Assembly (NCBI RefSeq): GCF_000764665.1
Contig: NZ_JRGM01000012.1
Coordinates: 62,001-126,000, forward strand
DNA: 64,000 bases
Direction: 5' to 3'
Origin: Aeromonas lacus
GTDB taxonomy: Bacteria > Pseudomonadota > Gammaproteobacteria > Enterobacterales > Aeromonadaceae
Both the position numbers and the translations under genes were made by a program. Every line of letters begins with the position of its first letter. Positions within the stretch are counted from its first letter, which is position 1. Positions 1 through 64,000 of the stretch are shown here, piece by piece. The notes under the pieces were generated by a model. That model searched no databases. It had not been told where the DNA came from and saw only the letters and a list, made by a program, of their open reading frames with translations.

Positions 1-2
1 AG

Positions 3-119
3 GAGATTGAGCTGGACGGCTACCTGTTCAAGGTGATGCACGCCGACAAGCGCCGCCTGCAGCAGTTGCAGGTGAAGATCCCCGAGAACCACGCCGTGGC
101 GCAATCTGAACCCCAGTAA
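3..119 (+). CDS. corC: CorC-like magnesium/cobalt efflux protein, C-terminal fragment
   Basis: Only the last 38 codons lie in the window; the gene begins upstream. The readable tail contains FKVMHADKRR followed by LQVKIPE, which matches the end of the C-terminal CorC/HlyC transporter-associated domain as I remember it from CorC (YbeX). The family takes part in Mg2+/Co2+ homeostasis. Its position directly upstream of lnt is the usual order in enterobacteria and vibrios (ybeZ-ybeY-corC-lnt), which supports the call. A 12-bp perfect palindrome follows the stop. The fragment is short, so the identification rests on the motif plus context. Confidence 0.8.
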   Translation, partial: EIELDGYLFKVMHADKRRLQQLQVKIPENHAVAQSEPQ

Positions 120-137
120 GCCGCCTGAACGCATTGA

Positions 138-163
138 ACAACGCCCCGACCTCGGGGCGTTGT
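138..163 (+). terminator. Palindromic hairpin after corC
   Basis: A perfect 12-bp inverted repeat (ACAACGCCCCGA / TCGGGGCGTTGT) begins 18 bases after the corC stop. No T-run follows, so it may be a processing site or a weak terminator rather than a classic intrinsic terminator. lnt is downstream on the same strand. Confidence 0.45.
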
Positions 164-259
164 GCTATCTGGACGGCACGAGGCTCGCCGTTGGCAACCG
201 TACAGGGTAAGATACCGGCCATTCGACCCAGTTGCAGACCAAGACGAGCACCATCGCCC

Positions 260-1804
260 GTGAGATTATCTCCTGTTACTTCAAAAATTCTGTTAAGCCT
301 CAGTGCGTTGGCCTCTGGTGCCATCGCCGTGCTGGCCTTCTCCCCCTTCGGCTACTGGCCGCTGGTTATTCCTTCCCTGCTCGGCCTCTACGCCCTGCTG
401 GATAAGGCCAGTCCCAAACAGGCGGCCTGGCGCGGCTTTGGCTACGCCATGGGGCTGTTCTTGCCGGGTCTGTGGTGGATCCACGTCAGCATGACCGAGT
501 TTGGCGGCATCCCGCTGCCGGTCGCCTTCGTGCTGCTGGCCGGGCTCTCCGCCTATCTGGCGCTCTATCCGACGCTGGCCTGCTGGCTCTTTGCCCGCTT
601 CTTCAGCGGTCGTCACTGGAGCCGCTGGCTGCTCGCCTTCCCGGCGCTCTGGCTGCTGGCCGACTGGCTGCGCGGCTGGGTGATGACCGGCTTCCCCTGG
701 CTCTGGTTTGGCTACACCCAGATCGACGGCCCGCTCAAGGGATTTGCCCCCATTCTCGGGGTACAGGGCATCACCTTGGCACTGCTTTTTTCCGCCTCCG
801 CCATCTGGCTGGTGTGGAAATCCCGCTCCCCGCTCTGGCTGGCAGTGCCCGCCCTGCTGGCTGCCGGCGCTCACGGCCTGATGCAGCTCAACTGGGTAAC
901 CCGTGGCGAACCGGTCAAGGTGGCGCTGGTGCAAGGCAATATCGCCCAGTCCCTCAAGTGGGATCCGGAAGCGCTGGCCCCCACGGTACGCACCTATCAG
1001 GATTTGAGCCGCGACAATCAGGATGCCGACATCATCGTCTGGCCTGAATCGGCGATCCCTGCCCTCGAGAAGACCATGGGCCCTTATCTGGAGAATCTGG
1101 ACAAGGCGATGAAGGTGAACGAGACCGGCCTGCTGGCAGGGATCATCCACTACGACGAGGATAAGCAACGCTTCTACAACACCGTGCTCGGCATGGGGGT
1201 ACAGGATGCGGATGGCAAGGAGTCCTACTTCTACGGCCACCCCAACCGCTACAACAAGTACCACCTGCTGCCCATCGGCGAGTTCGTGCCGTTTGAAGAT
1301 CTGCTGCGCCCTATCGCCCCCTTCTTCAACCTGCCGATGTCCTCCTTCAGCCGGGGTGAGGAGGTGCAGCCCAACCTGATCGCCAAGGGGCTCAAGTTTG
1401 CCGCCGCCATCTGCTACGAGATCATCTTCCCGGAAGAGGTGCGCCGCAACGTCAACCCGGATACCGACTTCCTGCTGACCGTCTCCAACGATGCCTGGTT
1501 CGGCACCAGCATCGGCCCCTGGCAACACATGGAGATCGCCCGGATGCGCGCGCTGGAGCTGGCTCGTCCGCTGCTGCGCGACACCAACACCGGCATCACT
1601 ATCGTTACCGAGATCGATGGCAGCATCATCGGCCAGATCCCGCAGTTCGAAGCGGGTGTGCTGCGCAGCGAAGTGCGCCCGGCCCACGGTGCTACCCCCT
1701 ATATGCGCTTTGGCAACTGGCCCCTCTACGGTCTGACCGTCCTGCTGCTGGGTCTGGCACTGGCGCTGCGCCCCAAGGCGCACCCCTGGGCCCGCGAGCT
1801 TTGA
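260..1804 (+). CDS. lnt: Apolipoprotein N-acyltransferase Lnt
   Basis: Adds the third acyl chain to the N-terminal cysteine of apolipoproteins at the outer face of the inner membrane, the last step of lipoprotein maturation before Lol sorting. From GTG at 260 the product is 514 aa, close to the usual ~512. The frame is open to 134, but the homologous N-terminus (a hydrophobic helix ending in LAFSPFGYWP) begins just after this GTG. The N-terminal half is a run of membrane helices; the C-terminal half is a nitrilase-fold domain with the expected Glu (WPESAIP), Lys (YNKYHLLPIGEF) and Cys (AAICYE, about residue 385) triad. A strong terminator follows. The start codon is the only real uncertainty. 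Confidence 0.95.
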   Translation: MRLSPVTSKILLSLSALASGAIAVLAFSPFGYWPLVIPSLLGLYALLDKASPKQAAWRGFGYAMGLFLPGLWWIHVSMTEFGGIPLPVAFVLLAGLSAYLALYPTLACWLFARFFSGRHWSRWLLAFPALWLLADWLRGWVMTGFPWLWFGYTQIDGPLKGFAPILGVQGITLALLFSASAIWLVWKSRSPLWLAVPALLAAGAHGLMQLNWVTRGEPVKVALVQGNIAQSLKWDPEALAPTVRTYQDLSRDNQDADIIVWPESAIPALEKTMGPYLENLDKAMKVNETGLLAGIIHYDEDKQRFYNTVLGMGVQDADGKESYFYGHPNRYNKYHLLPIGEFVPFEDLLRPIAPFFNLPMSSFSRGEEVQPNLIAKGLKFAAAICYEIIFPEEVRRNVNPDTDFLLTVSNDAWFGTSIGPWQHMEIARMRALELARPLLRDTNTGITIVTEIDGSIIGQIPQFEAGVLRSEVRPAHGATPYMRFGNWPLYGLTVLLLGLALALRPKAHPWAREL

Positions 1805-1825
1805 GCCATCCGCTCTGAATAACAA

Positions 1826-1853
1826 AGGAGGCGCCCATAGGCGCCTCTTTTTT
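1826..1853 (+). terminator. Intrinsic terminator after lnt
   Basis: GAGGCGCC stem, four-base loop, GGCGCCTC, then six T residues. It ends just before the stop of the minus-strand NqrE-like gene. Confidence 0.9.
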
Positions 1854-1864
1854 GTCTTGCAGCG

Positions 1865-2464
1865 TCAAAACGACATGCCGGAAAAGGACATAAAGCCGAG
1901 CGACATCAGCCCGGCCACGATGAAGGTGATGCCAATCCCCCGCAAGCCCTCCGGCACATCCGAATACTTCATCTTCTGCCGCAATCCGGCGATGGCGACG
2001 ATGGCCAGCAACCAGCCAAGCCCGGAGCCCGCGCCATACACCACCGACTCGATGAAGTCGTAGTCCCGCTGCGCCATAAACATCACCCCGCCGAAGATGG
2101 CGCAGTGCACCGTCAACAGCGGCAGATAGATGCCAAGGGCGTGATAGAGCGCCGGAAAGTGCTTGTCGAGCACCATCTCCATCACCTGCACCAGCGCCGC
2201 CAGCACCCCGACATAGACGATGAAATCGAGAAAGCTCAGATCAAACTCCCCGAAAAAGGTGCTCCCGGGGCGCAGGATATGGCGGTAGATGAGATTGCTC
2301 AGGGGGGTGGCAATCACCATCACCACCAACACCGTCATGCCAAGGCCAAAGGCGGTGTTGATGTTCTTGGATACGGCCAGAAAAGTGCACATGCCAAGAA
2401 AGAAGGCGAGTGCCAAATTTTCCACAAAAATCGATTGGATAAAGAGGTTTACGTAATATTCCAT
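1865..2464 (-). CDS. Orphan NqrE-like (NqrDE/RnfAE family) membrane subunit
   Basis: A 199-aa integral membrane protein matching NqrE, a subunit of the Na+-translocating NADH:quinone reductase, along its whole length. Recognisable blocks are [64 protein letters not shown]-like [16 protein letters not shown] and LGFMSFSG. Cys26 and Cys121 sit where NqrE carries the cysteines that ligate its intramembrane iron centre, so redox function is probably kept. It is not in an nqrABCDEF operon: its only same-strand neighbour is a small unknown membrane protein upstream. In a typical Nqr-containing genome this would be an extra paralogue, but I cannot see the rest of the genome. Family assignment is firm; the role is unknown. 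Confidence 0.88.
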
Positions 2465-2617
2465 CGGATCTGCTCACAGGTATGCGGGATAGACCCCTCT
2501 TTGTGCTCGCCAGCTGACAGGCACGAAACAAGGGGGCAACAGGGCCCTTAACCGAAAAGCAGAATCTGCCGGAATCGAGTCAGTCAGCCAGAGCAGAGAC
2601 CGCAACCGGACGGGCGC

Positions 2618-3028
2618 TTAGCAAGCAGCCGCGGCCGAGTCGCTGTGGCAGAAACGATATTGCAGGTGGTGGCAAAGCAGCAGCCGTCGGTGCAGATAAC
2701 CGAAATAGCCGGACAACTGCCTGACATAGACGAGCGGAAGGAAAAACAGCAGGCCGCAGAGCAGGCCCAGGATCTCGTGCTGGAACCAGGCCAGCACCAT
2801 CTGGTAGAGCTCAGGATGAGGGGCACCATCCAGTCGCCGCCCCTGCTCGAAGCCAAGCCGCCACTGGGTTGCGGGCGGCAAGCTGACACTGTTGGCCAAG
2901 CCCTGATCGGAGGGTTCATGCAGTTGCAGGGCAACCCTCTGCCCAACGGTCTCCTGACGGGGAGCTGCAACAACCTCTGCCGCAGCAGAGGCGGCAAGCC
3001 ACAAGAGGCAGGCAATGGCGAGGGCCAT
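2618..3028 (-). CDS. Small membrane protein of unknown function upstream of NqrE-like gene
   Basis: I do not recognise this protein. From the ATG at 3028 it is 136 aa: a hydrophobic signal-like N-terminus (MALAIACLLWLAASAAAEV), a polar segment of about 60 residues, a strong membrane segment (ILGLLCGLLFFLPLVYV), and a basic, Cys/His-rich tail ending in AAAAC. The frame is open to a GTG at 3112, but that GTG overlaps a good -10 box, so a start at 3061 (TTG) or 3028 fits better. It lies 153 bp upstream of the NqrE-like gene on the same strand with no obvious terminator between, so the two may be co-transcribed. Confidence is for being a real gene. Confidence 0.55.
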   Translation of the reverse strand: MALAIACLLWLAASAAAEVVAAPRQETVGQRVALQLHEPSDQGLANSVSLPPATQWRLGFEQGRRLDGAPHPELYQMVLAWFQHEILGLLCGLLFFLPLVYVRQLSGYFGYLHRRLLLCHHLQYRFCHSDSAAAAC

Positions 3029-3102
3029 CGCCCGGGTCGAGAGTCGGCCAAAGAGCGGCAAGGGATCAGTCCCGTTCAGAAGAGAGAATATAAAACAGTG
3101 CG

Positions 3103-3131
3103 AATATATCACGATTCATCTCTTTATTGAA
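3103..3131 (-). promoter_or_regulatory. Sigma-70-type promoter for the unknown gene / NqrE-like pair
   Basis: Read on the minus strand: TTCAAT, a 17-base spacer, then TATATT, with an extended TGA immediately before the -10. It points into the small membrane-protein gene and argues that translation starts downstream of position 3103. Confidence 0.5.
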
Positions 3132-3235
3132 TTTTTCACCATGCCAAGCGGTAACTTGCGATACTTAAAATCACCCCTCTCATGAAACCAGCAATTAAAA
3201 ACTGTCATCCAGAGTGGCTCTGCACCAACCGGGCA

Positions 3236-3264
3236 AAACAAAACGGCCACCCGAAGGTGGCCGT
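3236..3264 (-). terminator. Intrinsic terminator after recJ
   Basis: On the minus strand GGCCACC, TTCG loop, GGTGGCC, then a T-rich run. It lies 27 bases past the recJ stop. Confidence 0.85.
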
Positions 3265-3290
3265 CATCCGCAACAAGACAGCGCTGAAGA

Positions 3291-5024
3291 TTAGAGACCG
3301 GCGGCCTCCAGATGCTCCACCAGCAGTTGCACGCTGCGGTTGCCGCGCCACTCGTTGACGTCGAGCCGGTAGACCAGACGTACCCGCTTTACCGAGGCAT
3401 CGGGCCAGCGCTTGAGATCAACGCCGAAGGCGATGGCATCGACCGCATGGCCAGAATCGGTAGTCAGTATCATCTTGAGGTGTTTCTCCCCCACCAGCCG
3501 CTGCTGTACCAGCACGAATTCGCCGTCGAACAGTGGTTCGGGGAAGGCCTGACCCCAGGGGCCGGAGGCGCGGATAAGCTCCGCCAGCTCGATATTGAGC
3601 TCGTCCGGCAAGAGCTCACCATCGGTGAGCAGCACCCCGGTCAAGAGCTCCGGCGTCACCAGCTCGCAGATGACCTCCTCGAAAGCCCGACCGAACGCCT
3701 CGATATTGGCCTTGGGCAGAGTCAACCCCGCTGCCATGGCGTGACCGCCAAACTTGCCCATCAGCCCCGGATGGCGGGTGTCGAGCAGTTCCAGCGCATC
3801 GCGCAGATGCACCCCCGGGATAGAGCGGCCAGAGCCCTTGAGTTCGGTCTCGCTGCTCTCGGCAAAGGCGATGACCGGACGGTAGTACTTCTCCTTCACC
3901 TTGGAGGCCACCAGCCCTACCACCCCCTGATGCCACTCGTTGCGGTGCAGCACGATGCCGGATGGGACCTCACCATCGCGAAACCGGATCTGCTCCAGGG
4001 TGGCAAGCGCCTCCTGCTGCATCCCCTGCTCGATCTCCTTGCGCTCCTGATTGAGGCTATCCATCTCGGAGGCGAGCTGGCGCGCCAGATTGAGGTCATC
4101 ACAGAGCAGGCAGGCGACCCCGAGGGACATGTCATCAAGGCGACCTACAGCGTTGAGGCGTGGCCCCAGCGCGAAGCCGAGATCGGCGGCGGTAAGGCGT
4201 CGGCCATCGCGGCCGGAGACATCCACCAGCGCCTGAATGCCGGGGCGGCAGCGACCGGCCCGGATCCGCTGCAAACCCTGATGCACCAGAATGCGGTTGT
4301 TGCCGTCGAGCGCCACCACGTCTGCCACCGTGCCGAGGGCCACCAGATCGAGGTAATCCGCCACATTGGGGGCCACGATGCCGAGCCGCTCATACCAGCC
4401 GGACTGCTTGAGGTGAGTGTTGAGCGCCGCCATCAGGTAGAAGGCGACCCCGACACCGGCAAGCGACTTGGAGGGGAAGTCACAACCATGCTGATTGGGA
4501 TTGACGATGGCATCGGCGTCAGGCAACTCCTGACCCGGCAAATGGTGATCGGTAACCAGTACCTGCATGCCGGCCGCCTTGGCCGCCGCCACTCCGGCAA
4601 TGCTGGAGATGCCGTTATCCACCGTGATCAGGAACTCGGCACCGCGGGCTACCGCCAGCTCGACGATCTCGGGGGTAAGGCCATACCCGAACTCGAAGCG
4701 GTTGGGCACCAGAAAATCGATGTGGCGGCCGCCCATGGCGCGCAGGGCCAGCACGCACAGCGCCGAGCTGGTGGCGCCATCGCAGTCGAAGTCACCGACG
4801 ATGAGGATCCGTTTCTGGGCGGCCAGCGCATCGGCCAGCAGCGGCACCGCCTGCTCCATGCCATAGAGGCGCTGGGGTGGCAGCAGCGAGCTGGCGCTGC
4901 GCTCCAGCAGGACGGGATCATCTACGCCACGGCTAGCGAAGATTTGGCGAAGCAGCGGATGCAGGTTGGCGGGCAGATGGGAATCATCAACTCGCGGACG
5001 ACGACGAATGTGCAGAGGCATCAA
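3291..5024 (-). CDS. recJ: Single-stranded-DNA-specific 5'-3' exonuclease RecJ
   Basis: DHH-family exonuclease that resects 5' ends in RecF-pathway recombination, mismatch repair and base excision repair. The 577-aa length is normal. Visible motifs: GDFDCDG (Asp78, Asp80, Asp82) for metal binding, TVDNGIS, VTDHH (Asp159-His161) and, later, the GKFGGHAMAAG motif of the DHHA1 domain, followed by the C-terminal OB-like domain. The start codons (two ATG in tandem) lie inside the 3' end of the DsbC-like gene, a 37-base overlap, so the two are probably co-transcribed as dsbC-recJ is in E. coli. Unlike E. coli, prfB-lysS does not follow but sits 32 kb away. Confidence 0.96.
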   Translation of the reverse strand: MMPLHIRRRPRVDDSHLPANLHPLLRQIFASRGVDDPVLLERSASSLLPPQRLYGMEQAVPLLADALAAQKRILIVGDFDCDGATSSALCVLALRAMGGRHIDFLVPNRFEFGYGLTPEIVELAVARGAEFLITVDNGISSIAGVAAAKAAGMQVLVTDHHLPGQELPDADAIVNPNQHGCDFPSKSLAGVGVAFYLMAALNTHLKQSGWYERLGIVAPNVADYLDLVALGTVADVVALDGNNRILVHQGLQRIRAGRCRPGIQALVDVSGRDGRRLTAADLGFALGPRLNAVGRLDDMSLGVACLLCDDLNLARQLASEMDSLNQERKEIEQGMQQEALATLEQIRFRDGEVPSGIVLHRNEWHQGVVGLVASKVKEKYYRPVIAFAESSETELKGSGRSIPGVHLRDALELLDTRHPGLMGKFGGHAMAAGLTLPKANIEAFGRAFEEVICELVTPELLTGVLLTDGELLPDELNIELAELIRASGPWGQAFPEPLFDGEFVLVQQRLVGEKHLKMILTTDSGHAVDAIAFGVDLKRWPDASVKRVRLVYRLDVNEWRGNRSVQLLVEHLEAAGL

Positions 5025-5703
5025 AATTATCCAGTATCTTGAGCAGTTGTTCAGGGCTCTGGTAACCCCGCACCAGATCTCCTTCAGAGGAGATCCAGGC
5101 CGGCAGTACCTTTACCCCCAACCATTGGCTCAGGCCAATATTTTGGATAAGGGTCTCACTACATTCCTTTTGAGGCAAATAAGCTTTGAAGGGCGAATTT
5201 TGCAGCAGGGGATCGTTGCACCAGTCGGTGGCTCGCTCGGCATGGTCAATGACCGGATAGATCGCGATGCTCACCCCGGATGCCTGCAGATGTTGCAGAG
5301 TACCGGATAGCTGACGCCGTGCCGCATCCTTCTCGCCAAGAAACAACGCGACCCGATGACGCTCATCCCGGGCCTTGAGCACAATGGGAGCATGGGCTGC
5401 CTGCGCCAATCCCAGTCGACGCTGAGTGCGCATGCCGGAGATGGTCAGGTTCTTCATGTCCCGGGTCATGTCCAGCATGACCCCCTGTACCAGATAATCC
5501 CCTTTGGCATCGCTATAGAGCACCCCCTTGGAGGTGCCCAGCATATACAGGCCCGCAATAGGCGTCTGATCAACCGTATATACGGATATCCCCAGCCTGG
5601 TGGATATGGCTGTTTTCAAGGCCTGGGGATCCATCCCCGCTTTGGCAGTAAATGTGCACAAAAGCATCATTCCCAGTAGTAAATACTTCACTCTTTTACT
5701 CAC
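4987..5703 (-). CDS. DsbC-like periplasmic protein lacking the CXXC active site
   Basis: Predicted secreted protein (signal SKRVKYLLLGMMLLCTFTAKA) with the two-domain layout of the disulfide isomerase DsbC: an N-terminal dimerisation-type domain (GVLYSDAKGDYLVQG matches the GVLY...IIQG stretch) and a thioredoxin-like domain. Where DsbC has FTDITCGYCHK this protein reads FLGEKDAARRQ, so both active-site cysteines are absent. The second, structural cysteine pair is kept (DWCNDP and KECSE), as are the cis-Pro equivalent (KVLPAW) and the GYQSPEQ end. It sits directly upstream of and overlaps recJ, the syntenic place of dsbC, so it is probably the dsbC orthologue turned non-redox. The start could also be GTG 5742 or 5691. 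Chaperone or regulatory function is speculation. Confidence 0.82.
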   Translation of the reverse strand: MSKRVKYLLLGMMLLCTFTAKAGMDPQALKTAISTRLGISVYTVDQTPIAGLYMLGTSKGVLYSDAKGDYLVQGVMLDMTRDMKNLTISGMRTQRRLGLAQAAHAPIVLKARDERHRVALFLGEKDAARRQLSGTLQHLQASGVSIAIYPVIDHAERATDWCNDPLLQNSPFKAYLPQKECSETLIQNIGLSQWLGVKVLPAWISSEGDLVRGYQSPEQLLKILDNFDASAHSSSSAS

Positions 5704-5751
5704 GTGGCATGAATGAATGGACTCAACAAAGTACAGCAGCACAGTTCAGCA

Positions 5752-5791
5752 TTCAACCTGCTATTTATCGAAAAATTAATATCAGGTTGAA
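5752..5791. repeat. 9-bp inverted repeat between dsbC-like gene and mscL
   Basis: TTCAACCTG at 5752-5760 and CAGGTTGAA at 5783-5791, a perfect inverted repeat with an AT-rich 22-base spacer, in the divergent promoter region. It could be an operator or a hairpin; no regulator is assigned. Confidence 0.5.
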
Positions 5792-5847
5792 CCAAAAAAT
5801 CACGCCCCCCTGATTGCCAAGCAGAGCCAACCTCAGCAAGCTAGTCA

Positions 5848-5886
5848 GGGAGAACAGGTAGCATGTGCTCTTGCTACCCTGCTCCC
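5848..5886 (+). promoter_or_regulatory. Long imperfect hairpin upstream of mscL
   Basis: GGGAGAACAGGTAGCA pairs with TGCTACCCTGCTCCC across an eight-base loop, with one bulge and one mismatch. It ends 66 bases before the mscL start. It has no T-run, so it is more likely a structured leader or operator than a terminator. Confidence 0.45.
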
Positions 5887-5952
5887 GATAGCGGATCGCC
5901 GCCAGAACAAGGCCCGACCGTTACGCTAGCGTGCTTAATTTCGGAGGAAAGA

Positions 5953-6363
5953 ATGAGTCTGATACAAGAGTTCAAGGCCTTTGCATCCAGAGGCAACGTG
6001 ATCGATATGGCGGTCGGTATCATTATTGGTGCCGCCTTTGGCAAGATTGTCTCCTCCTTCGTCGGTGACGTGATCATGCCGCCTATCGGCCTGATCTTGG
6101 GCGGCGTGGACTTCAGCGACCTGGCAGTCACCCTGAAGGCTGCCGAAGGCAGCGCTCCTGCCGTGGTCATTGCCTACGGCAAGTTCATCCAGACCATCAT
6201 CGATTTTCTGATCATCTCCTTCGCCATCTTTATGGGGCTGAAGGCCATCAATACCTTGAAGAAAAAGCAGGAAGAGGAGGCAGCCGCCCCTGCAGCACCG
6301 ACCAAGGATCAGGAACTGCTGACCGAGATCCGCGACCTGCTGAAAGCCCAACAGGAGCGTTAA
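5953..6363 (+). CDS. mscL: Large-conductance mechanosensitive channel MscL
   Basis: Homopentameric inner-membrane safety valve that opens at high membrane tension during hypo-osmotic shock. The 136-aa product starts at the ATG preceded by GGAGGAAAG. It shows the N-terminal amphipathic helix ([21 protein letters not shown]), the pore-lining first helix ([22 protein letters not shown]), the periplasmic loop, the second helix ([16 protein letters not shown]) and the charged C-terminal bundle ending [13 protein letters not shown]. Family and length are unambiguous. It is divergent from the dsbC-like gene and has its own leader with inverted repeats. In E. coli mscL is elsewhere, so the recJ region is rearranged here. 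Confidence 0.97.
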
Positions 6364-6452
6364 GCCGACTTCCCGGACTGGTGTGTATATGTGTCACGAT
6401 GCCCGTAGGCTATGGTTACATGGCATCAATGTATTCTATGGGCATCGTGACT

Positions 6453-7988
6453 ATGCAAACTTCCTCTGCTACAAACTCCAATCACAGTTTTATTCTCCGC
6501 TATCTTTTGCTGCTAGCCCTACCACTGGTTTTGACCACATTGGGTAGTGCGTATCTTTTTTCTGTTATGCAGAAGAATACCTTGCTGAATACCGCCAGAT
6601 TTTTTAACGATAGTACTGCGCAGCAATGGGATAACTCGCTCTCTTCAGTTGAACGACAAATAAATATCATCATTGCCGACATCAGTGAAAATAATGGAGA
6701 TCTTCCACCGGAATTAAAACAACGTTATCGCGACATTTGGCAATACCTTCTTTACCCTGATGGTCCAATAAAAACCGTGTACTACATGCTCCAGGATAAT
6801 AAGCATATCAATTTCTCTCTTCATCCAACCCCGATAGAGTTCAAAGAATCGGAACGTCCATGGTACCGCAATGCTATTGAGCATCCCGGCACCAATATCT
6901 GGAGCTCCCCTTACATTGATGTAATTGAAAAAACACCGGTCGTCACCCTTTCCCATGCTGTTTTTAATAACCAGAGGGAATTTCTTGGCGTGATTGGCAT
7001 AGACCTGAACTTGAAAGTTTTTTCAGCACGTATAGGCCGTATACTGGAGAGCAGTAATCAAGTTGCCTATATGCTTTTTGACCGGGACAGCAAGATGATT
7101 GTGGCTCATAGCGACCCACTGAAAAACGGCAGTCTACTTGATCAACCATGGATTTATAAATTAAAAGGCAGGAACGGCACCTTAATGAGCGAAAATGGTG
7201 ATCTCATTTCATATCATGCCCTTCACAATAATCCTTCGTGGCTAGTTATTACTGTTTTTCCTTTCAAGAGCAATATACTGATCGGTGAAATGCTGCCTAC
7301 CATATTTATCACTCTGGTATTGTCACTATCGATGTTCACGCTGGTTGCCATTATTTTCAGACAACGTCTGGAACATACCATCAGCACGTTGGTACAAGTT
7401 GTTAGACAATTGCGTATAACCCCACCGGGGCAACAGATTATTATCCCCAAGCTGGCTGGCATAGAGGAGCTGGAGGATGAAATTGTGATGATTTCAGACA
7501 AAATGCAGGCGGAAACAGAAAAATCGCTGCGTGATGCATTAACCGGCTTGTACAACCGCCGTCATTTGGAAGAGACGCTCGCCACTCTGCATAAAGAAAA
7601 TAGCCAATATATATTGGCAATTATCGACATTGATAACTTCAAGAAAATAAATGATACCTATGGCCATCCTATCGGCGATGCCGTTTTGAAGCGCACTGCT
7701 CAGCTAGGTTGCCAATTGCTGGAGGAACAAGCAACCCTGTGCCGCTTTGGGGGGGAAGAGCTGGTCGCCATTTTCGAAAAGACGGATATTGCCAGCGCGC
7801 AGCAGTTGATGGAGCTGTGGCGTGCCAGCATGGGGCAACAGGATTGGCGGGAAAAGGGATTAAGCGTCTCCTTTAGCGGTGGCATTACCGAATCCCAGAA
7901 TGATGCACCAGATAGTGTGATGGCTCGCGCCGATGCAGCCCTCTATCAGGCTAAACAAGCGGGCAAGAATCGCCTGCAACGGGCTTAA
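6453..7988 (+). CDS. Membrane sensor diguanylate cyclase (Cache-GGDEF)
   Basis: Predicted to make cyclic di-GMP in response to a periplasmic signal. From ATG 6453 (511 aa) it has one membrane helix (FILRYLLLLALPLVLTTLGSAY), a periplasmic dCache-type sensor of ~260 residues (ERPWYRNAIEHPG and GVIGIDLNL are typical Cache blocks), a second helix near residue 300, and a C-terminal GGDEF domain with DALTGLYNRR, IDIDNFKKINDTYGH and an intact active-site loop RFGGEEL (GGEEL variant, normally active). No RxxD inhibitory site stands out. In-frame ATGs at 6381 and 6438 are alternatives; none has a strong ribosome site. The gene is visibly AT-richer than its neighbours (25 of 60 bases are G/C at 6601-6660) and may be acquired. 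Its stop overlaps the convergent xerD stop by four bases. Confidence 0.9.
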   Translation: MQTSSATNSNHSFILRYLLLLALPLVLTTLGSAYLFSVMQKNTLLNTARFFNDSTAQQWDNSLSSVERQINIIIADISENNGDLPPELKQRYRDIWQYLLYPDGPIKTVYYMLQDNKHINFSLHPTPIEFKESERPWYRNAIEHPGTNIWSSPYIDVIEKTPVVTLSHAVFNNQREFLGVIGIDLNLKVFSARIGRILESSNQVAYMLFDRDSKMIVAHSDPLKNGSLLDQPWIYKLKGRNGTLMSENGDLISYHALHNNPSWLVITVFPFKSNILIGEMLPTIFITLVLSLSMFTLVAIIFRQRLEHTISTLVQVVRQLRITPPGQQIIIPKLAGIEELEDEIVMISDKMQAETEKSLRDALTGLYNRRHLEETLATLHKENSQYILAIIDIDNFKKINDTYGHPIGDAVLKRTAQLGCQLLEEQATLCRFGGEELVAIFEKTDIASAQQLMELWRASMGQQDWREKGLSVSFSGGITESQNDAPDSVMARADAALYQAKQAGKNRLQRA

Positions 7989-8884
7989 GCACGGGGATGG
8001 TGTTCGCCGTGCAGCGCTTTGAGCCGCTCGTTGGCCACATGGGTGTAAATCTGGGTAGTGGAAAGATCTGCGTGGCCCAGCAACATCTGCACCACCCGCA
8101 GATCGGCGCCGTGGTTGAGCAGGTGGGTAGCAAAGGCGTGGCGCAGGGTATGGGGGGATAACTCGCCGTTGATCCCGGCCCGCTGGGCATAGAGCTTGAT
8201 GCGGTGCCAGAAGGTCTGGCGGGTCATCATCCGGGCCAGTTTGGAGGGGAAGACCACATCCGAGCTGGTACCACCGAGCAGCAGGGTTCGCCCCTCCCGG
8301 TAGTAGCGTTCCAGCCAGTACATCGCCTCCTCGCCCATGGGCACCAGCCGCTCCTTGTTACCCTTACCGACCACCCGCACCAGCCCCTGCCGCAAGCTGA
8401 CATGCTCGGCAGTCAGCCCCACCAGCTCGGAGACCCGCAATCCGGTGGCGTAGAGCAGCTCCAGCATCGCCTTGTCCCGCAGCTCCAGCGGATCATCCAC
8501 CAGCGGCGCCGTCAACAGCGCTTCCACTTCCGCTTCGCTCAGATCGGAGGGGAGCTTCTTGGGCAATTTGGGCCCCTCCAGCAGTACGGTGGGGTCGTCG
8601 CTGCGCATCTTCTCGCGGTTGAGGTACTGGTAGAAACGGCGCAGGGCCGACAGAAAGCGGGCGGTGCTGCTGGCGGCAAACTGATGATCGACCCGCCATG
8701 CGAGGTAGTGCTGGATCTCGTCCATCCCCGCCAGCAGCAGGGAGCTGCCCTGCTCATCGAGCCAGAGAGAGAATTTTTCCAGATCGGTGCGATAGGAGCT
8801 GACCGTGTTGTCGGAGAGGCCCCGCTCCAGCCAGAGGGCATCGAGAAAGGGTTCAATCAGGGGATGTGGCTCGGGCTTGCTCAT
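7985..8884 (-). CDS. xerD: Site-specific tyrosine recombinase XerD
   Basis: With XerC resolves chromosome dimers at dif under FtsK control. The product is 299 aa, the usual size. Sequence shows the SAM-like N-terminal core-binding domain and a C-terminal catalytic domain with the complete set Arg150 (ATGLRVSEL), Lys174, His245 and Arg248 (HTLRHAFATHLL), His271 (LLGHADLSTTQIY) and nucleophile Tyr280. ATG at 8884 gives the standard N-terminus. It is divergent from the flavodoxin gene, as xerD and fldB are in E. coli. It is not next to dsbC as in E. coli: mscL and a diguanylate cyclase lie between. Confidence 0.96.
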   Translation of the reverse strand: MSKPEPHPLIEPFLDALWLERGLSDNTVSSYRTDLEKFSLWLDEQGSSLLLAGMDEIQHYLAWRVDHQFAASSTARFLSALRRFYQYLNREKMRSDDPTVLLEGPKLPKKLPSDLSEAEVEALLTAPLVDDPLELRDKAMLELLYATGLRVSELVGLTAEHVSLRQGLVRVVGKGNKERLVPMGEEAMYWLERYYREGRTLLLGGTSSDVVFPSKLARMMTRQTFWHRIKLYAQRAGINGELSPHTLRHAFATHLLNHGADLRVVQMLLGHADLSTTQIYTHVANERLKALHGEHHPRA

Positions 8885-9100
8885 GGTCGGTCGCAGTCAG
8901 AAGAACAGTGGCCCATTGTAACGCCTCTGCCTGGCGGATGTGCAAGCCGCTTGCCGCGACCTGATCTCCTCGTGATATCGGGCGGTGAAGGAGCGCAGCC
9001 AATCTGCTAGACTGGCGCCCTCCCCTTATGTTGCCCATCGTGTTGCCAACAGGTGCAGCCCACACGAGCAAGCGAGAAAGCGCCCAAAGAGAAAAGAGCG

Positions 9101-9619
9101 ATGAAGATTGGTCTGTTTTACGGTTCTACCACCTGCTACACCGAGATGGCTGCCGAGAAGATCCGCGCCCTTATCGGCCCCGAGCTGGTGGATATCCACA
9201 ACATCAAGGATGTCTCCCTGCGCCTGATGGAGGATTACGAGGTGTTGATCCTCGGCATCTCCACCTGGGATTTCGGCGAGCTGCAGGAGGATTGGGAGTC
9301 CCGCTGGGAAGATATTGGCGACCTCCATCTGGAGGGACGCATCGTCGCCCTGTTTGGCCTCGGCGACCAGCTGGGTTATGGCGAATGGTTCCAGGATGCC
9401 CTCGGCATGCTGCACGATCAGCTGGTGCCCAGAGGGGTCAAGCTGGTGGGCTACTGGCCCAACGAAGGCTACGAGTTCGATGCCTCCAAGGCGCTGATCG
9501 ACGATGGCCGCCACTTCGTCGGCCTGGCCCTCGACGATGCCAACCAGTATGACCAGACCGACTCCCGCATCGAGCAGTGGGTCGACCAGATCCTGACCGA
9601 AATTCACGAACTGCTCTGA
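9101..9619 (+). CDS. fldB: Flavodoxin FldB
   Basis: Long-chain FMN flavodoxin, 172 aa from the ATG at 9101 ([20 protein letters not shown]). The FMN phosphate loop is GSTTCYTE, the aromatic FMN-stacking segment is [14 protein letters not shown], and [12 protein letters not shown] is the second loop. A single-electron carrier for reductases and radical enzymes. The call as FldB rather than FldA rests on the divergent xerD neighbour, the E. coli arrangement, and on Cys at the phosphate loop; the family itself is certain. Upstream in-frame codons to 9053 lack a good start context. Confidence 0.92.
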
Positions 9620-9863
9620 CCCGCGCTGCCTGTCCGGCATCCCAGCCTGTGCGGATGCCGGTCTCTCCCCCTCTTCTCTCCGCTCTCTTAAACCTTCCTC
9701 TGTCGCCAATGCGGTCGCAGTTATCGCATCGATTTTTTCAATCGGTATCATCCGCTGACGCCATAGCGACATTTGAGTAACGCTCTGCAACAATGGGGCA
9801 GCTACACCATCACGCTCGAATCCGGGTCGCGAAGGCTGAGACCCGCCCAGAAAAGGAGATCCT

Positions 9864-11264
9864 ATGACGCCACTCTCCCTGTTGGCCCCCGCCATCGCCC
9901 GCGACGTGCTCGATCACGCACTGGCGCTTGGTGCCGATTTCGCCGAGCTGTTTGTCGAGCGCAAGCGCCGCAGCCAGCTCAGCCTGCTCTCCAGTCAGAT
10001 AGAGAACATCAGCGGCGGCCTCGATTTCGGCATCGGCGTACGCCTCTGCTACGGCTACAAGGTGCTCTACGGCTACACCAATCTGGCCAGCCGCGACGAG
10101 CTGCTGCGTATCGTCACCCTGCTGGCGGCCAAAGACCGCCGCGACCCCGTGGTGACCGCCACCGCCTTCGATTTCAGTCGCCTGACCGACCGCAACCCGA
10201 TCGCCCTGCCGCTGTCGGCCGACAAGCTGCTGGAGCAGAAGATCGCCTATCTGCACGCCATGGATGCGGTGGCCCGCGCCGAGAGCGGCAAGGTAAGCCA
10301 GTTCTCCGGCAACGTACTGGGCTGGGAGCAGGAGGTGGAGATCTTCAACAGCGAAGGGTTGCAGGTAGCTGATCGCCGCCACTACAACCGCATCATGGCC
10401 CAGACCATCGCCCGGGAAGGGAGCGAGCAGAGCGTCGGCTACGAGGCGCCGGGCGCCCTGATGGGTTGGGAGCATGCCGAGCGCATCGATCCGCGCGAGC
10501 TGGCCCTCACCGCCACCCGTCAGGCACTGGTGAAACTGGGGGCTGCCCCCTGCCCGAGCGGCACCCTGCCGGTCATCATGGAGAACGGCTTTGGCGGCGT
10601 CATCTTCCACGAGGCGTGCGGCCATCTGCTGGAGACCACCTCGGTAGCCAAGAAGGCGTCGGTATTCCACGACAAGATGGGCCAGCTCATCGCCAATCCG
10701 GTGGTCAATGCGGTGGACGAGGGGCTGCAAAGCAACGTCTGGGGTTCCATCAACGTCGATGATGAGGGGATGGCAACCCAGCATACCCAGCTCATCAAGG
10801 ACGGCGTGCTGACCGGCTTTCTGGTGGACCGAATGGGCGCCCTCAAAACGGGCTACGCCCGCACCGGCTCGGGTCGGCGTGAATCGTACAAGTACGCCCC
10901 CACCTCGCGCATGCGCAACACCTATATCGAACCGGGCAACCACAGCCTCGACGATATGCTGGCCACCGTCGAACACGGCATCTACGCCAAGAAGATGGGG
11001 GGCGGTTCGGTACAGCCCGGCACCGGCGAATTCAACTTCAACGTGCAGGAGGCCTACCTCATCGAGCACGGCAAGATCACCAAGCCGCTCAAGTCGGCCA
11101 CCCTGATCGGCACCGGCCCGCAGGTGCTGAAAGAGATCTCCATGGTAGGCAGCAATCTGGCGCTGGCCGCCGGTATGTGCGGCTCGGTCTCTGGCTCGGT
11201 CCCCACCTCGGTGGGCCAGCCAGCGCTGAAAGTGGACAATATCCTGGTGGGAGGGAACGCCTGA
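9864..11264 (+). CDS. TldD-family metallopeptidase (active subunit)
   Basis: A 466-aa TldD/PmbA-family protein carrying the zinc motif HEACGH (His249, Glu250, His254) and the C-terminal region AAGMCGS where TldD supplies its cysteine ligand; it is therefore the catalytic, TldD-like member. An AAAGGAGA-type ribosome site precedes the ATG. In E. coli TldD and TldE form a heterodimer that degrades unfolded peptides through a narrow tunnel and trims microcin B17. This sequence differs clearly from E. coli TldD, which has HEAVGH, and the two subunit genes are linked here, so I read it as a distinct TldD-type paralogue. No RiPP precursor or modification enzyme is visible nearby. It overlaps the partner gene by ATGA. 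Confidence 0.88.
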   Translation: MTPLSLLAPAIARDVLDHALALGADFAELFVERKRRSQLSLLSSQIENISGGLDFGIGVRLCYGYKVLYGYTNLASRDELLRIVTLLAAKDRRDPVVTATAFDFSRLTDRNPIALPLSADKLLEQKIAYLHAMDAVARAESGKVSQFSGNVLGWEQEVEIFNSEGLQVADRRHYNRIMAQTIAREGSEQSVGYEAPGALMGWEHAERIDPRELALTATRQALVKLGAAPCPSGTLPVIMENGFGGVIFHEACGHLLETTSVAKKASVFHDKMGQLIANPVVNAVDEGLQSNVWGSINVDDEGMATQHTQLIKDGVLTGFLVDRMGALKTGYARTGSGRRESYKYAPTSRMRNTYIEPGNHSLDDMLATVEHGIYAKKMGGGSVQPGTGEFNFNVQEAYLIEHGKITKPLKSATLIGTGPQVLKEISMVGSNLALAAGMCGSVSGSVPTSVGQPALKVDNILVGGNA

Positions 11265-12604
11265 TGAGCCAACTCGACATGAACCAACTGCTCACCCGCC
11301 TGCTGGATAAAGTGGCCGACCTCGGCGCCGAGGCAGACATCATCGCCAATCAGGAGAAGGCCTTCTCCCTCAAGGCAGACAAGGGCGAGCTGGGTGAATA
11401 CAAGGTCACCAGCAGCCAGCAACTCGGTATTCGCCTGATAAAGGAGGGTCGGGTCGGCATCGCCTACTCGGAATCCCTCGATGAGCTGGCGCTGGATGCC
11501 ATGCTGCAGGATGCGCTCGATGCCAGCCGCTTCGCCAAGGTAGACCCGGATCAGCGCATCTCGGTGGCCAATAGCCGGATCACCACAGATTGCGCCGAAA
11601 TCAACCAGCCCGATACCACACCGGTAGAGGAGAAGATCGCCCTGGCCCTGCGCCTCGAGTCAGACATGCTGGCGATGCCCGATGTGAGCGGCGCCCCCTA
11701 CAACAGCTTCTTCGAAGGGGAGAGCCAGCTCTGGCTCGCCAACAGTCAGGGCACCCTCTGCCAACACGGCGAGTTCAGCGTCGGCTGCTACACCTCGGCG
11801 CTGGTCGAACGGGATGGCCGCCAGTCTATGCACTCACAGGGGCAGTATGGCCGTCGCTTTGACGAACTGGATAGCCAGCAACTCATCGACCAGATCTATG
11901 CCGTCGCCAGCGACCTGCTGCCGGGTGAGGCTGTGCCGGGTGGCCGCTACAGCGTCATCTTCAGCACTAACTGCTTCGCCAGCCTGTTTGGCTGCTTCCA
12001 GGGGGTGCTGTCGGGCAAGTGGGCCCAGCAGGGGATCAACCCCTGGCGGGAGAAGGTGGGGCAGAGTGTCGCCTCCCGCTGGCTCACCCTGGAGAGCCGG
12101 GTCTACATGCCGGGCGGCATGAGCATCAAGGCATTTGATGGCGAAGGCGCTGCTACCTCGGATCTGCTGCTGATTGGCGACGGCGAGCTGAAAACCCTGC
12201 TCCACAACAGCGCCACCGCCCGCCACTTTGGCGTCGCCAGTAACGGCTCGGCCGCCCGCGGTGCTCGCAGCGCCCTCGATGTAACCGCTCGCCATCTGGT
12301 GTTTGGCGCGGGCCCCCATCGCGAAGCGGAAGTGCAGAGCGGCGACTATCTGGAGCTGGTCAAGCTGGACGGTCTGCATTCGGGTGCCGATGCGGTAAGC
12401 GGCGACTTCTCCTTTGGCGCGTCGGGCTTCCTCTGCCGCGATGGCGTGCGGCGACAGACGGTGCGTGGCATCACGGTGGCGGGCAACTTCTACCGCCTGC
12501 TGGTCGAGCTGGAAGCGGTCGGTGACACCTTGCACCACAACGATGGCAAGGGCTTCTACGCCCCGCTTATCCGTTTTGGCGGCCTCTCCGTCGCGGGCAA
12601 GTAA
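11264..12604 (+). CDS. TldE/PmbA-family partner subunit
   Basis: A 446-aa TldE/PmbA-family protein. It shares the fold of the upstream TldD-like gene but has no HExxxH motif (the equivalent region reads FSTNCFASLFGCFQG), as expected for the non-catalytic subunit that closes the heterodimer. Its ATG overlaps the upstream stop as ATGA, implying translational coupling and stoichiometric production. The C-terminus (GDFSFGASGFLCRDG, VRGITVAGNFYRLL) is typical of the family. A terminator follows. Function is inferred from TldD/E: limited proteolysis of unfolded or modified peptides; the substrate is unknown. Confidence 0.88.
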   Translation: MSQLDMNQLLTRLLDKVADLGAEADIIANQEKAFSLKADKGELGEYKVTSSQQLGIRLIKEGRVGIAYSESLDELALDAMLQDALDASRFAKVDPDQRISVANSRITTDCAEINQPDTTPVEEKIALALRLESDMLAMPDVSGAPYNSFFEGESQLWLANSQGTLCQHGEFSVGCYTSALVERDGRQSMHSQGQYGRRFDELDSQQLIDQIYAVASDLLPGEAVPGGRYSVIFSTNCFASLFGCFQGVLSGKWAQQGINPWREKVGQSVASRWLTLESRVYMPGGMSIKAFDGEGAATSDLLLIGDGELKTLLHNSATARHFGVASNGSAARGARSALDVTARHLVFGAGPHREAEVQSGDYLELVKLDGLHSGADAVSGDFSFGASGFLCRDGVRRQTVRGITVAGNFYRLLVELEAVGDTLHHNDGKGFYAPLIRFGGLSVAGK

Positions 12605-12628
12605 ACGCCCCGGTGAGACCGGCAAGTA

Positions 12629-12655
12629 AGAAAAAGGCGCCTGATGGCGCCTTTT
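12629..12655. terminator. Bidirectional intrinsic terminator (tldE-like / ybeL)
   Basis: AAAAGGCGCC, TGAT loop, GGCGCCTTTT between convergent genes; it can serve both strands. Confidence 0.85.
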
Positions 12656-12688
12656 GGCTCGTTATCTCGTCCGCATTGATGGCATGAC

Positions 12689-15908
<3,220 letters not shown>

Positions 15909-15956
15909 TTGATCGCCAACGAGCGTTGCCAATCTGTGACAGCAAACGGATGATAA

Positions 15957-15986
15957 CGGCGGGCCCTGCGCCCGCCGCTTTCCCTT
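15957..15986 (+). terminator. GC hairpin in the leuS-lptE gap
   Basis: GGCGGG, seven-base loop, CCCGCC, then GCTTTCCCTT. The weak T-tract suggests partial attenuation between leuS and lptE rather than full termination. Confidence 0.5.
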
Positions 15987-16005
15987 AATGCAAAGAGGAT
16001 TTTCT

Positions 16006-16488
16006 ATGGGCACCATCTTCACCCGCTGGATGGCTATCATGCTGGCAGCCCTGCTGCTGCAAGGCTGCGGTTTTCACATGCGCGGCACCGGCATTCCGGC
16101 CGAGCTGAAGACTATGAAGGTCGTGGGCGACAACAAGAGCGACTTCTACCGGATGGTCACCACCCGTCTCAAGGCGTCAGGGGTTACCCTGGCCGACAAG
16201 GAGGGGATCCCGGTACTGACCCTGGGCGGCATCGGTGCCAGCAGTCAGGTCGCCTCGGTCAACGCACAGGGTGTCGATACCGAGTATGTGCTGGGCTTCA
16301 GCACCCAGTTCACCGTCTCGGTGCCCGGCAAACCGACTCAGGTTTTCCCCATCAACTTCAACCGCAGCTTCCTCAACAAGCCGGATGCCGCGCTCGCCTC
16401 CTCTCGTGAGCAGGAGCAGCTCAACCGCGAAATGCAGGAGCAGGCGGCCAACCAGGTGATCCGGCAGTTGAGTCAGGTCAGCTTCTGA
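16006..16488 (+). CDS. lptE: LPS-assembly lipoprotein LptE
   Basis: Outer-membrane lipoprotein that plugs the LptD barrel and helps deliver LPS to the cell surface. From ATG 16006 (after AGAGGATTTTCT) it is 160 aa with a lipobox LLQGC giving an acylated Cys at about residue 21, then GFHMRG, the usual start of mature LptE. ATG at 15988 is the alternative. Context leuS-lptE-holA-nadD is the conserved order. Its stop overlaps the ATG of a 33-codon ORF that duplicates the lptE-holA junction. Confidence 0.93.
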   Translation: MGTIFTRWMAIMLAALLLQGCGFHMRGTGIPAELKTMKVVGDNKSDFYRMVTTRLKASGVTLADKEGIPVLTLGGIGASSQVASVNAQGVDTEYVLGFSTQFTVSVPGKPTQVFPINFNRSFLNKPDAALASSREQEQLNREMQEQAANQVIRQLSQVSF

Positions 16489-16617
16489 TGCGGATCTACC
16501 CTGAACAATTTGGTGACGAGTCGCAGTTCAAGCAGCCAAAGCAGGCCGCTACTCTTGCACGCCTTCATTTCAGTCAGGCAAGCTTCTGATGCGAATTTAT
16601 CCTGAACAATTTGGTGA
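16471..16617 (+). repeat. Duplicated lptE/holA junction (101-bp period)
   Basis: Two copies of a 46-bp stretch, at 16471-16516 and 16572-16617, with 5 differences. Each runs from the last lptE-like codons through TGA/ATG into the holA start codons (MRIYPEQFG). The differences are mostly synonymous at the holA side. About 55 bp of non-repeated sequence separates the copies. Confidence 0.9.
16488..16589 (+). CDS. 33-codon ORF formed by the junction duplication
   Basis: This ORF begins with the same nine residues as HolA (MRIYPEQFG), continues with 20-odd unrelated residues (DESQFKQPKQ and following) and ends FSQASF, resembling the LptE end LSQVSF. Its ATG overlaps the lptE stop and its stop overlaps the true holA ATG, both as ATGA, so ribosomes could move lptE, mini-ORF, holA without a gap. 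It is probably a duplication by-product that is translated, not a functional peptide. Confidence is that it is an open, coupled frame. Confidence 0.45.
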   Translation: MRIYPEQFGDESQFKQPKQAATLARLHFSQASF

Positions 16618-17626
16618 ACACCTCAAAGCAGGGCTTCGGCCCTGCTATCTCGTTTTTGGTGACGAGCCCCTGTTGCGACTGGAAGCCATCGACGTCATCC
16701 GTCAGGTCGCCCGCAAACAGGGATTCGATGAACGCCACACCTTCGTGGTGGAACAGGGGCTGGACTGGAATCAGGTCTACGACGCCTGTCAGGCGATGAG
16801 CCTTTTTTCTGCCCGCCAAATCATTGAACTGGAACTGCCCGCCAAGGTCGACAAGGATCTCGCTGCCCGCATCAGCGACATTGGCAAGCAGCTCCACCCC
16901 GATCTGCTGCTGGTACTGAGCGGCGGTCGTCTCAACCAGACCCAGATGAAGGCAGCCTGGTTCGACAAGCTCTACCAGATCGGCACCTATGTGCCGGTCA
17001 ACCACCCGGAGCCCAAGTTTTTCCCGCGCTGGATGAGCGCCCGCTTCCAACGCTTTGGTCTCAAGGCGCTGCCGGATGCCATCAACTTCATGTGCCACTC
17101 CTACGAGGGCAACCTGCTGGCCGCCAGCCAGGAGATCGAGAAGCTGACCCTGCTCTCGCCGCCCCAACCCATCAGCGTCACCTATCTGCAGGAGACCATT
17201 ATCCGCCACGCCCACTTCACCCCGTTCCAGCTGGTCGATACCCTGCTGGAAGGAAAAGTGAACCGGGCCCAGCGCATTCTGGCGGCACTTCGGGCCGAAG
17301 GCACCGAGCCGGGGATGCTGGCATGGACCCTCTGTCGCGAGCTGGAGCAGCTGACCGAACTGTCGCTGGCGATGCGTAACGGCCAGCCGCTGGGGGAACA
17401 CTTCAGCCGCCTGCGCATCTGGCAAAGCCGCCAGCAGCTCATTCAACAGGCACTGACCCGGCTCCCCTTCGCCAAGCTGCAGCAACTGTGGCAGCTGATG
17501 GCGCAGCTGGATGACGCCCAGCGCCGCTTCGATACCGAGCAAGCCTGGCTGATGCTGCAGACCATAGCCCTCGGCTTTCGTGACGGCACGCCCCTGCCGC
17601 TGGCGATGGAGAGTACGCCATGCTGA
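16589..17626 (+). CDS. holA: DNA polymerase III delta subunit HolA
   Basis: Delta subunit of the clamp loader; it opens the beta sliding clamp. 345 aa, normal for the family (E. coli 343). Recognisable are the N-terminal MRIYPEQ and CYLVFGDEPLLRLEA, followed by the AAA+-like fold and the C-terminal helical collar domain. No functional Walker A motif is expected in delta and none is seen. The ATG overlaps the stop of the upstream 33-codon ORF, and the 3' end overlaps nadD by seven bases. Confidence 0.95.
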   Translation: MRIYPEQFGEHLKAGLRPCYLVFGDEPLLRLEAIDVIRQVARKQGFDERHTFVVEQGLDWNQVYDACQAMSLFSARQIIELELPAKVDKDLAARISDIGKQLHPDLLLVLSGGRLNQTQMKAAWFDKLYQIGTYVPVNHPEPKFFPRWMSARFQRFGLKALPDAINFMCHSYEGNLLAASQEIEKLTLLSPPQPISVTYLQETIIRHAHFTPFQLVDTLLEGKVNRAQRILAALRAEGTEPGMLAWTLCRELEQLTELSLAMRNGQPLGEHFSRLRIWQSRQQLIQQALTRLPFAKLQQLWQLMAQLDDAQRRFDTEQAWLMLQTIALGFRDGTPLPLAMESTPC

Positions 17627-18270
17627 AGGCGCCTATTGGTCTGCTGGGGGGCACATTCGATCCCATCCATATCGGCCATCTGCGCCCCGCCATCGAGGCG
17701 CGCGATGCCATTGGTCTGGCCGAAGTACGGCTGATCCCGAACCATATACCGCCCCACCGCGCCAACCCGCACTGCTCCAGCGAGCAGCGTCTGGCCATGG
17801 TCAGGCTGGCGGCGGCAGAGAACCGCCACTTCGTGGTGGATGAGCGCGAGCTTTGGCGCGACAAGCCCTCCTACACCATAGATACCCTGATCGAACTGCG
17901 TCAGGAGCTGCCAGATACGCCGCTCTGCTTTTTGATGGGGATGGACTCGCTGCTTGGCCTGCCCGGCTGGCACCGCTGGCGAGAGCTGCTCGACTACGCC
18001 CATCTGGTGGTGAGTACCCGCCCCGGCTGGCAACCCGATTATCCGGCCGAACTGACTGAACTGCTGGCCCGTCATCAGGTCAAAGAGGTGGCCGCCCTGC
18101 ACCGGCAACGGGCAGGCCATATCTGGCTGGCCAGCAACCAACCCATTGAATTGTCTGCCACCCGGCTGCGCGAGCTGCTGGCGGCGGGAGAAGATCCCCG
18201 CTACCTCTTGCCCGAGCCGGTTGCGCACTATATTGATCAACAGGGGCTCTACCGCGCCATCTGCCGGTAA
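17620..18270 (+). CDS. nadD: Nicotinate-mononucleotide adenylyltransferase NadD
   Basis: Forms nicotinate adenine dinucleotide from NaMN and ATP, the penultimate step of NAD synthesis. 216 aa with the nucleotidyltransferase motif GGTFDPIHIGH near the N-terminus and the C-terminal SATRLREL (ISSTxIR-type) motif. It overlaps holA by seven bases, so it is translationally coupled. A hairpin without T-run (around 18284-18306) and a new promoter separate it from rsfS. Confidence 0.96.
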   Translation: MLKAPIGLLGGTFDPIHIGHLRPAIEARDAIGLAEVRLIPNHIPPHRANPHCSSEQRLAMVRLAAAENRHFVVDERELWRDKPSYTIDTLIELRQELPDTPLCFLMGMDSLLGLPGWHRWRELLDYAHLVVSTRPGWQPDYPAELTELLARHQVKEVAALHRQRAGHIWLASNQPIELSATRLRELLAAGEDPRYLLPEPVAHYIDQQGLYRAICR

Positions 18271-18313
18271 GACTCCCCAGCTATCCCGTTCCGGTAGGAA
18301 ACGGGAGTGACCA

Positions 18314-18322
18314 TGATATAAT
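18314..18322 (+). promoter_or_regulatory. Extended -10 promoter for the rsfS-rlmH-mrdA-mrdB operon
   Basis: TGATATAAT: a consensus TATAAT with an extended TGn, 45 bases upstream of the rsfS start. No convincing -35 was found, as is usual for extended -10 promoters. Confidence 0.55.
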
Positions 18323-18367
18323 CCGCCGCCCTCACGCTGTCAGGCGCCGGAATACAGGAGAGACTCA

Positions 18368-18709
18368 TTGCAAGGCCAAGAACTTCACGCCTTTATCATC
18401 GACAAGATTGATGACATGAAAGGCCGCGATATCATCACCCTCGATGTGCGCGGCAAATCCAGCATCACTGACACCATGATCGTCTGCTCCGGCAACTCCA
18501 ACCGTCACGTCTGCGCCATCGCCAACCATCTGGCCAGTGAAGCCCGCCATGCCGGGCTCGACCTGCTGAGCGTGGAAGGCGAGCTGAGCGGAGAGTGGGT
18601 ACTGGTAGATATGGGATCGGTGATCGTGCATGTGATGCAGGATGAACATCGTGACTTCTACCAGCTGGAAAAACTGTGGGGCGGTGCCGCTCAAGTGAAC
18701 ACGCAATAA
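18368..18709 (+). CDS. rsfS: Ribosome silencing factor RsfS
   Basis: Binds ribosomal protein L14 and blocks subunit joining in starvation. 113 aa. The start is a TTG preceded by AGGAGAG; the following residues [21 protein letters not shown] align with the normal N-terminus, so TTG is the right start. Core motifs [23 protein letters not shown] and [16 protein letters not shown] are diagnostic of the family. First gene of the rsfS-rlmH-mrdA-mrdB cluster, downstream of nadD as in E. coli. Confidence 0.96.
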
Positions 18710-18730
18710 CGAGAGCCGCAAAGTACCGAC

Positions 18731-19198
18731 ATGAAGATTCAGTTGATCGCGGTGGGCACCAAGATGCCCGCCTGGGTAGAGCATGGCTTTGAAGAGTATC
18801 GCCGCCGCTTCCCGAAAGATATGCCGTTCGAGCTGGTGGAGATTGGCGCCGGCAAACGGGGCAAAAATGCCGATATTCCCCGCATTCTGCAAAAAGAGGG
18901 GGAGGCCATGCTGGCTGCCGCTGGCCGCTCGCGCATCGTCACCCTCGACATTCCGGGCAAGCCATGGACCACGGAGCAGCTGGCTACCCAGCTCGAGGCG
19001 TGGAAGCTCGATGGCCGCGATGTTGCCCTGCTGGTAGGCGGGCCGGAAGGCTTGTCACCGGAGTGCAAGGCGGCCGCCGAGCAGAGCTGGTCGCTCTCGC
19101 CGCTGACCCTGCCCCACCCGCTGGTGCGGGTACTGGTCGCCGAGAGCCTCTACCGTGCCTGGAGCATTACCACCAATCACCCGTATCACAGGGAGTGA
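18731..19198 (+). CDS. rlmH: 23S rRNA pseudouridine-1915 N3-methyltransferase RlmH
   Basis: SPOUT-class methyltransferase acting on 70S ribosomes. 155 aa, exactly the family length. Visible: [16 protein letters not shown] start, the SAM-binding knot [37 protein letters not shown] and the conserved end NHPYHRE. It is followed by a 99-bp gap that contains a hairpin and a partial copy of its own last codons. Confidence 0.97.
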
Positions 19199-19215
19199 GC
19201 CAGGATGTGGCTCAC
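19195..19215 (+). repeat. Hairpin after rlmH
   Basis: GTGAGCC, seven-base loop, GGCTCAC, directly over the rlmH stop. No T-run, so an mRNA structure rather than a clear terminator. Confidence 0.5.
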
Positions 19216-19297
19216 CCTCCCCGACACACATGCGAATCACAGAGAGTGAACAATGCCGCTCCTGCTGTTATTGCCCCAATGGTTCTGAGGTAAAGGC

Positions 19298-21220
19298 ATG
19301 CTGAAACAACGCATCGAGATGCGCGATCACAGTGCCGAGGGCAATCTGTTCTTCCGGCGCACTCTGGTAGCCTACATCGGCATCGTCGTGCTGATGCTGG
19401 TGCTGCTGGGCAATCTCTATTACCTGCAGGTCGAGTCCTACGACACCTACCAGACCCGCTCCAACTCCAACCGTATCCGGGTGGTGCCGGTGGCGCCGCC
19501 GCGCGGCCTCATCTATGACACCAACGGCGTGCTGCTGGCGGAAAACCGCCCCGTCTACAGTCTGGAGATAGTCCCCGAAGAGACGCCGGATCTGGCCAAA
19601 ACCGCCGATGAGCTGGTCGCCCTGCTGGGTCTGCCGGAGGGAACAAAAGAGAAGTTTCTGGCCGAAGTGAAGCGCCAGCGCCGCTTCAAGCCGGTCGCCC
19701 TCTACGAGAAGCTGACCGAGTATCAGGTGGCGCTCTTTTCGGTCAACCAGCACAACTACCCGGGTGCAAGCATCGAGGCTTACCTCAAGCGCTACTATCC
19801 GTTTGGCGACACCCTCACCCATGCGCTGGGTTATGTGGCCAAGATCAACACCCGCGACGTGGAGCGCCTCGACAAGGAAGACAAGCTCGCCAACTACGCA
19901 GCCACCAAGGATATCGGCAAGCAGGGGGTGGAGAAGTATTACGAGGATCAGCTGCACGGCGTGGCGGGCTATCAGGAGGTCGAGGTCAACAACCGCGGCC
20001 GGATTGTCCGCACCCTCAAGTTCCAGCCCCCCGTTCCGGGCAAGGATATCTACCTCAACATCGATGTGCGGCTGCAGCTCAAGGCCCAGCAGTTGCTGGC
20101 CGGCCAGCGCGGTGCCATCGTGATGATGGATCCCAAGACCGGCGCCATTCTGGCCATGGAGTCGAGCCCGAGCTATGACCCCAACCTGTTCGTGACCGGT
20201 ATCTCGGGCCCCAACTACTCGGCGCTGCTCAACGATTCGGCGCGGCCGCTGGTCAACCGCACCACCCAGGGCATCTATGCCCCCGCCTCCACCGTCAAAC
20301 CCATGATGTCCATCATGGGCCTCAACGAAGGGGCCATAACCCCGGGCTATCGCTACTTCGGTGGCCCCAGCTTCTCCATTCCCGGTACCACCAAGAAGTT
20401 CCGCGACTGGCGCCGCTGGGGTCATGGCTGGCTTGATGTCTATCGCGCCATCGAGGTATCGGCCGATACCTACTTCTACGATCTCGCCTACCGGGTCGGC
20501 ATCGACAAGATCCACAGCTATATGACCAAGTTTGGCTTCGGTCAGTACACCGGGGTCGACCTCTATGAGGAGAGCAAGGGGGTCATGCCGTCCCGCGACT
20601 GGAAGATGGCTCGCTGGCGCCAGCCCTGGTATCAGGGGGACACCATCTCCATCGGTATCGGTCAGGGCTACTGGAGCGCCACCCCGCTTCAGCTGGCCAA
20701 GGCGATCAGCATCCTGACCCAGAACGGTCACGACGTCACTCCGCACCTGCTCAAGAGCACCGCCTCGCAGGCGGGCGTGGTCGATGCCCCGGTCAACCCC
20801 AACATCGCCCTCAAGCTCAAGAACGACAGCTTCTGGAAAGTGGCGCAAGAGGGGATGTGGCGCGTCAACCATGGCAGCGAAGGCAGTGGTCGCCTGTCGT
20901 TTGCCAAGGCACCCTACTCCTCGGGCGGCAAGTCTGGCACCGCTCAGGTGGTCGGTCTGAAAGAGAACCAGGTCTACAACATCAAAACCGTCAAGGCGGA
21001 ACATCGCGACAATGCGCTATTCGTCGCTTATGCCCCCTTCGAAGCCCCCAAGGCGGTCGTTGCGCTGGTGCTGGAAAACTCCATTGGTGGTGGTGGCGGC
21101 CGTGCCGCATCGCCCATCGCCCGCCAGATGATGGATGCCTTCCTGCTGCCGCCCGAACCACAACTGCCACCGGCACCGGAAAAGCCGTCCAAACCGAGTG
21201 AGGTTGCAACCAATGAGTAA
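19298..21220 (+). CDS. mrdA: Peptidoglycan transpeptidase PBP2
   Basis: Class B penicillin-binding protein of the elongasome; crosslinks side-wall peptidoglycan with RodA. 640 aa. Order: short cytoplasmic N-terminus, one membrane helix ([23 protein letters not shown]), dimerisation/pedestal domain with RGLIYDTNG, then the transpeptidase domain with nucleophile Ser331 in STVK, SAD (VSADTYFYD) and KSGT ([10 protein letters not shown]). It has an extended Pro/Lys-rich tail. The ATG follows GAGGTAAAGGC. Its stop overlaps the rodA ATG by eight bases. Confidence 0.96.
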
Positions 21221-22316
21221 TTCAGCCCGCCAGCAGAGTATCTGGTACAAACTGCACATCGATCTGCCCCTGCTGCTGGGGTTGCTGGCCGTAGTTGCCC
21301 TCTCCATGGTGGTGCTCTACTCCGCCTCAGGCCAGGATATGGACTCCATCGTGCGCCAGCTGGTGCGCGGCGGACTCGCCTTCGCCCTGATGATCGGCAT
21401 GGCCCAGCTGCCACCCTCCCTCTATGCCCGCTGGTCGGTGCCGCTGTTTGTCGGGGTAGTGCTGCTGCTCATCGCGGTGGACGTGTTCGGCCATATCGGC
21501 AAGGGGGCCCAGCGCTGGCTCGACTTGGGCTTTATGAAGTTCCAGCCCTCCGAGGTGATGAAGCTCTCCATGCCCATCATGGTGGCCGCCTGGCTCAGCC
21601 GTCACTCGCTGCCCCCCAAACTCAGCCACGTGGTGATAGCCCTCATCATGGTGCTGCTGCCGACCCTGCTGATTGCCGCCCAGCCCGACCTTGGCACCTC
21701 CATTCTGGTGGCGGCCTCCGGCTTCTTCGTCATCTTCCTGGCGGGGCTCAGCTGGTGGCTGATCGGACTGGCGGTGCTGCTGATCGCGGCCTTTATGCCG
21801 GTGCTCTGGTTCTTCCTGATGCACGACTATCAGCGCCAGCGGGTCATGATGCTGATCGACCCGGAGAAAGACCCGCTCGGCCGCGGCTATCACATCATCC
21901 AGTCCAAGATTGCCATCGGCTCCGGCGGCGTCTTTGGCAAGGGGTGGCTGCAGGGCACCCAGTCTCAGCTCGAGTTTCTGCCCGAGCGCCACACCGACTT
22001 CATCTTCGCGGTATTCAGCGAGGAGTTCGGTCTGGTAGGGGTTGCGCTACTGCTGGTGCTCTATCTCTACGTCATCAGCCGCTGCCTCTTTATCTCGATG
22101 CAGGCCCAGAACAGCTTTGAACGGCTGCTGGGTGGCGCCATCACCCTCACCTTCTTCGTCTATGTGTTCGTCAACATGGGCATGGTGAGCGGCATTCTGC
22201 CGGTGGTAGGGGTTCCCCTACCGCTGGTGAGCTATGGCGGCACCTCCATGGTGACCCTGATGGCCGGCTTCGGAATACTGATGTCCATTCAGACCCACAG
22301 AAGGCTGCTGGCATGA
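21213..22316 (+). CDS. mrdB: Peptidoglycan glycosyltransferase RodA
   Basis: SEDS-family polymerase that makes glycan strands for elongation together with PBP2. 367 aa, ten hydrophobic segments. The family signatures [55 protein letters not shown] and the C-terminal [17 protein letters not shown] are all present. Its end, THRRLLA, is normal, so this first copy is an intact protein. The last ~40 codons are repeated twice more immediately downstream, and its stop overlaps an ATG of the first repeat ORF. Confidence 0.96.
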
Positions 22317-22450
22317 TGAGGTGGATGTATTCTGCTGGTGGTAGGGGCCCCCTGCCGTTAGTGAGTTATAGCGGCACCGCCATGGTGACCCTGATGGCCG
22401 GATTCGGAATACTGATGTCCATTCAGACCCACAGAAGACTGCTGGCATGA
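22316..22450 (+). CDS. 44-residue ORF, first rodA-tail repeat
   Basis: ATG overlaps the rodA stop (ATGA). The product begins [12 protein letters not shown] and then follows the RodA tail in frame: [18 protein letters not shown] and the RRLLA end. It contains a potential membrane helix but not the preceding RodA segments. Its stop overlaps the ATG of the next repeat. Probably a translated duplication product; a functional role is not suggested by sequence alone. Confidence 0.4.
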   Translation: MRWMYSAGGRGPLPLVSYSGTAMVTLMAGFGILMSIQTHRRLLA

Positions 22451-22584
22451 TGAGGTGGATATATTCTGCCGGTGGTAGGGGCCCCCTGCCGTTAGTGAGT
22501 TATAGCGACACCTCCATGGTGACCCTGATGGCAGGTTTTGGCATACTGATGTCCATCCAGACTCATAGAAGACTGCTTGCCTGA
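22450..22584 (+). CDS. 44-residue ORF, second rodA-tail repeat
   Basis: Second downstream copy: MRWIYSAGGRGP then the RodA tail [18 protein letters not shown] and the RRLLA end. Several differences from the preceding copy are silent (for example GGC/GGA, CAT/CAC, CTT/CTG). Start and stop both overlap neighbours as ATGA, so it bridges the first repeat ORF to mltB. It probably carries the ancestral 3' end of rodA, since its junction with mltB is the one still in use. Confidence 0.4.
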   Translation: MRWIYSAGGRGPLPLVSYSDTSMVTLMAGFGILMSIQTHRRLLA

Positions 22585-23585
22585 TGCGTCTGGTTGGGTT
22601 GTTGCTCTCGCTCGTTGCCCTTACGGCAGAGGCGGCCGTCGAACCTGCCGGGCTCGCCATGCTCGCCGAACAGCAGCAGGTGCCGTTGGCGGAGTTGCAG
22701 GCGGCGGTGGCCAGCGCCCGGCTAAGGCAGGAGGTGCTCGACACCATCAGCCGCCCGTGGGAGGCCAAGCCCTGGCACCGCTACCGGCCGCTGTTCGTCA
22801 CCCCGGATCGCATCCGGGATGGCCTGCAGTTCTGGCAGCATCATGCCGCCACGCTGGCGCGAGCCGAGCAGACCTATCGGGTACCGGCCTCGCTTATCGT
22901 GGCCATCATCGGCATCGAGACCTTCTACGGTCGCCAGATGGGCAGTCATCCGGTGCTGGACAGCCTCTACACCCTGGGGTTTCACTACCCCGAGCGCAGC
23001 GACTTCTTTGCCAAGGAGTTTGCCCAGCTGGTATTGCTGGCCAAAGAGGAGGGGTGGCAACTCGATACCCTCAAGGGCTCCTATGCCGGAGCCATGGGGA
23101 TGGGGCAGTTCATGCCCTCCAGCTATCGCCACTACGCCGTCGATTTTGACGGCGATGGCAAACGGGATCTCTTCGCCAATCCGGCCGATGCCATCGGCAG
23201 CGTGGCCAACTACTTCGCCAGCCACCAGTGGCGCTGGGGCGAAGCGGTGGTCGAGCCGGCCCAGATCGGGCTGATGGCGGTTGATCCCCTGCTCAGGCGA
23301 GAGCCCGAGCTGACACAACAGTGGTCAGAACTGGCGGCGGCAGGGATTGAGCTCGCCACGCCGCTGGCCCCGCAGACGCCGGTCAAGTTACTGGCATTTG
23401 ATCAAGCCGATGGACCGGAATACTGGGTCGCACGGCATAACTTTTATGTGATCACCCGCTACAATCGCAGCCCGCTCTACGCGATGGCGGTGTATCAACT
23501 TAGCCAAGCCATTCAGGAAGCGTATGCATCTTCGTCACAAACTCCTCCCGCTCAGCCTGAGCTTGTTGCTGGCCGCCTGCAGTAG
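22584..23585 (+). CDS. mltB: Lytic murein transglycosylase B (MltB/SltB family)
   Basis: Cleaves the MurNAc-GlcNAc bond of peptidoglycan with formation of anhydro-muramyl ends. 333 aa. The catalytic glutamate is in IIGIETFYGR, and the family blocks GSYAGAMGMGQFMPSSY, DFDGDGKRDLF and NPADAIGSVANYF are complete. The N-terminus (RLVGLLLSLVALTAEAA) is a cleavable signal with no lipobox Cys, so this is a soluble periplasmic form rather than a lipoprotein. The ATG overlaps the last rodA-repeat stop. Its 3' end runs 62 bases into rlpA in another frame. Confidence 0.94.
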   Translation: MRLVGLLLSLVALTAEAAVEPAGLAMLAEQQQVPLAELQAAVASARLRQEVLDTISRPWEAKPWHRYRPLFVTPDRIRDGLQFWQHHAATLARAEQTYRVPASLIVAIIGIETFYGRQMGSHPVLDSLYTLGFHYPERSDFFAKEFAQLVLLAKEEGWQLDTLKGSYAGAMGMGQFMPSSYRHYAVDFDGDGKRDLFANPADAIGSVANYFASHQWRWGEAVVEPAQIGLMAVDPLLRREPELTQQWSELAAAGIELATPLAPQTPVKLLAFDQADGPEYWVARHNFYVITRYNRSPLYAMAVYQLSQAIQEAYASSSQTPPAQPELVAGRLQ

Positions 23586-24495
23586 CAGCCAGCCGGAACA
23601 GTCCGCCCCGGTCGATCTGCCGCCCGCCAGCAAACCGCCCGTTATCGAGATCCCGCAAGCCACCGGCGCCATCCCGCGTCCCGAGCCCCTGAGCACCAGC
23701 GGCAACCGGGACTACTGGCGCGGTCAGGAGAAATTCGAGGTGTGGCGCGATATCAAGCACTACAGCGAAGAGGGCACTGCCAGCTGGCTCTCCCCCTCCC
23801 TCGATGGCCAGAAGACCGCCAACGGCGATGTGCAGGACAGCAAGCTGTTCAGCGCCGCCCACCGCAACCTGCCGCTGCCCAGCTACGTGCGGGTCACCAA
23901 TCTGGACAACGGACTGGAGACCATAGTGCGAGTCAACGATCGCGGCCCGTTTGACAGCAGTCGCCTGATCGACCTCTCCCCCGCCGCCGCCAAACAGCTC
24001 GAGATGATCGAGGGGGGCGAGGCGCGGGTGCGGCTCGAACTCATCAACGACACCCCGGATCAGATGGTGAGCATGGAGCCGATGAAGCCCATCGAGATGA
24101 CGCCGACCGCCCCGGCTGCCGCCGCTGCACCTCAGGCGATGTCACAGGATGGCTTCATCGGTCAACCGACCGAGCTCGCCATGGCTGCGCCGGCCGCAGA
24201 AGCGGCGCCCGTCAAGGCCCCCGCCGCCAAGCCAGCCAAAGCGGCACCGGCCAAGGCGGCAGCCCCTGCCAGCAGCGGTGACGGCAAGATGATCCAGGTA
24301 CTGGCCAGCGGCTCCCAGCAGCGGGCCGAGGCGATGGGCAAGGTGATGACCCAGCGTTATGGCCTCCCCTACCGGATCGATAGCCATGGCGCCATCTTCC
24401 GGGTGCTGATTGGCCCTGTCGCGGCCGACCAGCAAGCCGCAACATTGGAAAAAGTACGTCAGGGTGGCCTCGAACAGGCCTTTATCGTTCCCTGA
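23524..24495 (+). CDS. rlpA: Septal ring lytic transglycosylase RlpA
   Basis: Lipoprotein that acts on denuded glycan strands at the septum. 323 aa: signal with lipobox LLAAC (acylated Cys at about residue 19), a double-psi beta-barrel domain (GTASWLSPSLDGQKTANGD, VRVNDRGPFDSSRLIDLS, with the catalytic-type Asp), a long Ala/Pro/Lys-rich linker and a C-terminal SPOR domain (IQVLASGSQQRAEAM) that binds denuded peptidoglycan. The lipobox fixes the start even though it lies inside the mltB frame. Confidence 0.94.
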   Translation: MHLRHKLLPLSLSLLLAACSSSQPEQSAPVDLPPASKPPVIEIPQATGAIPRPEPLSTSGNRDYWRGQEKFEVWRDIKHYSEEGTASWLSPSLDGQKTANGDVQDSKLFSAAHRNLPLPSYVRVTNLDNGLETIVRVNDRGPFDSSRLIDLSPAAAKQLEMIEGGEARVRLELINDTPDQMVSMEPMKPIEMTPTAPAAAAAPQAMSQDGFIGQPTELAMAAPAAEAAPVKAPAAKPAKAAPAKAAAPASSGDGKMIQVLASGSQQRAEAMGKVMTQRYGLPYRIDSHGAIFRVLIGPVAADQQAATLEKVRQGGLEQAFIVP

Positions 24496-24630
24496 TCGTT
24501 ACCCTTTTGCTGCGGGTGTGACTAACTGCTTACTTACCGTCATCACGTCGTTTTATGGCGTGCTGGCGTCAAGTGATGGATAAAAAACCAGTTCTGATCG
24601 CCATGTCGGGCTATAACCTGCGGGCGCATC

Positions 24631-24639
24631 TGGTATAGT
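24631..24639 (+). promoter_or_regulatory. Extended -10 promoter for dacA
   Basis: TGGTATAGT, a near-consensus extended -10, 44 bases before the dacA ATG. It is consistent with dacA being its own unit downstream of rlpA. Confidence 0.5.
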
Positions 24640-24682
24640 TAGGTCCGCATTTTATCCCCATCTGGATCGCAGGAATTTCAAG

Positions 24683-25879
24683 ATGTCCAAATTTGCCCGT
24701 TCAGTTCTTCTGGCCTCACTGATCAGCGCCACCGCTCAGGCCAATACCCCGATGCCGGCTCCGACTCCGAACAGCAACCCGGTTGTTGTTCCCGCCGCAC
24801 CCGAGATCTCCGCCAAAGCCCATATTCTGATCGACTACTACTCGGGTCAGGTACTGGCCGAGCAGAACGCCGAAGAGCGTCTGCCGCCCGCCAGTCTGAC
24901 CAAGATGATGACCTCCTACATCATCGGCCAGGAGCTGCTGAAGGGGAACATCAAGCGCACCGACATGGTGACCATCAGCCAGAACGCCTGGTCCAAGAAC
25001 TACTCCGACTCCTCCAAGATGTTTATCGAGGTGGGCAAGCAGGTCTCCGTCGATGACCTGAACAAGGGCATCATCATCCAGTCCGGCAACGACGCCTGCG
25101 TCGCCATGGCCGAATTCCTGGCCGGCAGCACCGACTCCTTCGCCAGCCTGATGAACAGCTGGGCCGCCAAGCTCGGCATGAAAGACAGCCACTTCATGAA
25201 CCCGCACGGTCTGGATGCGGAAGGCCACTACAGTACCGCTCACGACATGGCCCGTCTGGGTCAGGCGCTGATCCGCGACCTGCCGGAGGAGTACAAGATC
25301 TACTCCCAGAAGTCCTTCGTCTTCAACGGCATCACCCAGCACAACCGCAACCGTCTGCTGTGGGATCAATCCCTGCAAGTTGACGGCATCAAGACCGGCC
25401 ACGTCAGCCAGGTCGGCTACAACCTGGTCTCCTCCGCCACCAACAACGAAGGCATGCGCCTGATCGCCGTGGTGCTGGGTGCCAATAGCGAAGCCTCCCG
25501 CGCCGCCGAGAGCAAGAAGCTGCTCACCTACGGCTTCCGTTTCTTCCAGAGCCTGACCCCCTACAAGGCGGGCACCGTACTGGTCACCCAGAAGATCTGG
25601 ATGGGTGACAAGCCGGAAGTGAAACTGGGCGTCGACAAGGATATCTCCGTGCTGGTCACCCGCGGTCAGGGCAACAACCTGAAGGCCGACTTCCAGCTTG
25701 AGAGCGAACTGAAAGCACCGCTGGCCAAGGGTCAGCGTGTCGGTACCGTGTTCCTGAAACAGGGCGACAAGGAGATCAAGCAGGTGCCGCTGGTTGCGCT
25801 GGAAGATGTGCAAGAGGGTGGCCTGATGAGCCGTCTGTGGGACTACCTGGTGATGCTGGTCTCCAGCTGGTTCAAGTAA
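24683..25879 (+). CDS. dacA: D-alanyl-D-alanine carboxypeptidase (PBP5/6)
   Basis: Removes the terminal D-Ala of pentapeptide stems, tuning cross-linking and cell shape. 398 aa. It has a signal ending ATAQA, an Asn/Pro-rich spacer, and the penicilloyl-serine transferase motifs Ser71-Lys74 (SLTK), Ser134-Asn136 (SGN) and Lys237-Gly239 (KTG), then the PBP5-type beta-rich C-terminal domain and a terminal amphipathic helix (LWDYLVMLVSSWFK) that anchors it to the inner membrane. An AGGAATTTCAAG ribosome site precedes the ATG. Confidence 0.95.
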   Translation: MSKFARSVLLASLISATAQANTPMPAPTPNSNPVVVPAAPEISAKAHILIDYYSGQVLAEQNAEERLPPASLTKMMTSYIIGQELLKGNIKRTDMVTISQNAWSKNYSDSSKMFIEVGKQVSVDDLNKGIIIQSGNDACVAMAEFLAGSTDSFASLMNSWAAKLGMKDSHFMNPHGLDAEGHYSTAHDMARLGQALIRDLPEEYKIYSQKSFVFNGITQHNRNRLLWDQSLQVDGIKTGHVSQVGYNLVSSATNNEGMRLIAVVLGANSEASRAAESKKLLTYGFRFFQSLTPYKAGTVLVTQKIWMGDKPEVKLGVDKDISVLVTRGQGNNLKADFQLESELKAPLAKGQRVGTVFLKQGDKEIKQVPLVALEDVQEGGLMSRLWDYLVMLVSSWFK

Positions 25880-25903
25880 TCGGGACGCACAATCCTCACC
25901 ATA

Positions 25904-25936
25904 CAGCGGCGCCAACAGGCGCCGCTGCTGTTTCTG
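25904..25936 (+). terminator. Intrinsic terminator after dacA
   Basis: CAGCGGCGCC, AACA loop, GGCGCCGCTG, followed by CTGTTTCTGG. Strong 10-bp stem, short T-tract. Confidence 0.75.
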
Positions 25937-26161
25937 GCCGCTCCAGCCAGTGAATAACCCTGTAAACTGCAGGTTCCGCCCCATGCCGATTTGTGGTAAA
26001 AAGCACCACCCCCACTCATGTCTGACGATTCGGGCCTTGATCCCGGCACGGGCCATGCCCATATAGACTTGAGATGGCGGCCCTCACGGGCCATCGGCCA
26101 AGCGCCAAACAAGAGTGCGTCATCCCGTGACGACGCCATGAAGACACCCAAAGGTGAGTAA

Positions 26162-26425
26162 ATGAATACCAAGTTTGACGAACTGCTGGAGTTTCCCTGC
26201 AAATTCCCGTTCAAGGTACTCGGCATTGCCGACCCGGCGCTGCCGGACATGGTGGTTGAAGTGCTGCAGCAGCACGCCCCCGGCACCTACAGCCCGACCG
26301 TCCAGCCCAGCTCCAAGGGCAACTATCACTCGGTTCGCGTGACCGTGACTGCCCAGAGCAAGGAGCACATCGAAGCGATGTACACCGCCCTTGGCAAGAT
26401 CGAGCTGGTGAAGTACGTACTGTAA
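26162..26425 (+). CDS. ybeD: YbeD-like protein (DUF493/UPF0250)
   Basis: 87-aa protein with an ACT-like fold in the family. The sequence [20 protein letters not shown] and the end [10 protein letters not shown] are diagnostic of YbeD. It always travels between dacA and lipB, as here, but has no settled function; a regulatory or small-molecule-binding role has been proposed from the fold. The ATG follows AAAGGTGAGTAA. Confidence 0.93.
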
Positions 26426-26433
26426 TGTCTCTC

Positions 26434-26461
26434 TCGCCCCGTTCTGCGGGGCGACTGTTTT
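26434..26461 (+). terminator. Hairpin between ybeD and lipB
   Basis: CGCCCC, GTTCTG loop, CGGGGCG, then ACTGTTTTT. The T-run is slightly displaced, so read as a partial terminator. Confidence 0.55.
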
Positions 26462-26488
26462 TGGCCATTGAGCCGCCGTGAGGAAGCC

Positions 26489-27166
26489 ATGTCATCCGGG
26501 ATCCCCGCCCAGAACACGCTTATCGTCAGACATCTGGGTCGCCGCCCCTACCAGCCGGTATGGGACGCCATGAAAGCCTTCACCGACAACCGCACCGGCG
26601 ACACCCCGGACGAGTTCTGGGTGGTCGAACACGACCCCGTCTACACCCAGGGTCAGGCCGGCAAGGCCGAACACCTGCTCAACCCGGGCAACATCCCGGT
26701 GGTGCAGAGCGATCGCGGCGGTCAGGTGACCTATCACGGCCCGGGCCAGCTGGTGCTCTACGTACTGGTGGATGTACGCCGCTGCAAGTTTTCGGTGCGC
26801 GAGCTGGTGACTGCGCTGGAGACGGCCATCATCAATACCCTGGCGAAAAGCGATATCGCGGCCTACGCCAAGGCCGATGCCCCCGGGGTCTATGTGAAAA
26901 ATGACCTCGGCATGGAGGCCAAGCTGGCCTCGCTCGGCCTGCGCATCCGCAAGGGGTGCTCGTTCCACGGGCTGGCCCTCAACGTCAACATGGACATGAC
27001 CCCCTTCCTGCACATCAATCCGTGCGGCTATGCGGGCATGGCCATGACCCAGACCAGCGCCCTGGGCGGCCCGCAAAGTGTGGCCGAGGCGCAATCCATT
27101 CTGGTGGCCGAGCTGGCCCGCCTGATTGGCTATCAAACAATAACAAACACCGAGAGTGAATCATGA
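26489..27166 (+). CDS. lipB: Octanoyl-[ACP]-protein N-octanoyltransferase LipB
   Basis: Transfers octanoate from ACP to lipoyl domains, the first step of endogenous lipoate synthesis. From ATG 26489, preceded by TGAGGAAGCC, it is 225 aa. Motifs [13 protein letters not shown], the catalytic Lys145 ([11 protein letters not shown]) and the thioester-forming Cys179 ([10 protein letters not shown]) are present. An upstream ATG at 26468 is possible but adds residues outside the family alignment. It overlaps lipA by four bases (ATGA). Confidence 0.95.
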
Positions 27167-28128
27167 GCAAACCCGTTCGTATGGAGCCGGGCGTCAAGCT
27201 GCGCGATGGCGACAAGATGGCCCTGATCCCGGTGAAATTCATGCCGGATCCCAACGAGGAACTTCTTCGCAAGCCGGACTGGATGCGGATCAAGCTGCCT
27301 CCCTCCAGCCAGAAAATCGAGCACATCAAGAGCACCCTGCGCAAGAACAAGCTGCACTCGGTATGTGAAGAGGCCTCCTGCCCCAATCTGGCGGAGTGCT
27401 TCAACCATGGCACCGCCACCTTCATGATCATGGGAGCCATTTGCACCCGTCGCTGCCCCTTCTGCGACGTGGCCCACGGCCGTCCGCTCCCCCTCGATCC
27501 GGAAGAGCCGAAGAAGCTGGCGCTGACCATCAAGGAGATGAACCTCAAGTACGTGGTGATCACCTCGGTGGACCGCGACGATCTGCGCGACGGCGGTGCC
27601 CAGCACTTCGCCGACTGCATCCGCGAGATCCGCGAGCACAGCCCGCAGACCCGCATCGAGATCCTGACCCCGGACTTCCGCGGCCGGATGGAGCAGGCCC
27701 TTGAGGTGTTCCGCGAGACTCCGCCGGATGTGTTCAACCACAACCTGGAAACCGCACCGCGCATGTATCGCGTTGCCCGCCCGGGTGCCGACTACAAGTG
27801 GTCGCTGGAGCTGCTGCGCCGCATCAAGGAGATGCACCCCCACGTACCGACCAAATCCGGTCTGATGATGGGCCTTGGCGAAACCAACGAAGAGATCGTC
27901 GAGGTGCTCAAAGATCTGCGCGAGCACGGCGTCAACATGCTGACTCTGGGCCAGTATCTGCAGCCGAGCCGTCACCACCTGCCGGTGAAGCGCTACGTGC
28001 CGCCCGCAGAGTTCGACGAGCTGAAAGATGTCGCCATGGAGCTGGGCTTTACCCACGCCGCTTGCGGCCCTTTCGTGCGCTCCTCCTACCATGCGGATCT
28101 GCAAGCCAAGGGCGAAGAGGTCAAATAA
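27163..28128 (+). CDS. lipA: Lipoyl synthase LipA
   Basis: Radical-SAM enzyme that inserts two sulfurs into octanoyl-lipoyl domains. 321 aa. The auxiliary cluster cysteines Cys68, Cys73 and Cys79 ([12 protein letters not shown]) and the radical-SAM triad Cys94, Cys98 and Cys101 (CTRRCPFC) are intact, with the conserved SxxxS end region (FVRSSYHAD). It is translationally coupled to lipB. A strong terminator follows. Confidence 0.97.
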
Positions 28129-28523
28129 CCTCGCAGGAAAGAGGGGTCAAACACCCCCTCCTTTCACCAGCAGCAACAAAAAGAGCGCCCCGAGGCGCTC
28201 TTTTTTATGGCTCAGCTCTTTTATGGCTCATCTCTGGGCTGGCTGATGCTGCGCTATCAAGGCTGCCGACGCTCCCGCATGCATCGATTTATGCTGGCAG
28301 GGCGGCAGATCGGACACTGCTTTCTGGCCATCATGGTCAGCAAGCCGGACGCACTGACAAGGCAAATTGTCTCATCAGTGCAACAGATAGAAAATTCCAA
28401 CCGATTTATTTGCAACAATCTGAGCCGTGAGACCGTCCGCTATACGAGCAGGCGAGGCGCGATGCCACCCCCGATATAAACGACAAAGAGAGGCATAGTC
28501 CCCCCCCTTGTCACTCCTGATGG
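28129..28523. other. 395-bp non-coding stretch between lipA and the NUDIX gene
   Basis: Holds the lipA terminator, a short direct repeat at 28195-28230 (GCTCTTTTTTATGGCTCA, then GCTCTTTTATGGCTCA) and a run of eight C at 28500-28507. A 90-codon plus-strand frame crosses it (28207-28479) but has no recognisable family, so I do not call a gene. Confidence 0.6.
28178..28206 (+). terminator. Intrinsic terminator after lipA
   Basis: AAGAGCGCC, CCGA loop, GGCGCTC, then six T. A second GGGG/CCCC hairpin sits just before it (28141-28160). Confidence 0.88.
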
Positions 28524-29084
28524 TCACTCCTCCTCGAAGCGCCCCTGCTGATGCCAGCGCTGCAACTGGGCCAGCACCCGGGTTTCCCGGGCCGTCCACT
28601 GGGGGCATGGCCCCGCCAGCTGGGTCTTGTTGGTCTGCAGCGCCTCGTCGATCGCAAACCAGCCGGGCACAAAGCCAAGCCGGATCTCGTAGGGTTGCGG
28701 CTGCGGTGCCACCAGCTGCTCGCCAATCCGGCACAGATAGTAGAGCGAGCGGATGCAGTAGGCATCAAACCCCAGCTCGCGGGCGGCGCGATACTCGCGG
28801 GTCTCGCCAAGCAGGGCCCCCACCTCCAGCAGCTCGGCGCCGCACTCCTCCAGCAGCTCGCGGGCCAGCGCCACATAGTGGCTCTCCCCCGCCTCGATGC
28901 CACCACCGGGAAACATCAGATCGCCGTTGACCCGGGAGTGAACCAGCAGCAGCTCGTCGCCGCGCAGCACCACGGCGCGCACCGTGAGGCGCTCCAGGGT
29001 GCGGCCATTGGTGGTTATCTCGCCGTGTACAAACGAGAGGTCAAAGGGCTCGGGCCAGACGCTGGCCCCGGATGGGTTGCTCAT
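28524..29084 (-). CDS. NUDIX hydrolase
   Basis: About 186 aa from the ATG at 29084, which follows CTGAGGAG. The NUDIX box is complete: GGIEAGESHYVALARELLEE followed by CGAEL, fitting Gx5Ex7REUxEExGU. Such enzymes hydrolyse nucleoside diphosphates linked to another moiety. The substrate cannot be told from the sequence; the C-terminal part (YYLCRIG, YEIRLGFVPGWF) resembles the general housekeeping-type NUDIX proteins. It lies 8 bases downstream of the DUF2989 lipoprotein gene on the same strand, so the two probably form an operon. Confidence 0.88.
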   Translation of the reverse strand: MSNPSGASVWPEPFDLSFVHGEITTNGRTLERLTVRAVVLRGDELLLVHSRVNGDLMFPGGGIEAGESHYVALARELLEECGAELLEVGALLGETREYRAARELGFDAYCIRSLYYLCRIGEQLVAPQPQPYEIRLGFVPGWFAIDEALQTNKTQLAGPCPQWTARETRVLAQLQRWHQQGRFEEE

Positions 29085-29091
29085 CATCTCC

Positions 29092-29892
29092 TCAGGGTCG
29101 GTAGCTGCCGCCTTGCAGTTGCCGGACGATCTCGGCCGCCTGGGCATCGAGGGCATCCTGACGGGGCTTGCTCAGGCTGTAGTAGAGGCCAAAACGCTTG
29201 GCGGAGACCTCGGGGTTGTTCGGGAAGGCTTCGCTCACCTTGCCCCACAGATAGGCCTGCTCATACTGCTTCTGGCCCATGTAGAGGGTGCTGAGGGAGG
29301 TAAGCAGACGGCTGTTGAGCGGCTCCCCCTCGCGATAGAGGGAGAGGCCGTGGTGCAGGATGACGATGGCCTTGTCCGGCTCGCTCTTGGCATAAATGCC
29401 GGCCAGCACCAGCTGCAGGTCGGGCTCTTCCAGCCCCTTGCCCCCCTCCTGCGCCAGAAACAGCTGGCGAGCCCGCTCGTCACTGTTGTTGGTCCAGTGC
29501 CAGAGCAGCAGGTAGGGATCCTGCGAGTTGCGGGTCGCCACATCGAGCCGGGCCAGCTGATCGCCGGCGGCCAGCATCCCCTCCACCCGCGGGCTCTTCT
29601 GCTCGCGGGCCCGCTTGTACTCGATGTTGGTGGAGTGCTCGGCGCACTTGATGTAACGCTCCAGACTGCGCATCAGCTCGTAGCTGCGGCGATCGCTCTG
29701 CTCCTCTTGCAGATAGAAGCGGCTGCGGATGACATCGGTGCGCTCGTAGCGGCACCAGCCGTCGTCCACCAGATCCTGACAGAGATCGGGGTGATTGCTG
29801 CAGATGGTGTGGAGCCGATCGTTATCGCAACCGGCGACGGCAAGGCCGGCCGAGAGGATAACGAGAGGTTGTCGCAGGGCAGTGGGGATCAT
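29092..29892 (-). CDS. DUF2989 family lipoprotein
   Basis: 266 aa with a short signal and lipobox AVAGC (acylated Cys at about residue 22), then a helical, tetratricopeptide-like body with Cys residues near the N-terminus (ICSNHPDLCQDLVDDGWC). I recognise it as the DUF2989 family, known from Vibrio, Shewanella and Aeromonas and of unknown function. The C-terminal repeats (LAGIYAKSEPDKAIVILHHG, LSTLYMGQKQYEQAYLWG) look TPR/Sel1-like, suggesting a protein-interaction role in the envelope. Upstream member of a likely two-gene unit with the NUDIX hydrolase. Confidence 0.85.
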   Translation of the reverse strand: MIPTALRQPLVILSAGLAVAGCDNDRLHTICSNHPDLCQDLVDDGWCRYERTDVIRSRFYLQEEQSDRRSYELMRSLERYIKCAEHSTNIEYKRAREQKSPRVEGMLAAGDQLARLDVATRNSQDPYLLLWHWTNNSDERARQLFLAQEGGKGLEEPDLQLVLAGIYAKSEPDKAIVILHHGLSLYREGEPLNSRLLTSLSTLYMGQKQYEQAYLWGKVSEAFPNNPEVSAKRFGLYYSLSKPRQDALDAQAAEIVRQLQGGSYRP

Positions 29893-30103
29893 GGCTCACA
29901 TCTGGTTGGTAACAGTGACTGGCAACAACTGGAGCCTTATGTGGCCACCTTCGGCTAGCAAACCGGTTACATATCCATTACAATGCGCGCGCCGTATAAG
30001 GCCGCGATTGCAGAATACTATAACGAAATCGACACCCCTACACTGATCTGCATTCGACGAATTTTCTATTTGCACCAACAACGTGAAATAAAGGATCTGG
30101 TCA

Positions 30104-31537
30104 ATGACCCACGAGCACTATCTGCAAACGTGGCAGGAGAGCCAGGAGCTCGCCGAAGCCATGCAGCCCTTGATTGGTCGCCTCTACCGACAACAAGGGG
30201 TCGAGATCACCCTCTACGGCCGCCCGCTGCAAAACGCCTCCACCATCGATATCCTCAAGGCCCACCGGGTCGTTCGCCGCCACCAGGGCGCTCCCCTCCC
30301 CATCCAGCAAAGCTTCCCCCTGCTTCAGGCCATCGTTGCCCTCAAACCCACCGCCGCCGAGGTTGACCTTGGCAAGCTGGCGGTCGGTTACTGGCAGGAT
30401 CATCAGGACGAGGCGGGGATCGAGGACTACCTGCAAGCGCGACTGGCACCGGCCCTTGGCCGCAGCCAGATGCCGCAGCCGACCGACGTGGTGCTCTACG
30501 GCTTTGGCCGCATCGGCCGCCTGCTGGCCCGCCTGCTGATCGAGCGCACCGGCGCCGCCAATCCACTGCGCCTGCGCGCCATCGTGGTACGTGGTGGTCG
30601 CGATGGGGATCTGGAGAAACGCGCCAGCCTGCTGCGCCGCGACTCGGTACATGGCCCCTTCAACGGCTCCATCGAGGTGGATGTGGAGCGCAGCGCCATC
30701 ATCGCCAACGGCACCTTTATTCAGGTGATCTACGCCAACAGTCCGGCCGATATCGACTACACCGCCTACGGCATTCACGATGCGCTGATCGTCGACAACA
30801 CCGGGGTCTGGCGCGATGAAGCAGGCCTCTCCGAGCACCTGAAAGCGCGCGGTGCCGGCAAGGTGCTGCTGACCGCTCCCGGCAAGGGAGAGATGAAGAA
30901 CGTGGTGTTCGGCGTCAACCACGAGGTCATCGGGCCGGATGACAGGATTATCTCCGCCGCCTCCTGCACCACCAACGCCATCACCCCGGTGCTCAAGGTA
31001 ATGCAGGAGCGGTACGGCATCCACCACGGCCACGTGGAGACGGTCCACTCCTACACCAACGATCAGAACCTCATCGACAACTATCACAAGGGCGAGCGCC
31101 GCGGTCGCAGCGCCGCCCTCAACATGGTGATGACCAGCACCGGCGCCGCCAAGGCGGTGGCCAAGGCGCTGCCGGAACTCAAGGGCAAGCTGACCGGCAA
31201 CGCCATCCGGGTGCCGACCCCCAACGTCTCGCTGGCCATCATCAATCTGTCGCTGGAGCAGGCTACCGATCGGGAGAGCCTCAACGCCTATCTGCAGCAG
31301 ATGGCGCTGAGCTCGGCCCTCCATCGCCAGATCGACTTCAGCGCCAGCACCGAGCTGGTCTCCTCCGACATGGTGGGTTCCCGTTATGCGGGCATCGTCG
31401 ACTCCCAGGCGACCATCGCCGAGGGGGATCACTGCGTGCTCTACGTATGGTATGACAACGAGTTCGGGTACAGTTGTCAGGTAGTGCGGGTGATGGAGCA
31501 GATGGCTGGCGTAGTCCGCCAGGATCTGCCGGCCTAG
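30104..31537 (+). CDS. N-terminally extended glyceraldehyde-3-phosphate dehydrogenase
   Basis: 477 aa. Residues ~127 onward are a full GAPDH: a Rossmann start DVVLYGFGRIGRLLARLL, the catalytic Cys288 in SAASCTTNA, HSYTNDQNL, and the end WYDNEFGYSCQVVRV. The first ~125 residues are an extra helical domain absent from GapA-type enzymes. Such long GAPDHs are known in vibrios and pseudomonads next to or apart from the glycolytic gapA; some act in the gluconeogenic direction. Which direction and which cofactor apply here cannot be read from sequence. Start at ATG 30104, downstream of the divergent DUF2989 gene. Confidence 0.9.
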   Translation: MTHEHYLQTWQESQELAEAMQPLIGRLYRQQGVEITLYGRPLQNASTIDILKAHRVVRRHQGAPLPIQQSFPLLQAIVALKPTAAEVDLGKLAVGYWQDHQDEAGIEDYLQARLAPALGRSQMPQPTDVVLYGFGRIGRLLARLLIERTGAANPLRLRAIVVRGGRDGDLEKRASLLRRDSVHGPFNGSIEVDVERSAIIANGTFIQVIYANSPADIDYTAYGIHDALIVDNTGVWRDEAGLSEHLKARGAGKVLLTAPGKGEMKNVVFGVNHEVIGPDDRIISAASCTTNAITPVLKVMQERYGIHHGHVETVHSYTNDQNLIDNYHKGERRGRSAALNMVMTSTGAAKAVAKALPELKGKLTGNAIRVPTPNVSLAIINLSLEQATDRESLNAYLQQMALSSALHRQIDFSASTELVSSDMVGSRYAGIVDSQATIAEGDHCVLYVWYDNEFGYSCQVVRVMEQMAGVVRQDLPA

Positions 31538-31623
31538 ACCGATAGGGTCTACCTGCATGGCCCGCCAGGATCTGCCGGGCTGGCCCCGAAGTTTATGGCT
31601 CAATTGTTCAAGGAGAAGGCCGG

Positions 31624-31917
31624 ATGTCGTTTCAACAGGGTGAGTTTTTGCAAGCAATCAGGCAGATGCCCGAAGAGGTGTACGAGCGGCTCAAGACCGC
31701 AGTCGAGCTGGGCAAGTGGCCCGATGGCAAGCCCCTCACCGACGAGCAGAAGGCCACGTCGCTGCAAGCCGTGATGGCTTGGCAGGCGATGCACCTCGAC
31801 AACCCCGAGCACATGAACATCGGCCGTGACGGCGAGATCGTGATGAAGAGCAAGAGCGAGCTCAAGCGTCAGTATCGCGACGAGGAAGAGATAGTCCGGG
31901 TCGACCTCAACCACTGA
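31624..31917 (+). CDS. yeaC: YeaC-like protein (DUF1315)
   Basis: 97-aa protein starting SFQQGEFLQAIRQMPEEVYERLK and containing ELGKWPDGKPLT, the hallmark of the YeaC/DUF1315 family. Function unknown. The C-terminal half is acidic and basic mixed (MKSKSELKRQYRDEEE). It sits 86 bp after the GAPDH gene with a good AGGAGAAGG ribosome site, probably in the same transcript, and ends at a strong terminator. In E. coli yeaC is near ansA, which also lies next door here. Confidence 0.9.
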   Translation: MSFQQGEFLQAIRQMPEEVYERLKTAVELGKWPDGKPLTDEQKATSLQAVMAWQAMHLDNPEHMNIGRDGEIVMKSKSELKRQYRDEEEIVRVDLNH

Positions 31918-31954
31918 GCCGGACCCGGCAGGCCGCTTGCGGCGGCCACAACAG

Positions 31955-31986
31955 AGAGGGGAGCCATAATGGCTCCCCTCTTTTTT
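31955..31986 (+). terminator. Intrinsic terminator after yeaC
   Basis: GAGGGGAGCC, five-base loop, GGCTCCCCTC, then six T. Confidence 0.92.
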
Positions 31987-32010
31987 CCTATCTATGCAGG
32001 ATGACTCATC

Positions 32011-32169
32011 CCCCTCATCCCCAACCCTTCTCCCGCCAGGGGAGAAGGGAGCAGGCTCGTACCTGCGGAGAGTGAGCGGGCCACCGGCCGGCGAGCTTCA
32101 TGGCAAGCCTCGTGGCCAACAGCACCTCGATCTATCCCCTCTCCCGCCGGGAGAGGGCTAGGGTGAGGG
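32011..32169. repeat. MITE/REP-like element with imperfect terminal inverted repeats
   Basis: The left end (CCCTCATCCCCAACCCTTCT) and the reverse complement of the right end (CCCTCACCCTAGCCCTCTCC) match with few differences. Each end carries its own hairpin (CCCTTCTCCC/GGGGAGAAGGG; CCCTCTCCC/GGGAGAGGG). About 159 bp, no ORF. Elements of this CCCTCACCCTAACCC type are widespread in intergenic DNA of Proteobacteria. Confidence 0.65.
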
Positions 32170-32178
32170 CCGCAACGC

Positions 32179-33186
32179 TCAGGGAGTCAGCTCCCCGCGC
32201 AGGGATTGTTGCATCAGCTCGCGAATCCGGTGGGAGGGCAAGTCCTGGCTCAGCAGGAAGTGGAGCTTGGTGAGCGCCGCTTCGGCGGTCATGTCAAAGC
32301 CCGAGATAACCCCGGCCCGCGACAGCGCGTTGCCGGTGGCATAGCCACCCATGTTGACCTTGCCGTGCAGGCACTGGCTCAGGTTGACGATGATGACGCC
32401 GCGGGCCGATGCCTCGGAGAGCAGCGCCAGCATGGCCGGATTCTGCGGCGCATTGCCGACCCCGAACGAGAGCAGGATCAGTGCCTTCACCGGCTGTTGC
32501 AGGATGTTGGCGATCACCTCGCTGGAGATCCCCGGATAGAGGGTCACCACGCCGATCGGCTGGGGGGTGATGTCGTGCAGCACCAGCGGGCGCTCGGAGG
32601 GCTCGCCCAGCTCGCCCGCTTCCAGCGAAATGGCGATCCCGGCGTTGAGCAGCGGCGGATAGTTGGGAGAGTCGAAGGCGTGGAAGCCGTCTGCGTGCAC
32701 CTTCTTGCTGCGGTTGCCGCGATAGAGCTGGTTGTTGAAGAACAGCGTCACCTCGTGGATCGGGTAGTTGGCCGCGATATAGAGGGCGTTGAGCAGGTTC
32801 TGCTGACCGTCGGAACGCAGCTCGGCGAGCGGGATCTGGGAGCCGGTGATGATGACCGGCTTGTGCAGATCCTCCAGCATGAAGGAGAGCGCCGAGGCGG
32901 TGAACGACATGGTGTCGGTGCCGTGCAAAATGACGAAACCGTCGTACTTGTCGTAGTTGTCGCGAATATCCTCGGCGATGCGCTGCCAATCCGCCGGGGT
33001 CATGTCGGAGGAGTCGATGAGAGGGGCATATTCGTGGATATGGTAATCCGGCATCTCGGGACGATGGAACTCGGGCATCCGCGCCAGACAGTCTTCCATA
33101 AAGCCCGCCATCGGCACATAACCGTGGTCGGAACGCTGCATCCCTATGGTGCCGCCTGTGTAGGCGATGTAGATGGACTTCTTCAC
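32179..33186 (-). CDS. ansA: Cytoplasmic L-asparaginase I
   Basis: Hydrolyses L-asparagine to aspartate and ammonia. The likely start is GTG 33186, preceded by GAGAGGAGAGGGT, giving 335 aa that begin KKSIYIAYTGGTIGMQR; an upstream frame to 33231 adds non-homologous residues. Both asparaginase threonine motifs are present (YTGGTIG and ILHGTDTM), with ITGSQIPLAELRSDGQ between. No signal peptide, so it is the low-affinity type I form. It is monocistronic and divergent from gltS, linking asparagine breakdown with glutamate uptake only by position. Confidence 0.95.
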   Translation of the reverse strand: MKKSIYIAYTGGTIGMQRSDHGYVPMAGFMEDCLARMPEFHRPEMPDYHIHEYAPLIDSSDMTPADWQRIAEDIRDNYDKYDGFVILHGTDTMSFTASALSFMLEDLHKPVIITGSQIPLAELRSDGQQNLLNALYIAANYPIHEVTLFFNNQLYRGNRSKKVHADGFHAFDSPNYPPLLNAGIAISLEAGELGEPSERPLVLHDITPQPIGVVTLYPGISSEVIANILQQPVKALILLSFGVGNAPQNPAMLALLSEASARGVIIVNLSQCLHGKVNMGGYATGNALSRAGVISGFDMTAEAALTKLHFLLSQDLPSHRIRELMQQSLRGELTP

Positions 33187-33432
33187 ACCCTCTCCTCTCT
33201 GTGGGCCGAAAACCCGCGAATGATAAACCATGCGGGGCGAACCGGCTGCTCGGATCCCGTCCGTTTCCGCCGCGGGCTGGAAACCGGCGAATTATAGAGA
33301 CTGACGCCCCAAATGACAGCCGTTCTCTGCTCCTTTTCGGCGTTTAGTTGCCATACCTCAATGGTGTTAAATTTCACAATAAGACACTAAAACGAGCATT
33401 AATACGACAAAGATGGAATTAAACGATGCTTT

Positions 33433-33462
33433 TTGCTACAATCCGCCGGATTTTACTAAAAT
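33433..33462 (+). promoter_or_regulatory. Candidate sigma-70 promoter for gltS
   Basis: TTGCTA (33433-33438), 18-base spacer, TAAAAT (33457-33462). Transcription would start just before the three-hairpin leader. Confidence 0.4.
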
Positions 33463-33473
33463 CTCATCTGGAT

Positions 33474-33537
33474 GCCTGAGCATTTCAGGCCCGCACAAGC
33501 CCCATATTTGCTGGGGCGGGGAGATGTTTCCCCTTCT
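33474..33537 (+). promoter_or_regulatory. Three-hairpin structured leader of gltS
   Basis: Stem 1 GCCTGA/TCAGGC (33474-33490), stem 2 GCCCCA/TGGGGC (33499-33517), stem 3 GGGGA/TCCCC (33518-33533) followed by TTCTTT. The G- and C-runs of stems 2 and 3 could also pair with each other, so alternative folds are possible. I know no riboswitch of this shape. Confidence 0.4.
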
Positions 33538-33628
33538 TTGCTGGCACATTAAGCCACACTGTTTTTATCCCGGCTGAATCTGTGAGTCTTCACCCCGAAG
33601 GCACAGCCAATCAACATGGGAGTACTGA

Positions 33629-34828
33629 ATGTTACAACTTGATTCCTACGCAACCCTGGTCGCTGCCACTCTGGTACTGCTGCTTGGCCGCATGCTGGTC
33701 ACCCGGGTCGGACTGCTGCGCACCTTCAACATCCCAAAACCGGTCGCAGGCGGTCTGGTCGTTGCCCTGATCCTGCTGCTGCTGCGCTCTACCATGCAGC
33801 TGGAGCTGCAATTCGATACCAGCCTGCAAACCCCGCTGATGCTGGCATTTTTCGCCTCCATCGGTCTCTCTGCCGATCTCGCCAGCCTGAAACGCGGCGG
33901 CAAGGCGGTGGTCACCTTTCTGATGGTGGTCACCGGCCTGCTGCTGGTGCAAAACGGTCTGGGGGTCACGCTGGCCACCATGCTGGGCCTTGATCCCCAC
34001 ATGGGGCTGCTGGCCGGCTCTATCACCCTCTCCGGCGGACACGGTACCGGCGCGGCCTGGAGTGCCACCTTCTCCGAGAAGTACGGGGTGCAATCTGCCG
34101 CCGAGCTGGCCATCGCCTGCGCCACCTTTGGTCTGGTGCTGGGTGGTCTGATCGGTGGCCCGGTAGCCCGCTATCTGGTCAAAAAAGTGGAGGTGCCCGG
34201 TGAGGAGCACAACCGCGACGACGCGCCGCAGGGCTTCGAGATGCCCGATATGGAGCGCCCGCTGACTACCTTCAGCCTGATCGAGACGCTGGCCCTTATC
34301 GCCATCAGCCTGAAAGGGGGCGAGCTGCTCTCCGCCTACCTCAAGGGGAGTGCGCTGGAGCTGCCCATCTTCGTCTGCGTGCTGTTTGTCGGCGTGCTGC
34401 TGCGCAACCTGCTCACTCTCTTCAACTGGCATGAGGTGAGCGATCGCGAAGTCTCCCTGCTCGGCAACGTCAGCCTGTCGCTGTTCCTGGCGATGGCACT
34501 GATGAGCCTGAAACTGTGGGATCTGGCCAGCCTGGCGCTGCCCATCTTCATCCTGCTGGCCGCCCAGACCGTGGCGATGGCACTCTACGCCATCTTCGTC
34601 ACCTTCCGGGTCATGGGCAAAAATTACGATGCAGCCGTGCTGGCGGCGGGTCACTGCGGCTTTGGTCTGGGTGCCACCCCGACCGCGATTGCCAATATGC
34701 AGGCTATCACCCAGCGCTTCGGCCCCTCCCACCTGGCGTTTCTGGTGGTGCCCATGGTGGGCGCCTTCTTTATCGACATCATCAACGCCATGGTGATCAA
34801 GCTGTTTATGGCGATGCCATTCCTCTAA
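33629..34828 (+). CDS. gltS: Sodium/glutamate symporter GltS
   Basis: Na+-driven glutamate importer of the ESS family. 399 aa with about ten membrane helices in two inverted halves and the reentrant-loop motifs SGGHGTGAAW and GHCGFGLGATPTAIANM, which are diagnostic. ATG follows GGGAGTACTGA. The start of the protein (LQLDSYATLVAATLVLLLGR) is standard. A terminator hairpin follows. Upstream is a long structured leader, so post-transcriptional control is possible. Confidence 0.96.
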   Translation: MLQLDSYATLVAATLVLLLGRMLVTRVGLLRTFNIPKPVAGGLVVALILLLLRSTMQLELQFDTSLQTPLMLAFFASIGLSADLASLKRGGKAVVTFLMVVTGLLLVQNGLGVTLATMLGLDPHMGLLAGSITLSGGHGTGAAWSATFSEKYGVQSAAELAIACATFGLVLGGLIGGPVARYLVKKVEVPGEEHNRDDAPQGFEMPDMERPLTTFSLIETLALIAISLKGGELLSAYLKGSALELPIFVCVLFVGVLLRNLLTLFNWHEVSDREVSLLGNVSLSLFLAMALMSLKLWDLASLALPIFILLAAQTVAMALYAIFVTFRVMGKNYDAAVLAAGHCGFGLGATPTAIANMQAITQRFGPSHLAFLVVPMVGAFFIDIINAMVIKLFMAMPFL

Positions 34829-34856
34829 TACCCCTTCCTGTCAGACGTATAAGAAC

Positions 34857-34882
34857 AGAGCCCACCTTTGGTGGGCTCTGCC
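34857..34882 (+). terminator. Hairpin terminator after gltS
   Basis: AGAGCCCACC, short loop, GGTGGGCTCT, then GCCATTTCTG. Strong stem, weak T-run. Confidence 0.7.
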
Positions 34883-34962
34883 ATTTCTGCACACTAGCGG
34901 CCTTTCCTCGTCAGTCTCTCTGGATCTCATTCGTTCGGTCATTCTTCGCGAGAGATATAAAC

Positions 34963-34998
34963 AAAAAGCCCCGCACTCGGCAGAGTGCGGGGCTTTCT
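34963..34998 (-). terminator. Intrinsic terminator after the chemoreceptor gene
   Basis: On the minus strand AAAGCCCCGCACTC, short loop, GAGTGCGGGGCTTTTT. Confidence 0.9.
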
Positions 34999-35028
34999 CG
35001 GGCGGCCGTGCTCGCCGCGCTTCAGAAC

Positions 35029-36903
35029 TTACAGGATAAAGGTCGAGACCTGCTTGTTGAGGTCGGTTGCCCGCCCCTTGAGGCTCTCGGCCTGATCCAG
35101 ATCGCGCATCGCGGCGGCGGTGATCTCGTCGCTCACATCCTTGATGGCGGTGGTGTTCTGGGTGATCTCGCCGGTGACCTGAGTCTGCTCCTCGGCAGCG
35201 GTGGCGATCTGGCCAGCCATGTCGGAGATAAGCGATACGGCCTGGGTGATCTCCTCCAGCGCCGCGGCGGCGGCATCGGCATCCTGCACGCTGTTGTCCG
35301 CCAGCCCCTGACTGGTCTGCATCAGGCTCACCGCACGGGCTGTGGTCTGCTGCAGCGTCTCGATGGTGGCGTGGATCTCCTGGGTGGAGTCCTGGGTACG
35401 CTTGGAGAGCACCCGCACCTCATCGGCTACCACGGCAAAGCCGCGGCCCTGCTCGCCGGCGCGAGCCGCTTCGATGGCGGCGTTCAGTGCCAGCAGGTTG
35501 GTCTGCTCGGCAATGCCCTGAATGGTGGAGAGAATGCCGGAGATGGCCTGGGCATGGCGGCTCAGCTCGCCGATGACCTCGGTGGCCTGCCCCACCTCTT
35601 GCGCCAGATTGTTGATGGAGGCACGAGTCTTGTGCACCAGCTTCTTGCCCTGTTCGCTGCTCATGGTCGATTGCTGGGCGGCGGCGGCGGTATTTTCGGC
35701 GTTGCCTGCGATCTCCATGGTGGCGCTCGCCATCTCGGTGACCGCAGTGGCGACCATAGTCACCTCCTGCTGCTGACGCTGCAGCTCGTCCACGGCGGCC
35801 TGGTTGGTCACCAGACTGCGCTCAGCATCGGCATTCAGCTCGTTGGCCAGCTGGCGGATATTGGCGATCAGCTGGTGCTGACTGCCGACGAAACGGTTGA
35901 AGCTGTTGGCCAGTTGGCCCACTTCATCGTTGGCGTCGATCTTGATGCGCTGGGTCAAATCACCGTTACCGTCGGCGATGCGAGCCAGTGCCTGGGATAC
36001 CTTGCTGAGCGGGCCAAGCAGCATGCTGACCAGCCAGGAGATGGCGAGGATGCTGCCCACCAGCACCAGCAGCGCCAGACCAAGCTGGGTCATCAGCAGG
36101 GAGGAGAGCGGCGCCTCAAGGGTATCCTTGTCCAGCACCAGTACCAGCTCCCAGTCGGTATCGGGAATGTCAGTCGCCCACAGCAGCTTGTCACGCCCTT
36201 CGCTCTCGAAGTAGGCGGGTACCAGCCCCTGACTCGCCTTGCTCTGATCGATCAGGGCATTGGTCAGATCGTTGTCGATCTCGGTGGCCGGCTTCATCGC
36301 CTTGGCAGCATCCTTGTAGGCGATGACGGTGCCATCCTTGTGCATCATGATGGCAAAGCCGTCAGCCGGCAGTTTCATCTTGGTAACGTCTTCCACCAGC
36401 GAGGCGATGGAGAGGTCGCCCCCCACTACGCCACCCTGCACCGGCTGGGCCAGAGTCACCACCATGATGTTGTAGGCCACATCCAGATAGGGTTTGGTCA
36501 CGATGAGACCCCCCTTGGCCATGGCTTCCTGATACCAGCCACGGGAGCGCGGGTCATAACCACTGCGGTTGATGGAGGGGTCGGAGTCGTTCATCTTGCC
36601 GCTGCTCTCGCCAAAGTAGGTGAGCTGGAAGCGGCCGGAAACCTGGGCCTGTTGCAGGGCGTTGAGGGGCTCGGCTCCCGCCTTGCTGCCCAGCGCCTGA
36701 ATGACGTCGCGGCGGGCTGCGAGCCAGTCGCTGACGCTGGTGGCCTGCTGGTTGCCAAGACGCTGAACCTGCTCCTGGCTGCCCTGCAGCAACAGGTTTT
36801 TCTGGCTGCTATAGCTCTGCCAGGAGAGCATCAGGATCACCAACGAAAGGGCAATCACCACCGACAACAGTATCTTCTGTTTGAGTGATAGGTTTTTCAT
36901 CAT
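35029..36903 (-). CDS. Methyl-accepting chemotaxis protein (dCache-HAMP-MA)
   Basis: 624-aa inner-membrane chemoreceptor. Order: first helix ([19 protein letters not shown]), periplasmic dCache sensor of ~240 residues ([34 protein letters not shown] and [10 protein letters not shown] are typical, suggesting amino-acid-type small ligands), second helix ([23 protein letters not shown]), HAMP, then a long cytoplasmic coiled coil with the signalling hairpin [21 protein letters not shown] and [14 protein letters not shown]. It has no C-terminal CheR-binding pentapeptide. The ligand is unknown. Transcribed alone and convergent with gltS. Confidence 0.95.
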
Positions 36904-37155
36904 CTGTTCTTCTTATTTGAGGTTAGGAAGCAGTTATGTCGTATGTACACCGAACGCTAGTAGTCATTAGCGACCCCCTGCTCCAAAACTGAACAGGAAA
37001 ATGGATCGACGGGCGATATTTTCTCCCGATGCGCGGAAAACTGCATCAGAAATTGCTCACCTGGCGCGCGTAAACTCAGGCAACCCTGTTTATTCCTTCC
37101 ACAATTGGCTAGAATGACCCGTTTTCAAATCACATCGATCCTGAGAGTTTTCACG

Positions 37156-38254
37156 ATGTTCGAAGTTAATCCCGTTTTAAATAAACTTAAGGAGCTGTCT
37201 GAGCGGACCGAGCTTCTTAGGGGGTACCTTTGACTATGACGCCAAGAAAGAGCGTCTGGAAGAGGTCAATGCCGAGCTGGAACAGCCGGATGTATGGAAT
37301 GAACCCGAGCGCGCACAGGCGCTGGGCAAAGAGCGCGTAGCGCTGGAAAACGTAGTCGGCACCATCGACACCCTGACCCAGGGCGTGGATGACGTCGAGA
37401 TGCTGGTCAGCCTGGCAGTGGAAGGGGAAGACGAAGAGACCTTCAACGAAGCCATCGCCGAATCCGAACAGCTGGAAGCCAAGCTGGTGGATCTCGAGTT
37501 CCGCCGCATGTTCTCCGGCCAGCACGACGGCTCCGACTGCTATATCGATATTCAATCCGGCTCCGGTGGTACCGAAGCACAGGATTGGGCCAACATGGTG
37601 CTGCGCATGTATCTGCGCTGGGGCGATGCCCACGGTTACAAGCCCGAGCTGATTGAATGCTCCGAGGGCGACGTGGCCGGCATCAAGTCCGCCACCATCA
37701 AGTTCACCGGCGAATATGCCTTCGGCTGGCTGCGTACTGAAACCGGCGTGCACCGTCTGGTACGCAAGTCCCCGTTCGACTCGGGCGGCCGCCGTCACAC
37801 CTCCTTCTGTTCTGTGTTCGTTTACCCGGAGATCGACGACGATATCGAAATCGATATCAACCCCGCCGACCTGCGTATCGACGTCTACCGCGCCTCCGGT
37901 GCCGGTGGTCAGCACGTTAACCGTACCGAATCCGCGGTGCGTATTACCCACGTCCCGACCGGTGTCGTGGTACAGTGCCAGAACGACCGATCCCAGCACA
38001 AAAACAAAGACCAGTGTATGAAGCAGCTGAAAGCCAAGCTCTACGAGCTGGAAATTCAGAAGCAGAATGCCGAAAAACAAGCCCTGGAAGAGACCAAGTC
38101 CGATATCGGATGGGGCAGCCAGATCCGTTCCTATGTGCTGGATGACTCCCGTATCAAGGATCTGCGCACCGGCGTCGAAACCCGTAATACCCAATCGGTG
38201 CTCGACGGTGACTTGGACAAGTTTATCGAAGCCAGCCTGAAATCAGGTCTGTAA
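37156..38254 (+). CDS. prfB: Peptide chain release factor 2, with programmed +1 frameshift
   Basis: Recognises UGA and UAA stop codons. The first 25 codons ([17 protein letters not shown]) run from ATG 37156 to an in-frame TGA at 37231-37233; translation then continues +1 ([28 protein letters not shown]) to 38254, for about 365 residues in all. The rest is standard RF2: an SPF-type anticodon-like motif region, the catalytic GGQ in [15 protein letters not shown], and [12 protein letters not shown] near the end. Frameshifting makes RF2 synthesis self-limiting, since RF2 itself reads the TGA. It is followed 16 bp later by lysS, the conserved pair. Confidence 0.97.
37219..37233 (+). promoter_or_regulatory. 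prfB: Programmed frameshift site in prfB
   Basis: Shine-Dalgarno-like AGGGGG, three bases, then CTT TGA. The slippery CTT and the internal SD spacing match the classic bacterial RF2 autoregulatory site. Confidence 0.97.
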
Positions 38255-38270
38255 ACAAGCAGGAATCACC

Positions 38271-39806
38271 ATGTCTGAACAAACCATCACTCCGGAAGTC
38301 GATCAAACACTCGAACTCAACAACGAGATGACTGAGCGTCGTTCCAAGCTGGCCGCCCTGCGCGCCCAGGGCAATCCTTTCCCCAACGACTTCCGTCGTG
38401 ACAGCCTCTCCGGCGATCTGCAGGCAGAGTTTGGCGACAAAAGCGCCGAGGAGCTGACTAGCCTGGGTAAACGGGTGAAGATTGCCGGTCGCATCATGAC
38501 CCGCCGGATCATGGGCAAGGCTTCTTTCGCCACCCTGCAGGACATGGCCGGCAAGATCCAGGTCTACGTCACTCGCGACGACCTGCCGGAAGGTTTCTAC
38601 AACGAGCAGTTCAAGAAGTGGGATCTGGGCGACATCGTGGGTGTCGAAGGTACTCTGTTCAAGACCCAGACCGGTGAACTCTCCATCCATGTCTCCGACA
38701 TCCGTCTGCTGACCAAGGCGCTGCGTCCGCTGCCCGAGAAGCACAAGGGTCTGACCGACCAGGAAGCTCGCTGCCGTCAGCGTTACCTGGACCTGATCGC
38801 CAACGAAGAGTCCCGCAAAACCTTCGTAACCCGTACCAAAGTGGTTGCCGGTATCCGCAAGTTCCTGAACGACAAGCGTTTCATGGAAGTGGAAACCCCG
38901 ATGATGCAAGTCATCCCGGGTGGCGCTTCTGCCCGTCCGTTCATCACCCACCACAATGCGCTGGACATCGACATGTACCTGCGTATCGCTCCGGAACTCT
39001 ATCTGAAGCGTCTGGTGGTTGGTGGTTTCGAGCGTGTCTACGAGATCAACCGCAACTTCCGTAACGAAGGTATCTCCGTTCGCCATAACCCCGAGTTCAC
39101 CATGCTCGAGTTCTATATGGCCTACGCCGACTACATCGACCTGATGGACCTGACCGAAGAGATGCTGCGCACTCTGGCACAGGACATTCTGGGCGACACC
39201 AAGATCCGTTACGCCAAAGAGGGCGAAGAGGGTCTGACCATCGATTTCGGTCAGCCGTTCCAGCGCCTCTCCATGGTTGACTCCATCCTGAAGTACAACC
39301 CGGATGTGACCCGTGACGATCTGGCCACTCTGGAGAAGGCGACTGCCGTCGCCAAGCGCCTGAAGATCGAGCTGATGAAGAGCTGGGAACTGGGCCACGT
39401 GATCACCGCGATCTTCGAAGAGACCGTTGAACACATGCTGCTGCAACCGACCTTCATCACCGAGTACCCGGCTGCCGTTTCTCCGCTGGCCCGTCGCAAC
39501 GACGTAAACCCGGACGTAACCGACCGCTTCGAATTCTTCATCGGTGGCCGCGAGCTGGCCAACGGCTTCTCCGAGCTGAACGATGCAGAAGATCAGGCCG
39601 AGCGCTTCCAGGCTCAGGTTGACCAGAAAGCCGCTGGCGATGACGAAGCCATGTTCTACGACGCCGACTTCGTTACCGCGCTGGAGCACGGTCTGCCGCC
39701 GACTGCCGGTCAGGGTATCGGTATCGACCGTCTGGTGATGCTGTTCACTAACAGCCACACCATCCGCGACGTCATCCTGTTCCCGGCTCTGCGTCCGCAG
39801 AAGTAA
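38271..39806 (+). CDS. lysS: Lysyl-tRNA synthetase (class II)
   Basis: 511 aa. Begins [25 protein letters not shown]-fold anticodon-binding domain ([19 protein letters not shown]), then the class IIb catalytic core with motif 1 ([16 protein letters not shown]), motif 2 ([28 protein letters not shown]) and motif 3 ([10 protein letters not shown]). Charges tRNA-Lys. Second gene of the prfB-lysS unit; a strong terminator follows. Confidence 0.97.
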
Positions 39807-39846
39807 GGTTCATGCCCGCCGGGATCCATCCCGAGCGCGATAGCTT

Positions 39847-39879
39847 GAAAACGCCCCGCCACTGCGGGGCGTTTTTTTA
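39847..39879 (+). terminator. Intrinsic terminator after lysS
   Basis: AAAACGCCCCGC, CACT loop, GCGGGGCGTTTTTTT. Confidence 0.93.
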
Positions 39880-39912
39880 TCCCGTTTGCCACTGCATACC
39901 TTTCTAAATGCA

Positions 39913-39947
39913 ATAATGGAATAAAGGTTATATTTTTATTCTTTGTT
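39913..39947 (+). promoter_or_regulatory. AT-rich candidate CysB site upstream of cysJ
   Basis: An AT-rich block with half-site-like TAATGGAATAAAGGTTAT and TTATTCTTTGTTG, 57-91 bases before the cysJ start. Position and composition resemble CysB-activated cys promoters; no consensus match was scored. Confidence 0.35.
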
Positions 39948-40003
39948 GCTATCCATTACACCCCTTAACCTGACCACAACTCAGACCATGGAAGACGTGT
40001 GTG

Positions 40004-41794
40004 ATGCAATTGAAGGACTCCCTGACCCCATTAAGCCCCCTCTCCGACGAGCAGCAACGCCAGCTAAGCCAGGTGCTCGCCACCCTCAATACCCAGCAGC
40101 TTGCCTGGGTGAGCGGTTATCTCTACGGCCTCTCCCAGACCGGCTTGCAGCCTGCCGTAACCGGTGCAGCCGCCGCTGCCCCCGGAGGCAACCTTACCAT
40201 TCTCTACGGCTCCCAGACCGGCAACGCCAAAGGTGTCGCCAGCGCCATCAAGGCGCAGGCCGAGACCCGTGGCCTACCCGTCACCCTCGCGTCGATGGCA
40301 GACTACAAACCCAAGCAGCTCAAGAAAGAGAGCCACCTGCTGGTGATAGTAAGTACTTACGGGGAGGGTGAACCGCCAGAGAGCGCCGTCGACCTCCACG
40401 ACCAGCTGAAGAAAGGCAAGATAGGCAAACTCGAGGGCCTCAAGTTCGCCGTGCTGGGGCTGGGTGACAGCTCCTACGAATTTTTCTGTCAGACCGGCAA
40501 AGATTTTGACGACTTCCTCGCCAAAGCTGGGGCCGAGCGCATTCACGAACTCGCCAGCCTCGATGTGGATTATCAGGATGCCGCCAGGAGCTGGGGCGAG
40601 CAGGCCATCAATGCCATTGCCGCGACGCTCTCCACCGGAGCGGCAAGCAGCAGCGTGGCCAGCGCGGTGCAGCAGGCGGTTGGTCACAGCCAGTACAGCA
40701 AGGAGAACCCCTTCCCTGCCCGCCTGTCGGTCAAGCAGAAGATCACCGGCCGGGATTCCACCAAGGATATCCGCCACATCGAGATCAACCTTGAAGAGTC
40801 TGGCCTCAGCTACCAACCGGGGGATGCCCTCGGCGTCTGGTTCGACAACGATGCCGAGCTGGTTAGTGAAGTGCTGGCCCTGACCGGCCTCTCTGGCGAT
40901 GAAGCCACGGCCCACGGCACATTGCGTGTAGCCCTGACCGGTCACTTCGAACTGACCCGGTTGCACGGTGGCTTTATCACAGGCCTTGCCGAGATCGCAG
41001 GCAATGCAGCGCTGAAAGATCTGGCTGGCGACAAGGTTCAGGTCAATGGGCTGGTCGCCTCAGCCCAGATTGTGGATGTATTGGAGCGCTTCCCAACCGC
41101 ACTCTCGGCCGAGCAGCTCATCGGCCTGCTGCGCCCCCTCACCCCTCGCCTCTACTCCATCGCATCAAGCCAGAGCGAGGTGGAAGAGGAGGTGCACCTG
41201 ACCGTCGGGGTGGTGCGCTATCCGCAAGAGGACGGCACGGTGCGCAGTGGTGGCGCCTCTTCGTTCCTCGCTGATCGCCTTGAAGAGGGCGCCGAGGTAC
41301 GGGTGTTTGTCGAGCACAACGACAACTTCCGCCTGCCCGCCAATCCCGGCACCCCCGTCATCATGGTGGGCCCGGGCACCGGCATCGCCCCGTTCCGCGC
41401 CTTTATGCAGGAGCGCGAAGCCATCGGAGCCTCGGGCAAAAACTGGCTCTTCTTCGGCAACCCGCACTTTACCCAGGATTTCCTCTATCAGGTGGAGTGG
41501 CAGCGTTATGTGAAATCGGGGCTGCTGTCGAAGATCTCGCTGGCCTTCAGCCGGGATCAGGCCCACAAGATTTATGTACAGGACCGCCTGCGCGAAGCGG
41601 GCCAGGAGCTCTATCAGTGGCTGGAAGCAGGCGCTCACTTCTATGTGTGTGGTGACGCCAACAAGATGGCCAGAGATGTGCAGGAGGCCCTTCTGGATGT
41701 GATTGCCGAACACGGCCACAAGAGCCGTGAGGAAGCAGAAGAGTATTTGAGCGAATTGCGTCGTGCCAAACGTTATCAAAGGGATGTCTATTGA
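40004..41794 (+). CDS. cysJ: Sulfite reductase flavoprotein alpha subunit
   Basis: Passes electrons from NADPH through FAD and FMN to CysI for six-electron reduction of sulfite to sulfide. 596 aa from ATG 40004, after GGAAGACGTGTG. Order: FMN flavodoxin domain ([26 protein letters not shown]), connecting/FAD domain ([21 protein letters not shown]), and NADPH-binding domain ([43 protein letters not shown] end). First gene of cysJIH; its stop overlaps cysI by ATGA. Confidence 0.97.
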
Positions 41795-43518
41795 TGAGCA
41801 AACAACCTGTCGCGCAACAAAAAGCCGGTCCAGTCGAGGGGCCACTGGCCGACAACGAACGCCTCAAGCGCGAGAGTAACTTCCTGCGCGGCACCATAGA
41901 GCAGGATCTGCAGGATCCGCTCACCGGCGGCTTCAACGGCGACAACTTCCAGCTGATCCGCTTTCACGGCATGTACCAGCAGGATGACCGCGACATTCGC
42001 CCCGAACGCGCCGCCCAAAAGCTGGAGCCTCTGCACAACGTCATGCTACGTGCCCGTCTACCCGGCGGCATAATTACTCCGGCTCAGTGGCAGGTGATCG
42101 ACAAGTTCGCCGAAGAAAACACCCTCTACGGCAGTATTCGTCTCACCACCCGCCAGACCTTCCAGTTCCATGGGGTATTGAAGCGCGACATCAAGCTGAT
42201 GCACCAGACCCTCAACAGTACCGGCATCGATTCCATCGCCACCGCTGGCGACGTGAACCGCAACGTGCTCTGCACCAGCAATCCGGTGGAGTCAGCGCTG
42301 CACCAAGAGGCCTACGAATGGGCCAAGAAGATCTCCGAACACCTGCTGCCCAAGACCCGCGCCTACGTGGAGATCTGGCTGGACGGTGAAAAACTGGGAC
42401 AGGATGAGGAGCCGATCCTGGGCTCCAACTACCTGCCGCGCAAATTCAAGACCACAGTTGTGATCCCGCCTCACAACGATGTGGACATCCACGCCAACGA
42501 TCTCAACTTCGTGGCCATTAGTGATCACGGCAAGCTGGTGGGCTTTAACGTGCTGGTGGGCGGGGGTCTGGCCATGACCTACGGCGACACCAGCACCTAT
42601 CCGCGCAAGGCGAGCGATTTTGGCTTTATTCCGCTCTCCCACGTGCTGGAGGTGGCGGCTGCCGTGGTCAGCACCCAGCGCGACTGGGGTAACCGGGTCA
42701 ACCGCAAGAACGCCAAGACCAAGTACACCCTCGAACGTGTTGGCGTCGAAGCCTTCAAGGCCGAGGTGGAGAGCCGCGCTGGCATCCAGTTTGGCGAAGT
42801 GCGCCCCTATGAGTTCACCAGCCGTGGCGATCGCTTCGGCTGGGTCGAGGGGATCGACGGCAAGCACCACCTGACCCTGTTTATCGAGAATGGACGCCTG
42901 CTGGACTTCCCCGGCAAGCCGCTCAAGACCGGCATGCTGGAGATCGCCAAGGTGCATCAGGGGGATTTTCGCCTGACCGCCAACCAGAACCTGATCATCG
43001 CCGGGGTGCCCGCCAGCGAGAAGGCCCGCATCGAAGGGCTGGCACGCCAGTACGGCCTGCTGGATGACGGCGTCAGCGAGCAGCGCAAGCAGTCGATGGC
43101 CTGTGTCGCCCTGCCAACCTGCCCGCTGGCGATGGCCGAGGCGGAGCGCATGCTGCCCGCCTTCGTCACCGAACTTGAAGGGCTGCTGGCCAAGCACGAT
43201 CTGGCAAACGATGCCATCGTCTTTCGGGTCACCGGCTGCCCCAACGGCTGCGGCCGCGCCATGCTGGCGGAAGTAGGTCTGGTGGGCAAGGCGCCCGGCC
43301 GCTACAACCTCCATCTGGGCGGTAACCTCGAAGGGACGCGCATTCCGCGCATGTACCGGGAGAACATCACCGAGCCGCAGATCCTGAGCGAACTCGACGC
43401 GCTGATCGGCCGCTGGGCCAGCGAGCGCGAACCGGGCGAAGGGTTTGGCGATTTCGTCATTCGCGCCGGAATCGTCGCACCTGTGGTCAACTCAGCCATC
43501 GACTTCTACGCCGCCTGA
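41794..43518 (+). CDS. cysI: Sulfite reductase hemoprotein beta subunit
   Basis: 574 aa. Binds siroheme and a 4Fe-4S cluster and reduces sulfite to sulfide with CysJ. The four cluster cysteines appear in the pattern [10 protein letters not shown] and TGCPNGCGR, and the substrate-binding Arg/Lys regions ([34 protein letters not shown]) are present. The ATG overlaps the cysJ stop. An alternative TTG lies three bases upstream. cysH follows 10 bases after the stop. Confidence 0.97.
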
Positions 43519-43528
43519 GGGGGATATC

Positions 43529-44287
43529 ATGACTCTCGATCTCGACCACCTGCTGACCCTGACCCGGGACGAACAGGTTGAGGCACTGGCTCCCCATAAC
43601 CGGGAGCTGGAGCAGATGAGTGCCGCCGAGCGGGTGCGCTGGGCGCTGGCCAACCTGCCGGGTGGCCATATCCTGTCGTCAAGCTTTGGCATTCAGGCGG
43701 CGCTGATGCTGCATCTGGTGAGCCGCGAGCAACCGAAGATTCCGGTGGTGCTGACCGATACCGGCTATCTCTTCCCCGAGACTTACCGCTTTATCGACGA
43801 GCTGACCGAACGTCTTGGGCTCAACCTGCAAACCTACCGGGCGGTGCTCACCCCCGCCTGGCAGGAGGCACGTTATGGCAAGCTGTGGGAGCAGGGAGTG
43901 GAAGGGATCACCCGCTACAACCAGCTCAACAAGGTCGAACCCATGGAGCGCGCCCTGCAGGAGCTGGGTGCCCGCACCTGGTTCTCGGGGCTGCGCCGCG
44001 AGCAATCGGGCAGCCGTCAGGGATTGCCGGTGCTGGCCATCCAGCGCGGCCGCTTCAAGTTCCTGCCGGTGATCGACTGGAGCAACAAGGACATCTTCTA
44101 CTACTTCAAGGAGTTCGACCTCCCCTACCACCCGCTGTGGGAGCAGGGCTACCTCTCGGTGGGCGATGTCCATACCACCACCAAGTGGGAACCGGGCATG
44201 AGCGAGGAGCAGACCCGCTTCTTCGGCCTCAAGCGCGAGTGCGGCCTGCACGAAGAGAACGGTGAAAACGGCGGATCGGGCATCTGA
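43529..44287 (+). CDS. cysH: Phosphoadenosine phosphosulfate reductase
   Basis: Reduces PAPS to sulfite with thioredoxin. 252 aa from ATG 43529, preceded by GAGGGGGATATC. P-loop-like substrate motif [37 protein letters not shown] and the C-terminal catalytic motif KRECGLHE are all visible. A single active-site Cys without the CC...CxxC iron-sulfur set means it is the PAPS-specific type. Last gene of cysJIH. Confidence 0.96.
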
Positions 44288-44295
44288 TCCCCCAT

Positions 44296-44332
44296 AACAA
44301 CAAGGGCACCAGAAGGTGCCCTTGTTGTTTGT
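44296..44332. terminator. Bidirectional terminator (cysH / folA)
   Basis: A 15-bp perfect stem AACAACAAGGGCACC / GGTGCCCTTGTTGTT with T-rich flanks, between convergent genes. Confidence 0.92.
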
Positions 44333-44343
44333 GCTATAAGACG

Positions 44344-44835
44344 TTACTTGCGCAGCCAGGTTTCGAAACTGTAGGGGTGCGGATTCTTCTCGTCGGCCTG
44401 GTGAGCTTCACGCTCGACACACTGCCACTGCTCATTCTCAAAAGCCGGGAAGCGGGTATCCCCCTCCACCTCCAGCTCGATGCGGGTCAGATAGAGGCAA
44501 TCCGCCTTGGGCAGCAGCTCGGCATAGAGGTGCCCTCCCCCGATCACCATCACTTCTGCCACCTCGTTGTCGGCCAGCAGCGCCAGCGCCGCTTCGACGG
44601 AGCCCACCACCTCGATACCTTCTGCCTGATAGTCAGGGTTGTGGCTGATCACCAGATTGCGCCGTCCGGGCAGCGGACGACCGATGGATTCAAAGGTCTT
44701 GCGTCCCATCAATACCGGTTTGCCAAGGGTGACCCGCTTGAAGTGGGCCAGATCGGCCGGCATGTGCCAGGGCATCTGGTTGTCCTTGCCGATCACCCGA
44801 TCGTGGGCCATGGCGGCAATCATGGAAATCTTCAT
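44344..44835 (-). CDS. folA: Dihydrofolate reductase
   Basis: Reduces dihydrofolate to tetrahydrofolate. From ATG 44835 it is 163 aa and begins KISMIAAMAHDRVIG, the usual N-terminus; the frame extends to 44850 with a few extra residues. Conserved MPWHMPADLAHFKR (with the substrate-binding acid), MGRKTFESIGRPLPGR for NADPH and MVIGGGHLYAELLP are intact. It lies 18 bases downstream of yjjB on the same strand, so it may be read from the yjjP promoter. Confidence 0.96.
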   Translation of the reverse strand: MKISMIAAMAHDRVIGKDNQMPWHMPADLAHFKRVTLGKPVLMGRKTFESIGRPLPGRRNLVISHNPDYQAEGIEVVGSVEAALALLADNEVAEVMVIGGGHLYAELLPKADCLYLTRIELEVEGDTRFPAFENEQWQCVEREAHQADEKNPHPYSFETWLRK

Positions 44836-44853
44836 TGGGCTTCTCACCATCCG

Positions 44854-45321
44854 TCAGATTATGGGGCGGTTACGGTACACGACCAGGGAGGGGATCGCCA
44901 AACCGAAACTGAGGGCTCCCACGATAAAAAGCGCCTTGAGGCCATTCTCCACCGCGCTCTGGAGCAGGTTCATGGTCACACCGTTGATGTTGAGTTCCAC
45001 CACAGCGATCATGGTCTTGAAGGCGTAGCTGCCGGGGATCATCGGGATGATGGAGGCGACACTGAACACCGGGCGCGGTGCCAACAGGCGGCGCGACCAG
45101 TAGACGCAGACAAAGCCCACGGTGGTGGATGCCGTCAGGGTCGCCCATTCGATGGGCATGCCGTAGTGGATAAGCAGAGTCCGCAGACTGTGGGCCAGCG
45201 CGCCGCCCATGGCGCAGTACTTCAGCATTCGCGGCGGCACGTTGAACAACATGGCAAACCCGACTGCCGGAATGGCCGACCAGAAGGCATCCTTGGCCAG
45301 TAGCCAGAGCAGATCAATCAT
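44854..45321 (-). CDS. yjjB: YjjB, small subunit of YjjP/YjjB transporter
   Basis: 155-aa membrane protein of the ThrE_2 family with about four to five helices (AIPAVGFAMLFNVPPRML, TVGFVCVYWSRRLLA, SIIPMIPGSYAFKTM, LFIVGALSFGLAIPSLVVYRNRP). With YjjP it forms a split ThrE-type exporter; in E. coli the pair exports succinate under anaerobic conditions. Start ATG 45321 overlaps the yjjP stop by four bases. The frame extends to 45408 but those residues lie inside yjjP. Confidence 0.93.
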   Translation of the reverse strand: MIDLLWLLAKDAFWSAIPAVGFAMLFNVPPRMLKYCAMGGALAHSLRTLLIHYGMPIEWATLTASTTVGFVCVYWSRRLLAPRPVFSVASIIPMIPGSYAFKTMIAVVELNINGVTMNLLQSAVENGLKALFIVGALSFGLAIPSLVVYRNRPII

Positions 45322-46115
45322 ACCTTCCACCCCCAGATCCCGGTCACCGACATGGCGAGAATAATGCCGATAGCAGCGCTGATGGTGAGCAGGGTCGCCG
45401 TGCCCCAACGCGCCAGCCCCATGTTGAAGTAGCCCTTCACCATGTCGGAGACGGCGTTGATGAGCGGAAAACCCGGCACCAGCAGCAGCACGCTGGCAGC
45501 CATGGCGAGATAGGGCTGACTGCCCCAGCCAAAAAAGGTGGCGCTGGAGGCGAGCAGGGTGGCGATAAAGCCGGTCACGGCAAAGTTGATAAGCGGACTG
45601 TGGTGGTGGCGGGCCATCAGCTGGCGCACCCGCATCGCGATCGCAGCAGAGAGGCAGGTCACCACGAAGATGGGCCAGTCACCGCCAAACAGCAGGCTGA
45701 AAGCACCACAGGAGAGCCCTACCATGGGCACCACCAGCCAAGGGTGGTAATGAAAAGGGACTATAGCTTCGAGTCGCAGGCGCACTTCACGGGCCCCGAT
45801 CAGCTCTTTCTCTGCCATGATGCAGATGCGCTGGATCTCGCACACCACCTGCATGTTGATACCGTGTTCGCGCACCCGCCTAGTGGTAGTGACGCAACTG
45901 CCCTGATAGAGGCTGGTGAGCACGATGGCACTGGAGGAGATGGCCATCTCGACGCTCTCCAGCCCCAGTGCCATACCAAGGCGTACCGTGGTCTGCTCGA
46001 TGATCCGGCTCTCGGCACCAAACTGGGCCAGCATCTGCCCCACCTTGACGATAATGCGGGTGATCTCTGTCTGTTGCTCCCGCGACAGCACCCGTCTTGG
46101 TGTGATACTTCTCAT
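45318..46115 (-). CDS. yjjP: YjjP, large subunit of YjjP/YjjB transporter
   Basis: 265-aa ThrE_1-family protein: a soluble N-terminal ~115 residues (EITRIIVKVGQMLAQFGAES, RVREHGINMQVVCEIQRICIM) followed by about five membrane helices (LVVPMVGLSCGAFSLLFGGDW, FVVTCLSAAIAMRV, LLLVPGFPLINAVSDMVKG). Partner of yjjB with an ATGA overlap. Start taken at ATG 46115 (RSITPRRVLSREQQTE); ATG 46136 is possible. A dicarboxylate-export role is inferred from E. coli. Confidence 0.92.
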   Translation of the reverse strand: MRSITPRRVLSREQQTEITRIIVKVGQMLAQFGAESRIIEQTTVRLGMALGLESVEMAISSSAIVLTSLYQGSCVTTTRRVREHGINMQVVCEIQRICIMAEKELIGAREVRLRLEAIVPFHYHPWLVVPMVGLSCGAFSLLFGGDWPIFVVTCLSAAIAMRVRQLMARHHHSPLINFAVTGFIATLLASSATFFGWGSQPYLAMAASVLLLVPGFPLINAVSDMVKGYFNMGLARWGTATLLTISAAIGIILAMSVTGIWGWKV

Positions 46116-46272
46116 AATCCCTTCGAGTCGTAGCAATAAATTTTGGCCATATTAACTTAACTTTTATCGCTATTCATCCACCCTTATCACAACTCCCTGA
46201 ATAATCTATTTTGGCGCAATAAAATAAAACCTCATCACAACTTCATCACCAGCAACATAAAAACTCATAACA

Positions 46273-46313
46273 AATAAAAAGGGAGTGGCAGGTTCTTATT
46301 TTGCCACTCTCCA
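46273..46313 (-). terminator. Terminator after the DUF3135 gene
   Basis: On the minus strand GGAGAGTGGCA, loop, TGCCACTCCC, then TTTTTATTTG. Confidence 0.7.
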
Positions 46314-46348
46314 TCAAATCAAACTTCACCGTTAAATATAGCGCCAGA

Positions 46349-46684
46349 TTATTTGGGCCGTTTATAGTCGATCAGCCGGATTATTTTACCACTGCCATCG
46401 TTTTCAGGCGGAGGTATCTCCTCCTCGCGAAATTGTCGCATTTCACTGCCCATCAAATAAAAGGAGTCCCGCATCATATTGGCAATGCGGATACAGCTGT
46501 CGAGGTTGTTTTTTGCCAACCTGCGCTGACCGTCAATCTTGAACTGGAGCCCGCGCAAACGGCGCTGCCGATCGGGGCTAGTCCGAGCCATCAGCAGTTC
46601 AATCTGCTGCTCCAGAATGGCATCCAGCCGGGAGGGTTCACTCGCAGCCAGTTCTTTCAGGGTGTCAAAATCAGGCAACTCCAT
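46349..46684 (-). CDS. DUF3135 family protein
   Basis: 111-aa basic, helical soluble protein starting ELPDFDTLKELAASEP and containing LEQQIELLMARTSPDRQRRLRGLQFKID, which I recognise as the DUF3135 family of vibrios, Shewanella and Aeromonas. No catalytic motif, no membrane segment. Function unknown. It stands alone in an AT-rich area, with 400 bp of non-coding DNA upstream. Confidence 0.85.
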   Translation of the reverse strand: MELPDFDTLKELAASEPSRLDAILEQQIELLMARTSPDRQRRLRGLQFKIDGQRRLAKNNLDSCIRIANMMRDSFYLMGSEMRQFREEEIPPPENDGSGKIIRLIDYKRPK

Positions 46685-47086
46685 ATGCCCTCCCAGGCAA
46701 CGCCAACGGGCAGCACAGCCTGTGCTGCATCCTTATCTCGCACTTATCCCGCGCTCATCTCTTTCTCTGTATACGATGCCGATATAAAGGGTTCAATCCA
46801 CCAGATGCATATCGTCAGGGTATTATAGGTATTGGCTGGTTTTATCTATTTTAATTGCGTTAAGGATCAAACGATTACTTTTATTATCCGGCCCACCTGT
46901 CACTTATAAAATTTTGTCTGATGTAATTCGTTTTTTATGGCCAATTAATAAATTTTTGCTCGATATTTTGCTTCATTCGACGCTGGATAATCGTAGTCCG
47001 GAGGGCTCAGATTTTCTGGCGGTTTAACTTATCTCACTGATTATGTTATTTTAATTACCACTTTTTCGGATATCCAAGAGCAGACC
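46685..47086. other. 402-bp AT-rich divergent region upstream of mogA
   Basis: Between the DUF3135 gene (minus) and mogA (plus). Markedly AT-rich from 46825 to 47070 compared with the genes around it. It must carry both promoters; several TATA-like hexamers are present but none is convincing enough to name. No ORF or clear RNA gene. Confidence 0.55.
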
Positions 47087-47617
47087 ATGAGCAAGGCAAA
47101 AATCGGTATCGTGACCGTCAGCGATCGCGCCAGTGCTGGCATCTACGAAGACCTCTCCGGCAAGGCCATCATCGACACCCTGAACGCCTATCTGACCTCG
47201 GAATGGGAGCCCGTCTATGAGGTGATCCCCGATGAGCAGGATCAGATTGAAGCGACCCTGATCCGGCTGGCGGACGAGGAGCAGTGCTGCCTCATCGTCA
47301 CCACTGGCGGCACCGGCCCGGCCAAACGGGACGTCACCCCGGAAGCGACCGAAGCGGTGTGTGACCGCATGATGCCGGGCTTTGGCGAGCTGATGCGGGC
47401 CGAATCCCTCAAGTTTGTGCCGACCGCCATTCTGTCGCGCCAGACAGCGGGCCTGCGCGACGATACCCTGATCGTCAACCTGCCGGGTAAGCCCAAGTCG
47501 ATCCGCGAGTGCCTGGATGCGGTCTTCCCCGCCATTCCCTACTGCATCGACCTGATGGAAGGGCCCTATCTCGAGTGCGATGAAAGCGTCATCAAGCCAT
47601 TTCGGCCGAAGAAATAA
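47087..47617 (+). CDS. mog: Molybdopterin adenylyltransferase MogA
   Basis: Adenylates molybdopterin before molybdate insertion in cofactor synthesis. 176 aa with KIGIVTVSDRASAGIYEDLSG at the N-terminus, the nucleotide-binding TTGGTGPAKRDVTPEAT and NLPGKPKSIRECLDAV. ATG follows AAGAGCAGACC. It is monocistronic and ends at a bidirectional terminator. Confidence 0.96.
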   Translation: MSKAKIGIVTVSDRASAGIYEDLSGKAIIDTLNAYLTSEWEPVYEVIPDEQDQIEATLIRLADEEQCCLIVTTGGTGPAKRDVTPEATEAVCDRMMPGFGELMRAESLKFVPTAILSRQTAGLRDDTLIVNLPGKPKSIRECLDAVFPAIPYCIDLMEGPYLECDESVIKPFRPKK

Positions 47618-47640
47618 TTCACTCCAGAAAAGACCATAGA

Positions 47641-47674
47641 AAATAGTGGCGAGCATTGCTCGCCACTATTTTTT
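47641..47674. terminator. Bidirectional terminator (mogA / DUF2541 gene)
   Basis: ATAGTGGCGAGCA / TGCTCGCCACTAT stem with A- and T-runs on both sides. Confidence 0.92.
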
Positions 47675-47706
47675 ATCCGGTTTTTCACACCGATAAACCG
47701 CTTCGA

Positions 47707-48108
47707 TTATTTACGGCCAAATACTTTCACGCCGGCCTTGCTGCGCTCGGAATTACCGTACACTTCGATTTTCTTTACACAGCGGCGTGAGCCAAGGGAT
47801 TTCCAGCCAGTCTCGGTGTCACCGCGCATATCCTGATCGAAATAGATCGTCTTGGTGCGATCACCGCCATATGTGACGACGACTCGATCCAGGGTCAAAT
47901 CTCGCTCTGCCTTCACCTTGATATATTTGGTCTGGCGGCAAATCACCATGGGAATGGTGGCACCATGATCACCGGCCCCTAGCAAAATAGTGCGGCCGAG
48001 GGTGAATTGATCTTCACCGGCATGGCTGGCAGTAGCGACAACCAGCAGAACAGTTCCCAGCAGGGCACGAACGGAAAAACGGGAACGCCAGAGAGCGAGC
48101 AGGGACAT
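47707..48108 (-). CDS. DUF2541 family secreted protein (YaaI-like)
   Basis: 133 aa from the ATG at 48108, which follows TTGGAGGTGTT. A signal peptide (RFSVRALLGTVLLVVATASHA) precedes a small beta-rich domain with two cysteines (VICRQT and RRCVKKI) at positions that can form one disulfide, like E. coli YaaI. Expected periplasmic location; function unknown. The frame runs open to 48243, but the ribosome site and signal peptide fix the start. Confidence 0.85.
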   Translation of the reverse strand: MSLLALWRSRFSVRALLGTVLLVVATASHAGEDQFTLGRTILLGAGDHGATIPMVICRQTKYIKVKAERDLTLDRVVVTYGGDRTKTIYFDQDMRGDTETGWKSLGSRRCVKKIEVYGNSERSKAGVKVFGRK

Positions 48109-48233
48109 AACACCTCCAATAAAAAATGGAGCGTTATGATAGTGAAACAACCATAACGGAAGCTGTACCTCGCGGCCAAAAGCAGCGAATTGATGGTAAT
48201 TTGCTGCGAATGTCGGCAATTTGCATGGATTTA

Positions 48234-48266
48234 AAAACAACAAGGGCTGCCACTGGCAGCCCTTGT
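48234..48266 (-). terminator. Terminator after the YgdI/YgdR-like gene
   Basis: On the minus strand CAAGGGCTGCC, AGT loop, GGCAGCCCTTG, then TTGTTTTTA. Confidence 0.85.
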
Positions 48267-48281
48267 CATCTCATGGCAGGC

Positions 48282-48491
48282 TCAACGCTCCATGATCTGG
48301 GTGACGTCATCCTTTTTGATCATCACTTCGCGCCCTTCGGTATCGTAGTAGCGATACATGCCGGTGCTCTCGTCCAGCTTGGGTTTGCTATCGGTGGTGA
48401 TCATCTTGCCATCCTTGGTACTCATGATGTACTGGGAGCTGCATGCCACCAGCCCCAGTGCACAGATCAGGATCATCATCAGTTGTTTCAT
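48282..48491 (-). CDS. YgdI/YgdR-like small lipoprotein (DUF903)
   Basis: 69 aa from ATG 48491. Signal with lipobox LVACS (acylated Cys), then a short SH3-like domain with YIMSTKDGKMITTDSKPKLD and GMYRYYDTEGREVMIKKDDV, diagnostic of the YgdI/YgdR family. Position +2 is Ser, so outer-membrane sorting is expected. Function unknown. The open frame to 48524 adds residues before the signal. Confidence 0.92.
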   Translation of the reverse strand: MKQLMMILICALGLVACSSQYIMSTKDGKMITTDSKPKLDESTGMYRYYDTEGREVMIKKDDVTQIMER

Positions 48492-48645
48492 CGCCGCTTT
48501 TGCCTCCCTCTGCACCCTCACCATGAGGATGATGAGTGAAGCCTAGCTCAACATCCTGGCCCCGTTTGCATCGATGTTGGCAACGGGATCCGCGTCAAAA
48601 ATCAGTGAGTTAGCCTTTATGACAGCGATGAATCAGGCACCGGAA

Positions 48646-48675
48646 TAAAAAAGGCCGGACAACTGTCCGGCCTGT
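48646..48675 (-). terminator. Terminator after the rhodanese gene
   Basis: On the minus strand GGCCGGACA, short loop, TGTCCGGCC, then TTTTTTATT. Confidence 0.9.
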
Positions 48676-48692
48676 TCTGCGGAGTGTATCCG

Positions 48693-49985
48693 TTACTTGG
48701 CAGGCTTGCGCTCGCCGGTCACAGTCGGGTTCTTGGGATCGGAACTCCACTCGTACCAGCCGCCGTCGTAGACGCTGATCCGCTTCCAGTCCATCAGCCA
48801 GGCGTAGAAGAAGGCTTCGGAGGCACGCCAGCCGGTACCGCAGTAGAAAGCGGCCTGCTGGGTCGGCTCGATGTTCCACTCATCCCACATGGCGAGGATC
48901 TCGCGGGCCGGCTTCATGGTGCCGTCCGGGTTATGGAAGTCGCTCATGCTGTTGGCATCGACACCACCATGACCCCACTTGGCCCCCGGGATATCACCCT
49001 TTGGCTTGATGTAGCTGTAGCCGGAGGTGTTGCCGACAAACTCGTCCCAGGTACGCACGCTGACCAGCGCGCTATCGGGCTGCTTGAGCAAGGTCTTGGC
49101 CTGATCCAAAGTGGTGTAGTACTCGGGGTGAGCGGGAATGGCCACGCCAAAATCCTTCACCGGCTCATATTTGTTGGGCAGACCGGTTTCGGTGCGCAGG
49201 TGCTGGATAAACCAGGCATCCAGGCCGCCGTCCAGCAGGCGGACATCTTCAACGCCGGCATACATCATCAGGTGAGCGGCACGGGCAGCGGCCATGGTGT
49301 TGCGACCGTAGAGGATCACGGTGGTGTCGTGACGGATACCATTTTCCAGCAGCAGCTTTTTAAGCGCCTCGTCAGAGACCTTGTTCCACAGCGGCTCCTC
49401 TTCCAGACGGTTGGTATCGATATAACCCGCCCCCGGAATGTGGCTGAGCAGATAGGCCTTGGGTGAACCCCAATCCACCTCAAACAGCTTCCAGTCACCC
49501 TTGGGCGCTGCGGCTACCGGCCGGCCTTCCTGCAGGTCGAGCAACCAGCGTGGGTAGACCAGTTGCTGCCAGCGAGCCAGGTGTTCGCGCGGGGCGCTTT
49601 GCCAGCCCTGCAGCTCGAACAACTGCTTGATGCCCTGCATGCGCAGCATGCGCGCCACTTCGGCCACTTCGCGCGGTGCACCATACAGTGCGACCGGGCG
49701 GTCGGCTTTCAGCCCCTTGGTAGCAAGGGCGGCAGGCCAATCCGCATCGCGGTATTTCCACTCGGCGGAGAGGCTCTCGGCGCCGGCCACATGGCCCCCC
49801 TGCTTCTCGCCCTCCATGGGCCACCCCTGATAGAAGTAGCTGGCGCGAGTATCCAGGATGACCGCCTGTTTGGCCTTGGCGTCAGCCAGCGAAAGCGGTG
49901 GCAATTCGGCTGCAAAGGTGGGCAGGGCACACCAGAGCAGCAAGGTCGCCAGCGCGGCCTGCAAGAAGCGAAGATGTCGTTTCAT
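48693..49985 (-). CDS. ynjE: Periplasmic three-domain rhodanese (YnjE-like sulfurtransferase)
   Basis: 430 aa from ATG 49985 with a signal peptide ending LPTFAA. Three rhodanese domains follow, as in E. coli YnjE: the first two lack a catalytic Cys (VALYGAPREVAEV and VILYGRNTMAAARAA) and the third carries the active-site loop FYCGTGWRASE. A thiosulfate-type sulfurtransferase in the periplasm; the physiological acceptor is unknown. In-frame ATG at 50012 is possible. It is close to (30 bp downstream of) the glutaminase gene on the same strand. Confidence 0.9.
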   Translation of the reverse strand: MKRHLRFLQAALATLLLWCALPTFAAELPPLSLADAKAKQAVILDTRASYFYQGWPMEGEKQGGHVAGAESLSAEWKYRDADWPAALATKGLKADRPVALYGAPREVAEVARMLRMQGIKQLFELQGWQSAPREHLARWQQLVYPRWLLDLQEGRPVAAAPKGDWKLFEVDWGSPKAYLLSHIPGAGYIDTNRLEEEPLWNKVSDEALKKLLLENGIRHDTTVILYGRNTMAAARAAHLMMYAGVEDVRLLDGGLDAWFIQHLRTETGLPNKYEPVKDFGVAIPAHPEYYTTLDQAKTLLKQPDSALVSVRTWDEFVGNTSGYSYIKPKGDIPGAKWGHGGVDANSMSDFHNPDGTMKPAREILAMWDEWNIEPTQQAAFYCGTGWRASEAFFYAWLMDWKRISVYDGGWYEWSSDPKNPTVTGERKPAK

Positions 49986-50014
49986 GGTGATTTCTCGATT
50001 CATAGTGAACAAGG

Positions 50015-50947
50015 TTAAAAAATGGAGCGGCCCAGACGCTCGGCCAATAACTCCAGCGCTGCCGTCCCTGCCAGCGAATTGCCCGCTTTGTTAAGCTCGG
50101 GCGACCAGACACAGACGCACAATTCTCCCGGGATCAGGGCCACGATACCACCGCCGACCCCGGACTTGCCCGGCATGCCAACCCGGTAGGCAAAATCTCC
50201 CGCCTCGTCATAGAGACCGCAGGTCGCGAGCAGGGCGTTGACCTGCTTGGTAGTGCGCGCCGGCAGCAGCGGGGTAGTCTCGCCAAGCGGCAAGCCTCGG
50301 TTGGCCAGATAGATAAAGGTTCTCGCCAGATCAACGCAACTCATGCGGATGGCGCAGGCATTGAAATAGCTCTGCAACACCTTGTCCACTTCGTTTTCGA
50401 AGTTGCCATAGGCCTTCATCAGATAGGCGATGGCGGCGTTGCGGGCCGAGTGCTGATATTCGGAGCGGGCGACGACCTGATCCGCCATGATGGCCGGATT
50501 GCCGGAGAGGCGGCGAGCCAGCTCCAGAGTACGCTGACGCGGTGCAGTGAGGCGGGTCTCCAGCAGATCGTTGACCACCAGAGCGCCGGCATTGATAAAG
50601 GGGTTGCGGGGTATCCCCTGCTCGAACTCGAGCTGAACCAGCGAGTTGAAGGGTTGGCCTGAGGGCTCTTTGCCGACCCGGGCCCAGATCTCCTCCTCCT
50701 GATAGAGGGTGAGTGCCAGCGTCAGGCTCAGGGCCTTGGAGATACTCTGGATGGAGAAGGGTTCGAAGGCATCACCGGCAGTGAACAGCTCCCCCTCCAC
50801 GGTACAGACCGCAATGCCCAGCCGGTCGGCCGGCACCTGCGCCAGCGCAGGAATATAGTCGGCCACCTTGCCGTGCCCCAGCAGCGGGCGCACCTCTTCC
50901 AGAATGCTGGCCAGTAATTCGGATGACAACACCATAAGCAATTCCAT
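50015..50947 (-). CDS. glsA: Glutaminase (serine-dependent, GlsA/GlsB family)
   Basis: Hydrolyses glutamine to glutamate and ammonia. 310 aa; beta-lactamase-like fold with the SxxK catalytic pair in [44 protein letters not shown], and [15 protein letters not shown] near the end, all diagnostic. ATG 50947 or 50935 are both possible starts. Together with gltS and ansA in this window it adds to local glutamate-related genes, but they are not in one operon. Confidence 0.95.
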
Positions 50948-50981
50948 GACTAATGCGGGTGTGGAGATCCCATCCCCACTG

Positions 50982-51011
50982 ACAAAAATCCCGCCAGTGG
51001 CGGGATTTGTC
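50982..51011 (-). terminator. Terminator after yggL
   Basis: On the minus strand AATCCCGCCA, C, TGGCGGGATTTTTGTC. Confidence 0.85.
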
Positions 51012-51066
51012 TATCTGACTGCGGCAGGCAGTCGACACCGGCTCGCCTGCCACAGCGAGTCTGGTA

Positions 51067-51399
51067 TCAGGCGGGTTCGCCGTACCAGAGGTCGAACAGT
51101 TCGGTGACCACGACAGCTTCCATCCCCTTGCCTTCCAGCCAGGATTTGACGGCGGCACGGTCTTCTTCGCTGCACTTGCCCAGCTGCTGGGTGCAGATCA
51201 TCCCTTCCCAGGCCAGGTGGCCGGAACCGGCGAAAGCCAGTTTGCGGGGCTCGATCACTTCATCGATCATCGCATCGACTACGGCATCGATGGTCTCTTC
51301 GGCAGTGCCGACCGGGAAGTTGAAACTGATGTCGAAACCCATTTCCTGGAATTCATCGACGCGCAGTTTCTTGCGCAGGCGGCGGCTACGATTGGCCAT
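51067..51399 (-). CDS. yggL: YggL-like protein (DUF469)
   Basis: 110 aa beginning ANRSRRLRKKLRVDEFQEMGF, the conserved start of YggL, with NFPVGTAEETIDAVVDAMID and the end LFDLWYGEPA-like. E. coli YggL is reported to associate with the large ribosomal subunit; the basic N-terminus is compatible. It lies directly downstream of trmB on the same strand, as in E. coli, so the two are probably co-transcribed. Confidence 0.93.
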   Translation of the reverse strand: MANRSRRLRKKLRVDEFQEMGFDISFNFPVGTAEETIDAVVDAMIDEVIEPRKLAFAGSGHLAWEGMICTQQLGKCSEEDRAAVKSWLEGKGMEAVVVTELFDLWYGEPA

Positions 51400-51447
51400 G
51401 ATAGCTCCTCAAGTTAGTTGATACGCTAGGTGTGTTGACGTGCCAGC

Positions 51448-52161
51448 TCAGCTGACACGCTTGAAAATCAGATCCCAAACCCCGTGCCCCAGACGATGGC
51501 CACGTTGCTCGAATTTGGTCAGCGGGCGCCAGTCAGGGCGCGGCACCCAGTTGCCGGTGGCAGAGGTGTTCTCGTAACCCTCGGCTACGCTCATCACTTC
51601 CAGCATGTGCTCGGCATAGTTTTCCCAGTCGGTCGCCATGTGGAATACGCCACCGATGGCCAGCTTCTGGCGAATGTCCTGGGCAAACGCAGGCTGCACG
51701 ATGCGGCGCTTGTGGTGACGGCTCTTGTGCCAGGGATCCGGGAAGAAGAGCTGCAGGCAGGAGAGTGAACCGTTCGGGATCATGTGCTCCAGCACCTCGA
51801 CCGCATCGTGGCAGATCACCTTCAGATTGGTGACACCCGCTTCCTGAGCGGTACCCAGACAGGCGCCCACGCCCGGGGAGTGCACTTCGATGCCGATGAA
51901 GTTCTTCTCGGGGGCATTCCTGGCCATCTCGACCAGAGAGGCGCCCATACCAAAGCCGATCTCCAGCACCACAGGTGCTTCACGGCCAAACAGTGCGACC
52001 AAATCGAGTTGCTTTGGCTCGAAATCGATGCCCATGACCGGCCAGAGCTCTTCCAGGGCCTTCTCCTGCCCTTTGGTCAGGCGGCCTTCGCGACGGACAA
52101 AGCTGCGGATCTTGCGCATGAACTTGCCGTCTTCGTTAAATACATCTTGGGTCACAGGCAT
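51448..52161 (-). CDS. trmB: tRNA (guanine-46-N7)-methyltransferase TrmB
   Basis: 237 aa. SAM-dependent class I methyltransferase: [16 protein letters not shown] is the SAM motif, [16 protein letters not shown] and [21 protein letters not shown] hold the conserved catalytic Asp region, and [36 protein letters not shown] is the standard C-terminus (short excerpts of a longer match). Upstream partner of yggL. Confidence 0.96.
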
Positions 52162-52511
52162 AATGGTCTCGTTATTTCATCAATCCGGGTAATACATCTG
52201 GTGTCCGATCCCGCCGGGGGATCGCTTGCGGCCCGCTATTTCATCGCACCGCAAAAACAGGGGAGCGAATTATCCCAAGATGGGCCCAAGGCGCAAGTGT
52301 TTCGAGCAACAAATATTCCAGCCAGCAGCTCCCCCGCCCCCTCACTGGCATCACTACTCCGACTAACCGCCCAATATAATCCGCAGTAGAGTCAATCCAG
52401 CCCTTTTTTAGCGATTTTTGTGACAATCATTGCCTCATTTCTGAAATCTGATACAAACGGATAACCTGGCGGTCGAATGGAGCGACCGCCCACATGCCGA
52501 GAGAATTGCCT
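52162..52511. other. 350-bp divergent region between trmB and the aminotransferase
   Basis: No ORF. It contains a TATAAT at 52375-52380 on the plus strand and, nearer the gene, TTGCCT (about 52430) spaced ~17 bases from GATACA, either of which could serve the aminotransferase. Confidence 0.45.
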
Positions 52512-53693
52512 ATGCAGCCGTTTTTTGCCCAGCGCTTCGAGAAGGTCGAGCCTTCCTTTATCCGTGAAATCCTCAAAGTTGCCGCCAATCCGGAGATCAT
52601 CTCCTTCGCCGGCGGCCTGCCCAATCCTCACCTGTTTCCGGTCAAGGCCATCGATCAGGCTTGTCAGGATGTGCTGCGCGAACAGGGGGCTGCCGCCCTG
52701 CAATATGCGGCGACCGAAGGGTATGCGCCGCTGCGCCAGTACATTGCCGACCGCTATCTGGCCCGCCACGGCATGCAGGTCAATCCGGACAACATCCTCA
52801 TTACCAGTGGCTCCCAGCAGGCGCTGGATCTGCTGGGCAAGGTGCTGATCGACGAGGGTCAGGATCTCATCATCGAAGAGCCGGGTTATCTGGGCGCCAT
52901 TCAGGCCTTCTCTGTCTATCAACCGAATTTCAAGCCAATCACCCTCGGCGAAGCCGGGCTGGATCTGGCGGCGCTGGATGCGCTGCTGGCAAGCGACTCC
53001 AATGCCAAGTTGCTCTACGGCGTCCCCAACTTCCAGAACCCGAGTGGCGTCTCCTACAGCCGTGCCAACCGCGAGGCGCTGGCTGAGCGACTGGTGCGCC
53101 ACGAGCTCCTGATGGTGGAAGATGATCCCTACGGCGAGCTGCGCTTCGAGGGAGAACATCTGCCCCCGATTGCCAAGCTGGCGCCCAACAATACCGTGCT
53201 GCTCGGCTCCTTCTCCAAAACCGTGGTGCCCGCCTTCCGTCTGGGCTGGATGCTGGTGCCGGAGTGGCTGCGCAAGAAGGTGACCATCGCCAAACAGGCG
53301 ACCGACCTGCACAGCAACGCCTTCAGCCAGCAGGTGCTGCACCGCTTCCTGATGGATAACTCCCTTGACGCCCATCTGGAGAAGATCAAGGAAGTCTATG
53401 GCCGTCAGCGCGCCGCCATGGAAGCCGCCCTGACCCGTCACTGCCCGCCCGGTGTCAGCTACACCCGACCGGAAGGGGGCATGTTCCTCTGGTTGACCCT
53501 GCCGGCTCATATCAGCGCCATGGCCCTGTTTGACGAGGCGATCAAGGAGAAGGTAGCCTTCGTGCCGGGCGCCCCCTTCTATGTGCGCCCCGAAATTCAG
53601 AACACCCTGCGTCTGAGCTTCTCCTGCGTCGATGAAGCGACCATTGAGGAGGGGGTCAAGCGGTTAGCTCGCGCCCTCCAGCGGATGCTCTGA
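52512..53693 (+). CDS. PLP-dependent aminotransferase, class I/II (LysN/Aro8-like)
   Basis: 393 aa from ATG 52512, after GAGAGAATTGCCT. Fold-type I aminotransferase of the subgroup that includes 2-aminoadipate transaminase: ILKVAANPEIISFAGGLPNP, SGSQQALDLLGKVLIDEGQ, PNFQNPSGVSYS, VEDDPYGELRFEG and the PLP-lysine motif GSFSKTVVPAFRLGW. It has no GntR-type DNA-binding domain, unlike MocR regulators with similar catalytic domains. The substrate cannot be told from sequence; an amino-acid transaminase is safe. Monocistronic with a terminator after it. Confidence 0.9.
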   Translation: MQPFFAQRFEKVEPSFIREILKVAANPEIISFAGGLPNPHLFPVKAIDQACQDVLREQGAAALQYAATEGYAPLRQYIADRYLARHGMQVNPDNILITSGSQQALDLLGKVLIDEGQDLIIEEPGYLGAIQAFSVYQPNFKPITLGEAGLDLAALDALLASDSNAKLLYGVPNFQNPSGVSYSRANREALAERLVRHELLMVEDDPYGELRFEGEHLPPIAKLAPNNTVLLGSFSKTVVPAFRLGWMLVPEWLRKKVTIAKQATDLHSNAFSQQVLHRFLMDNSLDAHLEKIKEVYGRQRAAMEAALTRHCPPGVSYTRPEGGMFLWLTLPAHISAMALFDEAIKEKVAFVPGAPFYVRPEIQNTLRLSFSCVDEATIEEGVKRLARALQRML

Positions 53694-53713
53694 CCCAAGC
53701 CACCGCACTGAAA

Positions 53714-53748
53714 CAAAAAACCAGCGAACAGTTCGCTGGTTTTTTTAT
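53714..53748. terminator. Bidirectional terminator (aminotransferase / EAL gene)
   Basis: AAAAAACCAGCGAAC, one-base centre, GTTCGCTGGTTTTTTT. Confidence 0.93.
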
Positions 53749-53766
53749 GCCTTCACTTAACCACAA

Positions 53767-55296
53767 TCAGCCAAACAGGCTCTTGCAAAACTGCGCCATC
53801 GGCATGGGGCGACCATAGAGATACCCTTGCAGATAGTCGACATGGCGATCCCGCAGGTAGTCCGCCTGCGACTGCTTCTCGACCCCCTCCGCGATCAGGA
53901 TCAATTCAAGCCGTTTCGCCAGATCAATCACGTTCTCGACGATATGGCTGGAGAGAGCATCCGTGCCAATCATCTCCACAAAGCTCCGGTCAATCTTGAT
54001 GGCATCGACCTGAAACTGTTGCAGATAGGTCAGACTGGAGTGGCCGGTGCCAAAGTCATCGATAGAGATCAACACGCCCAGCTTGCGCAATTCGGCAAAC
54101 ATCCGTGCGGTTGTCTCATCGGCCACCAGCAACTCCCGCTCCGTCAGCTCCAGCCCCAAATCAACGGGATTCTCCTTGAAGGCGTCGAGAAACGCCTTGC
54201 AGTCAGCCAACAGGTCGAGATCCTGAAAGTGTTTGGCACTGATATTGAAGCAAAAATGAAACTTTGCTGGCAGCTTTCCGGCATAAGGGGAGAAGTGGTC
54301 ACGCACCTCGGCCATCAACAGGCTGGTCATCGGAACAATCAGCCCGCTATCTTCCGCCAGCGGGATAAAGCGATCCGGCGGAATCATCCCCTGTTTGGGG
54401 TGCTGCCAGCGCATCAGCACCTCACAGCCACGCCACTGCTCGTCATCACCTGAGACCACCGGCTGCAGGTAGGGGATAAACTCCTCATCGATCAACGCCC
54501 GCTTGAGCTCCTCCGCTGGTGAGCTGCTACGCCCCATCAGCCGGAATGTCCCCACGCCAACCAGCAACCCCAGCAGAGGGTAGAGCAGGATGTGGCCCCA
54601 GGAGTGGCGCCAGGCGTGCTCAAGATAATCCTCTCGTGTCACCCGGGTCGCCACCTGATAGGGATAGCGGCTCGAAGAGAAGGCCAGATATCCCGGCTCA
54701 GTTGCAGGTGGTCCCCCTGCGACTTGCCCGCTACCAAACATGGCACGGGTGCCGACGATAAGGGCCATCGGCGAGTTCTTGCTGGAGATATCGAGGATAT
54801 TGCGCAGGTAGTAACCATCGACACCAACCAGCACACTCCCCTCACCAGCGGAATGACGAAATATCAGTAAAGGGTGATCCGGGGTAACCACATTGCCTTT
54901 GAGCAACTGCAAACGGCCCGCAACATAGCTGTTTGCGTCGAACACCCCGTCGTAATCGCCATAAAGGGAGGAGCAGTAGATACGGCTGCCGATCGCCAGA
55001 TTGACGGAACGGACATCGGGGACGATAGCCGCCTGTTCTCGCAGCAGTTGCGCCGTATCCCTGCAGGGTTTACCCAGCATGTTCTCTACATTGATCGCAG
55101 CCTGACGGGCATGATCCACGGTCCGGTCAAACAGGGTCAGCGAATATTGCAACCGCTGCTGGGCATCCTTGTTCACTTCCGACATGGTTTGCCAGGCCAC
55201 TGTCAGCTCCCCCAGTACCAGTAACGCACCACCCGCGAGCAGGGCAGCAAAAAGCCTTGCACGCAGCTTGCTTGTTTTCAGACGATGAAATGGCAT
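53767..55296 (-). CDS. CSS-motif cyclic-di-GMP phosphodiesterase (PdeC-like)
   Basis: 509 aa: first membrane helix (LFAALLAGGALLVLGELTVAW), a periplasmic CSS domain with IYCSSLYG and an upstream Cys (KPCRDT) that can pair with it, a second helix (ILLYPLLGLLVGVGTFRLMG), then a cytoplasmic EAL domain. The metal/catalytic motifs are present: EVLMRW (EVL in place of EAL), NISAKHF, LELTERE, SIDDFGTGHSSL and AEGVEKQ, so it should be active. In E. coli such proteins are controlled by the redox state of the CSS disulfide (DsbA/DsbB). Transcribed alone. Confidence 0.93.
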   Translation of the reverse strand: MPFHRLKTSKLRARLFAALLAGGALLVLGELTVAWQTMSEVNKDAQQRLQYSLTLFDRTVDHARQAAINVENMLGKPCRDTAQLLREQAAIVPDVRSVNLAIGSRIYCSSLYGDYDGVFDANSYVAGRLQLLKGNVVTPDHPLLIFRHSAGEGSVLVGVDGYYLRNILDISSKNSPMALIVGTRAMFGSGQVAGGPPATEPGYLAFSSSRYPYQVATRVTREDYLEHAWRHSWGHILLYPLLGLLVGVGTFRLMGRSSSPAEELKRALIDEEFIPYLQPVVSGDDEQWRGCEVLMRWQHPKQGMIPPDRFIPLAEDSGLIVPMTSLLMAEVRDHFSPYAGKLPAKFHFCFNISAKHFQDLDLLADCKAFLDAFKENPVDLGLELTERELLVADETTARMFAELRKLGVLISIDDFGTGHSSLTYLQQFQVDAIKIDRSFVEMIGTDALSSHIVENVIDLAKRLELILIAEGVEKQSQADYLRDRHVDYLQGYLYGRPMPMAQFCKSLFG

Positions 55297-55562
55297 GGCT
55301 TACTCTTCGTATACAGGAGGTAGCTACCGAGGTAGCGGATGGCAGCTTGGGCCTTGGCCACAAGCAGTAGCAATGATAACGATTCAGTAACAGCCTCTCA
55401 CATCACAAAAATCCATCAACAGAGGCCAAGGATTAAATGTATTGCCCGGCTGTCGGGAAAAGGCTCATCCATCTTGCTCCACCAGCCCGAGGTTGGCACG
55501 CCGCTTGTCCATCGGGATCAGGGCCATTAGAGTAGAACAAACGACCGCAGGAGCGCGCAGCA

Positions 55563-56468
55563 ATGAAGATTCTGATTACCGGAGGAACCGGTTTTATTGG
55601 CCGCCGGCTGGTGGCCCATCTCAAGGTCAACCACGACGTGGTCGTCCTGAGCCGACAAGGCAGTCGCGCCTACTCCCTGCTTGGCCACGATGTCCAGATC
55701 ATCGATAGCCTCGACAGCCTAGATGATCTCAACGATGTGGATGCAGTGATCAATCTGGCAGGCGAACCCATAGCCGCAGGCCGCTGGAGCGAGCAGCGCA
55801 AGCAACTGCTCTGCGACAGCCGCTGGCTGCTGACCGAGCAGCTGGTCGACCTTATCAAGCTATCCACAACGCCCCCCAGGGTGCTGATCAACGCCTCCGC
55901 CATCGGCTGGTATGGCAGGCAGGGGGCAGAGCCCCTCGACGAGCAGTGCCGCTCACTCCATCAGGAGTTCACCCACCAGCTCTGTCAGCAGTGGGAAACG
56001 CTGGCGCAGGAAGCTGGCAGCAAACAGACCCGGGTCTGCATCGTGCGGATCGGGCTGGTGCTCGGCATGGATGGCGGCGCCCTGCCCAAAATGCTGCCCC
56101 CCTATCGCCTCGGTCTTGGCGGCCCAATGGGCAGTGGCAATCAGATGATGAGCTGGATCCATGTGCAGGATCTGGTGCGCGCCATGCTGTTTCTGCTGGA
56201 GCACGAGGAGTGCAACGGTATCTTCAACGGCACGGCGCCTCATCCTGTCAGCAACCGGGAGTTCAGCCAGACCCTGGCTCGCACCCTCCATCGCCCGCAC
56301 CTCTTCTTCGTCCCGGCGCCGCTGCTGCAACTGGTGATGGGAGAGGCTGCCGACCTGCTGCTGACCGGGCAAAACGTACTGCCCGCGCATCTGCAACAGG
56401 CCGGCTTCCACTTTACCTACCCGCAGCTGCCGCAGGCACTGACCGATCTGTTGCGAGAGACTCGCTAA
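55563..56468 (+). CDS. yfcH: YfcH-like NAD(P)-dependent epimerase (TIGR01777)
   Basis: 301 aa. Extended SDR-type Rossmann protein: N-terminal MKILITGGTGFIGRRLV, NLAGEPIAAGRWSEQRK, INASAIGWYGRQG and the C-terminal DUF1731 part (ALTDLLRETR). The YxxxK active site is not typical, as usual in this family. Function unproven; deletion effects on cell division have been suggested for relatives. Monocistronic, divergent from the EAL gene by 266 bp. Confidence 0.92.
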   Translation: MKILITGGTGFIGRRLVAHLKVNHDVVVLSRQGSRAYSLLGHDVQIIDSLDSLDDLNDVDAVINLAGEPIAAGRWSEQRKQLLCDSRWLLTEQLVDLIKLSTTPPRVLINASAIGWYGRQGAEPLDEQCRSLHQEFTHQLCQQWETLAQEAGSKQTRVCIVRIGLVLGMDGGALPKMLPPYRLGLGGPMGSGNQMMSWIHVQDLVRAMLFLLEHEECNGIFNGTAPHPVSNREFSQTLARTLHRPHLFFVPAPLLQLVMGEAADLLLTGQNVLPAHLQQAGFHFTYPQLPQALTDLLRETR

Positions 56469-56499
56469 CACCTCCCCTAACCACCACAGGCCACACAAC

Positions 56500-56530
56500 A
56501 ATCAGCCCGACCACTGGTCGGGCTGATTCT
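56500..56530. terminator. Bidirectional terminator (yfcH / ybbP)
   Basis: AATCAGCCCGACCA, C, TGGTCGGGCTGATT between convergent genes. Confidence 0.85.
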
Positions 56531-56559
56531 CTCCAGCACCTGCGCTCTCGAGGGCCTGA

Positions 56560-59007
56560 TTACAACAATCCCTGACCCAGACCACGCAGCCGATCACTGA
56601 GGGTGCCCGCCAGCAGCTGGCGCCGCATTCCCTGTCCGGCCAGGGTGACCAGCAGCGCCCCCAGGGTTGGCAACCCGAGCCAGATGCGCCAGTGAAACTG
56701 CCACTGACCATCAAACCACCAGAACTGCAGAGCCAAGGCACACAACTCCACCACCATGGCGGCGCAAAGCCCGGCCAACAGGCCGCTCGCCACCAGCTCC
56801 CAGCGCAGCATCTTGCCAAGCAGCGCGCTGCCAGCCCCAAGAGTGCGCATCAGCAGCAGTTCGCGCCGCCGCTGGGCCATGCTGGCCTGAGTCTGAGTCA
56901 GCAGTACCAGCAGCGCCGCCACCGTCACCAGTCCCAGCATCAAGGCTAATGCACGGCTCACCTGCTCCGAAACCCGGGTCAGCCGAACGATGAGATCATC
57001 GACATCAATCAGGCTCACCGTCGGATGGTGGCGGATCAGCCCCACCTCGGCGGCACGCCCCTCTGGCGGCAGCCGGTAGCTGCCGATCCAGGTGCGGGAG
57101 AAGGAGGCCAGCAGATCGGGAGAGAAGATCATGTAGAAGTTGGGCCGCATGTTGTCCCACTTGATGCTGCGCAGACTGGTGACCCGGGCCCCGAAGCTGC
57201 GCCCCTCGATGGTAAAGGCGAGCATGTCCCCCAACTTGATATCGAGTCGTTTGGCCAGTTCGCAGTCGACCGATACCTCACCGGGGCCGGAGAGCCATTT
57301 CCCTGCCACCAGCTTGTTGTCGGCCGGCAGGGTCGCCGTGGTAGTAAAGTTGAGCTCCCGATCGACCCCTTCGCGACCACTGCGACCCCCTTCCCCCACC
57401 GCATCACCGGCGATATGGGTCAGGCGCCCGCGCACCATGGGATAGAAGTCGGAGGTAACGGCGCCAACTCCCGCCAGTTCGCTCAGGATCCCTTCCCGCT
57501 CGTTCTCGGCCACATTGACCAGAAAACGGTTGGGGGCATCGGCCGGCAAACGGGCGGAGAACTCCTCCAGCAGATCGATGCGAACCGCCCAGAGCAAGCC
57601 AAACAGCATCAGCGCCAGCGCAAAACCTGCCAGTTGAAACAGACCGCTGCGCCGCTCGCGCGACAGGTGGGCCAGCGCCAGCCGCAGGGCGTGCGGACCG
57701 CTCACCCGCGCCCCCAGTCGCAACATCAGGGAGGCCAGCAGAGCCAGCAGCCCCATCAGCAGGCACATTCCGCCCACCAGACCAAAGGCCAATCGAACAT
57801 CGGCGGTGAAGCCCCACACCAGCGCAAACAGGCCGAGCAGACCGACCGGCAGCGCCAGCCAGGGGGGAATCCCCGCCTCCAGCTCGCGGCGCAACACCCG
57901 CAGCGGCGGCACTTTCAACAGGCGCAGGAAGGGGATAAAGGCAAGCAGCAGGGTGATAAAGAGGGCAACCGCCACACCCAGCGCAAAGGGGCGCCAGGAG
58001 GGGGGCGGCAGATCCGGGGGCAGCAACTCGCCCAGCAGTTGCAGGGTGAACCACTGCATGATGGTGCCCGCCACCAGCCCCAGCAGGGCGCCGATCAGGG
58101 TCAGTGATAGCAACAGCCCGCTCATCAGTTGCCACAGACTGGTGCGCGATGCCCCCAACGTCTTGAGCAGGGCCACCATATTGGTCTGGCGCTCGGCAAA
58201 GTGACGTACCGCTATACCCATCGCCAGCGCGCCCAGCAACACGCCGCAGAGTGACGCCAGCCTGAAGAAGCGCTCGGCATTGACCAGCGAGCGGCCCACC
58301 TGGGATTCACTGTCATCGGGGGTGATCCACTTCTGCCCCGCCTGCAGCTGAGGAACCAGCCAGCGTTCATAGCGGGCAAGCGCCTCTCGCGACCCTTTGA
58401 AGAGATAGCGCCACTGCTGACGACTGCCCGGCAGCAGGGCGCCGGTCGCCTCGATGTCGGCACTGTGGATCAGCGCCCGCGGCGCCAGCAGGAAGGGGCT
58501 GAAGCCCTGATCGGGTTCCTCGCCAAGCAGACCTGCCACCTTGAGCACCGTATTGCCCACCTCCAGCTCATCCCCCACCTTGGCCGTCAGCAACTGCATT
58601 ACCCGGGCGGAGAGCCAGATTTCACCGGGGGCAGGAGTCCGTGCCGGGGTCAGCTCCAGCTTGCCATAGAAGGGAAAGCCGTCGGGTACCGCCCGAATGG
58701 AGGCGAGCTGGAGCGCATCGCCGTGAAACAGCATGCTGTTGAAACTGACCGTGGTCTGCAGCGCCAGGCCATCTTTTTGCGCCTGCTGCAACCAGCTATC
58801 CGGGACCGCAGTGGCGGTGCGTAGCACCCGATCCGCCCCGATAAAGTCACGGCCAGATGCCTTGAGCCCCGCCTCCAGCCGATCTGCCACCAGCGCCACG
58901 CTGAGCACACAGGCCACACTCAGGGCCAGCGCCAGCACAAACCAGCGCAGCTCGCCGCTCCATCCTTCCCGGCGCAGTAGTCGCCATCCCAATCGCCACT
59001 GCATCAT
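56560..59007 (-). CDS. ybbP: YbbP-like ABC transporter permease (FtsX/MacB type)
   Basis: 815 aa. One N-terminal helix (FVLALALSVACVLSVALVADRL), a large periplasmic domain, a central block of four helices, another periplasmic domain and a final three-helix FtsX block, the YbbP arrangement. Such type VII ABC permeases act on the envelope rather than moving small solutes; with YbbA and TesA it is thought to handle lipid or hydrophobic substrates, but this is not established. Starts with two ATG; 36 bp downstream of ybbA on the same strand. Confidence 0.92.
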   Translation of the reverse strand: MMQWRLGWRLLRREGWSGELRWFVLALALSVACVLSVALVADRLEAGLKASGRDFIGADRVLRTATAVPDSWLQQAQKDGLALQTTVSFNSMLFHGDALQLASIRAVPDGFPFYGKLELTPARTPAPGEIWLSARVMQLLTAKVGDELEVGNTVLKVAGLLGEEPDQGFSPFLLAPRALIHSADIEATGALLPGSRQQWRYLFKGSREALARYERWLVPQLQAGQKWITPDDSESQVGRSLVNAERFFRLASLCGVLLGALAMGIAVRHFAERQTNMVALLKTLGASRTSLWQLMSGLLLSLTLIGALLGLVAGTIMQWFTLQLLGELLPPDLPPPSWRPFALGVAVALFITLLLAFIPFLRLLKVPPLRVLRRELEAGIPPWLALPVGLLGLFALVWGFTADVRLAFGLVGGMCLLMGLLALLASLMLRLGARVSGPHALRLALAHLSRERRSGLFQLAGFALALMLFGLLWAVRIDLLEEFSARLPADAPNRFLVNVAENEREGILSELAGVGAVTSDFYPMVRGRLTHIAGDAVGEGGRSGREGVDRELNFTTTATLPADNKLVAGKWLSGPGEVSVDCELAKRLDIKLGDMLAFTIEGRSFGARVTSLRSIKWDNMRPNFYMIFSPDLLASFSRTWIGSYRLPPEGRAAEVGLIRHHPTVSLIDVDDLIVRLTRVSEQVSRALALMLGLVTVAALLVLLTQTQASMAQRRRELLLMRTLGAGSALLGKMLRWELVASGLLAGLCAAMVVELCALALQFWWFDGQWQFHWRIWLGLPTLGALLVTLAGQGMRRQLLAGTLSDRLRGLGQGLL

Positions 59008-59043
59008 CCCTGACCACCTCCGCTCACTCGCCAGCCTTTTACG

Positions 59044-59739
<696 letters not shown>

Positions 59740-59795
59740 GCTCGATATCCTTTGTCCCAATCCCTTGATGGCAATCCATAGCGGGAGTTGAATTG

Positions 59796-60407
59796 ATGGT
59801 GCGTATTCTGTTTGCCTTGTTCGTTGGCCTCGGCAGCCTACTCTCGTCGGTTCAGGCCCAGACTCTGCTGGTGCTCGGCGACAGCCTGAGCGCCGGTTAT
59901 CAGATGCAGGAAAAGCAGAGCTGGCCTGCCCTGCTTGAACAAAAATGGCAGAACGAGGGCGGCGAGCACACCCTCATCAATGCCAGCGTCAGCGGTGAGA
60001 CCTCCCAGGGCGGACTGGCGCGCCTGCCCGCCCTGCTGGAGCAGCATCAGCCGGACTGGCTGCTGATCGAGCTGGGGGGCAACGACGGCCTGCGCGGCTT
60101 TGCCCCTGCCATTACCCGCCAGAATCTGGCCAGCATGATTGCCCTTGCCAAAGAGAAGCAGATTCAGGTCGCACTGACCCAGATCCAGCTGCCCCGCAAC
60201 TACGGTGCCCGCTATCTGCGCCAGTTCGAGCAGATCTTTCCGGAACTCGCCGAGGCCAACAAGCTGCCCCTGCTCCCCTTCTTCATGGATGATATTGCGC
60301 TGCGCCCTGAACTTATGATGAACGATGGTATTCACCCTACCCCGGCTGCGCAGCCGCAGATCCGCGACAAGGTGGCCCGCTTCATGGAACCGTTGATGAA
60401 CCGCTGA
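59796..60407 (+). CDS. tesA: Acyl-CoA thioesterase I / lysophospholipase L1 TesA
   Basis: 203 aa from ATG 59796, after GCGGGAGTTG. Signal peptide ending SVQA, then the SGNH/GDSL motifs: GDSLSAGY with nucleophile Ser30, ASVSGETSQGG, GGNDGLRG and DGIHPT near the end for the Asp-His pair. A periplasmic esterase with thioesterase, protease-like and lysophospholipase activities in E. coli. A terminator follows. Confidence 0.96.
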   Translation: MVRILFALFVGLGSLLSSVQAQTLLVLGDSLSAGYQMQEKQSWPALLEQKWQNEGGEHTLINASVSGETSQGGLARLPALLEQHQPDWLLIELGGNDGLRGFAPAITRQNLASMIALAKEKQIQVALTQIQLPRNYGARYLRQFEQIFPELAEANKLPLLPFFMDDIALRPELMMNDGIHPTPAAQPQIRDKVARFMEPLMNR

Positions 60408-60446
60408 CACTTCGGCAATCGCTGTATATATACGACGACAGATAAG

Positions 60447-60476
60447 CAAACATCCCGCCGAGGCGGGATGTTTTTC
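60447..60476. terminator. Terminator between tesA and cheV
   Basis: ACATCCCGCC, GA, GGCGGGATGT then TTTTT; convergent genes on both sides. Confidence 0.92.
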
Positions 60477-60496
60477 ATTGCAAGCGGTGTGGCTGG

Positions 60497-61441
60497 TTAC
60501 TTTTCCAGTACCTGACGCAGCCGCTCCTGCGCCACGCCGACCAGCAGGTCGGGCTGGAATTTGGAGATAAAGCGGTCACACCCCACCTTCTTGACCATGG
60601 CTTCGTTGAAGTTGCCGCTCAGGGAGGTGTTGAGGGTGATAAAGAGATCGGCCATGCGCGGATCGCTGCGCACTTCGTGGGTCAGGCGGTAACCATCCAT
60701 CTCCGGCATCTCAGCATCGGTGATCATCAACAGGATCTCGTTGGTGACCTTCTTGCCGGCATCGCACCACCCCTTGAGCAGGGTCAGCGCCTGCAAGCCA
60801 TCCTGACACTCGATAACCTCGAGCCCCAGCTGCCCCAGCGTCTCGCGCACCTGATTGCGAGCAGTGCTGGAGTCATCGACGATAAGCACCTTGCGGCCAT
60901 GCATCTCGGGCAGAATATCCCGATCCAGCACCTCTTCGGAGATGCTGATGTCGTAGGTAATGATCTCCGCCAGCACCTTCTCCACGTCGATGATCTCGAC
61001 AATCTGATCCACACCGTCTTCCGGGATGCGGGTAATGGCGGTGAGGTAGTTGGCGCGCCCGGCCGAGCGCGGCGGCGGCAGGATATCCTTCCAGGTCATG
61101 TTGACGATGTTGGCTACCTGCCCCACCAGAAAGCCCTGAATGGTGCGGTTGTATTCGGTGATGATGAGGTTGGATTCGCTGTCGACCGGCATGGGACGCA
61201 TACCGATGGCGCTGCGCAGATTGATCACCGGGATCGAGGTGCCGCGGATATTGGCCACCCCGCTGATATTGTGGTGAGAGCCCGGCATCTTGTTGAGGTG
61301 CGGCAGCTTGACCACTTCTCGTACCTTGAAGACGTTGATGGCAAACATCTGGCGGGTGCCGAGACGGAACATCAACAACTCCAGGCGGTTTTCCCCTACC
61401 AACTGGGTTCGTTGATCAACTGAATCCAATATACTCGCCAT
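60497..61441 (-). CDS. cheV: Chemotaxis coupling protein CheV
   Basis: 314 aa. N-terminal CheW-like domain (LMFRLGTRQMFAINVFKVREVV, GVANIRGTSIPVINL) and C-terminal receiver domain (VLIVDDSS, phospho-acceptor Asp in LMITDAEMPEMDGY, TSLSG and the Lys in ISKFQPD). It couples receptors to CheA and its phosphorylation is thought to tune adaptation. Monocistronic. With the chemoreceptor at 35-37 kb it shows active chemotaxis in this organism. Confidence 0.95.
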   Translation of the reverse strand: MASILDSVDQRTQLVGENRLELLMFRLGTRQMFAINVFKVREVVKLPHLNKMPGSHHNISGVANIRGTSIPVINLRSAIGMRPMPVDSESNLIITEYNRTIQGFLVGQVANIVNMTWKDILPPPRSAGRANYLTAITRIPEDGVDQIVEIIDVEKVLAEIITYDISISEEVLDRDILPEMHGRKVLIVDDSSTARNQVRETLGQLGLEVIECQDGLQALTLLKGWCDAGKKVTNEILLMITDAEMPEMDGYRLTHEVRSDPRMADLFITLNTSLSGNFNEAMVKKVGCDRFISKFQPDLLVGVAQERLRQVLEK

Positions 61442-61535
61442 ATGCTGACATCCATCTGATTATTAATCGACTTCTATTATAGAGGCTGCCTGCCAGGAAA
61501 GGCAGACGCATTTTCAACCAGATCGACCATGCAGA

Positions 61536-61565
61536 TAAAAAAAGTGAGGCCTAAGCCTCACTTAT
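61536..61565 (-). terminator. Terminator after the chitinase gene
   Basis: On the minus strand AAGTGAGGC, TTA, GCCTCACTT then TTTTTTATC. Confidence 0.88.
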
Positions 61566-61581
61566 CTCCTTGATTTAAAAA

Positions 61582-64000
61582 TCAATAACTGCAGACAGAC
61601 TTCCAGCTGCCATCGGTGACCTTGGGTTCACTGCTGGTCCACCAGTTGGCCTGCCACACCACCTTGTTGTGGGTGATGCGATCGCCTGCGTTGGCATGAT
61701 CCCCTTGCGGCCAGGTCGGATAAGCCTTGTAGGCTGCCGGATTGATGTTCTGGCTGCTGCAGGTCGCACCGCCCTCACCACCGCCCGAACCCAGTACGGC
61801 CTCCGGCAGGGTCGGGAACTCGGCCTTGAGACCCGCGGTCTGGCTGCCGCTGATGATGCGGATACCGCTTGGCACACCGGCGGCCGGCAGATAGTAGGTC
61901 ATCGCCACTTCCACATCGGTACCCGGCGTCCAGGCTTTCCAGGTCGGCAGTGTCAGAGCCACCTTGTGGAAATCCTTCTCGTTGGCAATGCCATCGGAGT
62001 TCTGGTTGCCGCCGCTCTCAACCACTTTCAGCCCCATACCGCTCTGGTCGGTGATGGTGTCAGAGGTGGAAGTAGGCACCAGGAACTCAATGCGGGCCCC
62101 GCCCGGAATGGTCTGGGTCGAGTTGTTGGTGAGCTTCAGGGTCGGGTTGATCGGATAGTTGGAATCACCCTCCTTGAAGCCGGAGAGGCTCACCGCGATG
62201 TCGAGCTGGGCCGCCGGAGCCGCCAGATCGTTCTGCTTGGTGTTGTACTTGGTCGCCTTGGCAAACTTGTCGTAGGCGAGCGTGGTCAGGGTATCCCCCA
62301 TGCCGTACTCTTTTTTCACCGGATCGTAGGCGTAGTCACCCGCCATCTCCCAGAACATCACGCCACCCAGACCACGATTGACGATGTAGTCGAGCTTGTG
62401 ACCCATGGACTCCTCATCCTCGGTGGAGAGAAACACCTTCTTCTCTTCGTTCCACAGCCAAGGGGCATGGGCCTTGTCGTCGTAGTAACGGACATACTTG
62501 CCCTGCATCACGTGGGCAGGATTATTGGGATCCAGACCCCAGGCCTGACCGTAGCTCGGCATGCTGGTGATCCCCAAATCGGCTGCGTGCTCCAGGTTCT
62601 TGGCATGCCACATGGGGACGGCGCCACCGCCGATCTCCTTGCCGTTCTTGTCCAGATCGTGCCAGATGTTGTCGATGCCGACCGCACCGTTACCGCACGG
62701 AATAGTGCCGCCACCGGTACCCGGCTGACAATCGCTCTGGCTCGGCAGTGCTGCCTTGCCACCCAGACCGTGAGTGCCACCGCTGACCCCCTGCCAACCA
62801 CGGGTGTAGTAAGGCACGCCCACGTTGATCTTGCCGGCCGCCAATGCGCCACGGAAGTAGTGGGCAGACCAAGCCGCGTTGAGGTAGCCGATACCGCCAA
62901 ACTGACTCTGGGTATAAACGCCCCAGTGGGCAAGTTCGGCATCCGCCTTGTTGTCAAACAGGGCGGCGTTGTGACCGACAAAGTGGTTCCAGGCACCGTG
63001 GAAGTCGTAGGTCATCAGGTTGACGTAGTCGAGGTACTGGGTGACCTGGAAGTTCTCCATGCCGCGCAGCAGATAAGCCGAGGCTGGCGAGGCGATGGTC
63101 AGCATGTACTTGCGGCCATCCTCGCTGCCCGCCGTATCCAGCTTGCTGCGCAGGGTCTGCATCATCACCTTGTAGTTGGCAAACAGCTTGCCGCGGCACT
63201 GGTTGGAGAGCGGGAAGTCGTTGGGGTTGCCCGCATCCTTCATGGAGGTGGGGTATTCGTAGTCGATATCGACCCCGTCAAAACCGTACTGACGGATAAA
63301 GCTCACCGCCGAGCTGGCAAGCGCATTGATGCCGTCGGTATTGACCGAACAATCGCCCTTGGTGGTGGCGGTGTAGAAGCCGCGCGTATCGGCCCAGCCC
63401 CCGACCGAGATCAGGGTCTTCACGTCCGGATACTGCTTCTTGAACTTCGACAGCAGGTTGAAGTGGCCTTTGTAGGCGAACTCCGGATCCATCTCGGCAC
63501 CCGGCACGCCATCCCAGGTCATCTTGGTCGCCGAGTCATCCACCTTGATGGTGTGGCTCTGCTCATCCACCGCCGCGAAGGCGTAGTTGATGTGGGTGAT
63601 CTTGCTCCAGGGGATATCGCTCACCAGATAGGCGGGCAGGCCATTCTTGCCGGTGCGCCAGGAGGTGAAGTAGCCGATGACCCGGCGAGCATGGTCATCA
63701 CCCATGCACTCGTAGCCATCCGGGCGGTAGATCTGGCGGATATCGCAGGAGAGGTTGCCGCCGGACGGCGGCAGTGCGGCCTCCTCGACAGTGACGCTCA
63801 CTGCCGCCGACTCGCCGCTCAGATTGGTCTTGTCAGTAGCGACCAGCTTGAGGGCGGCACTGCCCTTGGCATCGGGCGTCCAGTTGACTTGCCAGGGGGC
63901 AGCATTGTCTTCCCCTACCTTCTTGCCATCGACAAACAGCTCGACTTTGGCAACATCGTTGTTGGCATCAGTGACGTTGCCGCTCACCGCCACGCTGCGA
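61582..64000 (-). CDS. Secreted GH18 chitinase, 5' end cut by the window edge
   Basis: At least 806 residues; the start and signal lie beyond the right edge. Order in the visible part: an Ig-like domain (GNVTDANNDVAKVELFVDGK), a full GH18 catalytic domain with the DxxDxDxE motif in FDGVDIDYEYP, the preceding SVGGW strand, YDFHGAWNHFVG, and GLGGVMFWEMAGDY, then a beta-rich spacer of ~150 residues and a C-terminal CBM5/12 chitin-binding domain (AYPTWPQGDHANAGDRITHN, WQANWW). It should hydrolyse beta-1,4 GlcNAc chains; ChiA-like with extra domains. Which named chitinase it is cannot be settled without the N-terminus. Confidence 0.95.
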   Translation of the reverse strand, partial: RSVAVSGNVTDANNDVAKVELFVDGKKVGEDNAAPWQVNWTPDAKGSAALKLVATDKTNLSGESAAVSVTVEEAALPPSGGNLSCDIRQIYRPDGYECMGDDHARRVIGYFTSWRTGKNGLPAYLVSDIPWSKITHINYAFAAVDEQSHTIKVDDSATKMTWDGVPGAEMDPEFAYKGHFNLLSKFKKQYPDVKTLISVGGWADTRGFYTATTKGDCSVNTDGINALASSAVSFIRQYGFDGVDIDYEYPTSMKDAGNPNDFPLSNQCRGKLFANYKVMMQTLRSKLDTAGSEDGRKYMLTIASPASAYLLRGMENFQVTQYLDYVNLMTYDFHGAWNHFVGHNAALFDNKADAELAHWGVYTQSQFGGIGYLNAAWSAHYFRGALAAGKINVGVPYYTRGWQGVSGGTHGLGGKAALPSQSDCQPGTGGGTIPCGNGAVGIDNIWHDLDKNGKEIGGGAVPMWHAKNLEHAADLGITSMPSYGQAWGLDPNNPAHVMQGKYVRYYDDKAHAPWLWNEEKKVFLSTEDEESMGHKLDYIVNRGLGGVMFWEMAGDYAYDPVKKEYGMGDTLTTLAYDKFAKATKYNTKQNDLAAPAAQLDIAVSLSGFKEGDSNYPINPTLKLTNNSTQTIPGGARIEFLVPTSTSDTITDQSGMGLKVVESGGNQNSDGIANEKDFHKVALTLPTWKAWTPGTDVEVAMTYYLPAAGVPSGIRIISGSQTAGLKAEFPTLPEAVLGSGGGEGGATCSSQNINPAAYKAYPTWPQGDHANAGDRITHNKVVWQANWWTSSEPKVTDGSWKSVCSY

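Follow-up and report, generated by a model that had tools for sequence, protein, structure and literature searches.

Tandem copies of the rodA 3' end form overlapping reading frames between rodA and mltB in Aeromonas

Introduction

In a 64,000-nucleotide stretch of Aeromonas lacus DNA (contig NZ_JRGM01000012.1, positions 62,001 to 126,000; hereafter the window), the end of the cell-shape gene rodA is present in three tandem copies, and two short reading frames stand between rodA and mltB. This raises the question of how additional cistrons came to be placed between two genes without breaking either of them, and whether they matter for the coupling of mltB to rodA, for the peptides that they could encode, or not at all. 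The initial annotation of the locus proposed recombination with a diverged allele, and either selection for coupling or peptides with a role. Its observation stands with small corrections and the recombination is supported; a role for the peptides is unlikely.

Anatomy of the locus

The array lies in a cell-wall gene cluster made of a PBP2-class transpeptidase gene, rodA, two extra units, mltB, an rlpA-like gene and a carboxypeptidase gene. The names mrdA-like, rlpA-like and dacA-like are those that we take to fit these genes. The features are as follows.

19298..21220, + strand: mrdA-like gene (PBP2-class transpeptidase), an ORF overlapping the rodA start (Pfam Transpeptidase, E 6.8e-67; PBP_dimer, E 6.7e-46)
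21213..22316, + strand: rodA, intact, 367 aa, including repeat copy 1 (Pfam FTSW_RODA_SPOVE, E 9.6e-120)
22254..22316, + strand: last 63 nt of rodA copy 1, a foreign haplotype (9/63 differences to sister G016, 1/63 to the distant carrier G023)
22316..22336, + strand: junction 1, an mltB-like start (ATGAGGTGGAT) fused to rodA ATTCTGC, from sequence comparison
22316..22450, + strand: frame of extra unit 1, 44 aa, ending on the next start (Pfam FTSW_RODA_SPOVE, E 5.5e-6, below the cut-off with 26.0 of 26.4 bits)
22450..22470, + strand: junction 2, the same fused start as junction 1, from sequence comparison
22450..22584, + strand: frame of extra unit 2, 44 aa, ending as TGATG on the mltB start (Pfam, E 5.1e-5, 22.9 of 26.4 bits)
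22584..23585, + strand: mltB (lytic transglycosylase), 333 aa (Pfam SLT_2, E 8.2e-97)
23524..24495, + strand: rlpA-like gene (DPBB and SPOR domains), an ORF overlapping the mltB end (Pfam DPBB_1, E 4.2e-18; SPOR, E 8e-6)
24683..25879, + strand: dacA-like gene (D-Ala-D-Ala carboxypeptidase), an ORF (Pfam Peptidase_S11, E 1.9e-93; PBP5_C)

If the rlpA-like gene begins at its first ATG, it shares 62 nt (23524-23585) with mltB, read in another frame. No Rfam family matched positions 21000-24000 of the window at E 0.1.

The presence of three tandem copies was confirmed by Tandem Repeats Finder, which reported positions 22194-22586 with a period of 134, 2.9 copies and a score of 630; the remaining three tandem-repeat rows of the 64 kb score 50-59. 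As annotated, copy 1 completes an intact RodA, and copies 2 and 3 are open frames of 44 codons; alternative upstream ATGs at 22313 (extra unit 1) and 22447 (extra unit 2) would each give 45 codons. The spacing, initially given as 131 and 134 bp, needs correction: the tails are 134 and 134 bp apart in the RodA frame. Measured at ATTCTG (22194, 22329 and 22463), it is 135 and 134, because copies 2 and 3 lack one base between ATTCTG and CCCCTG. Between copies 2 and 3 there are 13 differences over 134 positions (register 22315-22448 against 22449-22582) rather than 12, and they are concentrated in the last third as had been noticed, with 9 of the 13 within 22399-22447. Every boundary had been described as ATGA. 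This is so for the first two (GGCATGATGAG), which allow either a 4-nt ATGA or a 1-nt TGATG overlap, but not for the last (TGCCTGATGCG), which allows TGATG only.

A further correction concerns the head of each extra frame (ATGAGGTGGAT...), which is not derived from rodA and is fused to it from ATTCTGCC onward. This head resembles the start of mltB, for instance ATGAGATGGGGTTGG in G011 and ATGAGATGGGGCTGG in the carrier G010; ATGAGGTGG likewise resembles the mltB start of several single-copy relatives (G011 and G028, ATGAGATGGG) and of G010. The unit is best read as a duplication that starts inside the tail of rodA and reaches the opening codons of an mltB, and the state preceding it is seen in the single-copy relatives, 27 of 37 genomes including the sister G016. 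The junction is nearly identical in carriers whose own mltB starts differ (G015 with ATGCGACTG, G017 with ATGCATCGG, and also the window genome, G000), suggesting that it probably arose once. Independent duplication in each species was rejected as the main story on the same comparison. The window genome held no further copy of the junction, and one match with two mismatches lies elsewhere in it.

Distribution across Aeromonas and beyond

Counting the repeat units at the rodA-mltB junction of relatives, as the initial annotation had proposed, revealed that the array is not restricted to the window genome. All 37 Aeromonas genomes searched, one per species, carry rodA, and 10 of them have extra units, 12 in total. 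Two units each are found in the window genome and in G023, and one each in G005, G010, G015, G017, G019, G022, G030 and G034, where the count for G030 is of at least one unit, its array being cut by a contig end. The only second strain of a species that we saw, Aeromonas caviae KAM479, has a single tail; its rodA-mltB lies on a 4.9-Mb sequence deposited as a plasmid (NZ_AP026896.1, L122), which is probably the chromosome.

Outside the genus, none of 38 genomes of other Aeromonadaceae genera showed a tandem tail: 37 had one strong tail match and one (G071) only a weak one, and in genus g5 second weak matches lie elsewhere in the genome. The 80 rodA matches listed from the named collection include 17 Aeromonas loci, with the array in two species that are also carriers in the 37-genome set. 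Among these listed matches, none of the 63 non-Aeromonas rodA loci has a downstream tandem copy, and the second weak hit seen in 4 of the 63 falls inside rodA or on the opposite strand.

The rodA stop and the mltB start overlap in 33 of the 33 genomes with mltB directly downstream, and on this point the initial annotation is supported; this count excludes G006, G009, G027 and G029, which have no adjacent mltB. In these four genomes (L036, L038, L035 and L037, respectively) rodA is present without an overlapping mltB downstream, and the context of its stop differs. In G025 (L034) the mltB frame ends after 200 codons and tblastn matches go on in another frame, indicating either a broken mltB or an assembly error.

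Probable spread of the unit by recombination

The idea that copies came by recombination with a diverged allele is supported by the window genome. The last 63 nt of its copy 1 differ from the sister G016 at 9 positions and from the distant G023 at 1, and the preceding 1,041 nt of rodA show the reverse, with 37 differences to G016 and 106 to G023 (tail against the rest of rodA, Fisher test; 7e-4 for G016 and 0.025 for G023). Downstream, mltB is again close to G016 (19/999 differences). The foreign haplotype is confined to the last part of rodA and the array. Copy 3 had been proposed to be the ancestral rodA end with the original mltB junction. The junction part stands, since TGATGCGTCTGG is found in both the window and G016, but the tail is not an exact match: its closest counterparts are rodA tails from within the clade, with 8 differences to G001 and 11 to G016. 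That copy 3 represents the ancestral end is therefore likely but not exact.

The carriers are scattered over the genus. A rodA tree of 36 genomes, with 9 carriers placed on it, requires 8 changes, as compared with a mean of 8.1 when labels are shuffled (295 of 500 shuffles were as low), and on the mltB tree the 10 carriers need 9 changes (shuffled mean of 8.8). G030 was excluded from the rodA tree and from the clock test, and its copy 1 lacks one codon in the tail tests. The junction differs between carriers by only 0.06-0.07 per site, against 0.30 at synonymous sites of rodA (36 pairs of 9 carriers). A 17-base haplotype in a stretch of the rodA tail is limited to G000, G023 and G030, all of them carriers, and GCATGATGAG is found ahead of the junction in 7 carriers out of 10, against 0 of the 23 single-copy genomes with the overlap (Fisher test; P = 2.8e-5). 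The scattered presence, the low divergence of the junction and the foreign end of copy 1 together suggest that the unit most likely spread between species by homologous recombination.

Some carriers do not fit a simple transfer. In G017 both tails look native, each with 1 difference to G012 in the last 60 nt, yet the junction is the common one. The native last unit expected after a transfer is absent from G019, where copy 1 equals the sister exactly (0/60) and copy 2 differs at 6 positions, and from G010, where copy 1 is nearer to the sister (3 differences) than copy 2 is (7 differences). G022 and G023 were excluded from this comparison, as they are each other's sisters. Later homogenization between copies could explain the patterns of G017, G019 and G010. 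As an alternative to transfer, the junction could have been conserved by constraint during vertical descent, with many losses.

Reading frames and a putative ribosome relay

The units come in two lengths, 134 bp in 10 of 12 cases and 135 bp in the other 2 (G017 and G019). In the 134-bp units, the start opens a frame of 44 residues that stops on the next start through TGATG (through TAATG in G030). The same start in the 135-bp units reads in frame into mltB and gives frames of 381 and 384 aa (G017, L007, and G019, L012), which put 45 residues ahead of the MltB start, before a likely signal peptide. All 12 units keep the chain to mltB unbroken. Random indels that break the frames in relatives would have spoken against the proposed chain; they were looked for and none was found, as all 12 units are 134 or 135 bp long and the 135-bp ones are in frame with mltB. 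The base missing from the 134-bp units is not always the same: in G034 it is lost at TATT(C)TG (TATTTGCC), and near GGGG(T)CCCC in the remaining 134-bp units. Base loss would thus have occurred at least twice, unless it was shuffled by recombination.

Known overlapping pairs give a reason to expect translation across such boundaries. One study (PMC6728339) reported coupling for 13 of the 14 overlapping gene pairs that it tested, and according to a review (PMC12548453) the efficiency of coupling is highest when the spacing is -4 to +3 nt. Since rodA and mltB overlap as TGATG, restart of ribosomes at the unit, and then at mltB, would be expected by analogy. Against this assumed relay, among five Escherichia coli pairs in the same study (PMC6728339), bioBF was not coupled and menDH only at about 60%.

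We consider the following account probable as a whole. A tandem duplication in an Aeromonas ancestor would have fused the first mltB codons to the interior of the rodA 3' end, inserting between rodA and mltB a unit of about 135 bp (mltB start, rodA tail and stop/start overlap) that left both genes unbroken. Exchange between Aeromonas species, by homologous recombination within the rodA tail, would then have spread the unit, which would also be homogenized with copy 1 and be gained and lost frequently. Ribosomes ending rodA may restart at the ATG of the unit, make a 44-residue fragment (a short new head and the last 33 residues of RodA), stop on the next start and thereby reach mltB. The 135-bp unit has a frame that continues into mltB and would place 45 residues ahead of the MltB signal peptide; loss of one base would have converted it into the 134-bp unit that ends exactly at the next start. 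If restart is less than complete, each unit would lower MltB, so that the array might tune its amount; the fragment itself would be a by-product. We infer the direction from 135 to 134 bp, and the reverse order may also apply, with the 134-bp form ancestral and the 135-bp form resulting from gene conversion by copy 1.

Constraint on the extra tails and alternative explanations

The first alternative is that the array is a neutral passenger without any effect, carried by recombination and lost by slippage, whose frames are open as the copies are young and rewritten from functional rodA. We regard it as a serious contender, falling slightly short of an even chance. The unbroken frames had been taken initially as a sign of selection. 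Among 36 genomes, a single rodA tail has its RodA frame open in all 36, another frame open in 26 and the remaining frame open in 0; by arithmetic from these counts, a duplication of random phase would preserve the chain in about 57% of cases, and the unbroken chain is thus not strong evidence of selection. The argument for selection from open frames was dropped on these counts.

Of the last 33 residues of RodA, 31 are invariant over the 37 genomes. The extra tails differ from their own copy 1 by 70 synonymous and 14 nonsynonymous changes (pN/pS of 0.075, against 0.023 between true tails), and 14 of 84 is far below the 52.5% expected under free drift (P = 1e-11). This figure runs against neutrality. 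Purifying selection was nevertheless not accepted as its explanation, since recombination with functional rodA alleles leaves the same signal and the test cannot tell the two apart. A mosaic test leaves out every change that can be accounted for by a mosaic of the 37 true tails. It hides synonymous changes found in any of these tails and thus leans toward nonsynonymous ones, with the true tails as a leave-one-out control: private changes were 13 nonsynonymous to 31 synonymous in the 12 extra tails, versus 1 to 118 in the 37 true tails (Fisher test; P = 1e-7, and 7e-8 and 1e-6 at other switch costs). The 13 nonsynonymous changes fall on positions invariant in the 37 rodA tails, including the SYGG stretch; both window units are altered at invariant positions (G8S and S11A; G8S and G9D), and G034 has six such changes. 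By this comparison, constraint on the extra tails is relaxed, be it in part or entirely. The junction departs from its consensus by 4 nonsynonymous and 4 synonymous changes in 12 units, too few to judge or to indicate constraint. The relaxed tails, the junction and a scatter of carriers equal to that of shuffled labels all fit the neutral passenger.

A second alternative extends the ribosome relay proposed above by adding a selected function. Each unit would add a termination-restart step, and the exchanged, copy-number-variable stack of relays would set the ratio of RodA (the elongasome glycosyltransferase) to MltB. Output would be multiplied by the restart efficiency at every unit, allowing species to tune wall growth against cleavage, and selection acting on remodeling of the cell wall would keep and move the array. 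We hold this possibility to be rather unlikely. It agrees with the lack of space for a leader of mltB's own and the conserved overlap with rodA, with the relay being intact in all units, with the single-base loss at two or more different places (G034 against the rest), both yielding the RodA frame, and with the presence of the array in distant clades although repeats could delete. Against it stand the share of random phasings that give unbroken frames anyway, and the position of the GGGG(T)CCCC site in a G-run that folds as a hairpin in rodA itself as well as in the units. A mutation hot spot is thus a plausible alternative to selection for the base loss.

Peptides with a role, as the initial annotation had suggested, are not supported. 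A functional micropeptide would be the 44-residue fragment, containing the last membrane segment of RodA, acting on RodA, for example by competing with its C-terminal helix. The frame and a RodA-like tail are retained in 10 of 12 units, and the low pN/pS against the own copy points in the same direction. However, the start leads into another frame in the other 2 units, and the private changes hit residues invariant in 37 tails, which makes a RodA-like function of the peptide doubtful and a functional micropeptide very unlikely.

Direct repeats at gene ends are typical of the attachment sites of integrating elements, and the array could in principle be the footprint of an element using the rodA 3' end as its site. 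This is highly improbable: consecutive copies follow each other at 134 or 135 bp in all 10 carriers, without intervening sequence (for G030 as read from a single contig end), no element or remains of one was found between the repeats of any relative (12 of 12 extra units), and the array was found in no phage record and no viral contig, plasmids giving only the chromosome-sized Aeromonas caviae record, with a single copy. Finally, the array lies inside a 129-kb contig of a draft assembly with 196 contigs, but an assembly error is hardly credible, since the copies differ at 13 of 134 positions and arrays are present in three one-contig assemblies (G010, G015 and G023) and in an assembly of three contigs (G034).

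Implications and relation to known systems

If the relay works, Aeromonas offers a natural series of constructs in which rodA and mltB are separated by 0, 1 or 2 extra cistrons and the loss per termination-restart step could be tested, as could the use of such steps by bacteria to set protein ratios. Even if the array is neutral, it shows how two overlapping genes can acquire cistrons between them through a partial duplication and both stay intact, and that recombination can pass a piece of this kind from one species to another. A literature search, of partial coverage and judged on titles and the beginnings of abstracts, found no publication on this rodA-tail array.

The array is a variant built from partial tandem duplication, overlapping coupled genes and interspecies recombination, all of which are known. 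It resembles the coupled pairs with stop/start overlap described in PMC6728339 and PMC12548453 in the TGATG or ATGA overlap at each boundary between rodA, unit and mltB, an overlap found in all genomes with adjacent mltB as well as at the unit boundaries. It differs from them in that one or two extra cistrons copying the end of the upstream gene sit in the overlap, and coupling is here presumed by analogy.

Partial tandem duplications of gene 3' ends with concerted evolution are likewise similar: head-to-tail copies of part of a gene stand beside the intact gene with one shared, novel junction, and copies within one genome are often closest to each other or to those of other carriers. In contrast to these, the copies are headed by the start of another gene, an open relay is kept, and the number of units varies across the genus. 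Interspecies homologous recombination of housekeeping genes produces mosaic alleles in Aeromonas, and the foreign haplotype confined to the last part of rodA and the array would be of this kind; here, however, the piece transferred alters the number of cistrons in an operon.
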